Shown here: piece by piece, positions 1 to 36,108 of the stretch
Layout of the letters: every line of letters begins with the position of its first letter
Position numbering within the stretch: position 1 is the first letter of the stretch
Origin: a virus
DNA length: 36,108 nt
IMG/VR virus record: IMGVR_UViG_3300020595_000091
Span: 1-36,108 of that record
Reading direction: 5' to 3' (one strand)
Program-made: the position numbers and the translations under genes
The notes under the pieces: model-generated
What the model was told of the DNA's origin: nothing
Database searches by the model: none
What the model saw: only the letters and a program-made list of their open reading frames with translations

Positions 1-1
1 A

Positions 2-856
2 ACAGAACAAACACCAGAAGACGATGCCAAATATGGTACTGGTGAAGGTTGGGGTGGTATGTTTAGAGTTAAACCAACAGATAACGGGTATGAAATTAGA
101 AACAGCGAAAAAGGTGGCTTAGTAGCTACTATGGATGGTTCAGGTTTTACAATGTTAGATGCTGAACAATCAAAAGCTGAAATGGGTGGAGATACTGACT
201 ACATGGAACGTAGAAAAGAAATGAGCGATTACATGGAAGAAGGTGAAGCCCCAAAATCAAATAAAATGAAAAAATCAGAATTAAAAGAAATGATCAAAGC
301 AGCTATGTTAGCTGAAACTTCAGTTGAGGAAACATTAGTAGATGCTGATCAAGATATGGCCGAAGCTATCCTAAACGCTTTAGGTGGTGAAGCAGCATTT
401 GAAGCTGTAGTTAGAGCAATGTCAACAGATGACGCCCAAACTTACCTAGGTGCTATTATGAGAGACCACGATATCGAAATGGGTCCTGTAAGCGATATCC
501 CAGGATTTGAAGGTACAATGGATGCTTTAGATGCTTTATCTATTAGAGAGGAAGAAGAAGAAGATGTTGAAGACGTAGAAATCGATACTGAAGAAGAAGT
601 AGACGTTGATGTTGATATGGACATGGATTCTGACCCAGAAGGTATCGACGTAAAACAAGATGCTGAAGCTGAGTTAGGTGGTACTGTAGGTGACGTACAA
701 GATAACTTAGAAGCTGCTTTAATGGCTGCCCGTGAGTTAGGAGACGAAAAACTAGAAGACCAAATCGGTAATACCTTAACTTTCTTTACAAGACAACACG
801 TTGTTAAAGAATCATCAGACAAATCAGAATTCCCTATTTGGAATAAAATCAAATAA
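2..856 (+). CDS. Acidic phage protein, 5'-truncated by the window edge
   Basis: The reading frame is open from base 2 with no stop before the first ATG at 59, so the gene most likely starts upstream and only its C-terminal ~284 residues are here. A lysine-rich helix (KKSELKEMIKAAMLAE, coded from about 266) resembles segments in the genes at 1051 and 8066. It is followed by an Ala/Glu/Asp-rich middle with a run of Glu and alternating Asp-Val (about 545-650). The C-terminus (DNLEAALMAARELGDEKL...IGNTLTFFTRQH) looks like a compact helical domain. I do not recognise a catalytic motif. Its place at the head of a structural block and its acidity suggest a virion or prohead component. The MLAE|T sequence resembles a T4-type prohead protease site. 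Function is inferred only. Confidence 0.75.
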   Translation, partial: TEQTPEDDAKYGTGEGWGGMFRVKPTDNGYEIRNSEKGGLVATMDGSGFTMLDAEQSKAEMGGDTDYMERRKEMSDYMEEGEAPKSNKMKKSELKEMIKAAMLAETSVEETLVDADQDMAEAILNALGGEAAFEAVVRAMSTDDAQTYLGAIMRDHDIEMGPVSDIPGFEGTMDALDALSIREEEEEDVEDVEIDTEEEVDVDVDMDMDSDPEGIDVKQDAEAELGGTVGDVQDNLEAALMAARELGDEKLEDQIGNTLTFFTRQHVVKESSDKSEFPIWNKIK

Positions 857-877
857 TAAACAATAAAAATTAAATTT

Positions 878-1048
878 ATGAACACTCAAGAATTAAAAGA
901 ACAACTAGACGCGTTATACGAATCATTTACTATGGAGCACGCAGGTACTTCAAAAGCAGCACACGGACGTGCTCGTAAAGCATTAGGTGGAATCAAAAAA
1001 TTGATTTCTGAATATCGCAAAGCATCAGTTGCTGAAGATAAAAAATAA
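878..1048 (+). CDS. Small histone H1-like (Hc1-type) protein
   Basis: A 56-residue ORF starting ATG at 878 and ending TAA at 1046-1048, two bases before the next gene. It begins MNTQELKEQLDALYESF and continues with KAAHGRARKALGGIKKL and SEYRKAS, ending in Lys residues. The pattern ELK..L..L...F, then KAA..R.RK, then L..E.R, is that of the short Hc1-type histone H1-like proteins widespread in Bacteroidota (from memory of that family). Those proteins bind DNA non-specifically and help compact the nucleoid. In a phage structural block it could be packaged with DNA or act on host or phage chromatin. It is the usual length of the family. The start is the only in-frame ATG near the 5' end, with AT-rich sequence upstream. 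Confidence 0.8.
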   Translation: MNTQELKEQLDALYESFTMEHAGTSKAAHGRARKALGGIKKLISEYRKASVAEDKK

Positions 1049-1050
1049 AC

Positions 1051-2457
1051 ATGCTCAACGAACGTAAACTTACCAAGTCAGAACTTGACAGACGCGAAGA
1101 TATCATTCAAGATATGAAAAAAAACAAGCGTGGACTTGTTAAGCGTTATGGTAAGGATGCGGAAAAGGTAATGTATGGTCGTGCCACTAACCTAGCTAAA
1201 AAGAAAACAGAAGCAATGGATCAAGATAGACTAAAAGAAATGGTTAAAACTGCATTGATGGGTCCTATGAAGGAAGATCAAGTAGAAGAAGGAAATGCCT
1301 TCATCGTAGCTGCAGATGCTGCTAGAGACGCAGGTAAAAAAGAATTCGAATTTCCTGAAGGTAGTGGTAAAATTCACCCTGTTAAAATCAAAAACGATAT
1401 TAACGAATGGGGTAGTTCAGACCAGTTTGCTTTACACCAATCAATGCATAGAACCTTAGGTGAACCAACAGAATTCCCAGGTTTATCTAAAATCATGCTT
1501 GCTGCTGAAGATGCTACAGAGTTCTACATGGACGATTTCCCAGAGTATGAAACTGATAGAGAAGATTTGATACTAAATAACGCTCGTAGTTATGCTAGAA
1601 AGATGTTTCCTGATTTTATGGCTAACGCTGCTAGACTTATGGAACCTTTAGATGAAGAAAAATCCGTAGTTACTGAAAGTAAAGAAGCGGGTTTAGATGA
1701 ACTAAGAAGTATTATAGACCAAGCATCAGTTTTAGGTGAAGAAGCAAGAAATATTATTGCAGCCTACTTCCCATCATATTTAGCTCAAGGTGAAGCTTAT
1801 GGTGTGTTTAACTTTGTAGAAAGTTCTAACCCATACGATAACACATTAGTCTCTATGGTAGAAGATATCGAAGGCGACGAAGATTCATACGAAGGGGATG
1901 ACGAAGATCTTGAAGAAGGGTTGAAAGACAAACTTAAGGGAGCCTTTGTAGGGGTGTTAGGAACTTTAGGCATCCAAAAATATGGAATGGATGTACTTAA
2001 TACCATCATGAACGCTTTACCTCCTGAGAAAGCTCAAGAATTTAGCGATTACATCGAAGGTACATTACATTTAATTAATCAATCCCCATTAGAAGAGGAT
2101 CTAGATCTTGGACATCAGGACAACGAGCCACATATGTTAAAAGCTGATCTATATCGTATTGGAAAATATGCTATGGAACTTTATCAAATGGTAGATGGTT
2201 TTGAAGGTGAAGGTGAAGTAGATTTCCCACACTGGTGGCAATCAAAGATTGTTAAATCAAAAGATGCTTTAGTAGGTGCAAAACACTACTTAGATTTTGA
2301 GGTTAACGAACCACAAATCGATGCTATGGTAGATGTAGCTCAAGATGTTGAAGCTATTGATGAGTTTGATGATAAATCTATGAAGGCCTATGGAGATGCT
2401 GTTAAAAAAGCTTATGGGGTTGCTGAAAAACTAGCTAAACAATTAAAGTCTAAATAA
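1051..2457 (+). CDS. Phage protein with RYGKDAEKVMY motif, probable virion component
   Basis: A 468-residue protein. Residues ~6-52 form a strongly basic helical segment (LTKSELDRREDIIQDMKKN, then KRYGKDAEKVMYGRAT, then KKK). From memory, similar segments recur in proteins of marine T4-like and other environmental phages. Residues ~56-80 (MDQDRLKEMVKTALMG...VEEG) look like the Lys/Glu helix of the upstream acidic gene. The rest is acidic and mostly helical: a very acidic linker near residues 268-290 leads to a GLKDKLKGAFVGVLGTLG segment with small hydrophobic residues, then further helices. No enzyme motif was recognised. It begins two bases after the histone-like gene and shares one base with the next gene, so these are probably co-translated. 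A role as an internal or minor virion protein is inference. Confidence 0.8.
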   Translation: MLNERKLTKSELDRREDIIQDMKKNKRGLVKRYGKDAEKVMYGRATNLAKKKTEAMDQDRLKEMVKTALMGPMKEDQVEEGNAFIVAADAARDAGKKEFEFPEGSGKIHPVKIKNDINEWGSSDQFALHQSMHRTLGEPTEFPGLSKIMLAAEDATEFYMDDFPEYETDREDLILNNARSYARKMFPDFMANAARLMEPLDEEKSVVTESKEAGLDELRSIIDQASVLGEEARNIIAAYFPSYLAQGEAYGVFNFVESSNPYDNTLVSMVEDIEGDEDSYEGDDEDLEEGLKDKLKGAFVGVLGTLGIQKYGMDVLNTIMNALPPEKAQEFSDYIEGTLHLINQSPLEEDLDLGHQDNEPHMLKADLYRIGKYAMELYQMVDGFEGEGEVDFPHWWQSKIVKSKDALVGAKHYLDFEVNEPQIDAMVDVAQDVEAIDEFDDKSMKAYGDAVKKAYGVAEKLAKQLKSK

Positions 2458-2900
2458 TGACTAGAGAGGAACTTATTGCTAAAATCAAATCACTTGCTCC
2501 AACTGCTTATTCTGCTGTTAAAAAAGCAGAAGTAACAGCCGTTGAGTATGATGAACTAACCAAGTTCCCTGAACTTAAAGCTGTAATCGTAGATCTATTA
2601 GGTCACGATTATGCTAAGTTTATAGATGCTATTGATTGGGTAGCTCCTAAACCTACAACATTTAGAATTAACCTTTTGAATGGTCAATCCTTTTATTTAG
2701 TTTATACTGATAGAAGTTGGATTGCTGAGGTAGAAGGTAAAAAATATTACTTACTTAATCTAAATGAAGAGCAAAATGCTACAAATGCTATTGCTCGTAT
2801 TTTAAGATATGGAGCTGCTGATGAAGATACTGAGTCAGTTGATGTAGAAGGAAGCGAAGACATTTCAGTAGATGCTTCAGATTCAGAAGAAACAGAATAA
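2457..2900 (+). CDS. Hypothetical phage protein with acidic tail
   Basis: A 147-residue protein whose ATG overlaps the previous TAA by one base (TAATG). Residues 1-60 are helical (MTREELIAKIKSLAP...). Residues ~66-110 look like a small beta-rich domain (TTFRINLLNGQSFYLVYTDR, then WIAEVEGKKYYLLNLN) followed by a helix (NATNAIARILRYGA). The last ~30 residues are almost entirely Asp, Glu, Ser and Val. No known family was recognised. The tight coupling to its neighbours suggests it belongs to the same virion or cargo operon. Confidence 0.75.
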   Translation: MTREELIAKIKSLAPTAYSAVKKAEVTAVEYDELTKFPELKAVIVDLLGHDYAKFIDAIDWVAPKPTTFRINLLNGQSFYLVYTDRSWIAEVEGKKYYLLNLNEEQNATNAIARILRYGAADEDTESVDVEGSEDISVDASDSEETE

Positions 2901-2905
2901 GTTAA

Positions 2906-4054
2906 ATGGACGCATTAGAAAGATATTTAAATAGAGTAGCTTATAAATTTGATAAAGGTTACCCTGACGTCAATGACCCCAAAGACATGGAAATGTTAAT
3001 GGAGATGGTTAGTTCTATAGTTGAAGCTGAGGAAGAAAAACCAAAAATCACAAAAAATGATTTAATTTCTTTAATCAAGGATTTAGATTTAGACGATAAT
3101 CAAATCTCTAAACTATTTAATCGTACTAAAAACTTTACTACCTACCGTCCAATCAAACAAACTTTAGATAAAAAACAATACAATCCTATTATCTTAAAGA
3201 AATTTTCAAAAGAAATTCAAGATTTAATTGAAGATATTCCTAAAAAAGAAGTAGACGATTTTATTGCTTATTTAAATAACCCTGACGAAAAAATAAATTT
3301 CCCTACTAATACTAAAGGTAATTTATTTACCGCCTTATCTAAAACAGGTGTACCTAACGAAGTAGTAGATAAAATTATCTACCACACTTCCCAGGATGAA
3401 GGTAAAAGAGGTGTTGGTATGGGAGAAGTTGGTATGTCTCTTTTATTTAATAATATAGGTTCTTCAACTTCAGGTAAAGGTGATTTATCCATAGATGGTG
3501 AAGAATTTGAGATTAAAGGTGAAGGTGCTACTTTAGGTGATAAACCATCAAATCTATCAGGTGTGATAAATAATAAATTAGGACCTTTTGGTATTGAAGT
3601 AAAAGGTGGTCGTCAAGGGGTTGAATTTGAAGATAAAAAATACCCAATGAACCAATTTACTTCAGTTATATCTGATGCTTATAAAGCCACAGACGATAAA
3701 ACTGGATTTAAACAAGCATTTGGTGATATCTTAGCTAATGATAATGGTTTAGGAGATAGTGTTAATGTTTTATTAAATGATATAAATTTTGATTCTCCTG
3801 AGTCTATTCAAACCAACGTAGCTTTAATGAACTTTATTCGTTATTCTGGTAAAGAAGGATTTACTCATTTTTTAGCTCATGATTTTGGAGCTAAGGGTCC
3901 AAATACTGGTGAGTATATTTATGTTAAGGGTTCACCTGAAGCAATGGCACAACAATTAAAATCAGCAGGTGCTAAATTTGAAAAATTAACCCCCAATAAC
4001 TTAAGACCAAGAATTGGTTTTGGTTCAAAATTAATAGCTGAAGACGAAGAATAA
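2906..4054 (+). CDS. PD-(D/E)XK nuclease-like protein, predicted packaged
   Basis: A 382-residue protein. Residues 1-40 form a helical leader ending in SSIVE|AEEE, which matches the (L/I)xE|(A/G) rule of T4-type prohead proteases, with E40 as the predicted cut. Residues ~45-130 are helical. The central part carries a recognisable nuclease core: Glu174 in a helix (GMGEVGMSLL), Asp193 in KGDL, and Glu202-Ile-Lys204 in EEFEIKG. This order and spacing is typical of PD-(D/E)XK metal-dependent nucleases. The C-terminal ~150 residues are mixed and end in an acidic tail. It lies five bases after the previous gene and two before the next. A nuclease carried in the capsid and ejected into the host, or acting in packaging, is inference. 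It could also be an inactive structural relative. Confidence 0.78.
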   Translation: MDALERYLNRVAYKFDKGYPDVNDPKDMEMLMEMVSSIVEAEEEKPKITKNDLISLIKDLDLDDNQISKLFNRTKNFTTYRPIKQTLDKKQYNPIILKKFSKEIQDLIEDIPKKEVDDFIAYLNNPDEKINFPTNTKGNLFTALSKTGVPNEVVDKIIYHTSQDEGKRGVGMGEVGMSLLFNNIGSSTSGKGDLSIDGEEFEIKGEGATLGDKPSNLSGVINNKLGPFGIEVKGGRQGVEFEDKKYPMNQFTSVISDAYKATDDKTGFKQAFGDILANDNGLGDSVNVLLNDINFDSPESIQTNVALMNFIRYSGKEGFTHFLAHDFGAKGPNTGEYIYVKGSPEAMAQQLKSAGAKFEKLTPNNLRPRIGFGSKLIAEDEE

Positions 4055-4055
4055 T

Positions 4056-4688
4056 ATGTGTGATTGTGGATGTGGAGGTTGTTCACCAACTAAACCAGTA
4101 TTGATAAATGAAAACTTAGCTCCCAAAGAAATTTTATCTGAGGGACTTAAGTATCACATGGATAACGCACGACCTCTTACCGAGCACGTGTATCGCGCGG
4201 GGTCACAAAAATATTTTGAATTATGGGCTGAAGCCCGCGCTTTATACACACGTGGTATATTAGAGGTGCAAGGTGATGATCTACAGGTATTAACTGAAAC
4301 AGATTTAGGTCATTTCGGTATAGTTGAAGGTCAAAAAGTACCATTAGATTTCCCTATCGAATTAACAGAAGGTGAAATCGATGAGGCTAAAAAGAAGAAA
4401 GCTAAGAAAAATACTAAAAAATTAAATAAACCAATGCGTGACTCTTCAGGGGGTAAAGCATATAAGGTTTATGTTAAAGACCCTAAAACCGGAAATATCA
4501 AAACAGTACGTTTTGGTTCAGGTGGTTTAAGAGCAAAAATCAACGATAAAAAAGCACGTAATGCGTTTGCTAAACGTCACAAATGTGCTCAAAAGAAGGA
4601 TAAAACTAAAGCAGGGTATTGGTCTTGCCGCTTACCACGTTATGCAAAATTACTCGGACTCAAATCAAACTTTGGTGGGTTCTGGTAA
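4056..4688 (+). CDS. Phage virion-type protein with N-terminal Cys cluster and basic C-terminal domain
   Basis: A 210-residue protein in two parts. The N-terminus is MCDCGCGGCS, with Cys at 2, 4, 6 and 9, unusual for a phage protein and suggestive of metal binding. Residues ~15-107 include ARPLTEHVYRAGSQKYFEL and TDLGHFGIVEGQKVPLDFPI, a pattern I associate with conserved proteins of marine T4-like phages. Three (L/I)xE|G sites occur, at E29, E91 and E105. After a Lys-rich linker (~110-125), the C-terminal domain (KAYKVYVKDPKTGNIKTVRFG, then RHKCAQKKDKTKAGYWSCRL) resembles DUF5872-like phage domains, with a CxnC pair that could bind zinc. Cleavage at E105 would release the basic domain, which could bind DNA. 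Exact function is unknown. Confidence 0.78.
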   Translation: MCDCGCGGCSPTKPVLINENLAPKEILSEGLKYHMDNARPLTEHVYRAGSQKYFELWAEARALYTRGILEVQGDDLQVLTETDLGHFGIVEGQKVPLDFPIELTEGEIDEAKKKKAKKNTKKLNKPMRDSSGGKAYKVYVKDPKTGNIKTVRFGSGGLRAKINDKKARNAFAKRHKCAQKKDKTKAGYWSCRLPRYAKLLGLKSNFGGFW

Positions 4689-4945
4689 TGGATATATTTA
4701 ACGAAATACTTTGGCCCCAGTTTAAGGAGTTAAACCATATTTATAAACTCCCACTTACCGAGCAAGTAAAACAATACAATCAATATTTGTATGAGTTAAA
4801 CGAAGCTCGTATTAATTGGATTACTTACCAAAATAAAGGACAAAAACAACTAACACTTCAAAATGTAGGTTTTCTTCTCCAAGAAGATTTATTTAATTTA
4901 CAACAAGAAGACGGGAATAATATTTTTATAACAGCTTATGCCTAA
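4688..4945 (+). CDS. Small hypothetical phage protein
   Basis: An 85-residue protein beginning MDIFNEILWPQFKELNHIYK. I chose the ATG at 4688 because it shares one base with the preceding TAA, the coupling used repeatedly here. The in-frame ATG at 4619 would run 69 bases into the upstream gene. The protein is mostly helical, rich in Gln, Asn and aromatic residues, and ends INWITYQNKG...LLQEDLFNLQQEDG. No family was recognised. It overlaps the next gene by eight bases, so it is translated with the virion genes around it. Confidence 0.65.
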   Translation: MDIFNEILWPQFKELNHIYKLPLTEQVKQYNQYLYELNEARINWITYQNKGQKQLTLQNVGFLLQEDLFNLQQEDGNNIFITAYA

Positions 4946-5447
4946 TTTACCAATATCCGGATTACCATCTTCATCTACTTTACAAGGGGATGAATTATTT
5001 GCAGATGTTCAAGGTGGTGTAACTAAATACACTACCTTAGATGATGTTACTAATTATGTAACTAGTTCTATTGAAACTTATAACCAAAATAACACTAATA
5101 ATAGTTATTTAGTACCGGTTGATATAACAGTTCAAGAGGAGGTAAATCAATGGCTTACAGGTTCGGCTTATGCTAATACATCTATGATTCATTTAGATTG
5201 GACGGGTTCAACGGGTACTATGGATTTATATCTTCCTGATGCTACTGCTGCTGTTAATGTTAACAGATCAATTAGATTTATTAGTGATAATACTTTTTCT
5301 ACCTCAACAAGAGCTGAATTAACCCCTCTCCCAGGTCAAACCTTAGATGGAGATGCTGGTTCTTATACTATTAACAAAGCATATGAAGGTATTATGGTTT
5401 GGTCTGATGGAGTTGAATGGTATAGAATTCAAACAAAAGCTGGATAA
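4938..5447 (+). CDS. Small fibre-like or head-decoration protein
   Basis: A 169-residue protein. The N-terminus, ISGLPSSSTLQGDELFADVQGG then VTKYTTLDDV, is the short attachment motif often seen at the start of phage fibre and decoration proteins (iselPaatsltgdelvpvvqgG...). The rest is Thr/Ser/Asn-rich and beta-like (IHLDWTGSTGTMDLYLPDAT...), ending in YEGIMVWSDGVEWYRIQTKAG. That ending is common in virion surface proteins that present a beta-sandwich tip. It overlaps its upstream neighbour by eight bases and the downstream gene by one. The specific location on the virion cannot be read from the sequence. Confidence 0.7.
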   Translation: MPNLPISGLPSSSTLQGDELFADVQGGVTKYTTLDDVTNYVTSSIETYNQNNTNNSYLVPVDITVQEEVNQWLTGSAYANTSMIHLDWTGSTGTMDLYLPDATAAVNVNRSIRFISDNTFSTSTRAELTPLPGQTLDGDAGSYTINKAYEGIMVWSDGVEWYRIQTKAG

Positions 5448-5707
5448 TGCAACCTTATAAAGATCTGGAGAGAACAGACAGTTATATTATTCGAGAATTT
5501 TCTCAAGACATTGACCCTATAGAACTAATGTGGCATAGGGATGATGAATACAGAACAATCGAGATTTTAGGAGAAACAGACTGGGCAATTCAATTAGAGG
5601 ATAGCTTGCCTACCTCACTAAACGATCGTATATTTATCAAACGTCATGAGTGGCATCGTGTTATAAAAGGCACTGGTAATCTTACACTCAAGATACATTT
5701 AGACTGA
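5447..5707 (+). CDS. Small cupin-like phage protein
   Basis: An 86-residue protein, coupled to the previous gene by a TAATG overlap. The pattern ELMWHRDDEYRTIEILGET, then WAIQLEDSLP, then IKRHEWHRVIKGTGNLTLKI resembles a family of very small conserved proteins found in cyanophages and other marine T4-like phages (from memory). The alternating strands and conserved His residues (WHRD and EWHRVIKG) suggest a one-domain cupin barrel that could bind a metal. No enzymatic role is known to me for this family. It is the last gene before a change in gene content and promoter type. Confidence 0.7.
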   Translation: MQPYKDLERTDSYIIREFSQDIDPIELMWHRDDEYRTIEILGETDWAIQLEDSLPTSLNDRIFIKRHEWHRVIKGTGNLTLKIHLD

Positions 5708-5777
5708 TTCATAGCCAGTCGATTCTAATTCAATTTTTTATGAGAGCTGTGGCCTCACAATTTGGATTCCCAAAATA

Positions 5778-5792
5778 TCTTTCGTATATTTA
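5778..5792 (+). promoter_or_regulatory. Candidate host-type promoter box of the FAD-enzyme gene
   Basis: The string TCTTTCGTATATTTA lies 20 bases before the ATG at 5813 and matches 14 of 15 bases of a string upstream of 7228. With the preceding TA it reads TATCTTTCG, close to the Bacteroidota -7 element TAnnTTTG. No well-placed -33 TTG is visible. The box sits in an imperfect inverted repeat (CCCAAAATAT...ATATTTAGGG, 5769-5795). It differs clearly from the TATTTATA boxes of the virion genes. Confidence 0.45.
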
Positions 5793-5812
5793 GGGGTTAA
5801 AAAGAAAAACAA

Positions 5813-7165
5813 ATGGCAGAAAAACTAGTAATCGTAGGTGCTGGTGTAGCAGGTGTTAATGCTGCAACTAAGCTAGTAGACAACGGATTCCCCGGAAAAA
5901 ACATTACAATCATTGATATGGGTAAAGATCCATATCGCAGACCATATTCAGAAGTAATGACTGGATTTTTAGGTGCTGGGGGTTGGAGTGATGGTAAATT
6001 AACTTACCACACAGCAATTGGAGGACATATGTCTAAGTATTGTGGTGAGGATAAAGCAATGGAATTGTTTGATGAGGTAATCAACAATTTTAAACGTTTT
6101 CATCCTAAACCAGAGGAAGTACAATGTTCCAACCCAGTAGCGGAACCAGATTTTATTAAACCATATTTTGGTTTACGTTTATTCCCTGTATGGCACGTTG
6201 GTACGGATTATCTACACGAAATAGGTAAAAATTGGTATGACTTTTTAGTTGATAAAGGTGTTGAGTTTATTTGGGAAACTAAAGTAACAGCTATCGATTT
6301 TGAAAGACAAATAGCACATTTTTCAGATCCAGAAGACCCAACAATCATAGGTCGAAAATACAATAAACTAATGTTTGCTGTTGGTAAATCAGGTATTGAC
6401 TTTGGTAAACAATTAGCTACAGATTATACATTACCTACTGAACCAAAACCAGTACAAATAGGTGTTCGATTTGAAGCACCACAGAAACACTTTCAAAAAC
6501 TTATTGATGTAAGTTATGATTTCAAATTGTATCGTAAATTCGAAGACAAAGGAGTATCACTACGTTCCTTCTGTACTAACAACAACGCAGCTTATGTTGC
6601 CGTTGAAGAAACGTATGGAGATCATTCGTACAATGGACACGCCAAAAAAGACGAATCATTCAGAAATAACATGACCAACTTTGGTATCTTGATGGAAGTT
6701 CAAGGTATTGATGAACCATTTACTTGGTCTAGAGAGTTAGTATCTAAAGTAAATAAAGATGGTACTGGTTTATATTATAGCCCAACACGTACTCCATCTA
6801 CAACATCTGAAGGTGAGAATGTAAGCGCTGTCACTATTAGTGAAATGGATGAAGTAAGAGAAGCATTCCAAGGTTACTATACGTACATTGATGATTTTAT
6901 TGATGATATGAAAAAAGTATTCCCAACACTTGGGGATGATTGGGGTGTTTATATTCCTGAAGTTAAGTATCTATCACCTGAACCATTGGTTAACTATGAA
7001 ACACTATCATTAGTTGATTATGATAACGTTCACTTTGTAGGTGATGCTCTATCAGCTCGTGGTATCACAGTATCAGGGGCACAAGGAATATATGTTGCCG
7101 ATGCTTTACTATCAGCATTACAATCCGAATCAGAAGAATTTCCAGAGTTTATTGAAAACTACTAG
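5813..7165 (+). CDS. FAD-dependent dehydrogenase (NAD(FAD)-utilizing, COG2509-like)
   Basis: A 450-residue protein. The N-terminus has a Rossmann dinucleotide-binding fold: LVIVGAGVAGVNAA (GxGxxG at residues 9-14) and an acidic strand end at Asp35 (ITIIDMGK). GAGGWSDGKL (~54-63) matches the GGxGxxSDGKL signature of the COG2509-type uncharacterised FAD dehydrogenases. PVQIGVRFEAP and SLRSFCTNNNAAYVAVEE match other conserved stretches of that group. The C-terminal HFVGDALSARGITVSGAQG is the second FAD-contact motif (GD...G...A..G). The protein looks complete and intact. The substrate is unknown. It is the only clear metabolic oxidoreductase in the window and lies between virion genes, so it is a likely auxiliary metabolic gene. 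The start is the first ATG, after an A-rich leader without a Shine-Dalgarno site. Confidence 0.85.
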   Translation: MAEKLVIVGAGVAGVNAATKLVDNGFPGKNITIIDMGKDPYRRPYSEVMTGFLGAGGWSDGKLTYHTAIGGHMSKYCGEDKAMELFDEVINNFKRFHPKPEEVQCSNPVAEPDFIKPYFGLRLFPVWHVGTDYLHEIGKNWYDFLVDKGVEFIWETKVTAIDFERQIAHFSDPEDPTIIGRKYNKLMFAVGKSGIDFGKQLATDYTLPTEPKPVQIGVRFEAPQKHFQKLIDVSYDFKLYRKFEDKGVSLRSFCTNNNAAYVAVEETYGDHSYNGHAKKDESFRNNMTNFGILMEVQGIDEPFTWSRELVSKVNKDGTGLYYSPTRTPSTTSEGENVSAVTISEMDEVREAFQGYYTYIDDFIDDMKKVFPTLGDDWGVYIPEVKYLSPEPLVNYETLSLVDYDNVHFVGDALSARGITVSGAQGIYVADALLSALQSESEEFPEFIENY

Positions 7166-7172
7166 GATACCC

Positions 7173-7202
7173 AACCTTTCTTTCGTATACTTACGGAAGG
7201 TT
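7173..7202 (+). promoter_or_regulatory. Candidate promoter in an inverted repeat before the 7228 gene
   Basis: The string TCTTTCGTATACTTA (7179-7193) repeats the box at 5778 with one difference. It is enclosed by AACCTTTC (7173-7180) and GGAAGGTT (7195-7202), an 8-bp stem allowing one G-T pair. A TTG at 7152 lies 22 bases before TTTCTTTCG (7177-7185), roughly the Bacteroidota -33/-7 layout. The following A/T-rich leader has short AATAATA repeats. A factor-independent terminator is unlikely because no T-run follows. Confidence 0.42.
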
Positions 7203-7227
7203 AATAATAAATAATAAATAATAAGTT

Positions 7228-7509
7228 ATGGCTAAGAAGAAAAAGTTGTATGAGTACAAGGAAATTAACTCCAGAGGTGCTCAAATTCATTTAGCAAGAT
7301 ATGTAGGTGACGAAAATTGGAAATTCCACAGATGGGATGGACCAGCAATCGAACCACATAGTAGTGATAGTGAGATGGTAAAATCATATTACCTAAACGG
7401 TATCCAATATGATGAGGAAACTTATAGTATTATCATGCAAGAACGTGAAGGTTTACCTTGGTATAAAAACCAATCAATGAAAGCATTACTTTCAGATTAT
7501 AGAAACTAA
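7228..7509 (+). CDS. Small HRWDGPA-motif protein
   Basis: A 93-residue protein beginning MAKKKKLYEYKEINSRGAQ. The core FHRWDGPAIEPHSS followed by KSYYLNGIQYDEETY resembles the MORN-like HRxDGPAie...WyxnGk repeat found in many small phage proteins. The end, EREGLPWYKNQSMKALLSDY, is probably helical. It is intact and lies one base before the kinase-like gene, with which it likely forms a two-gene unit. Function is not known to me. It may be a small adaptor or accessory protein rather than a virion part, because its upstream box is not the virion-gene type. Confidence 0.65.
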   Translation: MAKKKKLYEYKEINSRGAQIHLARYVGDENWKFHRWDGPAIEPHSSDSEMVKSYYLNGIQYDEETYSIIMQEREGLPWYKNQSMKALLSDYRN

Positions 7510-7510
7510 T

Positions 7511-8041
7511 ATGAAAATAGGATTATGTGGTACAATGAGTGTGGGTAAAACAACACTTGTTAATGCTTTAAAAGAATTACCTGAATTTAAGGATTATATA
7601 ACTAGAACAGAACGTTCTAAGGAGTTAATGGCAATGGGTATCCCATTGAATACTGATTCTACGTTCTTAGGTCAAACAGTTTTTATGGCTGAACGAGCAA
7701 GTGAACTATTAATAGATAATATCATTACAGATAGAACTATTATTGATGTAATGTCTTTTGCTCAAGCCTCTAAATCAATGGATTGGACTGATAAAGAAGC
7801 ATTTTATGCTTATGCTATTCGTTTGATTAGAGAATATGATTATATTTTCTACGTTTCCCCAGAAGGAGTAGAAATTGAAGATAATGGCATTAGAGAAACC
7901 AATGCAGAATATAGAGATGAGATTGATGTTATTATTCGTCATATTTTAAGCCAACAAAAACACCGCATTAAAAACTACGGTGTACTTGAGGGTAGTACTG
8001 AAAAACGCATTGAACAAATGTTAGAAGCGCTTTCTCTGTAA
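7511..8041 (+). CDS. P-loop ATPase / nucleotide kinase-like protein (AAA_28-like)
   Basis: A 176-residue protein starting MKIGLCGTMSVGKTTL. The Walker A motif GTMSVGKTT occupies residues 7-15. A DR motif (IITDRTIIDVMSFA) and a later strand (YDYIFYVSPEG) followed by RETNAEYRDEIDVIIRHIL fit the AAA_28/NadR kinase-like family of small P-loop proteins. Some members phosphorylate nucleosides or ribosyl-nicotinamide. The length is right for a single-domain kinase. The substrate cannot be told from the sequence. It is one base after the upstream gene. A nucleotide-pool or cofactor role next to the FAD enzyme is possible but only inferred. Confidence 0.75.
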   Translation: MKIGLCGTMSVGKTTLVNALKELPEFKDYITRTERSKELMAMGIPLNTDSTFLGQTVFMAERASELLIDNIITDRTIIDVMSFAQASKSMDWTDKEAFYAYAIRLIREYDYIFYVSPEGVEIEDNGIRETNAEYRDEIDVIIRHILSQQKHRIKNYGVLEGSTEKRIEQMLEALSL

Positions 8042-8049
8042 TATTTATA
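8042..8049 (+). promoter_or_regulatory. TATTTATA box, candidate late promoter
   Basis: TATTTATA ends 16 bases before the ATG at 8066 and marks the return to virion genes after the metabolic insert. It is one of about ten such boxes in the window. If it acts as a -10 element the transcript would carry a very short leader. Confidence 0.5.
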
Positions 8050-8065
8050 ATAAAACATACATATA

Positions 8066-8431
8066 ATGAGACGTTCAGAATTAGCAGAATATATTAAAGA
8101 AACAATCGTAGAATTGCTTTCTGAAGCATCACCTGAAGAGGTAGAAGCTCAAAAAGACCTAAATAAAGAATTAGAAAAAACAGTTGAATTATCTAAAGAA
8201 CTTTCTGAAGATATTGATGACGAAGATGAAGCTGATAAAGCAGCATCTAAAGCAGCTAGTGGTAAAGATTCTATTTCTAAAATTGCTGGTGAACTTCAAC
8301 GAGTTAAAAAACATATGAAGACACATTTAGAAATGTATAAAAGTGCTGAAGGTGAGCAAGCAAAGCAAGCCGCTTTAAATATGCTTAAAAAGTTAACAGC
8401 TGAAAAAAATAGACTTGAAAAATTACTTTAA
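8066..8431 (+). CDS. Small acidic coiled-coil protein with capsid-targeting-like leader
   Basis: A 121-residue protein. Residues 1-20 (MRRSELAEYIKETIVELLSE) form an amphipathic helix ending in LSE20|A21. This is the layout of T4 internal-protein capsid-targeting leaders removed by gp21. The remaining ~100 residues are charged heptad-like helices (KDLNKELEKTVELSKELSE, then ELQRVKKHMKTHLEMYKSA), probably a coiled coil. There are no Cys and few aromatic residues. It precedes the terminase block and overlaps the start of the next gene by 17 bases. A packaged internal protein or core component is inferred. A small scaffold helper is the alternative. Confidence 0.7.
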   Translation: MRRSELAEYIKETIVELLSEASPEEVEAQKDLNKELEKTVELSKELSEDIDDEDEADKAASKAASGKDSISKIAGELQRVKKHMKTHLEMYKSAEGEQAKQAALNMLKKLTAEKNRLEKLL

Positions 8432-9017
8432 AAATATACAATCTCTACTTATAGTAGTATTAGCAATCCTTCTATTATTACAGAGGGGTTGCTCTTCTAC
8501 CCCTAAGGTTGAACCTAAAGTAATTACTAAAGTTGAAACTAAATGGGATACAGTTAAAATAACTGAAACTAAATACGTCCCTAAATGGAAAACCAAAATT
8601 GAATATAGATGGGATACTATTCCCCTCCCTCTATCTATTGATACCATTAATGTTATTAACGATTATTTCTCAAAATATTCTTATATAGATACCATTAATT
8701 TTGATAGTTTAGGTTATGTAATGGTTATTGATACTATTACCCAAAACCAAATTACAGGTAGAAATGTTCAATCCAACTTACTCATCCCAACAACTACAGT
8801 TACTAATACTACTTACCTCTACAAACGCGAGTTATTTTGGGGCGTTGCGGTAGGAGGGATGATAAATCCTGTACAAAATGAATCACCAATAAACTATGTT
8901 AGTGGTGAGTTAATGTACGTTAATAAAAAAAGAAATGTATACGGTTTTGGTTTAGGGGTAGATAAAGATTTCTTCCCAATAATATCAGGCCGCCTATACT
9001 GGAAAATAGGTAAATGA
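8415..9017 (+). CDS. Membrane-anchored phage protein (DUF6808-like)
   Basis: A 200-residue protein. The frame has no suitable ATG, and TTG at 8415 gives MKNYFKNIQSLLIVVLAILL, a single membrane segment (about residues 9-24) with a CSS just after it (QRGCSST), which could also be a lipoprotein-like site. Residues 30-80 repeat Lys/Val/Thr/Trp-Asp-Thr patterns (KVETKWDTVKITETKYVPKW), followed by DTINVINDYFSKYSYIDTI. This resembles DUF6808-type proteins of Bacteroidota phages (from memory). The C-terminus is beta-rich (YGFGLGVDKDFFPIISG). A spanin-like or envelope role is possible. It overlaps the terminase start by four bases (ATGA). Confidence 0.68.
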   Translation: MKNYFKNIQSLLIVVLAILLLLQRGCSSTPKVEPKVITKVETKWDTVKITETKYVPKWKTKIEYRWDTIPLPLSIDTINVINDYFSKYSYIDTINFDSLGYVMVIDTITQNQITGRNVQSNLLIPTTTVTNTTYLYKRELFWGVAVGGMINPVQNESPINYVSGELMYVNKKRNVYGFGLGVDKDFFPIISGRLYWKIGK

Positions 9018-10594
9018 GTCAAGACTTAAAAAAAGTAATAAGACAAGAATATTTAAAGTGTGCCCAAGATCCGGTTCACTTTATGAAAAAGTATTGTTTT
9101 ATCCAACATCCACAACGTGGACGTATTCAGTTTCACTTATACCCATTTCAAGAAAAAGTACTTAGATTAGTACAAGACAACCCATATTCTGTTATCCTAA
9201 AATCCAGACAGTTAGGTATATCCACTCTGGCAGCTGGGTATTCTTTATGGTTAATGTTATTTCATAAAGACAAAAACATCCTTTGTATTGCAACAAAGCA
9301 GGATACAGCTAAAAACATGGTTACAAAGGTAAAGTTTATGTACCATAATCTTCCTAGTTGGCTTAAAATAGATGCTGCTGAAGATAATAAACTAACCCTT
9401 CGATTATTAAATGGTTCTCAAATCAAAGCAACATCAGCCTCAAGTGATGCTGGTAGATCAGAAGCCGTTTCCTTGCTGTTGATTGATGAAGCAGCTTTCA
9501 TTGATCAGATTGGTGAGATATGGGCTTCAGCCCAACAAACACTAGCTACTGGTGGTGGGTGTATAGCATTATCTACTCCCTATGGTACTGGTAACTGGTT
9601 CCACCAAACGTGGGTTAGAGCAGAAGAAGGAACAAACGACTTTTTACCTATTAAACTACCTTGGTTTGTCCATCCTGAGCGTGATCAAACCTGGAGAGAT
9701 AGACAAGATGAACTACTAGGTGATCCTAGGATGGCAGCACAGGAGTGTGATTGTGATTTTAGTACCTCTGGTGATATTGTCTTTTACCCTGAATACATAG
9801 ACTTTTACGAGAACACTTATGTTAAAGAACCACTAGAGAGAAGAGGTGTAGACCAAAACTTATGGATTTGGGAACCAGCTGATTATTCTAGATCATATAT
9901 GGTTGTAGCTGATGTTGCTCGTGGTGATGGTAAGGATTACTCAGCGTTCCACATTATAGATGTTGAAAATAACGTTCAGATAGCTGAATATAAAGGTCAA
10001 ATAGGTACTAAGGAGTATGGTCAGTTACTTTATCGTATAGGAATAGAGTATAATAATGCCTTAATGGTAGTAGAAAACGCTAATATTGGTTGGGCTACTT
10101 TACAAGTATTGATTGATAGTAACTATCCTAACCTCTACTACTCACCTAAAAGTGGAAATATAACAGCTGATTCGTATTTTGACCAATATATGGATACAAG
10201 TAAAATGACTGCTGGATTTACAATGTCTTCAAGAACAAGACCTATGGCTATAGGTAAGTTCCAAGAATATATTAGTGATAAAGGAGTTACAATACAATCC
10301 AAGAGATTAGTAAGTGAAATGAAAGTGTTTATTTGGAGAAATGGTAGAGCAGAAGCACAGCAAGGGTACAATGACGATTTGGTTATGTCATTCTCTATTG
10401 CTATGTTTATGCGTGATACCGCTTTTAAGTTTAGACAGCAGGGAGTTGACTTAACAAAGGCAGCACTTAATAATATAACAGCAATAAAAACAAATTATCA
10501 AGGAGTATACAACGTTAATAGTTCGAATGCCCAAAACCCGTATAAACAAGATATTGGTGGTGGAAAGCAGGAGGATATTAGTTGGCTTCTTTAA
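9014..10594 (+). CDS. gp17: Terminase large subunit (T4 gp17-like)
   Basis: A 526-residue DNA-packaging motor ATPase/nuclease. The N-terminal ATPase has a variant Walker A, KSRQLGIST (63-71), typical of T4-like terminases, and a Walker B LLLIDEAAF (154-162) with catalytic Glu159. LSTPYGTGN is the following coupling motif. The C-terminal RNase H-like nuclease has Asp300 in VVADVARGDGKDYSAF, Glu354 in MVVENANIGW and the late Asp pair in GYNDDLVMSF. T4 gp17 is about 610 residues, so this is a shorter but complete form. It acts with the portal encoded immediately downstream. No small terminase subunit was recognised nearby. Confidence 0.96.
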   Translation: MSQDLKKVIRQEYLKCAQDPVHFMKKYCFIQHPQRGRIQFHLYPFQEKVLRLVQDNPYSVILKSRQLGISTLAAGYSLWLMLFHKDKNILCIATKQDTAKNMVTKVKFMYHNLPSWLKIDAAEDNKLTLRLLNGSQIKATSASSDAGRSEAVSLLLIDEAAFIDQIGEIWASAQQTLATGGGCIALSTPYGTGNWFHQTWVRAEEGTNDFLPIKLPWFVHPERDQTWRDRQDELLGDPRMAAQECDCDFSTSGDIVFYPEYIDFYENTYVKEPLERRGVDQNLWIWEPADYSRSYMVVADVARGDGKDYSAFHIIDVENNVQIAEYKGQIGTKEYGQLLYRIGIEYNNALMVVENANIGWATLQVLIDSNYPNLYYSPKSGNITADSYFDQYMDTSKMTAGFTMSSRTRPMAIGKFQEYISDKGVTIQSKRLVSEMKVFIWRNGRAEAQQGYNDDLVMSFSIAMFMRDTAFKFRQQGVDLTKAALNNITAIKTNYQGVYNVNSSNAQNPYKQDIGGGKQEDISWLL

Positions 10595-10596
10595 CA

Positions 10597-10604
10597 TATT
10601 TATA
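10597..10604 (+). promoter_or_regulatory. TATTTATA box before the portal gene
   Basis: TATTTATA lies in the 27-base gap between terminase and portal and ends 17 bases before the portal ATG. The gap has no other conserved feature. Confidence 0.5.
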
Positions 10605-10621
10605 CGATATAAGTAGATATC

Positions 10622-12496
10622 ATGGCAGATAAATCACTATTTACAAGACTACAACGTCTATTTTCTACTGACGTAGTCATTAGAAATCAAGGGGGTAACC
10701 AATTAAAGATAATTGACGCTGACCGTATACAAACCTCGGGTGAGTACGAGACAAATGCGTTAGTAAATCGCTTTAAGGGGATTTACCAAAACCCATCTTC
10801 TACCTCACTTCACGGAGCTAACTTTAACCTTAACTACCAGTACTTAAGAACTCAATTATATTCGGATTACGATGCAATGGATACAGATGCTATTGTTGCT
10901 TCGGCTTTAGATATCCTAGCTGATGAATCTACATTAAAAAACGATATGGGTGAAGTATTATCTATCCGTTCTTCGGATGATGATATTCAAAAAATCCTAT
11001 ATAACTTATTCTACGATGTATTAAATATTGAGTTTAACTTATGGAGTTGGATTCGTCAGATGTGTAAATATGGTGATTTCTTCCTCAAACTAGAGATTTC
11101 AGAAAAGTTTGGTGTTTATAACGTAATCCCTTATTCTGCCTATCATATCGAGCGTAAGGAAAACTTTGATCCCGAACACCCAACTAAAGTAATATTTAAC
11201 TATAACCCTGAAGGGTACTTTGGTGGTAGTTCAGGTTATTATTACTCACCAAACCAAGAAAATCAAAACCAAGTAACGTTTGATAACTATGAGGTAGCAC
11301 ACTTTAGATTATTGTCAGATCTAAACTACTTACCTTACGGACGTTCTTATATCGAACCAGGTCGTAAACTATTCAAACAGTACACATTGATGGAAGATGC
11401 GATGTTGATTCATAGAATAGTTCGTGCTCCTGAAAAACGTATTTTCTATATGAATGTAGGTGGTATCCCACCACAAGAAGTAGAAAACTTCATGCAGAAA
11501 ACAATTTCTACAATGAAGCGTACTCCCCACATGGATGAAAAAACAGGTGAGTACAACTTAAAATATAACGTACAAAACATGCTTGAAGACTTCTACATAC
11601 CAGTTAGAGGTAACGATAGCGCTACTAAAATAGATACAACACCAGGATTACAATATGATGGTATCACCGATGTTGAGTATTTAAGAGATAAACTATTTGC
11701 TGCTCTCAAAGTGCCAAAAGCGTTTATGGGTTACGATGAGAATACAGATGGTAAAGCTACATTAGCTGCTCAAGATATTCGTTTTGCTCGTACAGTAGAA
11801 AGAATCCAACGTATCGTAGTATCTGAACTATATAAAATCGCTTTAGTTCATCTATACTCTCAAGGATTTACAGATGAACAGTTAGTAAACTTTGATTTAT
11901 CACTAACTACCCCATCAATCATCTATGATCAAGAGAGAATAGCATTGTTAACTGAAAAAGTTACACTAGCTAATTCTATCGCTGAGAATAACTTACTACC
12001 TTCTGATTGGGTTTATGATAATATCTTCCACTTGAGTGAAGATCAATATGATGAATACAGAGAACTAATCATCCAGGACCAAAAACGTAAGTTTAGAAGA
12101 GCACAAATCGAGGCTGAGGGTAATGATCCGTTAGAGACAGGTAAATCATACGGCACACCACACGATTTAGCTTCACTATATGGTCAAGGTAGAATGGAAT
12201 CAGATCCAGGAAATGTACCTGATGGGTATAACGAAAAATCTGATTTAGGTAGACCAAAAGAAAAGGCTACAAACCGCAATACTCAAGCTGATAACTTCGG
12301 TAAAGATAGACTGGGAGCTGCTGGTATGAAGGATGATTACAACAACCCAACACGTAATACCCAACCAACTTTAGAGAATGCTAAAACGGTATATGCAAAA
12401 AATAAAAAATTAATCGAATCTCTAAGTAAGGATTTAGTGTATACAGCGGATAAACGCAAGGAGTCACTACTTGATGAGTCAAAGATTAAAGAGTAA
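10622..12496 (+). CDS. gp20: Portal vertex protein (T4 gp20-like)
   Basis: A 624-residue protein, larger than T4 gp20 (524). It has the T4-like portal pattern: YDAMDTDAIVASALDILADE near residue 90, the LWSWIRQMCKYGDFFLKLEI core, LPYGRSYIEPGRKLFKQY, a long helix with YRDK-type sequence (ITDVEYLRDKLFAALKVPKA), and a Gln/Glu-rich C-terminus. Portals form the dodecameric ring through which terminase pumps DNA and to which the neck attaches. The extra length is mostly in the C-terminal ~120 residues, which are Asn/Asp/Lys-rich (NVPDGYNEKSDLGRPKEKAT) and probably flexible. It is coded directly after terminase. In T4, sheath and tube genes lie between the two. Confidence 0.95.
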   Translation: MADKSLFTRLQRLFSTDVVIRNQGGNQLKIIDADRIQTSGEYETNALVNRFKGIYQNPSSTSLHGANFNLNYQYLRTQLYSDYDAMDTDAIVASALDILADESTLKNDMGEVLSIRSSDDDIQKILYNLFYDVLNIEFNLWSWIRQMCKYGDFFLKLEISEKFGVYNVIPYSAYHIERKENFDPEHPTKVIFNYNPEGYFGGSSGYYYSPNQENQNQVTFDNYEVAHFRLLSDLNYLPYGRSYIEPGRKLFKQYTLMEDAMLIHRIVRAPEKRIFYMNVGGIPPQEVENFMQKTISTMKRTPHMDEKTGEYNLKYNVQNMLEDFYIPVRGNDSATKIDTTPGLQYDGITDVEYLRDKLFAALKVPKAFMGYDENTDGKATLAAQDIRFARTVERIQRIVVSELYKIALVHLYSQGFTDEQLVNFDLSLTTPSIIYDQERIALLTEKVTLANSIAENNLLPSDWVYDNIFHLSEDQYDEYRELIIQDQKRKFRRAQIEAEGNDPLETGKSYGTPHDLASLYGQGRMESDPGNVPDGYNEKSDLGRPKEKATNRNTQADNFGKDRLGAAGMKDDYNNPTRNTQPTLENAKTVYAKNKKLIESLSKDLVYTADKRKESLLDESKIKE

Positions 12497-12508
12497 TATA
12501 TCCTCATA

Positions 12509-12516
12509 TATTTATA
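12509..12516 (+). promoter_or_regulatory. TATTTATA box before the 12533 gene
   Basis: TATTTATA ends 16 bases before ATG 12533, the same spacing as at 8042 and 29251. This supports ATG 12533 rather than TTG 12527 as the start codon of the gene. Confidence 0.5.
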
Positions 12517-12532
12517 ATTAAACAATTTGAGA

Positions 12533-13390
12533 ATGGAGATTAAACATTCAAAATTTAAAAATACTGGTATCCTCTTTGAGTTGCTTGTTCGCCAAGTAAC
12601 CGCTGATACCCTTAATTCAACTGAGTCATCTGCACTCGGTATTATTAAAAAGTATTTTAGCAAGGGAGAACTAAATAAAGAATTAAAACTTTATGAATCT
12701 CTTACTAAGAATACTCACTTAATAGAGTCTAGAGCTAGTTTATTATTACAAACACTTTTAGAATCTTCTAAAAAATTAAATAGAACTACTCTTAAAAGAG
12801 AAAGATACAATTTAATTAAAGAAATTAAAGAATCATACGACACACAGGGGTTCTTTTCTCATAAGATTCCTCACTATAAAGCATATGCTGCTTTTTATAC
12901 ACTAGTTGAAGCAGAAAACACACAAGAGATAACAAACACATCCCAAATTGTCTCTAATAAAGTTACTCTATTAGAACACTTATGTGCTTCACAAGTTAAC
13001 GAATCTCAAATCAAACAGAGTGTAGTTGAAGAATTTAAAACTTACGATAAAGACACCAGAATTCTTACTTATAAGGTACTACTAGAAAAATTTAATGGTA
13101 AGTATGAGTCACTACTTCCATCTCAAAAAGAAATCTTAAAAGAATTCATCAACTCAGTTGACTCAACAGCTACACTTAAGAATTTCTACAATACAAAGAT
13201 TAACGAATTCAAGTCTATAATAACGGAACTAAATAAATCTGTTTCCAATCAAGTAACCCAAATCAAGTTAACTGAAGTTACCTCGTTGTTAGTTGAGTTA
13301 GACAAAAAATCACCTGTAAAAAGTGATGATATTATTAATTTAATGCAATACGTTTCTTTAATTGAAGAAATTAAAAAAGTAAATGGCTGA
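12533..13390 (+). CDS. Conserved prohead-region protein downstream of portal
   Basis: A 285-residue protein beginning MEIKHSKFKNTGILFELLVR. I chose ATG 12533 over the in-frame TTG six bases earlier because of the spacing from the TATTTATA box. The N-terminal motif KHSKFKNTGILFELLVRQVT followed by KKYF and the later RERYNLIKEIKESYD, HYKAYAAFYTLVEA recall a conserved protein after the portal in many marine T4-like phages (from memory). It is predicted almost wholly helical. In T4 this position holds the small core proteins gp67 and gp68, but no direct similarity is visible. It overlaps the next gene by eight bases. Confidence 0.8.
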   Translation: MEIKHSKFKNTGILFELLVRQVTADTLNSTESSALGIIKKYFSKGELNKELKLYESLTKNTHLIESRASLLLQTLLESSKKLNRTTLKRERYNLIKEIKESYDTQGFFSHKIPHYKAYAAFYTLVEAENTQEITNTSQIVSNKVTLLEHLCASQVNESQIKQSVVEEFKTYDKDTRILTYKVLLEKFNGKYESLLPSQKEILKEFINSVDSTATLKNFYNTKINEFKSIITELNKSVSNQVTQIKLTEVTSLLVELDKKSPVKSDDIINLMQYVSLIEEIKKVNG

Positions 13391-13817
13391 TCAAGGAGGA
13401 TTTAGAACTGATTTAAAAGGTACTGACCCTGAAACTGGGCAGATGACTTGGTCTGTAGAATATACGGCCAACTATGGTGAACTTTTTAAAGAAGTATCTG
13501 AGTTATTAGATGATGCTAAACAAGTAGCTTTAAAATCTAAAGACGAACCCTTCTTTCAAGACTATTATAAAGATGTATCTAAACTAAGAAATAGTTTAAG
13601 AACTTACTTACGTAATAACCACCCAGATGAGTATGCTAAGATAAAGGGTGTAGATGAAATATCTACCTCTGGTGCTGCTGGTGCGTATGATACACCATTT
13701 GCTTTTGGTAAAAAACCAGTTAATTACTACTATAAACTAGGTTACAAACCTGTTAATAAAAAGGAATTACGTAAAAAAGCTAAGGGTATAGAAGTAAAAC
13801 AATTGTTTGAAAAATAA
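13383..13817 (+). CDS. Conserved prohead-region protein with AYDTPFAF motif
   Basis: A 144-residue protein. It has an acidic-basic helical middle (ELFKEVSELLDDAKQVAL, then YYKDVSKLRNSLRTYLRNN) and then ISTSGAAGAYDTPFAFGKKP. That Gly/Ala-rich segment is seen in conserved proteins of marine phages next to the portal. The C-terminus is very basic (KKELRKKAKGIEVKQLFEK), which could contact DNA or the acidic scaffold. It overlaps the gene before by eight bases and the gene after by one. Function is unknown. A prohead core role is suggested only by position. Confidence 0.75.
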   Translation: MADQGGFRTDLKGTDPETGQMTWSVEYTANYGELFKEVSELLDDAKQVALKSKDEPFFQDYYKDVSKLRNSLRTYLRNNHPDEYAKIKGVDEISTSGAAGAYDTPFAFGKKPVNYYYKLGYKPVNKKELRKKAKGIEVKQLFEK

Positions 13818-14065
13818 TGTACCGATTTAAATTAAAAGAACAAGACAATCCTAGCAATAAAGCGTTCCAACAGGAACGCCTTCGTGCTTTTGATACTATA
13901 TCGGATAAATTAGCTCAATTTAAAGCATTAGTAGATGATGCTAGGGTTGAAACTGAACAATTTTATAAAGAAAATCCAACTTCATATGAAGTAGTATATT
14001 CAACAGATTTAGCTGAAGATTATATTGAGGATATGATTAAGATGTTTAACCAAGAAGAAGAGTAA
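13817..14065 (+). CDS. Small helical prohead-region protein
   Basis: An 82-residue protein coupled on both sides by TAATG overlaps. It starts MYRFKLKEQDNPSNKAFQQE and is helical throughout, with an acidic C-terminal half (DLAEDYIEDMIKMFNQEEE). No motif was recognised. Size and position between portal and protease resemble those of the small T4 core proteins, but no sequence similarity supports naming it so. Confidence 0.68.
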   Translation: MYRFKLKEQDNPSNKAFQQERLRAFDTISDKLAQFKALVDDARVETEQFYKENPTSYEVVYSTDLAEDYIEDMIKMFNQEEE

Positions 14066-14406
14066 TGGCAAACTATAATGTATCAGTAACCCAAAGTATT
14101 GAATTACAGCCTTCAAACATAACAGCTGGTGATCCTACTACCTACATTATTGATAATCCTTTATCAGGTTCATCATATTTTGTATTAGAGACAGTACCTA
14201 ATAGTGATGGTGCCTATGATTCTTCATCCCCTAAAAACTGTGAAGGTGTATACACTTTAGGAAGTGGTTTATCTTCTTTAGTACAGGGTAATTATAAAAC
14301 AGGAGTAGTTGTATCCCCAGGTGGTGGAAACTTAACTTTTGTACCAACAAACGCAATAACAGCTACTACTCTTAGACTAAGAGGAACAGGAGCAAATAAT
14401 TCATAA
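14065..14406 (+). CDS. Small beta-rich protein, possible capsid decoration
   Basis: A 113-residue protein starting MANYNVSVTQSIELQPSNIT. It is rich in Thr, Ser, Gly and Asn with alternating hydrophobic residues (SYFVLETVPNSDGAYD, then GNLTFVPTNAITATTLRLRG), which suggests a small beta-sandwich. One Cys is present. The composition contrasts with the helical neighbours and fits a capsid-surface or fibre-like role, though no family was recognised. It is coupled to the preceding gene by one base, and the next ATG follows 11 bases after its stop. Confidence 0.62.
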   Translation: MANYNVSVTQSIELQPSNITAGDPTTYIIDNPLSGSSYFVLETVPNSDGAYDSSSPKNCEGVYTLGSGLSSLVQGNYKTGVVVSPGGGNLTFVPTNAITATTLRLRGTGANNS

Positions 14407-14417
14407 TATTTATTATC

Positions 14418-15479
14418 ATGAAAACACTACAAGAACAATACAATTTATTAAAGGAAGGTAAAGGAAACGCTGATGTGTTTTTAAAATCTGCCCGTAGACT
14501 ATTCCCAGAACATGTTACAAACCATGCTACTAAGGAAGAAGCGACTACTATTTTAAAACAAAAACAAATCATTACAGAAAACTTTGTAGGATTTGAACCA
14601 ATCACTAAGATTGAATCCACCAAAACTTCATATGAGACAGCATTTGCTAATTTCTTAGCTGAAGAAGCAAAAGTTGAAGAAAAAAAAGTATCTAAAGATG
14701 TTGAAGAAACTCAAGAAAGTTCTTTCGATTATAAAGACGATAAGAATATTGACAATTTATTCGGCGAGCAGTTCCTTAGAGGATACTACGCGGAAATGAA
14801 AGATCCTAAGAATGCAGACAAGGACGTAGATGAGTTAAAAGAAATCGTAGCTAAAAACTTAGCTAAAGATAGAAGTTACTACGTAAAAAATGCTGCGTTC
14901 GGTGTTAAAGATATTGGCTATACAGATGAAGCAGTTGCTTTAAAAGCATCTAAATCAGATGAAATGGAAGAAGTAAAATTAAAGGAAAGTAACATCTCAC
15001 TAGTTGATATGATATCTGAATCTTTAATAGAGGCATATTCTGAATTCCAACGCGACGATAAAGGTTCAAAAGATGTAGACGCTAAAGACAAAGGTGAAGA
15101 AGATGCATTTGGAGCTGGAGTTGAAAAAGGTGAAAAAATCGAAAAAGCTAAAGCTAAGAAAAAAGTTAAAAAAGAATCTATAGAATCTAAATTATCTGAA
15201 ATCGAAAAAGAAGGTAAAGCTGTTACTATGGAAGCTCAAATGGATGCTTTAGAAGAACTAATTGCTTCTAAGACACAAAGAGTAGAAATGGTTAACGAAG
15301 ATGATGACTTAGCAGAGTTAGCAGATAAGAAGAAAATTAAAGCCATGCAAAAAGAAATCAAGGATCTAGAAAAACGTAGAGCCAAGATGGAAAAAGTGTA
15401 TGAAAAAATGTGTGGTATGAAATACGTTAAACAAGAGATTGTTGACGAATCAGAAGTATCTGAACAATACGAAGACTAA
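14418..15479 (+). CDS. Conserved prohead/core-type protein, highly charged
   Basis: A 353-residue protein. The N-terminus MKTLQEQYNLLKEGKGNADV contains LKE13|G14, a good T4-type prohead protease site. NLFGEQFLRGYYAEMKDPKN and YYVKNAAFGVKDIGYTDEA form a more ordered middle. Residues ~205-290 are extremely charged (KGEKIEKAKAKKKVKKESIE), and the C-terminus is a coiled coil (KKKIKAMQKEIKDLEKRRAK). It sits directly before the prohead protease and shares one base with it. The composition and site suggest a core or internal protein processed during head maturation. A TATTTATT variant lies three bases before the ATG. The specific role is unknown. Confidence 0.75.
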   Translation: MKTLQEQYNLLKEGKGNADVFLKSARRLFPEHVTNHATKEEATTILKQKQIITENFVGFEPITKIESTKTSYETAFANFLAEEAKVEEKKVSKDVEETQESSFDYKDDKNIDNLFGEQFLRGYYAEMKDPKNADKDVDELKEIVAKNLAKDRSYYVKNAAFGVKDIGYTDEAVALKASKSDEMEEVKLKESNISLVDMISESLIEAYSEFQRDDKGSKDVDAKDKGEEDAFGAGVEKGEKIEKAKAKKKVKKESIESKLSEIEKEGKAVTMEAQMDALEELIASKTQRVEMVNEDDDLAELADKKKIKAMQKEIKDLEKRRAKMEKVYEKMCGMKYVKQEIVDESEVSEQYED

Positions 15480-16084
15480 TGAGAAAAGTACTAGTAGAAA
15501 CTCAATTATTTAAACCTAAGGGTTTAATGCTATCAGAAGGTAAAATGTCTGATAGAGGTAACCCTATGGTTGAGGGTATACTAGCGACTGCTGAAGTTAA
15601 AAACGGTAATGGTCGTTATTATCCTAAAGAACTTTGGGATAGAGAAATTGATAAGTATATGTTATCTGTAGATGAAAACAGAGCATTAGGTGAGTTAGAC
15701 CACCCAGAATCATCAGTAATCAATCTCAAAAACGTTTCACATAATATTAAAGATATGTGGTGGGACGGAGATAAAGTAATGGGTAAAATAGAGATTCTAC
15801 CTACCCCATCAGGTAATATTCTAAAAGCACTAATCGAAAGCAATATCACAGTAGGTGTTTCATCTCGTGGTATGGGTTCTTTAGAAGATAGAGATGGTGT
15901 ATTAGAGGTACAAGATGATTTCGAACTATTATGTTGGGATTTTGTATCAACCCCATCAAACCCAGGTTCTTATATGTCTGTGATTAAAGAGGGAAAAGAA
16001 GTCCACATAGACCCATATAAAGATCTAAACAGCTTGATTAACGAAATATTATGTGCTAATACATGCACATGTTATTTAGACTAA
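15479..16084 (+). CDS. gp21: Prohead core protease (T4 gp21-like)
   Basis: A 201-residue serine protease of the T4 gp21 type (T4 form about 212 residues). RYYPKELWDREIDKY and GELDHPESSVINLKNVSHNI carry the catalytic His75, and GVSSRGMGSLEDRDG the nucleophile region (Ser128/129). DFELLCWDFVSTPSNPGS is the usual C-terminal core. The start VETQLFKPKGLMLSEGK contains LSE20|G21, a plausible self-cleavage site. The enzyme cleaves scaffold, capsid and internal proteins after (L/I)xE inside the prohead. It is coupled by one base to the upstream gene and followed by a terminator-like hairpin. The Cys-rich C-terminus (CANTCTCYLD) is odd. Confidence 0.93.
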   Translation: MRKVLVETQLFKPKGLMLSEGKMSDRGNPMVEGILATAEVKNGNGRYYPKELWDREIDKYMLSVDENRALGELDHPESSVINLKNVSHNIKDMWWDGDKVMGKIEILPTPSGNILKALIESNITVGVSSRGMGSLEDRDGVLEVQDDFELLCWDFVSTPSNPGSYMSVIKEGKEVHIDPYKDLNSLINEILCANTCTCYLD

Positions 16085-16112
16085 TACCTCTGTATTGAGG
16101 CGCTACCCGAAG

Positions 16113-16140
16113 AACGCTCTCCGAAAGGAGGGCGTTTTTT
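16113..16140 (+). terminator. Intrinsic terminator after the protease gene
   Basis: The stem AACGCTCTCC/GGAGGGCGTT (one G-T pair) with a GAAA loop is followed by a run of T. It ends the portal-to-protease transcript 29 bases after the stop codon and separates it from scaffold and capsid genes. Confidence 0.85.
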
Positions 16141-16169
16141 ATGTCCTCTTATATATGTATTGCTGTAAT

Positions 16170-16232
16170 ACGCCATCCTCTTATATGGCGTTTCATTTAT
16201 ATTAATTCTTATTACGGTTCCTAATAACCGTA
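16170..16232 (+). promoter_or_regulatory. Two hairpins in the leader of scaffold/capsid genes
   Basis: Two perfect 7-bp hairpins lie in tandem: ACGCCAT-CCTCTTAT-ATGGCGT (16170-16191) and TACGGTT-CCTAAT-AACCGTA (16213-16232). Both loops start with CCT. Neither has a T-run, so they are not typical terminators. A CATTTATA box variant lies between them (16194-16201). They may stabilise or regulate the abundant scaffold-capsid messenger. Confidence 0.5.
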
Positions 16233-16257
16233 CTCCTCAAAACAATTTTGTGGTATT

Positions 16258-17337
16258 ATGTCAAACAGAGATTTGCTAAAAGAAGCAATTGCTGATGCTA
16301 AAACTATTAAAGAAACAGCAATCGCAAATGCAAAAGTAGCTCTTGAAGAAACTTTCGCCCCACAACTTCGCTCTATGCTTTCAGCCAAACTGGAAGAAAT
16401 GGAAAAAGAAGATATGGAAGAAGGTTACGACGAGAAAATGGACGAAGCTAAAGACGAAATGGAAGAAGGATACAAATCAGACATGGACGAAGCGAAAGCT
16501 GAAGAAATGGATGAAGAAGTAGACCTTGATGAAATCTTAGCTGAACTCGAAGAAGGTGAAGACAAAGAAGACGTGAAAGAATCAGAAGAAGTAGCAGAAG
16601 CGGAAGAAGTAACTGAAGAAGTTATTTCAGAAGAAGAAGTAACTGAAGCTGAAGAAATCAAGGAAGAAGAAGACGAAGAAGTTGAAGTTGAAGACGTTGA
16701 AGACGTTGAAGACGAAGACGAAGACGAAGAAATCGACCTTGAAGAAATGTCTGAAGAAGATCTAAAATCTTTTATCGAAGATGTAATTGCTGACATGGTT
16801 GAAGCTGGTGAGTTAGAAGCTGGAGATGAAATGGAAGCTGAAGAAGAAGACATGGAAGACATGGATGATTCTGAAGGTGAAGAAGAAATCGACATCGAAG
16901 ACGAAGTAGAAGTAACTATGGAAGGTGAAAAAGAAGAAGTTGAAGAACTAGTAGTTAACGAAGAAGAAGTTGAAGAAGCTAAAGAAGAAGACGTGAGTGA
17001 AATCATGGCTGAAATCGAAGCTTTAAGAACTGAACTTCAAGAAGTTAACTTACTTAACGCTAAACTTCTTTATTCAAACAAAATCTTTAGAGCCAAAAAC
17101 TTGAAAGAGTCTCAAAAGGTTAAAGTCTTAGAAGCATTTGATAAAGCATCAAATGTAAAAGAAGTAAAACTAGTATTCGAAACACTAACAGAAGAAGTTA
17201 AAGCAACTAAAACTGTAGTTAAAGAAAACTTAGGTAGAGCTTCTAAAGCCTCAGGTATGATTGCTGAAAGTAAAGCTCCTATCGTGGATGTAAATCCACA
17301 AGTAGCTAGATGGCAAAAACTTGCTGGTATTAAATAA
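16258..17337 (+). CDS. gp22: Prohead scaffold protein (T4 gp22-like), very acidic
   Basis: A 359-residue protein, longer than T4 gp22 (269). The N-terminus NRDLLKEAIADAKTIKETAI, then ALEETFAPQLRSMLSAKLEE, matches the pattern of marine T4-like scaffold proteins. Residues ~45-250 are dominated by Glu and Asp with little hydrophobic content, and the C-terminal third returns to helix (LRTELQEVNLLNAKLLYSNK...) and ends in ARWQKLAGIK. Scaffold proteins fill the prohead and are degraded by gp21. Many LxE/MEEG sites fit this. The gene lies between protease and capsid genes as in T4. The Glu-rich region creates long false open frames on the other strand. Confidence 0.9.
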   Translation: MSNRDLLKEAIADAKTIKETAIANAKVALEETFAPQLRSMLSAKLEEMEKEDMEEGYDEKMDEAKDEMEEGYKSDMDEAKAEEMDEEVDLDEILAELEEGEDKEDVKESEEVAEAEEVTEEVISEEEVTEAEEIKEEEDEEVEVEDVEDVEDEDEDEEIDLEEMSEEDLKSFIEDVIADMVEAGELEAGDEMEAEEEDMEDMDDSEGEEEIDIEDEVEVTMEGEKEEVEELVVNEEEVEEAKEEDVSEIMAEIEALRTELQEVNLLNAKLLYSNKIFRAKNLKESQKVKVLEAFDKASNVKEVKLVFETLTEEVKATKTVVKENLGRASKASGMIAESKAPIVDVNPQVARWQKLAGIK

Positions 17338-17364
17338 TTAATAACTTAAATTGTAAATTTAAAA

Positions 17365-18996
17365 ATGTCACAATTAAACACACTTTTAGAAAGCGCAGCT
17401 GGTTCTTGGAAGAACTTACAGTCTGACGCAGCTAGATTATCTAGCAAGTGGGGACAGACTGGACTTCTCGAAGGAATGGAAGGACAATCGTCTAACAACA
17501 TGTCAATGTTGCTTGAAAACCAAGCAAAACAATTGGTAGTAGAGGCTTCAAGTACTGCAGGTGCTGCTATCTCAGATACTGATAACTTCTCAGGAACAGG
17601 TGCTCAGTGGGCAGGTGTTGCTTTACCATTGGTAAGAAAAGTATTCGGTAACATCGCTGCTCAAGAATTCGTTTCTGTACAGCCTATGAACTTGCCTTCT
17701 GGTCTAGTATTTTATCTAGATTTCCAATACGGTGATTCAAAAGCTCCTTTCGCTGCTAACGGTTCACTTTACGGTGATGCTTCAGCTAACTTCGGTAACG
17801 AAGCAGAAGGTGGTCTTTACGGTGCTGGAAGATATTCTTACTCTATCAATACTCACACTGCTTCTATTGCAGCTGTAACTTCTTCAGTAGCATTTACTGA
17901 TGTAAACTATGATTCAGATTACGTAGTAACTGGTTCTTTATCTAAAGTAACTTTAGATGCTTCAGGTGTAAGTAGCGATATGGATTCTTTAGCTGTTAGA
18001 TCATTCACTATCGTAGGTGGTGCTGTAACTAACGCTAATGTATTATCTCAGTTTACTGCTTATGATGCAGTTAATGATGAGTTAATATTCATCGTAAACT
18101 CTGCTGCTATCGCTCAACCTCAATCTGTTGAGTTAGGTTACTCATTGAAAACATCTGCTGTATCAAGAGGTGATTTCGAAGATGGAAACGCAATGGCTAC
18201 TGATTCTGATTGGGACGGCTCAACTGCTGATATCTCTATTCCAGAAATCAACATCCAAATGAAGTCGGAAGCAATCGTTGCTAAGACTCGTAAGTTGAAA
18301 GCAGTTTGGACTCCTGAGTTCGCTCAAGATTTGAACGCTTACCAATCAATCGATGCTGAAGCTGAAGTAACTAACATGCTTTCTGAGTACATTTCTTTAG
18401 AGATTGACTTAGAGATCTTAGACATGTTGATTAAAGATGCTGCTGCTGGTGATGAGTACTGGTCTGCTAAAAACAACGTAACTATTTCTGCTGGTGATAG
18501 CGCTGGTGATTTCGGTGATGCTGGATTCTTCAACACACAAGGTCAGTGGTTCCAAACTTTAGGTACTAAAATGCAGAAACTAAGCAACAAGATTCACCAA
18601 AGAACTCTTAGAGGTGGTGCTAACTTCGTTGTTGTTTCTCCAACTGTAGCTACTATCTTAGAGTCAATCCCAGGATTTGCTGCTAACTCTGATGGTGACG
18701 TATCTAAAGCTTCTTACGCTTTCGGCGTACAGAAAGCTGGTCAGATGAACAGTCGTTACACTGTATACAAAAACCCATACATGAAAGAAAACACTATCTT
18801 GATGGGCTTTAGAGGATCTCAGTTCTTGGAAGCTGGTGCGGTATTCGCTCCATACATTCCATTAATCATGACTCCTTTAGTATACGATCCAGATACATTC
18901 ACTCCACGTAAAGGTCTATTGACTCGTTACGCGAAGAAAATGTTACGTCCAGAATTCTATGGTCGTATCTTTGTAAACGGATTGAACTCTCTATAA
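17365..18996 (+). CDS. gp23: Major capsid protein (T4 gp23-like)
   Basis: A 543-residue protein (T4 gp23 is 521). VSVQPMNLPSGLVFYLDFQYG matches the conserved QPMxxPtGxvfxxxxxYG region. RGGANFVVVSPTVATILES, YTVYKNPYMKENTILMGFRG, GAVFAPYIPLIMTPLVYDPD and FTPRKGLLTRYAKK follow in the gp23 order. The N-terminal propeptide ends at VVE60|A61, close to the T4 cleavage after residue 65. Residues ~150-270 form a Ser/Ala/Asp-rich insert specific to this phage. Codon use favours a restricted set, as expected for high expression. A strong terminator follows. Confidence 0.96.
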   Translation: MSQLNTLLESAAGSWKNLQSDAARLSSKWGQTGLLEGMEGQSSNNMSMLLENQAKQLVVEASSTAGAAISDTDNFSGTGAQWAGVALPLVRKVFGNIAAQEFVSVQPMNLPSGLVFYLDFQYGDSKAPFAANGSLYGDASANFGNEAEGGLYGAGRYSYSINTHTASIAAVTSSVAFTDVNYDSDYVVTGSLSKVTLDASGVSSDMDSLAVRSFTIVGGAVTNANVLSQFTAYDAVNDELIFIVNSAAIAQPQSVELGYSLKTSAVSRGDFEDGNAMATDSDWDGSTADISIPEINIQMKSEAIVAKTRKLKAVWTPEFAQDLNAYQSIDAEAEVTNMLSEYISLEIDLEILDMLIKDAAAGDEYWSAKNNVTISAGDSAGDFGDAGFFNTQGQWFQTLGTKMQKLSNKIHQRTLRGGANFVVVSPTVATILESIPGFAANSDGDVSKASYAFGVQKAGQMNSRYTVYKNPYMKENTILMGFRGSQFLEAGAVFAPYIPLIMTPLVYDPDTFTPRKGLLTRYAKKMLRPEFYGRIFVNGLNSL

Positions 18997-19003
18997 TCAA
19001 GAG

Positions 19004-19020
19004 TTAAGTCAGATACTTAA
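19004..19020 (+). other. Small hairpin next to the capsid terminator
   Basis: TTAAGT-CAGAT-ACTTAA is a 6-bp stem immediately before the terminator. It may protect the 3' end of the capsid messenger from exonucleases. This role is inferred from position only. Confidence 0.35.
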
Positions 19021-19022
19021 TT

Positions 19023-19050
19023 GAGCCCCGCGTTAGCGGGGCTCTTTTTT
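19023..19050 (+). terminator. Strong terminator after the major capsid gene
   Basis: GAGCCCCGC-GTTA-GCGGGGCTC is a perfect 9-bp GC-rich stem with a four-base loop and six T. It ends 54 bases after the capsid stop codon. It also argues against starting the PhoH gene at TTG 19021, which lies inside it. Confidence 0.93.
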
Positions 19051-19083
19051 GTATGTATAATAAACAAACAAACGTTATTATTT

Positions 19084-19818
19084 ATGGCATCTAACCATCA
19101 CAGCGATGAGGTTTTCCGTGAAAAGCGAAAGCCTAAAAATCCAATTAAGTTTAAAATAACCCTCAACGAAGAGCAAAAAGAAGCCAAATCCAAAATCTTA
19201 AATAGTACATTAACCCTATTAGCTGGTAAAGCAGGTTCTGGAAAAACTCTATTAGCTTGTCAAATAGCTCTCGAGCGTTTATTTATGAAGGATGTTGGGA
19301 AAATCATTATTACACGTCCTACTGTATCTAAAGAAGACATTGGTTTCCTACCAGGTGATTTAAGAGAGAAAATGGACCCGTGGGTACAGCCTATTTATCA
19401 AAATATGTTTGCCTTATACGATAAAGTTAAAATCGAAAAACTTATTGAAGAAGGTAAAATAGAGATTGTACCCGTATCGTTTATGCGTGGTAGAACTTTC
19501 CTTGATAGTGTTATTATAGTAGATGAAGCACAAAACGTTACACACGAACAAATGGAAATGATTGTTACTCGTATTGGATTACGTAGTAAAATGATTGTTT
19601 GTGGTGACGACTACCAAGTAGACTTAAAATCAAAACGAGATTCTGGTTTTAAGTTCTTATATACAGCTGCTCGTAGAGTAAAAAATATGATTGGTATTAC
19701 TTTACTACAAAACCATAGAGATCCTATAGTAGATAGTCTTTTAGATTTATATGAAGAAGCTACAGAAAAAGGTATTGTTAACTCTCCCAACGAAACAGCT
19801 AAGAGGCAGAAGAAATAA
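19084..19818 (+). CDS. phoH: PhoH-like ATPase
   Basis: A 244-residue single-domain PhoH. ATG 19084 was chosen because the in-frame TTG at 19021 is within the terminator. LLAGKAGSGKTLLA (Walker A, 48-55), IIITRPTVSKEDIGFLPGD, VIIVDEAQNVTHEQMEMIVT (Walker B, ~143-151), MIVCGDDYQVDLKSKRDSG and the C-terminal LLQNHRDPIVDSLLDLYEEA are all present. PhoH proteins are P-loop ATPases/helicase-like proteins of uncertain role, common in marine and other phages. The N-terminal ~20 residues are basic. A TATTTATG sequence overlaps the start codon. It lies alone between the capsid terminator and the TATTTATA box of the next gene. Confidence 0.93.
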   Translation: MASNHHSDEVFREKRKPKNPIKFKITLNEEQKEAKSKILNSTLTLLAGKAGSGKTLLACQIALERLFMKDVGKIIITRPTVSKEDIGFLPGDLREKMDPWVQPIYQNMFALYDKVKIEKLIEEGKIEIVPVSFMRGRTFLDSVIIVDEAQNVTHEQMEMIVTRIGLRSKMIVCGDDYQVDLKSKRDSGFKFLYTAARRVKNMIGITLLQNHRDPIVDSLLDLYEEATEKGIVNSPNETAKRQKK

Positions 19819-19840
19819 CATATTTATTACTATAACTAAG

Positions 19841-19848
19841 TATTTATA
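19841..19848 (+). promoter_or_regulatory. TATTTATA box before the 19858 gene
   Basis: TATTTATA ends nine bases before the ATG, and a related TATTTATT lies at 19821. The sequence TATTTATAAATA also reads as a T4-like TATAAATA at 19845-19852, but that is too close to the start codon to act as a normal -10 box. Confidence 0.42.
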
Positions 19849-19857
19849 AATAACGAC

Positions 19858-20343
19858 ATGGCTGATTTAATAACAACTATTACTGAAAGGATTGTATTAC
19901 CCAATGGTAATGTTGAAAGCACCAAAAACCAAAAAACTATTCCTGGTATTAACCAGATTGAAAGAAGAGTAGATACTATTACTACTAAGTTTAGTGGTAG
20001 TGGTATTGAGATTTTAAGGTTTGTAGATAGTGAAGAACAATCCTTAGCTGGATCTTTTGTTAAAACAGATGTAAAATATATTAGAATCACCCATATCTCA
20101 GGTAGTGGCGAAGGAACTATTTACCTAATCAAATCAGATTTAGAAAGTACCCTATTCCACTTATCCCCAGGTAAAAGTTTAGTATTTAATGATGCTGAAA
20201 TGAATGCTTCATCTACTATAGATTATGTTGATGAAAGTTATGTTGACGAAACTTATTATAGCGATTTTACAGCGTTAGATGTTATCAAAGCTAAAGCAAG
20301 TGGTTCTAACATCCAACTTGAATACTTTGTAGCTTCTACTTAA
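19858..20343 (+). CDS. Conserved small virion-type protein
   Basis: A 161-residue protein beginning MADLITTITERIVLPNGNVE. The pattern IPGINQIERRVDTI, then DVKYIRITHISGSGEGTIYL, then LSPGKSLVF is that of a conserved small protein in structural regions of marine phages (from memory). It is probably beta-rich. The C-terminus has a short acidic repeat (YVDESYVDETYYSD). It lies between PhoH and the long fibre and is 20 bases upstream of the latter. A minor head or fibre-attachment role is inferred. Confidence 0.7.
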   Translation: MADLITTITERIVLPNGNVESTKNQKTIPGINQIERRVDTITTKFSGSGIEILRFVDSEEQSLAGSFVKTDVKYIRITHISGSGEGTIYLIKSDLESTLFHLSPGKSLVFNDAEMNASSTIDYVDESYVDETYYSDFTALDVIKAKASGSNIQLEYFVAST

Positions 20344-20363
20344 AAATTTTAAAAAACTCCCCA

Positions 20364-23300
20364 ATGGCAATAACTCTTAGATCAGATAAAGGTTCAGCTT
20401 TAACTATTAAAGAACTAGATGATAACTTCAGACACTTTACAGGATCACATGCTGTAACTGGTTCTTTAGTTGTTAGTGGTTCTTTAGTTATCTCAGGATC
20501 TATCTCAGCAACCTCAGGTATCTCAGCAACTGGATCACTTATTACAGCTTCAGCTGTAGATAATACTATTACATTTACTAAGGGTGATGGTAGTAACTTT
20601 GATATAACCGTAGCTACTGGTTCAGGTGGCGGAGGTGGTGGTTCTATAGATACTGGCTCGTTTTACGTGTCATCTTCAATACTTGACAGTACTATCACGT
20701 TTACTCAAGGTGATGGAACTACAGAAAGTTTAGTTGTACCTACAGGTTCAGCTTCATCAATAGATACAGGATCGTTTGCTGTAACTTCATCTAACCATTT
20801 TACAGGCTCTCAGTTCTTCTCAGGATCTCTAATCCCAGAAGCTACTGGAATCAATAATGGTATTTACGATTTAGGTAGTCAAACAAACCCATGGAGAGAT
20901 TTATATCTAACAACTGCTTCCCTTAAGTTTATTACTGATGGTGAGGTAGTATCTGTGATGACAGGTGAACCAAATGCTATTAGAGTAGGTAATGTATTGA
21001 TTACCACCGCATCTCTGGCTTTTGTAAATAATGATGGAGATGTTATTAGTACAGTAGCTGAAGTTTCTTATTCAGGAAGCACTCCAGTTTCTGCATCTTT
21101 TACAGACACAGGCTCTTTAATCGTTTCAGGTTCAGTAGATGGTAATACTATTGATTTAATATATGGTAGTGGTGACGTTATTTCTTTAACGGTAGACACT
21201 GGTTCTTTACCTAGTGGTGTAATATCAGGATCTTCTCAACTACCCTCAGGTATTGTTTCAGGTTCAACCCAACTAGAAGATTTAGGAGCTATATTATCTA
21301 GTGGTGGTGATACTTCTATCACAGGTTCACTTATTGTAAGTGGGGGTGATTTTATTACTAGTGGATTAATTTTCCCATCAACTGACGGAACTTTAAATCA
21401 AGTAATAGCTACAGATGGTAACGGTAACCTTACCTTTATTGGTATGGAAACAGGTTCTATCCCAGCTGGAACCGTTAGTGGTTCACAACAAATAGAAGGT
21501 TTAGGATTTATAACATCTTCAACTTCAGGGACTATTAGTGGTTCACAACAGATAGAAGATTTAGGATTCCTTACTTCTTCAAACTCTGGAATCGTAAGTG
21601 GTTCAACTCAACTAGAAAGTTTAGGATTCCTTACTTCTTCAAACTCGGGGATTCTTAGTGGTTCAACTCAACTAGAAAGTTTAGGATTTATAACATCATC
21701 CTCTCCAGGAACCGTTAGTGGTTCACAACAGGTATTAGATTTTGTTACCGCTAGTGATTTAGACATGGATGGTAATAGAGTTTTATTTGCTAACGTATAT
21801 AATACCGAAGCAGATTTACCAAGTGCCACAACTTACCATGGGATGTTTGCTCATGTACATGCAACGGGTAAAGGATATTTTGCTCATAGTGGTAACTGGA
21901 TAAAACTTATAGATGAAAGTTCATCAAACACAGGTGACTTATTAGAAGGTACTAACCTTTACTATACAGACGAAAGAGTAAAAACTAAGCTAGATGCTGA
22001 GAGTATAATCAGTAGCTCACAACAGATAGAATCTTTAGGATTTATCTCTTCATCAGGTGGAGTTACATCGTTCTCAGGTTCAACTTCATTTACGGGATCT
22101 ACAGAAGTATCAGGTTCATTAACAGTAATAGATAACCAAGGGTTTAGAGTAGAGGGTAATACAGTTTTAACTGGTAGTAATCTTTTCCAAGGTGTTACTA
22201 TAGTAACAGGAGATAGTTTTTCAGTCAGTACTACATCATCATTTGGAGGTGATGTTGATATTACTGGTAGTTTAACAGTTACAGAAGGAATCACAGGTTC
22301 ACTTCAAGGTACATCTTCTGTATCTTTAGACTCACTATTATTAGAAGGTAAAGATTCAGCTACATTCGCAACTACAGGATCAAATGATTTCAAAGCATCT
22401 CAATATATAACGGGTTCAGTTGTAATAGCACCTTCAGCAGATCCAGGAACTAGTAACATAAATGCTACTTATTTATTTACTTCTGCTTCCAACTTTAGTG
22501 CTGATCAGTGTGATTTCTATTACAGAAACAAAGGTACATTATGGGATCAAGAATGGATCGAATATGGTGTAGGATCAGGACTTATTTATGGTGGTGTTGT
22601 AACATTTAGTGGTACAGATTTATATGTAAGCCCTGGTGGTGGTATAGTAGTAAACTATAATGCAGAAACAGGTTCAGCTAACGCAGTAGTTCCTACTCAG
22701 GTTAAATGGGGTGCTATTACTGCAAGTGCTACTTACTTAACTTCTTCCCAATATTCTCACCTTTATATAGATGAAAATGGAGATCTTCAACAACAAGTAG
22801 AAGATTTTACTACTCAACAGTATTTAGAAAAAATCCCATTAGGTACTTTAGGTCACTTAACTAATACCTATATTGATGCCTTTGGTGAGGAAAAACAAAC
22901 TACATATGCTGGTCCAGCTCAAGCTAATCAGTTTATTAGAGCATTTGGTCCTCTAAAACAACAAGGATATGATTTATCTGCTAGTGGTTCATCTTTAGGA
23001 TTTAATACTTCAACAGGTATTACTTTCAAACTAGGTGGTTTTTATTCTAAAGATCCTAATAACCCTAGTGTATATGATACACCATCTTTATCTACAACAG
23101 ATGCAACTGTTAGAGTATACAGGTCAGGTAGTGATTTTGTAGGAGATATTAATAGTGGTAACTTTTATAATACCATCGATCCTACAAAATATGATGATGG
23201 AACAGGTACATTAGTTAATATTAGTGGTTCAACAACTACAATACAAAGAGTATTCGTAGGACCTACTAGTGAAAGATTTTATGTATACTATGGTCAAAAA

Positions 23301-24116
23301 ACTTATGATAGTTTAGCTACCGCTGTAAGTCAATTAGCTACAGAACAATTTGTAGAATCACTTACAACTTCTAAATCCTTAACGTTTGTTGGTTATTTAG
23401 TAGTTAGAGCGGATGCAACTGATTTAAGTAATACTTCACAAGCAAACCTTATCAACTCAGGTCTATTTAGAAACACAGTAGGGGGTTCAGGAGGTGCAAC
23501 TTCAACTATTAGTAATTTAGGAGAAATTACAGATGTTGATATCAATGCTCCTTCTACAAGACAATACTTAGAGTATGATGCCGGTATTTGGAGAAACAGA
23601 ACTATTGAATATGGTGATATTGATTCTTCCGGAGCTGGAATTATATCTTCCTCAGCCCAATTAGAATCTTTAGGAGTCTCTGTAGCAAGTGGTAGTTCCA
23701 CTACATTTAGTAATAATGTAGTAATTAGTGGTAGTAGTTCTAACTTAGAAGTACAAGGAGATTTAAATGTAACTGGTAGTCTAATAACTTCAGTTCAAAC
23801 AGTAAATCCTACTTTTCAATCTAATTTCTGGACTATTATAATACCTGCTTCTACAGGTAACTTCTTTGAAACCACTTTACAATCAGCTGCTAATCAAATT
23901 TCATTTGGTTCAGGTGGAGGTCCTGGACAAACTATTAATTTAAAAGTAACTCAAAATTCTGGAACTCCAGGTACTATCACTTGGAGTAGTAATATTAAGT
24001 TTGCTGATGGATTTGATTCTGCTGCTTCTACAGGGGCAGGAGATATAGATGTTTGGTCTTTTGTTACTTTTGATGGTACTACTTGGTATGCTACTGGATT
24101 AAAGAACTTCTCTTAA
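20364..24116 (+). CDS. Large tail-fibre protein (1250 aa)
   Basis: The N-terminal anchor AITLRSDKGSALTIKELDDN leads into many TGSLVVSGS repeats forming an elongated beta-structured shaft. A block of 60-base repeats codes for SGSQQIExLGFxTSS units. NLYYTDERVKTKLD (~532-545) is a widely seen fibre motif. The middle contains a globular region (DQCDFYYRNKGTLWDQEWIE...), and the C-terminus (TINLKVTQNSGTPGTITWSS, then DVWSFVTFDGTTWYATG) is a typical fibre tip domain. The anchor occurs again in the 91-aa gene at 25873. It probably takes part in host recognition together with the following lectin-like genes. Attachment site and receptor are unknown. Confidence 0.88.
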   Translation: MAITLRSDKGSALTIKELDDNFRHFTGSHAVTGSLVVSGSLVISGSISATSGISATGSLITASAVDNTITFTKGDGSNFDITVATGSGGGGGGSIDTGSFYVSSSILDSTITFTQGDGTTESLVVPTGSASSIDTGSFAVTSSNHFTGSQFFSGSLIPEATGINNGIYDLGSQTNPWRDLYLTTASLKFITDGEVVSVMTGEPNAIRVGNVLITTASLAFVNNDGDVISTVAEVSYSGSTPVSASFTDTGSLIVSGSVDGNTIDLIYGSGDVISLTVDTGSLPSGVISGSSQLPSGIVSGSTQLEDLGAILSSGGDTSITGSLIVSGGDFITSGLIFPSTDGTLNQVIATDGNGNLTFIGMETGSIPAGTVSGSQQIEGLGFITSSTSGTISGSQQIEDLGFLTSSNSGIVSGSTQLESLGFLTSSNSGILSGSTQLESLGFITSSSPGTVSGSQQVLDFVTASDLDMDGNRVLFANVYNTEADLPSATTYHGMFAHVHATGKGYFAHSGNWIKLIDESSSNTGDLLEGTNLYYTDERVKTKLDAESIISSSQQIESLGFISSSGGVTSFSGSTSFTGSTEVSGSLTVIDNQGFRVEGNTVLTGSNLFQGVTIVTGDSFSVSTTSSFGGDVDITGSLTVTEGITGSLQGTSSVSLDSLLLEGKDSATFATTGSNDFKASQYITGSVVIAPSADPGTSNINATYLFTSASNFSADQCDFYYRNKGTLWDQEWIEYGVGSGLIYGGVVTFSGTDLYVSPGGGIVVNYNAETGSANAVVPTQVKWGAITASATYLTSSQYSHLYIDENGDLQQQVEDFTTQQYLEKIPLGTLGHLTNTYIDAFGEEKQTTYAGPAQANQFIRAFGPLKQQGYDLSASGSSLGFNTSTGITFKLGGFYSKDPNNPSVYDTPSLSTTDATVRVYRSGSDFVGDINSGNFYNTIDPTKYDDGTGTLVNISGSTTTIQRVFVGPTSERFYVYYGQKTYDSLATAVSQLATEQFVESLTTSKSLTFVGYLVVRADATDLSNTSQANLINSGLFRNTVGGSGGATSTISNLGEITDVDINAPSTRQYLEYDAGIWRNRTIEYGDIDSSGAGIISSSAQLESLGVSVASGSSTTFSNNVVISGSSSNLEVQGDLNVTGSLITSVQTVNPTFQSNFWTIIIPASTGNFFETTLQSAANQISFGSGGGPGQTINLKVTQNSGTPGTITWSSNIKFADGFDSAASTGAGDIDVWSFVTFDGTTWYATGLKNFS
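21471..21710 (+). repeat. Four tandem 60-bp repeats in the fibre gene
   Basis: Four consecutive 60-base units share the core TTAGTGGTTCA...GAAxxTTTAGGATT, with partial copies before (about 21231) and after (21711 and 22011). They code for 20-residue SGSxQ(I/L)ExLGF(I/L)TSS units. The period keeps the frame, so gain or loss of a unit changes fibre length without breaking it. Confidence 0.85.
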
Positions 24117-24117
24117 T

Positions 24118-24960
24118 ATGGCTTTATTTACCCCAACTGCATATTGGGGAGAGGATTCATCCCCTCCTGCTCCATTCGCTCCTTCTGACATCCCTAATTT
24201 AGCAGCATGGTATGATGCTAGTGATACTAGTACTTATAGAATGAGTGGAACTCAAATAGCAGGTATTCAGGGAAGAAATGGATATGGAGATGACTTAGAT
24301 TCAGCCGGAAACACCTACCCCGTAGCAGGATCTACACAAAATGGTTTAAATACTTTATATTTCAATGGATCAGGACTATTTGTAAATCCTTATAACGACC
24401 CTTTAGCTACCAATGGTTTACATTTTGCTGTTGGGGTATTTTATCCCCAAAATGTTAACGCTACAAAAGACTCATTATGGAGTCTGGAATCTACCAGCTA
24501 TAATTATGCTGTTTCTTCGAACCAAAATTTTGCATGGTGGGGGGAAGTAGATATGGGGAATGGTGTGGGTTCAAATATTAGAATAGGACCTTTTTCATCC
24601 ACCAACTATGAAAATCAATGGATTATAGTATCCGTAGCATTTACTAAACTCCCAAGTCCTAATATGGTCCAGTTTTGGATAAATGCTCATGTAGGTAGTA
24701 GTAGTAATGGTTGGAGAACAACTTATTTGACTAATCTAGATACTAACCAAAAGCTACGTATAATGGCTAATAGAAGTGGTGGTAAAAAACAAGAAGGTAG
24801 GTTTGGAGAATTACTAATATATAATGGTGAATGTGGTGTTCCTGGTACGGTTGATGATAACCTTTTCTACAGATACCAAGCAGAAGGATATCTAGCTTGG
24901 AAGTGGGGATTACAAGCAAAATTACCATCAAACCACCCTTATAGAAACTCAGCCCCATAA
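24118..24960 (+). CDS. Lectin/LamG-like receptor-binding protein, copy 1
   Basis: A 280-residue protein starting MALFTPTAYWGEDSSPPAPF. PSDIPNLAAWYDASDTSTY and the C-terminal EGYLAWKWGLQAKLPSNHPY are the hallmarks of the concanavalin/LamG-like domain used in many phage and environmental surface proteins. The middle is a beta-sandwich (LHFAVGVFYPQNV, then WWGEVDMGNGVGSNIRIGPF). It begins two bases after the fibre gene stop and is followed by a paralogue. It is probably a glycan-binding tip on the fibre. The carbohydrate is unknown. Confidence 0.82.
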   Translation: MALFTPTAYWGEDSSPPAPFAPSDIPNLAAWYDASDTSTYRMSGTQIAGIQGRNGYGDDLDSAGNTYPVAGSTQNGLNTLYFNGSGLFVNPYNDPLATNGLHFAVGVFYPQNVNATKDSLWSLESTSYNYAVSSNQNFAWWGEVDMGNGVGSNIRIGPFSSTNYENQWIIVSVAFTKLPSPNMVQFWINAHVGSSSNGWRTTYLTNLDTNQKLRIMANRSGGKKQEGRFGELLIYNGECGVPGTVDDNLFYRYQAEGYLAWKWGLQAKLPSNHPYRNSAP

Positions 24961-24961
24961 T

Positions 24962-25804
24962 ATGGCTTTATTCACACCAACTATGTATTGGGGGGAAACC
25001 TCTCCCCCCTCCCCTCCACCTTTTTCCCCTACTAGTATTCCTAATTTAGCAGGATGGTATGATGCTAGTGATACTACTAGTTATATAAAAAGCGGAACAA
25101 CAACAACTGGAATTAGATCACAAGGTAATTATGGTGATAATTTAGGTGTAATAGGCAATAGTAACCCAGTAACAGGGGTTCAACAAAATGGTTTAGATTG
25201 TTTATATTTTGGAGGTAGTACTGCTTTTGAAAACAGCAACACAGATCCTTTAGTTGGTAGTAGTGGTTACCACTTTGCTGTAGGAGTATTTCGACCTATG
25301 GTTGTTAATGATTCTAAAGATTCTTTATGGAGTTTAGATGCTAATCGAGATTATGCTGTTTCTGCTAATAGTACATCCCGATTTTGGGGAGAAGTAGATT
25401 TAGGAAATGGGGTAGGGAGTAGTGGAGTATTAGGACCCTTTAGTACTGTAAATAGAGAGAATAATTGGATTATATACACTGTAGCATTTTCCTACGAGAT
25501 GGGATGGCGATATATAAGACATTTTATAAATGGTAGTAATCTTAGTAGTCAGTCTACTCATAGAATGAGTTATATGACCGGTAATAACTTAGATGTTTAT
25601 CAAAGATTACGTATAATGGCTAACAGAAATGGTAATAAAAAACTAACAGGACGTTTTGGGGAACTATTATTATTTAATGGTGATCCTAGTGAGTTTATGA
25701 ATAGCCACGTACATGATCGAAAAGCAGAAGGATATTTAGCTTGGAAATGGGGATTACAAGGAAACTTACCATCAAACCACCCTTATAAAAATGCTGCCCC
25801 ATAA
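24962..25804 (+). CDS. Lectin/LamG-like receptor-binding protein, copy 2
   Basis: A 280-residue paralogue of the preceding protein, identical in length and order of motifs: TSIPNLAGWYDASDTTSY, YHFAVGVFRPM, RFWGEVDLGNGVGSSGVLGP, LRIMANRNGNKKLTGRFGEL and EGYLAWKWGLQGNLPSNHPY. The scaffold is well conserved while loops differ strongly (for example the region after VAFSYEMGWRYIRHF and the segment before the final helix). This fits divergence of binding loops after a tandem duplication. It lies one base after copy 1 and likely belongs to the same transcript. Confidence 0.82.
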   Translation: MALFTPTMYWGETSPPSPPPFSPTSIPNLAGWYDASDTTSYIKSGTTTTGIRSQGNYGDNLGVIGNSNPVTGVQQNGLDCLYFGGSTAFENSNTDPLVGSSGYHFAVGVFRPMVVNDSKDSLWSLDANRDYAVSANSTSRFWGEVDLGNGVGSSGVLGPFSTVNRENNWIIYTVAFSYEMGWRYIRHFINGSNLSSQSTHRMSYMTGNNLDVYQRLRIMANRNGNKKLTGRFGELLLFNGDPSEFMNSHVHDRKAEGYLAWKWGLQGNLPSNHPYKNAAP

Positions 25805-25844
25805 TAACTATTCCGTACTTATTGATTTTTCTAAATCTTTAGTA

Positions 25845-25852
25845 TATTTATA
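25845..25852 (+). promoter_or_regulatory. TATTTATA box before the mini-fibre gene
   Basis: TATTTATA ends 20 bases before the ATG at 25873, in a 68-base AT-rich gap. Its presence suggests that the short gene is separately expressed and not a dead remnant. Confidence 0.45.
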
Positions 25853-25872
25853 CATATAAAATAATATAACCG

Positions 25873-26148
25873 ATGGCTTTAACTTATAGATCAGATAAAG
25901 GATCTCCTCTAACTACAGATGAGTTAGACAATAACTTTAGATATTTTACAGGGTCACAAGCTGTAACTGGTTCTTTAGTTGTTAGTGGATCTTTAGTAGT
26001 AAGCGGTTCAATAACTTCTACAGAACTTATCACACTATTACCTTTAGATACACTACCTACATCTTCAGCTAATGGGTCTATAGCTTTTTACGATAATTCA
26101 TTTTATTTTAGATCTGGAAGTGCTTGGTATACTCCTACCCTTAGTTAA
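25873..26148 (+). CDS. Mini-fibre: short copy of the long fibre N-terminus
   Basis: A 91-residue protein. Residues 1-50 (ALTYRSDKGSPLTTDELDNN, then FRYFTGSQAVTGSLVVSGSL) closely match the N-terminus of the 1250-aa fibre. The remaining ~40 residues (LPTSSANGSIAFYDNSFYFR then SGSAWYTP) form a short tip typical of fibre ends. It is open and followed by a terminator. It could be a competitor or spacer for the fibre attachment site, or the stump of a lost fibre. Its own box upstream favours expression. Confidence 0.75.
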   Translation: MALTYRSDKGSPLTTDELDNNFRYFTGSQAVTGSLVVSGSLVVSGSITSTELITLLPLDTLPTSSANGSIAFYDNSFYFRSGSAWYTPTLS

Positions 26149-26174
26149 TCTTTACTTAGTTTAAACTGATATAG

Positions 26175-26202
26175 AAAGTCCCTTATTTAGGGACTTTTTT
26201 TT
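26175..26202 (+). terminator. Terminator closing the fibre/lectin operon
   Basis: AAAGTCCCT-TATTT-AGGGACTTT is a perfect 9-bp stem continued by T. It ends three bases before the TATTTATA box of the neck genes. Confidence 0.88.
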
Positions 26203-26204
26203 AA

Positions 26205-26212
26205 TATTTATA
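26205..26212 (+). promoter_or_regulatory. TATTTATA box before the neck genes
   Basis: TATTTATA follows the terminator by two bases and ends 14 bases before ATG 26227. It probably starts the gp13-gp14-gp15 transcript. Confidence 0.52.
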
Positions 26213-26226
26213 ACCAAAATAACAAT

Positions 26227-27381
26227 ATGGCAGATATCGCGATTTGGCCTGGTTCATCTTCCTTCGCTCCTGGTAAAACTCCTTTTGGGTTTTATGATTA
26301 TGATAGTGAATTTATGGGGGATGCAGATAAGGTAGCTAAGTTTTGTGCTCAAAGGTTAGGATATCCAATTCAAAATGTTGAATTACAGGATATAAATTTC
26401 TATACAGCTTTTGAGGAGGCAACAACTATTTATGCTAATGAGCTATACGCTTATAAGATTAGAGAAAACTATCTTTCTTTAGAAGGTGGTGATGCTAGAT
26501 TTCCCTTAAATGACAAAATAATCCAACCTAACTTAGCCACTATCATCAAGTATTCAGGACAATATGGTACTGAAGCTGGTGTTGGAGGTAATACAAATTG
26601 GTATAGTGGTTCTATCTCGTTAACAGGGTCAGTACAAGATTATAACTTGGATACTTGGGCTTCTGAAAACGGATTAGAGGGGGAAAATGTTGAAATAAGA
26701 AGAGTATTTTATGAAGCACCCCCTGCTATTGATAGATTTTATGATCCATTTGGGGGTACAGGAACCGGTATGATGGGTTTAACCGATAGCTTCGGTTGGG
26801 GTGGTTATTCACCTGCTGTAAACTTCTTACTAATGCCACTTAATTTCGATTTAGCCAGAATGCAATCAATCGAGATGAGTGAACAAATCAGAAGATCTAA
26901 CTATTCATTCGAGTTAATAAATAACCAACTTAGAATATTCCCAATCCCTAGTGATGGTGATACAGGTACAAAACTTTGGTTCCAATATCTTAAAAAAGAT
27001 GAAAGGTTAGCTGATTCTATCATTGATGCTACAGACAAAATATCAGATGTATCAAATGTCCCTTATGAAAACCCTCAATACCTAAAAATCAACTCAGTAG
27101 GTAGAAGTTGGATTTTTGAAATGACATTAGCTATTGCTAAAGAAATGTTAGCTTACGTTAGAAACAAATATCAAAACATCCCAATCCCAGGTTCAGATGT
27201 TACTTTAAATGGTAGTGACTTATTGGCAGGTGGAGAAAAAGATAGAGATAAACTGGTTGAAAAACTAAGAACATACTTTGATGAAACTTCAAAAAGAGCT
27301 ATGTTAGAGAGACGAAGAGACGAATCTCAGTTCAGAAATGAAGAGATGACTTATATACCAATGACTATATTTGTAGGCTAA
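26227..27381 (+). CDS. gp13: Neck protein (T4 gp13-like)
   Basis: A 384-residue protein (T4 gp13 is about 309). GKTPFGFYDYDSEFMGDADK, then RLGYPIQNVELQDINFYTAF and EEATTIYANELYAYKIREN match the conserved N-terminal half of T4-like gp13. The C-terminal WIFEMTLAIAKEMLAYVRNK is the usual terminal helix region. Together with gp14 it closes the filled head and forms the site for tail joining. An inserted Gly-rich loop (FGGTGTGMMGLTDSFGWGGY) near the middle is a local feature. It is coupled to gp14 by a one-base overlap. Confidence 0.92.
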   Translation: MADIAIWPGSSSFAPGKTPFGFYDYDSEFMGDADKVAKFCAQRLGYPIQNVELQDINFYTAFEEATTIYANELYAYKIRENYLSLEGGDARFPLNDKIIQPNLATIIKYSGQYGTEAGVGGNTNWYSGSISLTGSVQDYNLDTWASENGLEGENVEIRRVFYEAPPAIDRFYDPFGGTGTGMMGLTDSFGWGGYSPAVNFLLMPLNFDLARMQSIEMSEQIRRSNYSFELINNQLRIFPIPSDGDTGTKLWFQYLKKDERLADSIIDATDKISDVSNVPYENPQYLKINSVGRSWIFEMTLAIAKEMLAYVRNKYQNIPIPGSDVTLNGSDLLAGGEKDRDKLVEKLRTYFDETSKRAMLERRRDESQFRNEEMTYIPMTIFVG

Positions 27382-27947
27382 TGGCATTATTTGGGGAAGC
27401 ACGAGATATAAGCATGTTTAGACACGTCAACCGAGAGTTGATGGGGAACGTTATATCCCAACAAGTAGTGTATTATAAACCAGATATCCAAGAAACAGTA
27501 GTTAACATGTATGGTGAAGCATCCAAAGAAAAATATTGGAACGAACCTGTGTTATTAAACTCTATTATCGAAAGAAGTGATCAATCATACCCTGATAGTG
27601 AAATTGGTGTAGACTTCCAATGGGGTATTACTTTTAAGTTCCTAAGAGATGATCTCCTAAACAAACTAGAAGAATTTAACTCCAATTCAGTTTATGGTGC
27701 TAACTTAGTACCTGAGGTAGGAGATATTATAATGTGGAAAAACGGATACTACGAGGTTGATGGTACAAATGCTAATCAATACTTCGTAGGTAAAAACCCA
27801 GATTATGATTATAAAGATGATAACGGAGATAACCCATTAGGGAATATGGATTTAGACCAGTTTGGATATAGTGTTTCTATTATCTGTAATACCCATTATG
27901 TGCCTGCTGATAAGTTAGCTATTTCACCCTATAAAGAAAGATTCTAA
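27381..27947 (+). CDS. gp14: Neck protein (T4 gp14-like)
   Basis: A 188-residue protein (T4 gp14 is about 256). It begins MALFGEARDISMFRHVNREL. The segment VVYYKPDIQETVVNMYGEAS, then VGVDFQWG-type strands (EIGVDFQWGITFKFLRDDL) and VGDIIMWKNGYYEVDGT are characteristic of T4-like head-completion/neck proteins. The order 13-14-15 is preserved. The shorter length reflects a reduced C-terminal part. It overlaps both neighbours by one base, implying coupled translation of the three neck and tail-completion proteins. Confidence 0.88.
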   Translation: MALFGEARDISMFRHVNRELMGNVISQQVVYYKPDIQETVVNMYGEASKEKYWNEPVLLNSIIERSDQSYPDSEIGVDFQWGITFKFLRDDLLNKLEEFNSNSVYGANLVPEVGDIIMWKNGYYEVDGTNANQYFVGKNPDYDYKDDNGDNPLGNMDLDQFGYSVSIICNTHYVPADKLAISPYKERF

Positions 27948-28915
27948 TGGCTAAGAACAGAAAACCAAGACCAAAAACTCAAAGAGAGATTAGTGAAGCT
28001 GGGGTAGAACCTTATACTGGTGTAAACCCTAATACAGCTACAGAATATTCCTCTAATCCCGATGTTAACCAATCTGGGATTAGTTTTAATCGTTCTGAGA
28101 AAATGTCTCAAAAGGAAGATAACTATAAGGAGTTTACTGTTGGTATCCAAGATATTGACGAAGCACTAATGTATTATTTTCAAAATGTAATACGTCCTAC
28201 AGTTTACCAAAATGGTGAAAGAATAGCTGTACCTATTGTCTATGGTGCTCCTGAAAGGTGGAAATCATTTCAAAAAGATGGATATTATAGAGATAGAAGT
28301 GGTAAGATAATGAACCCAATCATTATGTTCCAACGTAATAGTATAACTAAAAAAAGAAATCTTACTAATAAGTTGGATGCTAACTTTCCTAACTTATATA
28401 CTTCTTGGCAAAAACAATATAATAGTAAAAACTTCTACTCTAACTTTGATGCGTTAAATAACAGAGTTCAAACAAAACAGTTCATAGCAAACGTAGTCCC
28501 AGATTACGTTACTTTACAATATAGTGTTATTATCCAAACTTACTATATTGACCAGTTAAACAAAATAATCGAAGCAGTTAACTACGCTTCAGATTCATAT
28601 TGGGGTGATCCTGAAAGATTTAAGTTTAATACTTCAATCGATCAGTTTAACACTATCCAAGAACTAAACGATGGACAAGAAAGAGTAGTAAGGAGTACAT
28701 TTAGTATTAATATGTATGGGTATATAATACCTGATATTATACAAAAGGATTTATCCTCCATTAAAAAATATAATGAAAAATCAAAGATTATATTTTCGAT
28801 GGAAACTACATCAAAACCAGATGTATTCCAACCAAATCCACAGGTTACAGATGATGGTAGAACTCGTGTAAACACAAATGTGAACACACGTAAAAGAATA
28901 AACAACGAAGAATGA
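27947..28915 (+). CDS. gp15: Tail sheath stabilizer/completion protein (T4 gp15-like)
   Basis: A 322-residue protein (T4 gp15 is about 272). FTVGIQDIDEALMYYFQNVI, then RIAVPIVYGAPERWKSFQKD matches the T4 gp15 pattern (IRVPITYAS...). PNPI-like IMNPIIMFQRNSITKKRN, YVTLQYSVIIQTYYIDQLNK and RSTFSINMYGYIIPD follow in the gp15 order. gp15 forms the hexameric ring at the top of the tail that holds the sheath and joins the neck. The first ~45 residues are an added basic/disordered segment, and the C-terminus is also extended. It overlaps the next gene by four bases (ATGA). Confidence 0.87.
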   Translation: MAKNRKPRPKTQREISEAGVEPYTGVNPNTATEYSSNPDVNQSGISFNRSEKMSQKEDNYKEFTVGIQDIDEALMYYFQNVIRPTVYQNGERIAVPIVYGAPERWKSFQKDGYYRDRSGKIMNPIIMFQRNSITKKRNLTNKLDANFPNLYTSWQKQYNSKNFYSNFDALNNRVQTKQFIANVVPDYVTLQYSVIIQTYYIDQLNKIIEAVNYASDSYWGDPERFKFNTSIDQFNTIQELNDGQERVVRSTFSINMYGYIIPDIIQKDLSSIKKYNEKSKIIFSMETTSKPDVFQPNPQVTDDGRTRVNTNVNTRKRINNEE

Positions 28916-29232
28916 GCCAAGTTAGATTTTTAGATCAAGTTTCAATCTCCTCCTTCTCAAAGGACACAACACCTGCTACAGGTAATGATACCGTTATCCC
29001 CAGAGTCGTACTCCCAGGGACTACTTTTACTGTAAGTAAAAATACTAACATTGAGGTATCAGAGTTAATAGTAGCTGAAGGAGCAGTCTTAACAATAGAA
29101 GGTGGGGATTTAGTAATCCCAGGCCCAAATCCTGTTTATTCCCACGGTGTTTTATCTGTCACATCTGCCCCTATGATTTTAGGAACAGTAGTGACTAACG
29201 GAATATTTACAGTTCCTGATAGAGTTCAATAA
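28912..29232 (+). CDS. Small beta-rich virion-type protein
   Basis: A 106-residue protein starting MSQVRFLDQVSISSFSKDTT. Strand-turn repeats such as TFTVSKNTNIEVSELIVAEG, then AVLTIEGGDLVIPG and VLSVTSAPMILGTVVTNGIF suggest a short beta-solenoid or trimeric beta-helix. It overlaps gp15 by four bases and precedes the collagen-like fibre. It could serve as a fibre or whisker attachment piece. No specific family was recognised. Confidence 0.68.
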   Translation: MSQVRFLDQVSISSFSKDTTPATGNDTVIPRVVLPGTTFTVSKNTNIEVSELIVAEGAVLTIEGGDLVIPGPNPVYSHGVLSVTSAPMILGTVVTNGIFTVPDRVQ

Positions 29233-29250
29233 CTTTAATAGAAGAAATAA

Positions 29251-29258
29251 TATTTATA
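29251..29258 (+). promoter_or_regulatory. TATTTATA box before the first collagen-like fibre
   Basis: TATTTATA ends 16 bases before the ATG at 29275, the most common spacing in the window. Confidence 0.5.
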
Positions 29259-29274
29259 ACAAAATACACCTGTA

Positions 29275-31467
29275 ATGGCTCAAATTAATATTCAATATAC
29301 CTCTGGTAGCGCTGTAGATAATCCTGGAACTGGACAAATAGCGATATTTACCTCAGGCTCCTTAGGTAACTCTTCACTATTTTTAAAAGAATCTGATGGT
29401 AATATTATCACTGTAGGAAGTGGTAGTGGCGGCGGTGGTGGTCCTCAGGGTCCAACTGGTCCTCAGGGTCCAAGTGGTCCTGCAGGTTCTGTAGGTGCAA
29501 CAGGTGCAACAGGTGCTCAAGGTCCTAGTGGTGCTACAGGTGCCCAAGGTCCTATTGGTCCTACAGGAGCAGCTTCAACAGTAGCAGGCCCTACAGGTCC
29601 TACAGGTCCTAGTGGTCCTAGTGGTGTAGCAGGTCCTAGTGGTGTAGCAGGTGCAACAGGAGCTCAAGGTCCTAGTGGTGCTACAGGTGCTCAAGGTCCT
29701 ATTGGTGCTACAGGTGCTGCAGGTTCAACAGGTGCTCAAGGTCCTAGTGGTGCTACAGGTGCTCAAGGTCCTATTGGTCCTATTGGTCCTATTGGTGCTA
29801 CAGGTGCTGCAGGTTCAACAGGTGCTCAAGGTCCTAGTGGTCCTAGTGGTGTAGCAGGTCCTAGTGGTGCAGCAGGTGCAACAGGTGCTCAAGGTCCTAG
29901 TGGTGCTACAGGTGCTCAAGGTCCTATTGGTCCTATTGGTGCTACAGGTGCTGCAGGTTCAACAGGTGCTCAAGGTCCTAGTGGTCCTAGTGGTGTAGCA
30001 GGTCCTAGTGGTGTAGCAGGTGCAACAGGTGCTCAAGGTCCTAGTGGTGCTACAGGTGCTCAAGGTCCTACAGGTCCTACAGGAGCAGCTTCAACAGTAG
30101 CAGGTCCAACAGGTGCTCAAGGTGCTCAAGGTGCTACAGGTGCTCAAGGTGCTACAGGTGCTCAAGGTGCTACAGGTCCTAGTGGTCCTATTGGTCCTAT
30201 TGGTCCTATTGGTCCTACAGGAGCAGATTCAACAGTAGCAGGTCCTACTGGTCCTACTGGTCCTAGCGGTCCTATTGGTGCTACAGGTGCCCAAGGTGCT
30301 ACAGGTGCCCAAGGTGCTACAGGTGCTACAGGTCCTAGCGGTCCTATTGGTCCTATTGGTCCTACAGGAGCAGATTCAACAGTAGCAGGTCCTACTGGTC
30401 CTACGGGTCCTAGTGGTCCTATTGGTGCTACAGGTGCCCAAGGTGCTACAGGTCCTAGTGGTCCTATTGGTCCTATTGGTCCTATTGGTCCTACAGGAGC
30501 AGATTCAACAGTAGCAGGTCCTACTGGTCCTACTGGTCCTAGCGGTCCTATTGGTCCTATTGGTCCTATTGGTCCTACAGGTACTACAGGTGCTCAAGGT
30601 GCTACAGGTCCTAGCGGTCCTATTGGTCCTATTGGTGCTACAGGTGCTGCAGGTTCAACAGGTATTCAAGGTCCTACAGGTCCTACTGGTCCTGCAGGAA
30701 CAGCAGATGCTTATTATACAGGTTCTTTAGTTGTAGCTGATTATGATACTATTAACTTCAAAGGAACAGGAGTTAAAGTTGTAGCTTCGGGATCACAAGG
30801 TATTGAAGTTGAAGTAACTAGTGGTACTGGTGGAGGTGGAGCCTCATATAACCCAGTTATTAGATATGAAGTAACTTCAGGTAATAACGTAGCACAACTG
30901 TTATCATCAGGTAACGTAGAAGGTGGTTTAAGTTGGACTCGTTCAGGTGCTACCTTAACAGTTACTAAAGTCTCTCACGGCTTATCAACTGGAGACTACG
31001 TTATAATCAGAAATATGAGTGAAGATTATACATATGTTTCTATTACTTCAACTGGGACTGATACTTTTACAGCTACAGTAGCTAGTTCAGGTGATACTAG
31101 TGGTGATGAAGGTGCTTATATCCCAGCATTTGATGTTTCAGCTTTAACAAACACAGCTTTAACTCTAGAATCTCCATCATCAGGGAACGTACAACTTATT
31201 TCAGTAACTACGTTCTTAGACCAAATGGAAGATGCTACTATTACAGTAACTGTTCCTAATAACGCTATAACAAATGGTGCTGGTAAGCAGAATACTTTAA
31301 ACTCTAGAGTACCAGCCGCATTTAACTATTATAATGTTGGGGGTTCTAGCTCAAGTCAAGTAAACGCAGCATCCCTAACTTTTAGTACAACTACTAACCA
31401 TAATATTTACTCATTATCAGGTGGTTTAGATGTGTTTGGGGATGTATTATACACTTTACATTTCTAA
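29275..31467 (+). CDS. Collagen-like fibre protein 1 (730 aa)
   Basis: The N-terminal ~55 residues ([20 protein letters not shown]...[14 protein letters not shown]) are a short attachment domain followed by a Gly linker. Residues ~56-477 are Gly-X-Y collagen triplets, about 140, mostly [12 protein letters not shown] and GAQ, interrupted several times by STVA after GAA or GAD. The C-terminal ~250 residues form a beta-rich head ([20 protein letters not shown]...), which probably trimerises and binds the receptor. Collagen repeats make long trimeric rods in phage fibres. A terminator follows directly. Confidence 0.9.
29440..30705 (+). repeat. Collagen-coding repeat tract 1
   Basis: About 1.27 kb of near-identical nine-base units (GGTCCTAGT, GGTCCTATT, GGTGCTACAGGTGCTCAA and similar) coding Gly-X-Y. 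A limited synonymous codon choice makes the DNA itself highly repetitive, which would favour slippage and recombination. Confidence 0.9.
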
Positions 31468-31488
31468 AGATGTAAAAAAAAATACTTT

Positions 31489-31516
31489 AGAGCCCCGTTT
31501 TGGGGCTCTTTTTTTA
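31489..31516 (+). terminator. Terminator after collagen-like fibre 1
   Basis: AGAGCCCC-GTTTT-GGGGCTCT is an 8-bp perfect stem followed by T residues, preceded by an A-run. A TATTTATA box starts two bases later. Confidence 0.9.
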
Positions 31517-31517
31517 G

Positions 31518-31525
31518 TATTTATA
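31518..31525 (+). promoter_or_regulatory. TATTTATA box after the fibre-1 terminator
   Basis: TATTTATA lies directly after the terminator T-run and ends 25 bases before ATG 31551. It repeats the terminator-plus-box arrangement seen at 26175-26212. Confidence 0.5.
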
Positions 31526-31550
31526 ACTAATCAATATTAAGTAATAGACA

Positions 31551-32684
31551 ATGGCAAGACAACTTTTTTACGGTAAGCTTGGTAACGCTACCCCTATAGG
31601 AAATGGTTCTAACTCATATATTAGAGTACGCTTTGATGCTACTACCTCATCTACTACACTTACTAACGTAACAGATGAAAGTGGTTACTTTGGTCAAGAT
31701 AAGATTAGAGTAGGGCAGATATTAGTTGAGTCATCAGCTTTCCCATCAGGAACTGTAATTACAGCCGTTGATACAGCAAGTAATACTATTACTGTTGAAG
31801 ATAATCCCTTAACAGCTGAGTCACAAGGTTTAGGTAGAATCTCACCCCCACAAGGTGATTACTTTATCCCTTCAGCTTCTTTAACTGACCCACAAGGTAT
31901 TGTAGACTTCCGTGATATTACGGGTAGTAATGATACTGATTTTACTTCTGATGGTACAGTTTACTCTATTTTAGGAGATGCTGTAACCCCAGACCAATCA
32001 TCAATCCCAGGTAGATTCCATAAATATACTATTTCAGAAGTATTTTATAGAAATCCAGGTGGTACTGAGGGTTCTATTTATATTAAATGGGGTGAAAAAG
32101 GAACGGAATCAGAATCTGGGGATGAAATGTCTGTTAGTTCTAACCAAAGTCTTGCTATTGTAGCACTAACACCTTCAGAATCTTTAGCCCCAATATTTAC
32201 TAGAAACCTTGCAGGTATTCAAGAGTTAAATACAGGTCAAGAAACAGCTGCTTTCCAAATAGAAATCCAAGATTTCTTAGATGATATAGTAGCGGGTGTT
32301 GATGTATATTATACAGGCTCAAGTGTTAGAGGTAATGCTGAAGATTTATTCTTTACAGGTTCAGGTGTAACAATAACTTCTACAGGTTCAAGAGGTGTTA
32401 TTATAGACATCCCTGGAGGTGGAGGTGGAGATTTATTCCCATACACAGGTTCAGCAAAGATTACTGGTAGTTTAGAAGTTATAGGATTTACTAATCTTAC
32501 AGGTTCTTTATTTATTGAAGGAACGTCAGGTGAAGATGCTTTATCTGTAGCTCCTAACGGGGGTGAAAAGGCTTTTAGCGTTAACTCTGAAGGAGTAGTA
32601 ACGTTTGCTCAGTTCGATTCTACACCAACAGCTGTATCAGGAGGACTTATGTACTCTCAGTCAGATTTTTGGATTGGGGATTAA
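31551..32684 (+). CDS. Fibre-like structural protein (377 aa)
   Basis: A 377-residue protein beginning MARQLFYGKLGNATPIGNGS. Residues 1-230 are beta-rich and Ser/Thr-rich (RVRFDATTSSTTLTNVTDES, then YTISEVFYRNPGGTEGSIYI). The C-terminal part has the VYYTGSSVRGN...FFTGSGVTITSTGSRG patterns and TGSLEVIGFTNLTGSLFIEG repeats shared with the long fibre. It ends PTAVSGGLMYSQSDFWIG, a frequent tip end. It is probably a fibre or attachment protein of the same adsorption apparatus. It has no close relative elsewhere in the window. Confidence 0.75.
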   Translation: MARQLFYGKLGNATPIGNGSNSYIRVRFDATTSSTTLTNVTDESGYFGQDKIRVGQILVESSAFPSGTVITAVDTASNTITVEDNPLTAESQGLGRISPPQGDYFIPSASLTDPQGIVDFRDITGSNDTDFTSDGTVYSILGDAVTPDQSSIPGRFHKYTISEVFYRNPGGTEGSIYIKWGEKGTESESGDEMSVSSNQSLAIVALTPSESLAPIFTRNLAGIQELNTGQETAAFQIEIQDFLDDIVAGVDVYYTGSSVRGNAEDLFFTGSGVTITSTGSRGVIIDIPGGGGGDLFPYTGSAKITGSLEVIGFTNLTGSLFIEGTSGEDALSVAPNGGEKAFSVNSEGVVTFAQFDSTPTAVSGGLMYSQSDFWIGD

Positions 32685-32693
32685 ATTGATACA

Positions 32694-32701
32694 TATTTAT
32701 A
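32694..32701 (+). promoter_or_regulatory. TATTTATA box with long leader before fibre 32775
   Basis: TATTTATA lies 73 bases before ATG 32775. The leader is nearly pure A/T with a short TTAGTTAACTAA palindrome (32731-32742). This differs from the usual 14-20 base spacing. Confidence 0.4.
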
Positions 32702-32774
32702 TCAAATAATAATAATATTTAAAGGTTCTGTTAGTTAACTAATATTTAATAAATTAAAAAAAACGTAATTAATT

Positions 32775-34595
32775 ATGGCTACATGGAAAAAAGTCATTGT
32801 CTCCGGGAGTGATGTCTCTCAGTTAAACAATGATCTTAATTATGCCCGTCAGTTAGTAGACGGACAAGTATTGTCCGGATCTTTCACGGGTTCGTTCGTA
32901 GGTGATGGTTCGCTTTTAACGGGTGTTTCTGCATCCCTAAATGAATCATTAACCCTCGGTGACGGTTTAAATGGTGGTTCCTTTGATGGTAACACCGCTG
33001 TAACTGCTACCGTAAATCTAGATGGTACTACTTTAAAAGTAGGAGCATCAGGTGTTGCAGTAAACGAGTTAGGTGTTGATACCGCTCAATTAGCTGCTGA
33101 TGCAGTAGATGGAACTAAAATTGCTGATTTAGCAGTAGACACTGAGCACTTAGCTGCTTCAGCTGTTGAAACTGCAAAAATCAATGATTTAGCTGTTACA
33201 GATGCTAAGTTAGCTGCTGACTCAGTAACTTTAGGTAAGATTGCTGATGCTGCATTCTCTGTTACTGTTAGTGGTGATGCTGCTGGTACTGCAGATATCG
33301 GTGCTGATGATGTTGCAGTAAGTATTTCTTTAGCTGATGGTAGTGTTGATACAGCTGAACTAGTTGATGAAGCTGTAACATTTGTTAAGTTAAGCCCTGC
33401 TGCTGTTGTAACATCTGTAGAAGGTATTTCACCTGCTACTACAGGATCTGATGATAACTTAGCTACAACTAAAGCAGTTAAGGACTACGTTGATAACAAC
33501 GTAACAGCTCAAGATTTAGATATCGCTGGTGATTCAGGTACTGGTGCTGTTGATTTAGATTCTCAGTCACTAACAGTTGCTGGTGGTTCAGGTTTACTTT
33601 CAGCTGCTTCAGGACAAGTTATTACCTTAGACATTTCTGCTTCTGGTGTAACTAACGCAATGTTACAAGGTGCAATCGCTAACGATAAGTTAGTAAATGA
33701 TTCTGTAACTCTTGGTTCTACTGAAGTAGATTTAGGTACTACAGCAGCTTCAATAGCTGGTTTAACCTTAACAGGTGCTGTAGGTTCAGGTTCATTCTCT
33801 GGTTCGTTCCAAGGTGATGGTTCACTTTTAACTGATGTTGTTGGTACTATTGAAAACGCTTTAACAGACGGAAATGGTATCGCTGACTTTACCTATGATG
33901 GTTCAGCTGGTGTAGCTATTGCTGCTGAGGTTTCAGGTTCTACTTTAACTGTAGGTGCTGCTGGTCTTGCTGTTAACGCTGGTGGTGTTACTGCTGTAGA
34001 GTTAGCTTCTGATTCAGTTATTACTTCTAAGATTCTTGACGCTAACGTAACTAACGCTAAGTTAGCAAATAGTGTTATTGAAGTTACTGATGGTTCAAAC
34101 GCAACAGAGATCGCTTTAGGTCAATCAATCACTTTCGCTGGTACTGCTAACGAAGCAACTGTTGTTGAAGGAGCTGGTACTATTACTGTAGGTTTACCTG
34201 ATGATGTAACAATCACTCAAGACTTAACTGTATCTAGAAACTTAGTAGTACAAGGTACTGCATCGTTCCAACACACAGAAGATTTAGCTATTGCTGATAG
34301 ATTTATCTTATTAGCTTCTGGTTCTACTTCTGCTGGAGACGGTGGTATCGTAGTACAACAAACTGGTCAAGATGTAGGTGAGGTATTCGCATTCGACGCT
34401 GCTACTGAAAGATGGGCAATCGCTGATGCATTCGATGCTTCACAAAACGTATTCACTCCAGATGCCTTTATGGCAAACGTATCAACTGGTAACGCTAGTA
34501 GCAATACTGCTATTAACGCTTTAGTAGATGATAGATACGAATCTAAAGGTAACTTATTCGTAGGTGATGATGAAGGTATTTGGATTTACTCTTAA
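32775..34595 (+). CDS. Tail-fibre protein with repeated KIADLAV units (606 aa)
   Basis: The N-terminal anchor [20 protein letters not shown] is shared with the collagen-like gene at 35147. Two SGSFxGSFxGDGSLLTxV segments and many ADAVDGTKIADLAVD, TDAKLAADSVTLGKIAD units (~100-220 and ~410-440) form an elongated shaft. NLATTKAVKDYVDNNV is a common fibre connector. The C-terminus, LTVSRNLVVQGTASFQHTED, then ADRFILLASGSTSAGDGGIV, is a known fibre tip type of T4-like marine phages (from memory). It probably forms a trimeric fibre in host adsorption. Its codon choice is more uniform than that of the neighbouring small genes. Confidence 0.85.
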   Translation: MATWKKVIVSGSDVSQLNNDLNYARQLVDGQVLSGSFTGSFVGDGSLLTGVSASLNESLTLGDGLNGGSFDGNTAVTATVNLDGTTLKVGASGVAVNELGVDTAQLAADAVDGTKIADLAVDTEHLAASAVETAKINDLAVTDAKLAADSVTLGKIADAAFSVTVSGDAAGTADIGADDVAVSISLADGSVDTAELVDEAVTFVKLSPAAVVTSVEGISPATTGSDDNLATTKAVKDYVDNNVTAQDLDIAGDSGTGAVDLDSQSLTVAGGSGLLSAASGQVITLDISASGVTNAMLQGAIANDKLVNDSVTLGSTEVDLGTTAASIAGLTLTGAVGSGSFSGSFQGDGSLLTDVVGTIENALTDGNGIADFTYDGSAGVAIAAEVSGSTLTVGAAGLAVNAGGVTAVELASDSVITSKILDANVTNAKLANSVIEVTDGSNATEIALGQSITFAGTANEATVVEGAGTITVGLPDDVTITQDLTVSRNLVVQGTASFQHTEDLAIADRFILLASGSTSAGDGGIVVQQTGQDVGEVFAFDAATERWAIADAFDASQNVFTPDAFMANVSTGNASSNTAINALVDDRYESKGNLFVGDDEGIWIYS

Positions 34596-34600
34596 TACTA

Positions 34601-34876
34601 ATGTTTAAAAGGTTTTTAAATTTTATACTTATGAGCTTTAAAGCAAATAATGTAAAAGCAGGAAATAAAAAAGTAGCTTCCCCTTCTGGGGAGGCTACAC
34701 CTTCCTCCTTAACAAAAAAATCCCCTAAATCAAAAACACCCCCATCTGTGGTGTTAAACGAAGTAGAGACTTTAATTCTTTTAGAATCTTTAAAGAACTC
34801 AACTTTTAAAGGGGAGATGGTAGAATCCGTTTATACATTGGCTATGAAACTAAAAAATAACTTAGATAATGTATAA
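34601..34876 (+). CDS. Small phage protein with C-terminal helical motif
   Basis: A 91-residue protein if started at ATG 34601, five bases after the fibre stop. ATG 34631 (81 residues, MSFKANNVKAGNKKV...) is an equally possible start, while 34580 would overlap the fibre gene. The first part is basic and Ser/Pro-rich (PSSLTKKSPKSKTPPS), probably disordered. The C-terminus, LNEVETLILLESLKNSTFKG followed by EMVESVYTLAMKLKN, is a helical pair seen in small conserved phage proteins (from memory). It overlaps the next small gene by eight bases. Function is unknown. Confidence 0.6.
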   Translation: MFKRFLNFILMSFKANNVKAGNKKVASPSGEATPSSLTKKSPKSKTPPSVVLNEVETLILLESLKNSTFKGEMVESVYTLAMKLKNNLDNV

Positions 34877-35015
34877 TTTAGAAGAATTAACAGTTATTAG
34901 GGCAGCCCTAGATGTCTTAACGATACAGGGCCAAAGCGCTCCAAAGATGGTTAAACTACAAGAAAAAACGGATAACCATATAAAAAATCTCCAACAAGGA
35001 CCCCCAAAAGAATAG
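34869..35015 (+). CDS. Very small phage protein (48 aa)
   Basis: An ORF of 48 residues, MYNLEELTVIRAALDVLTIQ then GQSAPKMVKLQEKTDNHIKN, ending in Gln-Pro-Lys-Glu. It overlaps the previous gene by eight bases (ATGTATAA), the same overlap style as other pairs here, and reads like a folded two-helix protein, so it is probably real. A similar short pattern (L..LraALd.itI.gkdA) occurs in other phages to my memory. Function is unknown. Confidence 0.55.
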   Translation: MYNLEELTVIRAALDVLTIQGQSAPKMVKLQEKTDNHIKNLQQGPPKE

Positions 35016-35070
35016 TTTAAAAACATTCAAAAAATATTTAAAAAGACTCATATATTGGTTCTTTTTTGTG

Positions 35071-35103
35071 TATTTATGCTTGTATTATAGGCCCCAATAG
35101 GGG
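35071..35103 (+). promoter_or_regulatory. TATTTATG box and hairpins in the leader of collagen-like fibre 2
   Basis: TATTTATG (35071-35078) lies 68 bases before ATG 35147 and resembles the late box. It is followed by a short CCCC-AATA-GGGG hairpin (35092-35103) and then CAGG-CAAT-CCTG (35111-35122). The long structured leader parallels the long leader of the 32775 fibre. Confidence 0.38.
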
Positions 35104-35146
35104 AAGTGGGCAGGCAATCCTGTAACCAACCATAGTAAAAGAAATT

Positions 35147-36108
35147 ATGCCAAATTGGAAAAAAGTCATCGTCTCCGGAAGCGATGCAACACTTAACAGT
35201 ATTGAAGCTACAGGGGGTCTAACTCTAGGTTCCCTCCCCGCCCAAACATCTGAAAATACTATTCTTACCATAAACTCCAGTGGTATAGTAGGTACTAAAG
35301 AACAAAGCGCAGGTCCTATTGGTCCTATCGGTCCTACAGGTCCTACAGGAGCTCAAGGTCCTATTGGTCCACAAGGTGCTCAAGGTCCTATCGGACCACA
35401 AGGTGCTATTGGTCCTATAGGTCCTATCGGTCCTCAAGGTGCTATCGGTCCTCAAGGTGCTATCGGTCCTCAAGGTGCTATCGGTCCTATTGGACCACAA
35501 GGTGCTATTGGTCCTATTGGTCCTATTGGTCCTATTGGTCCTACGGGTTCTACAGGAGCTCAAGGTCCTATTGGTCCTATTGGTCCACAAGGAGCTCAAG
35601 GTCCTATCGGTCCTCAAGGTGCTATTGGTCCTATTGGTCCACAAGGTGCTCAAGGTCCTATTGGCCCACAAGGTGCTATCGGTCCTATTGGTCCTATTGG
35701 TCCTATAGGCCCTACGGGTTCTACAGGAGCTCAAGGTCCTATCGGTCCTATTGGTCCACAAGGTGCTCAAGGTCCTATCGGTCCTCAAGGTGCTATTGGT
35801 CCTATTGGCCCAATCGGTCCTATTGGTCCTACGGGTTCTACAGGAGCTCAAGGTCCTATTGGTCCTATTGGTCCACAAGGTGCTATCGGTCCTATCGGAC
35901 CACAAGGTGCTATCGGTCCTATCGGACCACAAGGTGCTATCGGTCCTATCGGGCCACAAGGTGCTCAAGGTCCTATTGGCCCACAAGGCGCTATCGGTCC
36001 TATTGGTCCTATTGGTCCTATAGGCCCTACGGGTTCTACAGGAGCTCAAGGTCCTATTGGTCCTATTGGTCCACAAGGTGCTATCGGTCCTATCGGACCA
36101 CCAGGTGC
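35147..36108 (+). CDS. Collagen-like fibre protein 2, truncated at the window end
   Basis: The frame starts [20 protein letters not shown] and stays open to the last base, so the 3' end lies outside the window. The first ~12 residues match the anchor of the 32775 fibre. After a short domain ([20 protein letters not shown]) Gly-X-Y triplets begin at about residue 56 and continue to the end, mostly GPI, GPQ, GAI and GAQ, with GPTGSTGAQ recurring. It is thus a second collagen-like fibre, distinct in composition from the first (Ile/Gln-rich rather than Thr/Ser-rich). Length and C-terminal tip cannot be seen. Confidence 0.88.
35312..36108 (+). repeat. Collagen-coding repeat tract 2
   Basis: The tract is made of nine-base units GGTCCTATT, GGTCCACAA, GGTGCTATC and near variants to the window end. 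A marker segment CCTACGGGTTCTACAGGAGC recurs at 35540, 35711, 35828 and 36026, at spacings of 171, 117 and 198 bases, all multiples of nine. Confidence 0.9.

Follow-up and report, generated by a model that had tools for sequence, protein, structure and literature searches.

The DNA analysed here comes from a marine phage and is IMG/VR virus record IMGVR_UViG_3300020595_000091, a stretch of 36,108 bases that is referred to as a whole as the window. Near its start lies a short gene encoding an Hc1-domain protein, placed between two larger genes on the same strand. The features of the locus are as follows.

2..856, plus strand: neighbour A on the upstream side, its ORF open at the start of the window, an acidic protein matching no family of known function; adjoins Hc1 in one of two arrangements.
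878..1048, plus strand: Hc1-domain protein of 56 aa, a single PF07432 domain without a C-terminal tail; ATG to TAA.
881..943, plus strand: codons for residues 2-22, which include predicted helix 1 (residues 3-21); its net charge is -4 and its acidic positions vary (AlphaFold, charge count and column entropies).
953..1042, plus strand: codons for predicted helix 2 (residues 26-55), which has conserved basic residues and a net charge of +6 (AlphaFold and column conservation).
1051..2457, plus strand: downstream neighbour B, 468 aa, with a weak match to phrog_12788 (unknown function).

The product of ORF 878-1048 is MNTQELKEQLDALYESFTMEHAGTSKAAHGRARKALGGIKKLISEYRKASVAEDKK. The first-pass annotation, made from the sequence alone, had described this 56-aa ORF and recognised an Hc1 domain in it; both points are borne out, the former by the ORF list and translation and the latter by the profile search it had proposed. 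Pfam model PF07432 (Hc1) matches the protein with an E value of 6.5e-8 and a score of 32.8 bits (cut-off 23.5), residues 4-56 being aligned to positions 5-57 of the 57 in the model. The score exceeds the curated cut-off across the domain, and the protein displays the KA...R.RK motif and the basic second-helix pattern common to bacterial members of the family (alignment with bacterial relative L086; conservation across 123 sequences). A search of the window protein against PHROGs v4 gave no significant match, and one against NCBIfam gave nothing above a curated cut-off. Searching the whole record with the family located this single Hc1 site. The stop of the preceding ORF (856) is separated from the start of the gene by 21 nt, and the next ATG (1051) follows the gene's own stop after 2 nt, so that the tight coupling to the next gene noted in the first pass holds in this arrangement. 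The net charge of the whole protein is +3, and in most relatives it ranges from 0 to about +5. ORF 878-1048 is a real, conserved phage gene, because 259 related IMG/VR loci were found (one scan, with the window protein as query) and close relatives are under purifying selection (median dN/dS about 0.064, an approximate value with synonymous sites near saturation in many pairs).

Genes for a terminase, a portal protein, a head maturation protease and a T4-type major head protein are located about 8 kb downstream of the Hc1 gene, supporting the assignment of a T4-like head module to the window phage. The earlier placement of Hc1 between two probable virion genes is upheld in part: the gene does lie upstream of these head genes, but the genes on either side of it gave no match to a family of known function. 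The late block also encodes a 450-aa protein resembling FAD/NAD-dependent oxidoreductases (5813-7165; Pyr_redox_2, E 3.7e-6). A gene of this type, an enzyme unusual for a phage structural region, stays between Hc1 and the terminase in many relatives. In the same block, the protein encoded at 4056-4688 (phrog_7595, unknown function) has a strongly basic C-terminal part and is a candidate DNA-binding protein, as is a very basic 97-aa protein encoded two genes upstream of Hc1 in locus L001 (3448-3741). Two ORFs further along the window (29275-31467 and 35147-36106) contain long collagen-like G-X-Y repeats, with longest runs of 56 and 88 triplets, and their products are probably proteins of fibres or the tail. 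A tandem pair of 280-aa paralogues, sharing 54% identity, is encoded at 24118-24960 and 24962-25804.

Relatives of the Hc1 protein are widespread among viral contigs. A further scan with a bacterial relative as query found at least 562 viral loci, matches of relatives to PF07432 reach E 3e-19, and exactly one Hc1 copy was present in each of the 20 long viral records inspected. Among isolated phages, only members of the genus Immutovirus, which are Flavobacterium phages, give a match (56% identity); a further match comes from the 635-kb genome of an uncultured phage. No relative was detected in plasmids at E 0.01. Sixteen terminase relatives had 5 kb or more of sequence upstream, and in 3 of these 16 the Hc1 gene was found there; a PF07432 match was present in 2 of 16 whole records searched, both of them listed because their loci had already shown one. 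Presence in the window lineage looks patchy, although all of these records are fragments and the gene may lie beyond their ends.

By terminase, the closest isolate is again Immutovirus (60.5% identity). A Bacteroidota host for the window phage is therefore probable from sequence comparison, since the nearest isolate by both terminase (60.5%) and Hc1 (56%) infects Flavobacterium. The first-pass annotation had pointed to the same phylum on the basis of the Hc1 protein; the phylum is probably right, but Hc1 alone is a weak marker and was rejected as such, because the same form occurs in a second phylum. Members without the tail also occur in bacteria, with a match in 14 of 149 genomes of Fidelibacterota/Marinimicrobia (the phylum of G003). 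One of these relatives, of equal size, is encoded on a contig beside polA, showing that tail-less forms exist in cells too; polA was not beside Hc1 in the other Fidelibacterota loci, each only 2-3 kb long. PF07432 is also present in the Bacteroidota control genome Bacteroides ihuae. Two apparent bacterial matches were set aside. Contig CAJQJC010000016.1 (L084), assigned to a Candidatus Pelagibacter MAG, has the phage gene block A-Hc1-B-C-E and thus comes from a phage, having been placed in a bacterial genome by binning, and the match in a 'Deltaproteobacteria' MAG (L085) is probably not a bacterial homologue, as it groups with phage proteins.

In a tree of 123 sequences, the window clade including Immutovirus forms one group (support 98/85) apart from the sampled bacterial sequences, while neither the remaining phage sequences nor the bacterial sequences form a single group. 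This tree is built on 61 columns, is poorly resolved and contains no Bacteroidota host sequences, and it was used only for the single origin of the window clade. These sequences speak neither for nor against a direct host origin of phage Hc1.

Most knowledge of Hc1 comes from Chlamydia, in which the protein condenses the chromosome. The DNA-binding domain of chlamydial Hc1 (HctA) is in the lysine-rich C-terminal half, and a potential dimerisation site has been reported in the N-terminal part (PMC3469542). The window protein shares the Hc1 N-terminal domain with HctA but lacks the lysine-rich half, ending at residue 56 with the end of the domain. The HctA model NF051889 did not match the window protein, and with two relatives it gave only 20.7-24.2 bits (cut-off 100) over positions 8-58 of 121. 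The window protein is, on sequence grounds, a member of the Hc1 domain family and not an HctA-type histone H1 homologue. Since only the N-terminal part of Hc1 is present, the term 'histone' should not be taken to name a function here, and a histone role does not follow from the match when the C-terminal region is absent. Moraphages, whose predicted hosts are mostly Bacteroidota, also encode PF07432 proteins, of unknown function, for which genome compaction has been suggested (Perez-Hernandez et al. 2025, PMC12619734). These proteins belong to the same Pfam family as the window protein and are likened to it by family assignment; moraphages are a different phage lineage with genomes of up to 307 kb.

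The closest relative from an isolated phage is gp196 of Flavobacterium phage immuto (Immutovirus; YP_010114487.1), a single-copy protein about 56% identical to the window protein over 55 residues. It is annotated as a hypothetical protein and scores exactly at the Pfam cut-off. Its gene is located after groEL, about 77 kb from the terminase, whereas that of the window lies in the late block upstream of the head genes; a homologue of B is nevertheless found upstream of the terminase in Immutovirus. In one Immutovirus locus (L082, 10138-14756), annotated queuosine-type and DpdA DNA-modification genes (FolE, QueD, QueE, QueF and DpdA) are situated upstream of Hc1. The tail-less Hc1 proteins of Fidelibacterota/Marinimicrobia (such as L086) are equal in size to the window protein and possess the same conserved second helix, but the loop between their helices is longer by four residues.

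AlphaFold (40-sequence alignment) predicts a two-helix hairpin, with helices at residues 3-21 and 26-55 (mean pLDDT 97.4, pTM 0.77); structure prediction had also been proposed in the first-pass annotation. Nine columns are mostly K/R among 123 distinct sequences, all of them in helix 2 (K26, R31, R33, K34, K40, K41, R47, K48 and K55), and K26, R33, K34, K40, R47 and K55 are among the invariant columns of the 40-sequence alignment. The mean entropy of these nine columns is 0.30 bits, compared with 1.59 bits for seven mostly acidic columns (permutation p = 5e-5), in a sample that is mostly phage and was gathered by conserved peptide patterns, which may inflate conservation in some columns. On an ideal helix 2, the centre of the basic residues lies about 139 degrees from that of the large hydrophobic residues. 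Conserved basic and variable acidic positions fit the pattern expected of a nucleic-acid-binding face. Comparison of the hairpin model with PDB folds gave no significant match (best E 0.7), the nearest neighbours, themselves non-significant, being the phage anti-activator Aqs1 and small hairpin chains of eukaryotic large ribosomal subunits; PDB sequence searches gave only chance-level helical matches. As the fold is too simple and its structural matches are at chance level, it was left out of the argument on function.

The explanation we favour, with moderate confidence, is that the protein is a small nucleoid-associated protein acting in the infected cell, with the basic face of helix 2 on DNA and probably as a dimer. 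It would represent the phage counterpart of the Hc1 N-terminal domain, modelled as a hairpin of an acidic helix 1 and a conserved basic helix 2. By analogy with the potential N-terminal dimerisation site of chlamydial Hc1, the hairpin may self-associate, and the basic helix-2 faces could then be laid on DNA. Acting in this way, it may bridge or organise the phage genome during replication, the nucleoid of the host, or the two together, the place and time of action being likewise inferred. Two features of the sequence argue against this reading: the C-terminal region, which is the DNA-binding part of chlamydial Hc1, is missing, and the protein as a whole carries little net charge (+3).

An unlikely alternative is that Hc1 is a virion internal protein, packaged with the genome to compact DNA in the head or ejected with it. 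The gene is in the late block upstream of the terminase, portal and capsid genes in 73 of the best 80 of the 259 loci, the close-locus set that represents the window lineage, and compaction during packaging has been proposed for moraphages (PMC12619734). In this set, Hc1 is located beside A/B in 38 loci, beside G/H (genes found about 4 kb further along in the window) in 35 and elsewhere in 7. A broader second set shows three further settings. In the first, Hc1 adjoins an endolysin and a baseplate-hub gene, with tail sheath and tube genes nearby, and this proximity to tail or lysis genes would also suit a virion protein. In the second, its neighbours are a clamp loader and a ClpP-like protease of the head-maturation type, and in the third it is near a DnaB-like helicase and ribonucleotide reductase. 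The clamp loader, helicase and reductase neighbours speak against a virion protein, as does the Immutovirus copy after groEL, so far from the terminase. Across relatives the gene is not kept inside the structural module, as a virion internal protein would be expected to be. Because several settings occur besides the virion block, the setting alone provides no argument for a role in the head, and this part of the first-pass reading is not supported. No virion proteomics was found in the open-access literature searched; a paper on Baltic Flavobacterium phages contains no mass spectrometry and does not name immuto. The variable surroundings of the gene, among them replication and nucleotide-metabolism settings, suit a stand-alone protein at work in the cell, as in the favoured nucleoid-associated reading, better than a set component of a virion module.

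It is improbable that the protein instead hijacks host chromatin, the tail-less hairpin pairing with host Hc1 and displacing or inactivating it as a dominant-negative or remodelling subunit. The only part retained is the one corresponding to the reported potential dimerisation region, and PF07432 occurs in Bacteroidota (Bacteroides ihuae), the likely host phylum. However, the basic residues are the most conserved feature, beyond what pairing alone needs, and the bacterial relatives found here are tail-less too, so absence of the tail is not a phage-specific loss. Equally improbable is a role unrelated to chromatin, in which the small helical hairpin would have RNA or a protein of host or phage as its binding partner. 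The resemblance to Aqs1 and ribosomal hairpin chains would suit such a binder, as would the title of a study cited in PMC12619734, according to which chlamydial Hc1 interacts with RNA and DNA. Those structural matches are nevertheless at chance level, while the Hc1 match is specific and above its cut-off, and the bacterial chromosomal members of the family argue against a phage-specific inhibitor. Very doubtful, finally, is the proposal that tail-less Hc1 serves phages widely as a takeover factor, pairing with host Hc1 and rebuilding or dismantling the host nucleoid, and that working on its own lets it move from one gene block to another among unrelated marine phages.

Phage PF07432 proteins and the idea of genome compaction are already known, having been published for moraphages in 2025 (PMC12619734). 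Relative to the open-access literature searched, the present analysis adds the occurrence of Hc1 in a T4-like, Immutovirus-related lineage and on hundreds of other viral contigs, together with its single copy, changing genomic position, missing C-terminal region and conserved basic second helix. The family is a widespread phage family for which PHROGs v4 offered no significant match here. A cultured phage with a cultured host carries the gene (Immutovirus on Flavobacterium), making the question of its function testable. That a tail-less form is kept, as one strongly conserved gene, on hundreds of viral contigs points to some general purpose for which phages use it.

Follow-up and report, generated by a model that had tools for sequence, protein, structure and literature searches.

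A two-part gene next to T4-like head genes

The window, by which we mean the whole 36,108-base stretch of viral DNA that was analysed, carries an intact open reading frame at 2906–4054 on the plus strand that starts with ATG and encodes 382 residues; the gene called in an earlier sequence-only reading of this DNA is therefore real. Its product has two parts. The leader, codons 1–40 (MDALERYLNRVAYKFDKGYPDVNDPKDMEMLMEMVSSIVE; 2906–3025, plus strand), is common to 118 distinct proteins and is proposed here to be a capsid-targeting sequence. The body, codons 41–382 with the stop codon (3026–4054, plus strand), is predicted to be a PD-(D/E)XK nuclease from residue conservation, a structure model and fold matches. 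A putative prohead-protease site, E40|A41 (IVE|A; 3023–3028, plus strand), lies at their junction. The window protein matched no informative family in Pfam, NCBIfam or PHROGs, and among 50 relatives compared with the same three collections the clear matches were limited to PHROGs of unknown function. Among annotated proteins the closest homologue is gp078 (YP_010114605.1) of Flavobacterium phage immuto 2-6A, whose isolation host is Flavobacterium sp. LMO8. This protein resembles that of the window in having the leader, an E..GD..ExK body, an upstream gene of the same family and a position close to TerL and portal. It differs in being a hypothetical protein of 25% identity (over 57% of the query) with a EWAFRCKKGYPD-type leader.

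The gene adjoins the head-gene region of a T4-like contig; portal, prohead protease and capsid protein are all found in the window. The S77 prohead protease (15479–16084, plus strand; Pfam PF03420, E 1.2e-31; PHROG head maturation protease) is the presumed cutter of the leader. The gp23-like major capsid protein (17365–18996, plus strand) shares synteny and similarity with Gp23, the major capsid protein annotated in immuto. Two flanking genes mark the locus: the upstream gene at 2457–2900 (plus strand) has a homologue, usually just upstream, in 93 of the 118 distinct leader loci, and the downstream gene at 4056–4688 (plus strand), which marks the locus in the marine group, has one in 52. In most loci the leader gene is followed by either the 4056–4688 homologue or TerL. 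In the immuto-type group the locus adjoins TerL and portal, and a third group (L142–L158) has neither of the two marker genes nor TerL as neighbours. Since the flanking genes are fixed, the many body types described below occupy one locus.

Other genes of the window were seen in passing. A 450-residue protein at 5813–7165 is predicted, by its sequence alone, to be FAD/NAD-dependent oxidoreductase-like; it is syntenic in 41 of the 118 loci and is an unusual metabolic gene for a head-gene region. Collagen-like proteins with GPTG/GATG repeats, encoded at 29275–31467 and about 35225–36076, are probably fibres.

One leader precedes many unrelated bodies

A search with the first 50 residues returned 164 loci, from which 80 were retained; more came from searching with the leader of the immuto type. 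The final set comprised 161 locus records, some of which overlap within a contig, and represented 118 distinct proteins, with one leader ORF per locus. The bodies behind the leader fell into 13 BLAST clusters that are mostly unrelated: profile comparison linked c0, the cluster of the window protein, to c2, c5 and c12, and c4 to c6, and the remaining clusters had no clear sequence relation. One conserved leader on otherwise unrelated proteins is the arrangement of the T4 type, and we found it here across 118 proteins and 13 clusters, as well as in pairs of loci that differ by a swapped body. In an alignment of 50 proteins, leader residues K17–D21 and D27 are invariant. AlphaFold predicts two leader helices, 3–14 and 25–40, at low confidence. 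The leader named in the sequence-only reading is a real, separate module.

When two types of this leader were compared by tblastn with 50,697 phage records (E ≤1), only immuto phages and one uncultured phage were matched. The T4-type phage records gave no match, and by this measure the leader is not a homologue of the T4 capsid-targeting sequence. In bacterial genomes the leader matched only two phage-like contigs, in Bacteroidota MAGs, and it therefore looks phage-borne. In the open-licence literature we found no description of this leader or of these nucleases.

Cassette exchange of the bodies behind the leader

The exchange of bodies is directly visible in the DNA. Loci L022 and L077 are 95.7% identical until 113 nt past the ATG, encode unrelated bodies (c4 and c1) and are again 94–98% identical from the stop codon; L032 and L139 have the same swap pattern. 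The window and L004 behave likewise, with leader DNA that is 88.8% identical to codon 35, unrelated bodies thereafter, and homology again from 4050. DNA identity of the window with both L003 and L004 resumes at about 4050–4055. Pairs with sequence-unrelated bodies were counted as swap pairs when each of the two junction blocks was at least 85% identical. This gave 31 pairs from 32 loci in 9 body-type combinations, the pairs not being independent events. Over these 31 non-independent pairs the left break of homology has its median at nt 121 (quartiles 113–133), and the sequences become homologous again at the stop codon (median −1). What is exchanged is the body, as a cassette behind the leader, and the recombination break near codon 40 coincides with the predicted cut at E40|A41. 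In the clean swap pairs, where homology resumes at the stop codon, there is no swapped immunity gene directly downstream; extra downstream genes are present in some loci.

The window body is very probably a PD-(D/E)XK nuclease

The catalytic segment (3425–3517, plus strand) encodes E174 (3425–3427), D193 (3482–3484), E202 (3509–3511) and K204 (3515–3517), the residues whose spacing the sequence-only reading had likened to that of PD-(D/E)XK nucleases. All four are at the positions it gave and are invariant in 42 family members, in the order of a PD-(D/E)XK active site: an acidic residue, D, then (D/E/S)xK. At a conservation filter of 93%, the only body columns to pass in the 42-member alignment were G171, E174, G192, D193, E202 and K204, and all of them are invariant. 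The motif is not due to chance, because its residues, with G171 and G192, alone stay invariant in the 42 proteins. In an alignment of 10 relatives, each 20–28% identical to the window protein, the body columns without variation include G171, G173, E174, G192, D193, E202 and K204.

AlphaFold modelled the window protein with moderate confidence (mean pLDDT 62; 70–89 in much of the core). In the model E174 opens helix 174–180, D193 just precedes strand 194–196, and E202 and K204 lie within the next strand, 199–205, which is the helix and strand order expected for the PD-(D/E)XK superfamily. The VIA matches listed for the model are HinP1I, MspI, Hjc resolvase, restriction endonuclease 3ndh, Rai1 and eIF3d, every one of which we take to have a restriction-endonuclease-like fold or a relative of that fold. 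In this comparison with nuclease folds, which the earlier reading had suggested, the listed matches are consistent in kind of fold but weak, with Z values of at most 3.7, and Foldseek against the PDB gave no significant match for the window-protein model or for the model of a c1 body. Sequence searches of the PDB with profiles of c0, c2 and c7 likewise returned nothing meaningful. Taken alone, the modelled structure points only weakly to a nuclease fold; the conservation of residues is a strong argument, and on it the window body is very probably a PD-(D/E)XK nuclease.

We also considered tetranucleotide palindromes as a clue to a recognition site and set them aside: AATT, GATC and CTAG are low, GCGC and CCGG are not, and no site is indicated. 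As a separate observation, AATT, GATC and CTAG are under-represented across the window relative to Markov expectation (scores −6.2, −5.9 and −5.4), possibly through avoidance of host restriction sites.

Most other body types also look nuclease-like. In c1 (29 sequences) E132, D181, S193 and K195 are invariant, and the c1 model is good (pLDDT 88.8). Its residues 86–303 match HinP1I with Z 6.4 over 161 residues at 4.0 Å, HhaI with Z 5.4 and Hjc with Z 4.6, all below the value of 8 under which the tool warns of a possibly common arrangement. In c7, all four members have a PADLOC REase_II match. An E..D..(E/S)xK order, read by eye with freedom of choice, can be made out in all clusters except the singleton L023, though which acidic residue counts as the upstream one is doubtful for c8 (two members) and some singletons. 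A fixed D..(E/S)xK expression, written after these sequences were seen, matches 56–100% of each of c0–c7 compared with 14% of other ORFs and 9–21% of shuffles, and misses c8, c10 and c12.

Two of these bodies have features of a different kind. In the c1 protein at L004:5121–6098, residues 1–87 of the model, which adjoin the nuclease part, match nucleotidyltransferase folds (CD-NTase, Z 6.5; ANT(2''), Z 6.4). The body at L023:6001–6717 is the sole one that lacks a nuclease signature, and it carries a GTGYYF motif. We rejected its assignment as an ADP-ribosyltransferase, for which this motif is the sole basis and Pfam and PDB searches were null.

A putative processing site and a second leader nearby

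The leader ends in SSIVE|AEEE, and the E40/A41 site of the sequence-only reading was read correctly. As an internal standard for such sites we used the major capsid protein of the window, whose LVVE60|A, like IVSE|A of the immuto capsid protein, resembles the IVE|A of the leader; we take this place in the capsid proteins to be the T4 gp23 cleavage position. The same reading had invoked the T4 gp21 cleavage rule, which the window protein follows perfectly. Among relatives with a KGYPD leader, however, the strict form (L/I)xE|(A/G/S) occurs in 35%, compared with 20% of other N-termini from the same loci. The site type is enriched over shuffles in residues 28–58. The strict rule is a weak signature of the family, and cleavage of the window protein at E40|A41 is plausible from its sequence.

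A second conserved leader, NF(D/N)L..FL.E.KL, occurs on neighbour genes within 3.5 kb in 70 of the 118 loci, often several per locus, for example at L005:16101–17401, at 1668 and 2076 in L003, and at 811 and 4567 in L004. It is found on 112 distinct proteins with 38 body clusters and usually ends in hydrophobic-x-E; in both leader types the residue after this E is often another E. This second leader resembles the T4 capsid-targeting sequence. Elsewhere in the window, a small coiled protein (8066–8431) that is conserved in L003 and has LLSE|A closing its N-terminal stretch at residue 20 is a candidate for another packaged protein.

Discussion

The sequence-only reading had pictured a single packaged nuclease. 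Beyond it, our comparison indicates that one leader carries many unrelated, mostly nuclease-like bodies that are exchanged at one locus. We propose that this leader, about 40 residues long, is a capsid-targeting sequence: it would carry the protein into the prohead of the T4-like phage, and there the S77 protease of the phage would probably cut the leader off at E40|A41. The PD-(D/E)XK endonuclease would then be carried in the head and ejected with the genome, and in a new host it may cut non-self DNA, be it the host chromosome, rival phages or plasmids. Unrelated nuclease bodies would be exchangeable by recombination because the leader alone would suffice for loading, and each phage would carry one nuclease from a shared pool. 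We favour capsid targeting as the function of the leader because of its modular arrangement, the late head-gene setting with an S77 protease, the IVE|A site, the neighbours with a second leader and the T4 precedent; delivery of the nuclease by the capsid is accordingly likely.

In T4, internal proteins that are alike only in their leader enter the host by injection and act there as inhibitors of different GmrSD enzymes (PMC12373910), and the T4 targeting sequence has loaded foreign proteins, including staphylococcal nuclease, into heads (PMC3012670). Ip1–Ip3 of T4 and their T-even variants (PMC12373910; PMC3012670, citing Repoila et al. 1994) are, like the proteins described here, late proteins of T4-like phages that combine a conserved N-terminal leader with bodies lacking sequence similarity, at a polymorphic locus and with a hydrophobic-x-E site near the leader end. 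Here, in contrast, the leader of about 40 residues has no T4-type match and occurs once per locus instead of several times, and the bodies, probably packaged, are predicted nucleases whereas Ip1–3 are inhibitors of type IV restriction enzymes. Given the lack of a T4-type match, we class the locus as working like the T4 internal-protein locus and not as a member of it.

Other known systems share parts of this organization. MuF polymorphic toxins (PMC5576092) likewise join an N-terminal part linked to the head or packaging to variable C-terminal effectors and are proposed to be delivered by phage, but they belong to temperate phages of Firmicutes and use a domain, whereas we see a short leader in T4-like phages of Flavobacteriia; when 50 leader proteins were scanned with Pfam (E ≤0.05), none had a MuF match. 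Polyvalent proteins and T4 Alt (PMC5512222) are effectors for which packing into the head and injection together with DNA are known or predicted, as we infer here. Polyvalent proteins are multidomain and often include zincin-like peptidases, unlike the single leader with mostly one predicted nuclease body found at this locus. In the models the order of the catalytic residues is like that of the type II restriction endonucleases HinP1I, MspI and HhaI and of Hjc, and the fold resembles theirs at low Z (at most 3.7 for the window protein and 6.4 for c1); no sequence similarity to these enzymes was detected.

Taken as a whole, a two-part protein of leader and nuclease body that is injected with the genome and cuts DNA in the new host is our best explanation of the gene product, and we give it slightly better than an even chance of being right. 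Counting against it are the limited occurrence of the strict cleavage rule among relatives, the lack of a leader match in T4-type records and the weak structural matches of the window protein; moreover, a packaged nuclease must spare the genome beside it, and in the clean pairs no immunity gene is swapped with the body. Candidate routes of self-protection are therefore sequence specificity, DNA modification, or an absence of active metal from the head. For the T4-like phages of Flavobacteriia and related hosts in general, the proposal that a head-loading leader serves interchangeable, injected, restriction-endonuclease-like nucleases of many unrelated sequence families, one per phage, directed at host or rival DNA and with no partner immunity gene, falls somewhat short of even.

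The protein might instead be a late nuclease that is never injected and acts in the producing cell, in packaging, debranching or the exclusion of rivals, with the leader docking to terminase, portal or prohead. The position beside TerL and portal in the immuto-type group fits such a role, as do the resemblance of the window model to Hjc resolvase and the poor conservation of the cleavage rule. A packaging or debranching function should hold one fold, however, and the bodies are mostly unrelated by sequence; a recombination break at the predicted protease site is also better explained by removal of the leader, and we regard this reading as unlikely. The bodies could also be delivered by the capsid as counter-defence, restriction-endonuclease-like decoys or inhibitors of host nucleases and not enzymes themselves. 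Strong polymorphism would suit an arms race of this kind, and injected T4 proteins that share only a leader do inhibit different restriction enzymes (PMC12373910). Yet the few invariant positions in c0 and c1 are the catalytic ones, a pattern that fits selection for catalysis and not for partner binding, which makes decoys or inhibitors distinctly improbable.

The sharp edges of exchange, near codon 40 and at the stop codon, raise a further reading: the cassettes may be selfish endonucleases that spread into co-infecting phages by cutting alleles without them, with the shared leader and the flanking DNA serving as arms for recombination. Competition of co-infecting phages through an endonuclease is known (PMC11620839). 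At this locus, though, bodies of different types substitute for one another at a single site, always with one leader ORF, and the protein sequence of the leader is kept in divergent groups of phages, something that a role in recombination would not by itself require. We consider selfish cassettes very improbable and retain the packaged, injected nuclease as the preferred reading.

T-even phages are the best-known source of injected internal proteins that share a leader, and the ones tested there are inhibitors. The same logic would operate here with nucleases predicted to be catalytic; its scale is large, and the phages, from marine and other aquatic settings, have been little studied. For metagenomes, the leader would provide a simple tag of injected effectors and a guide to a pool of undescribed nucleases, and it is a possible loading signal for cargo. 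It also makes testable how a virus packs a DNA-cutting enzyme beside its own genome.
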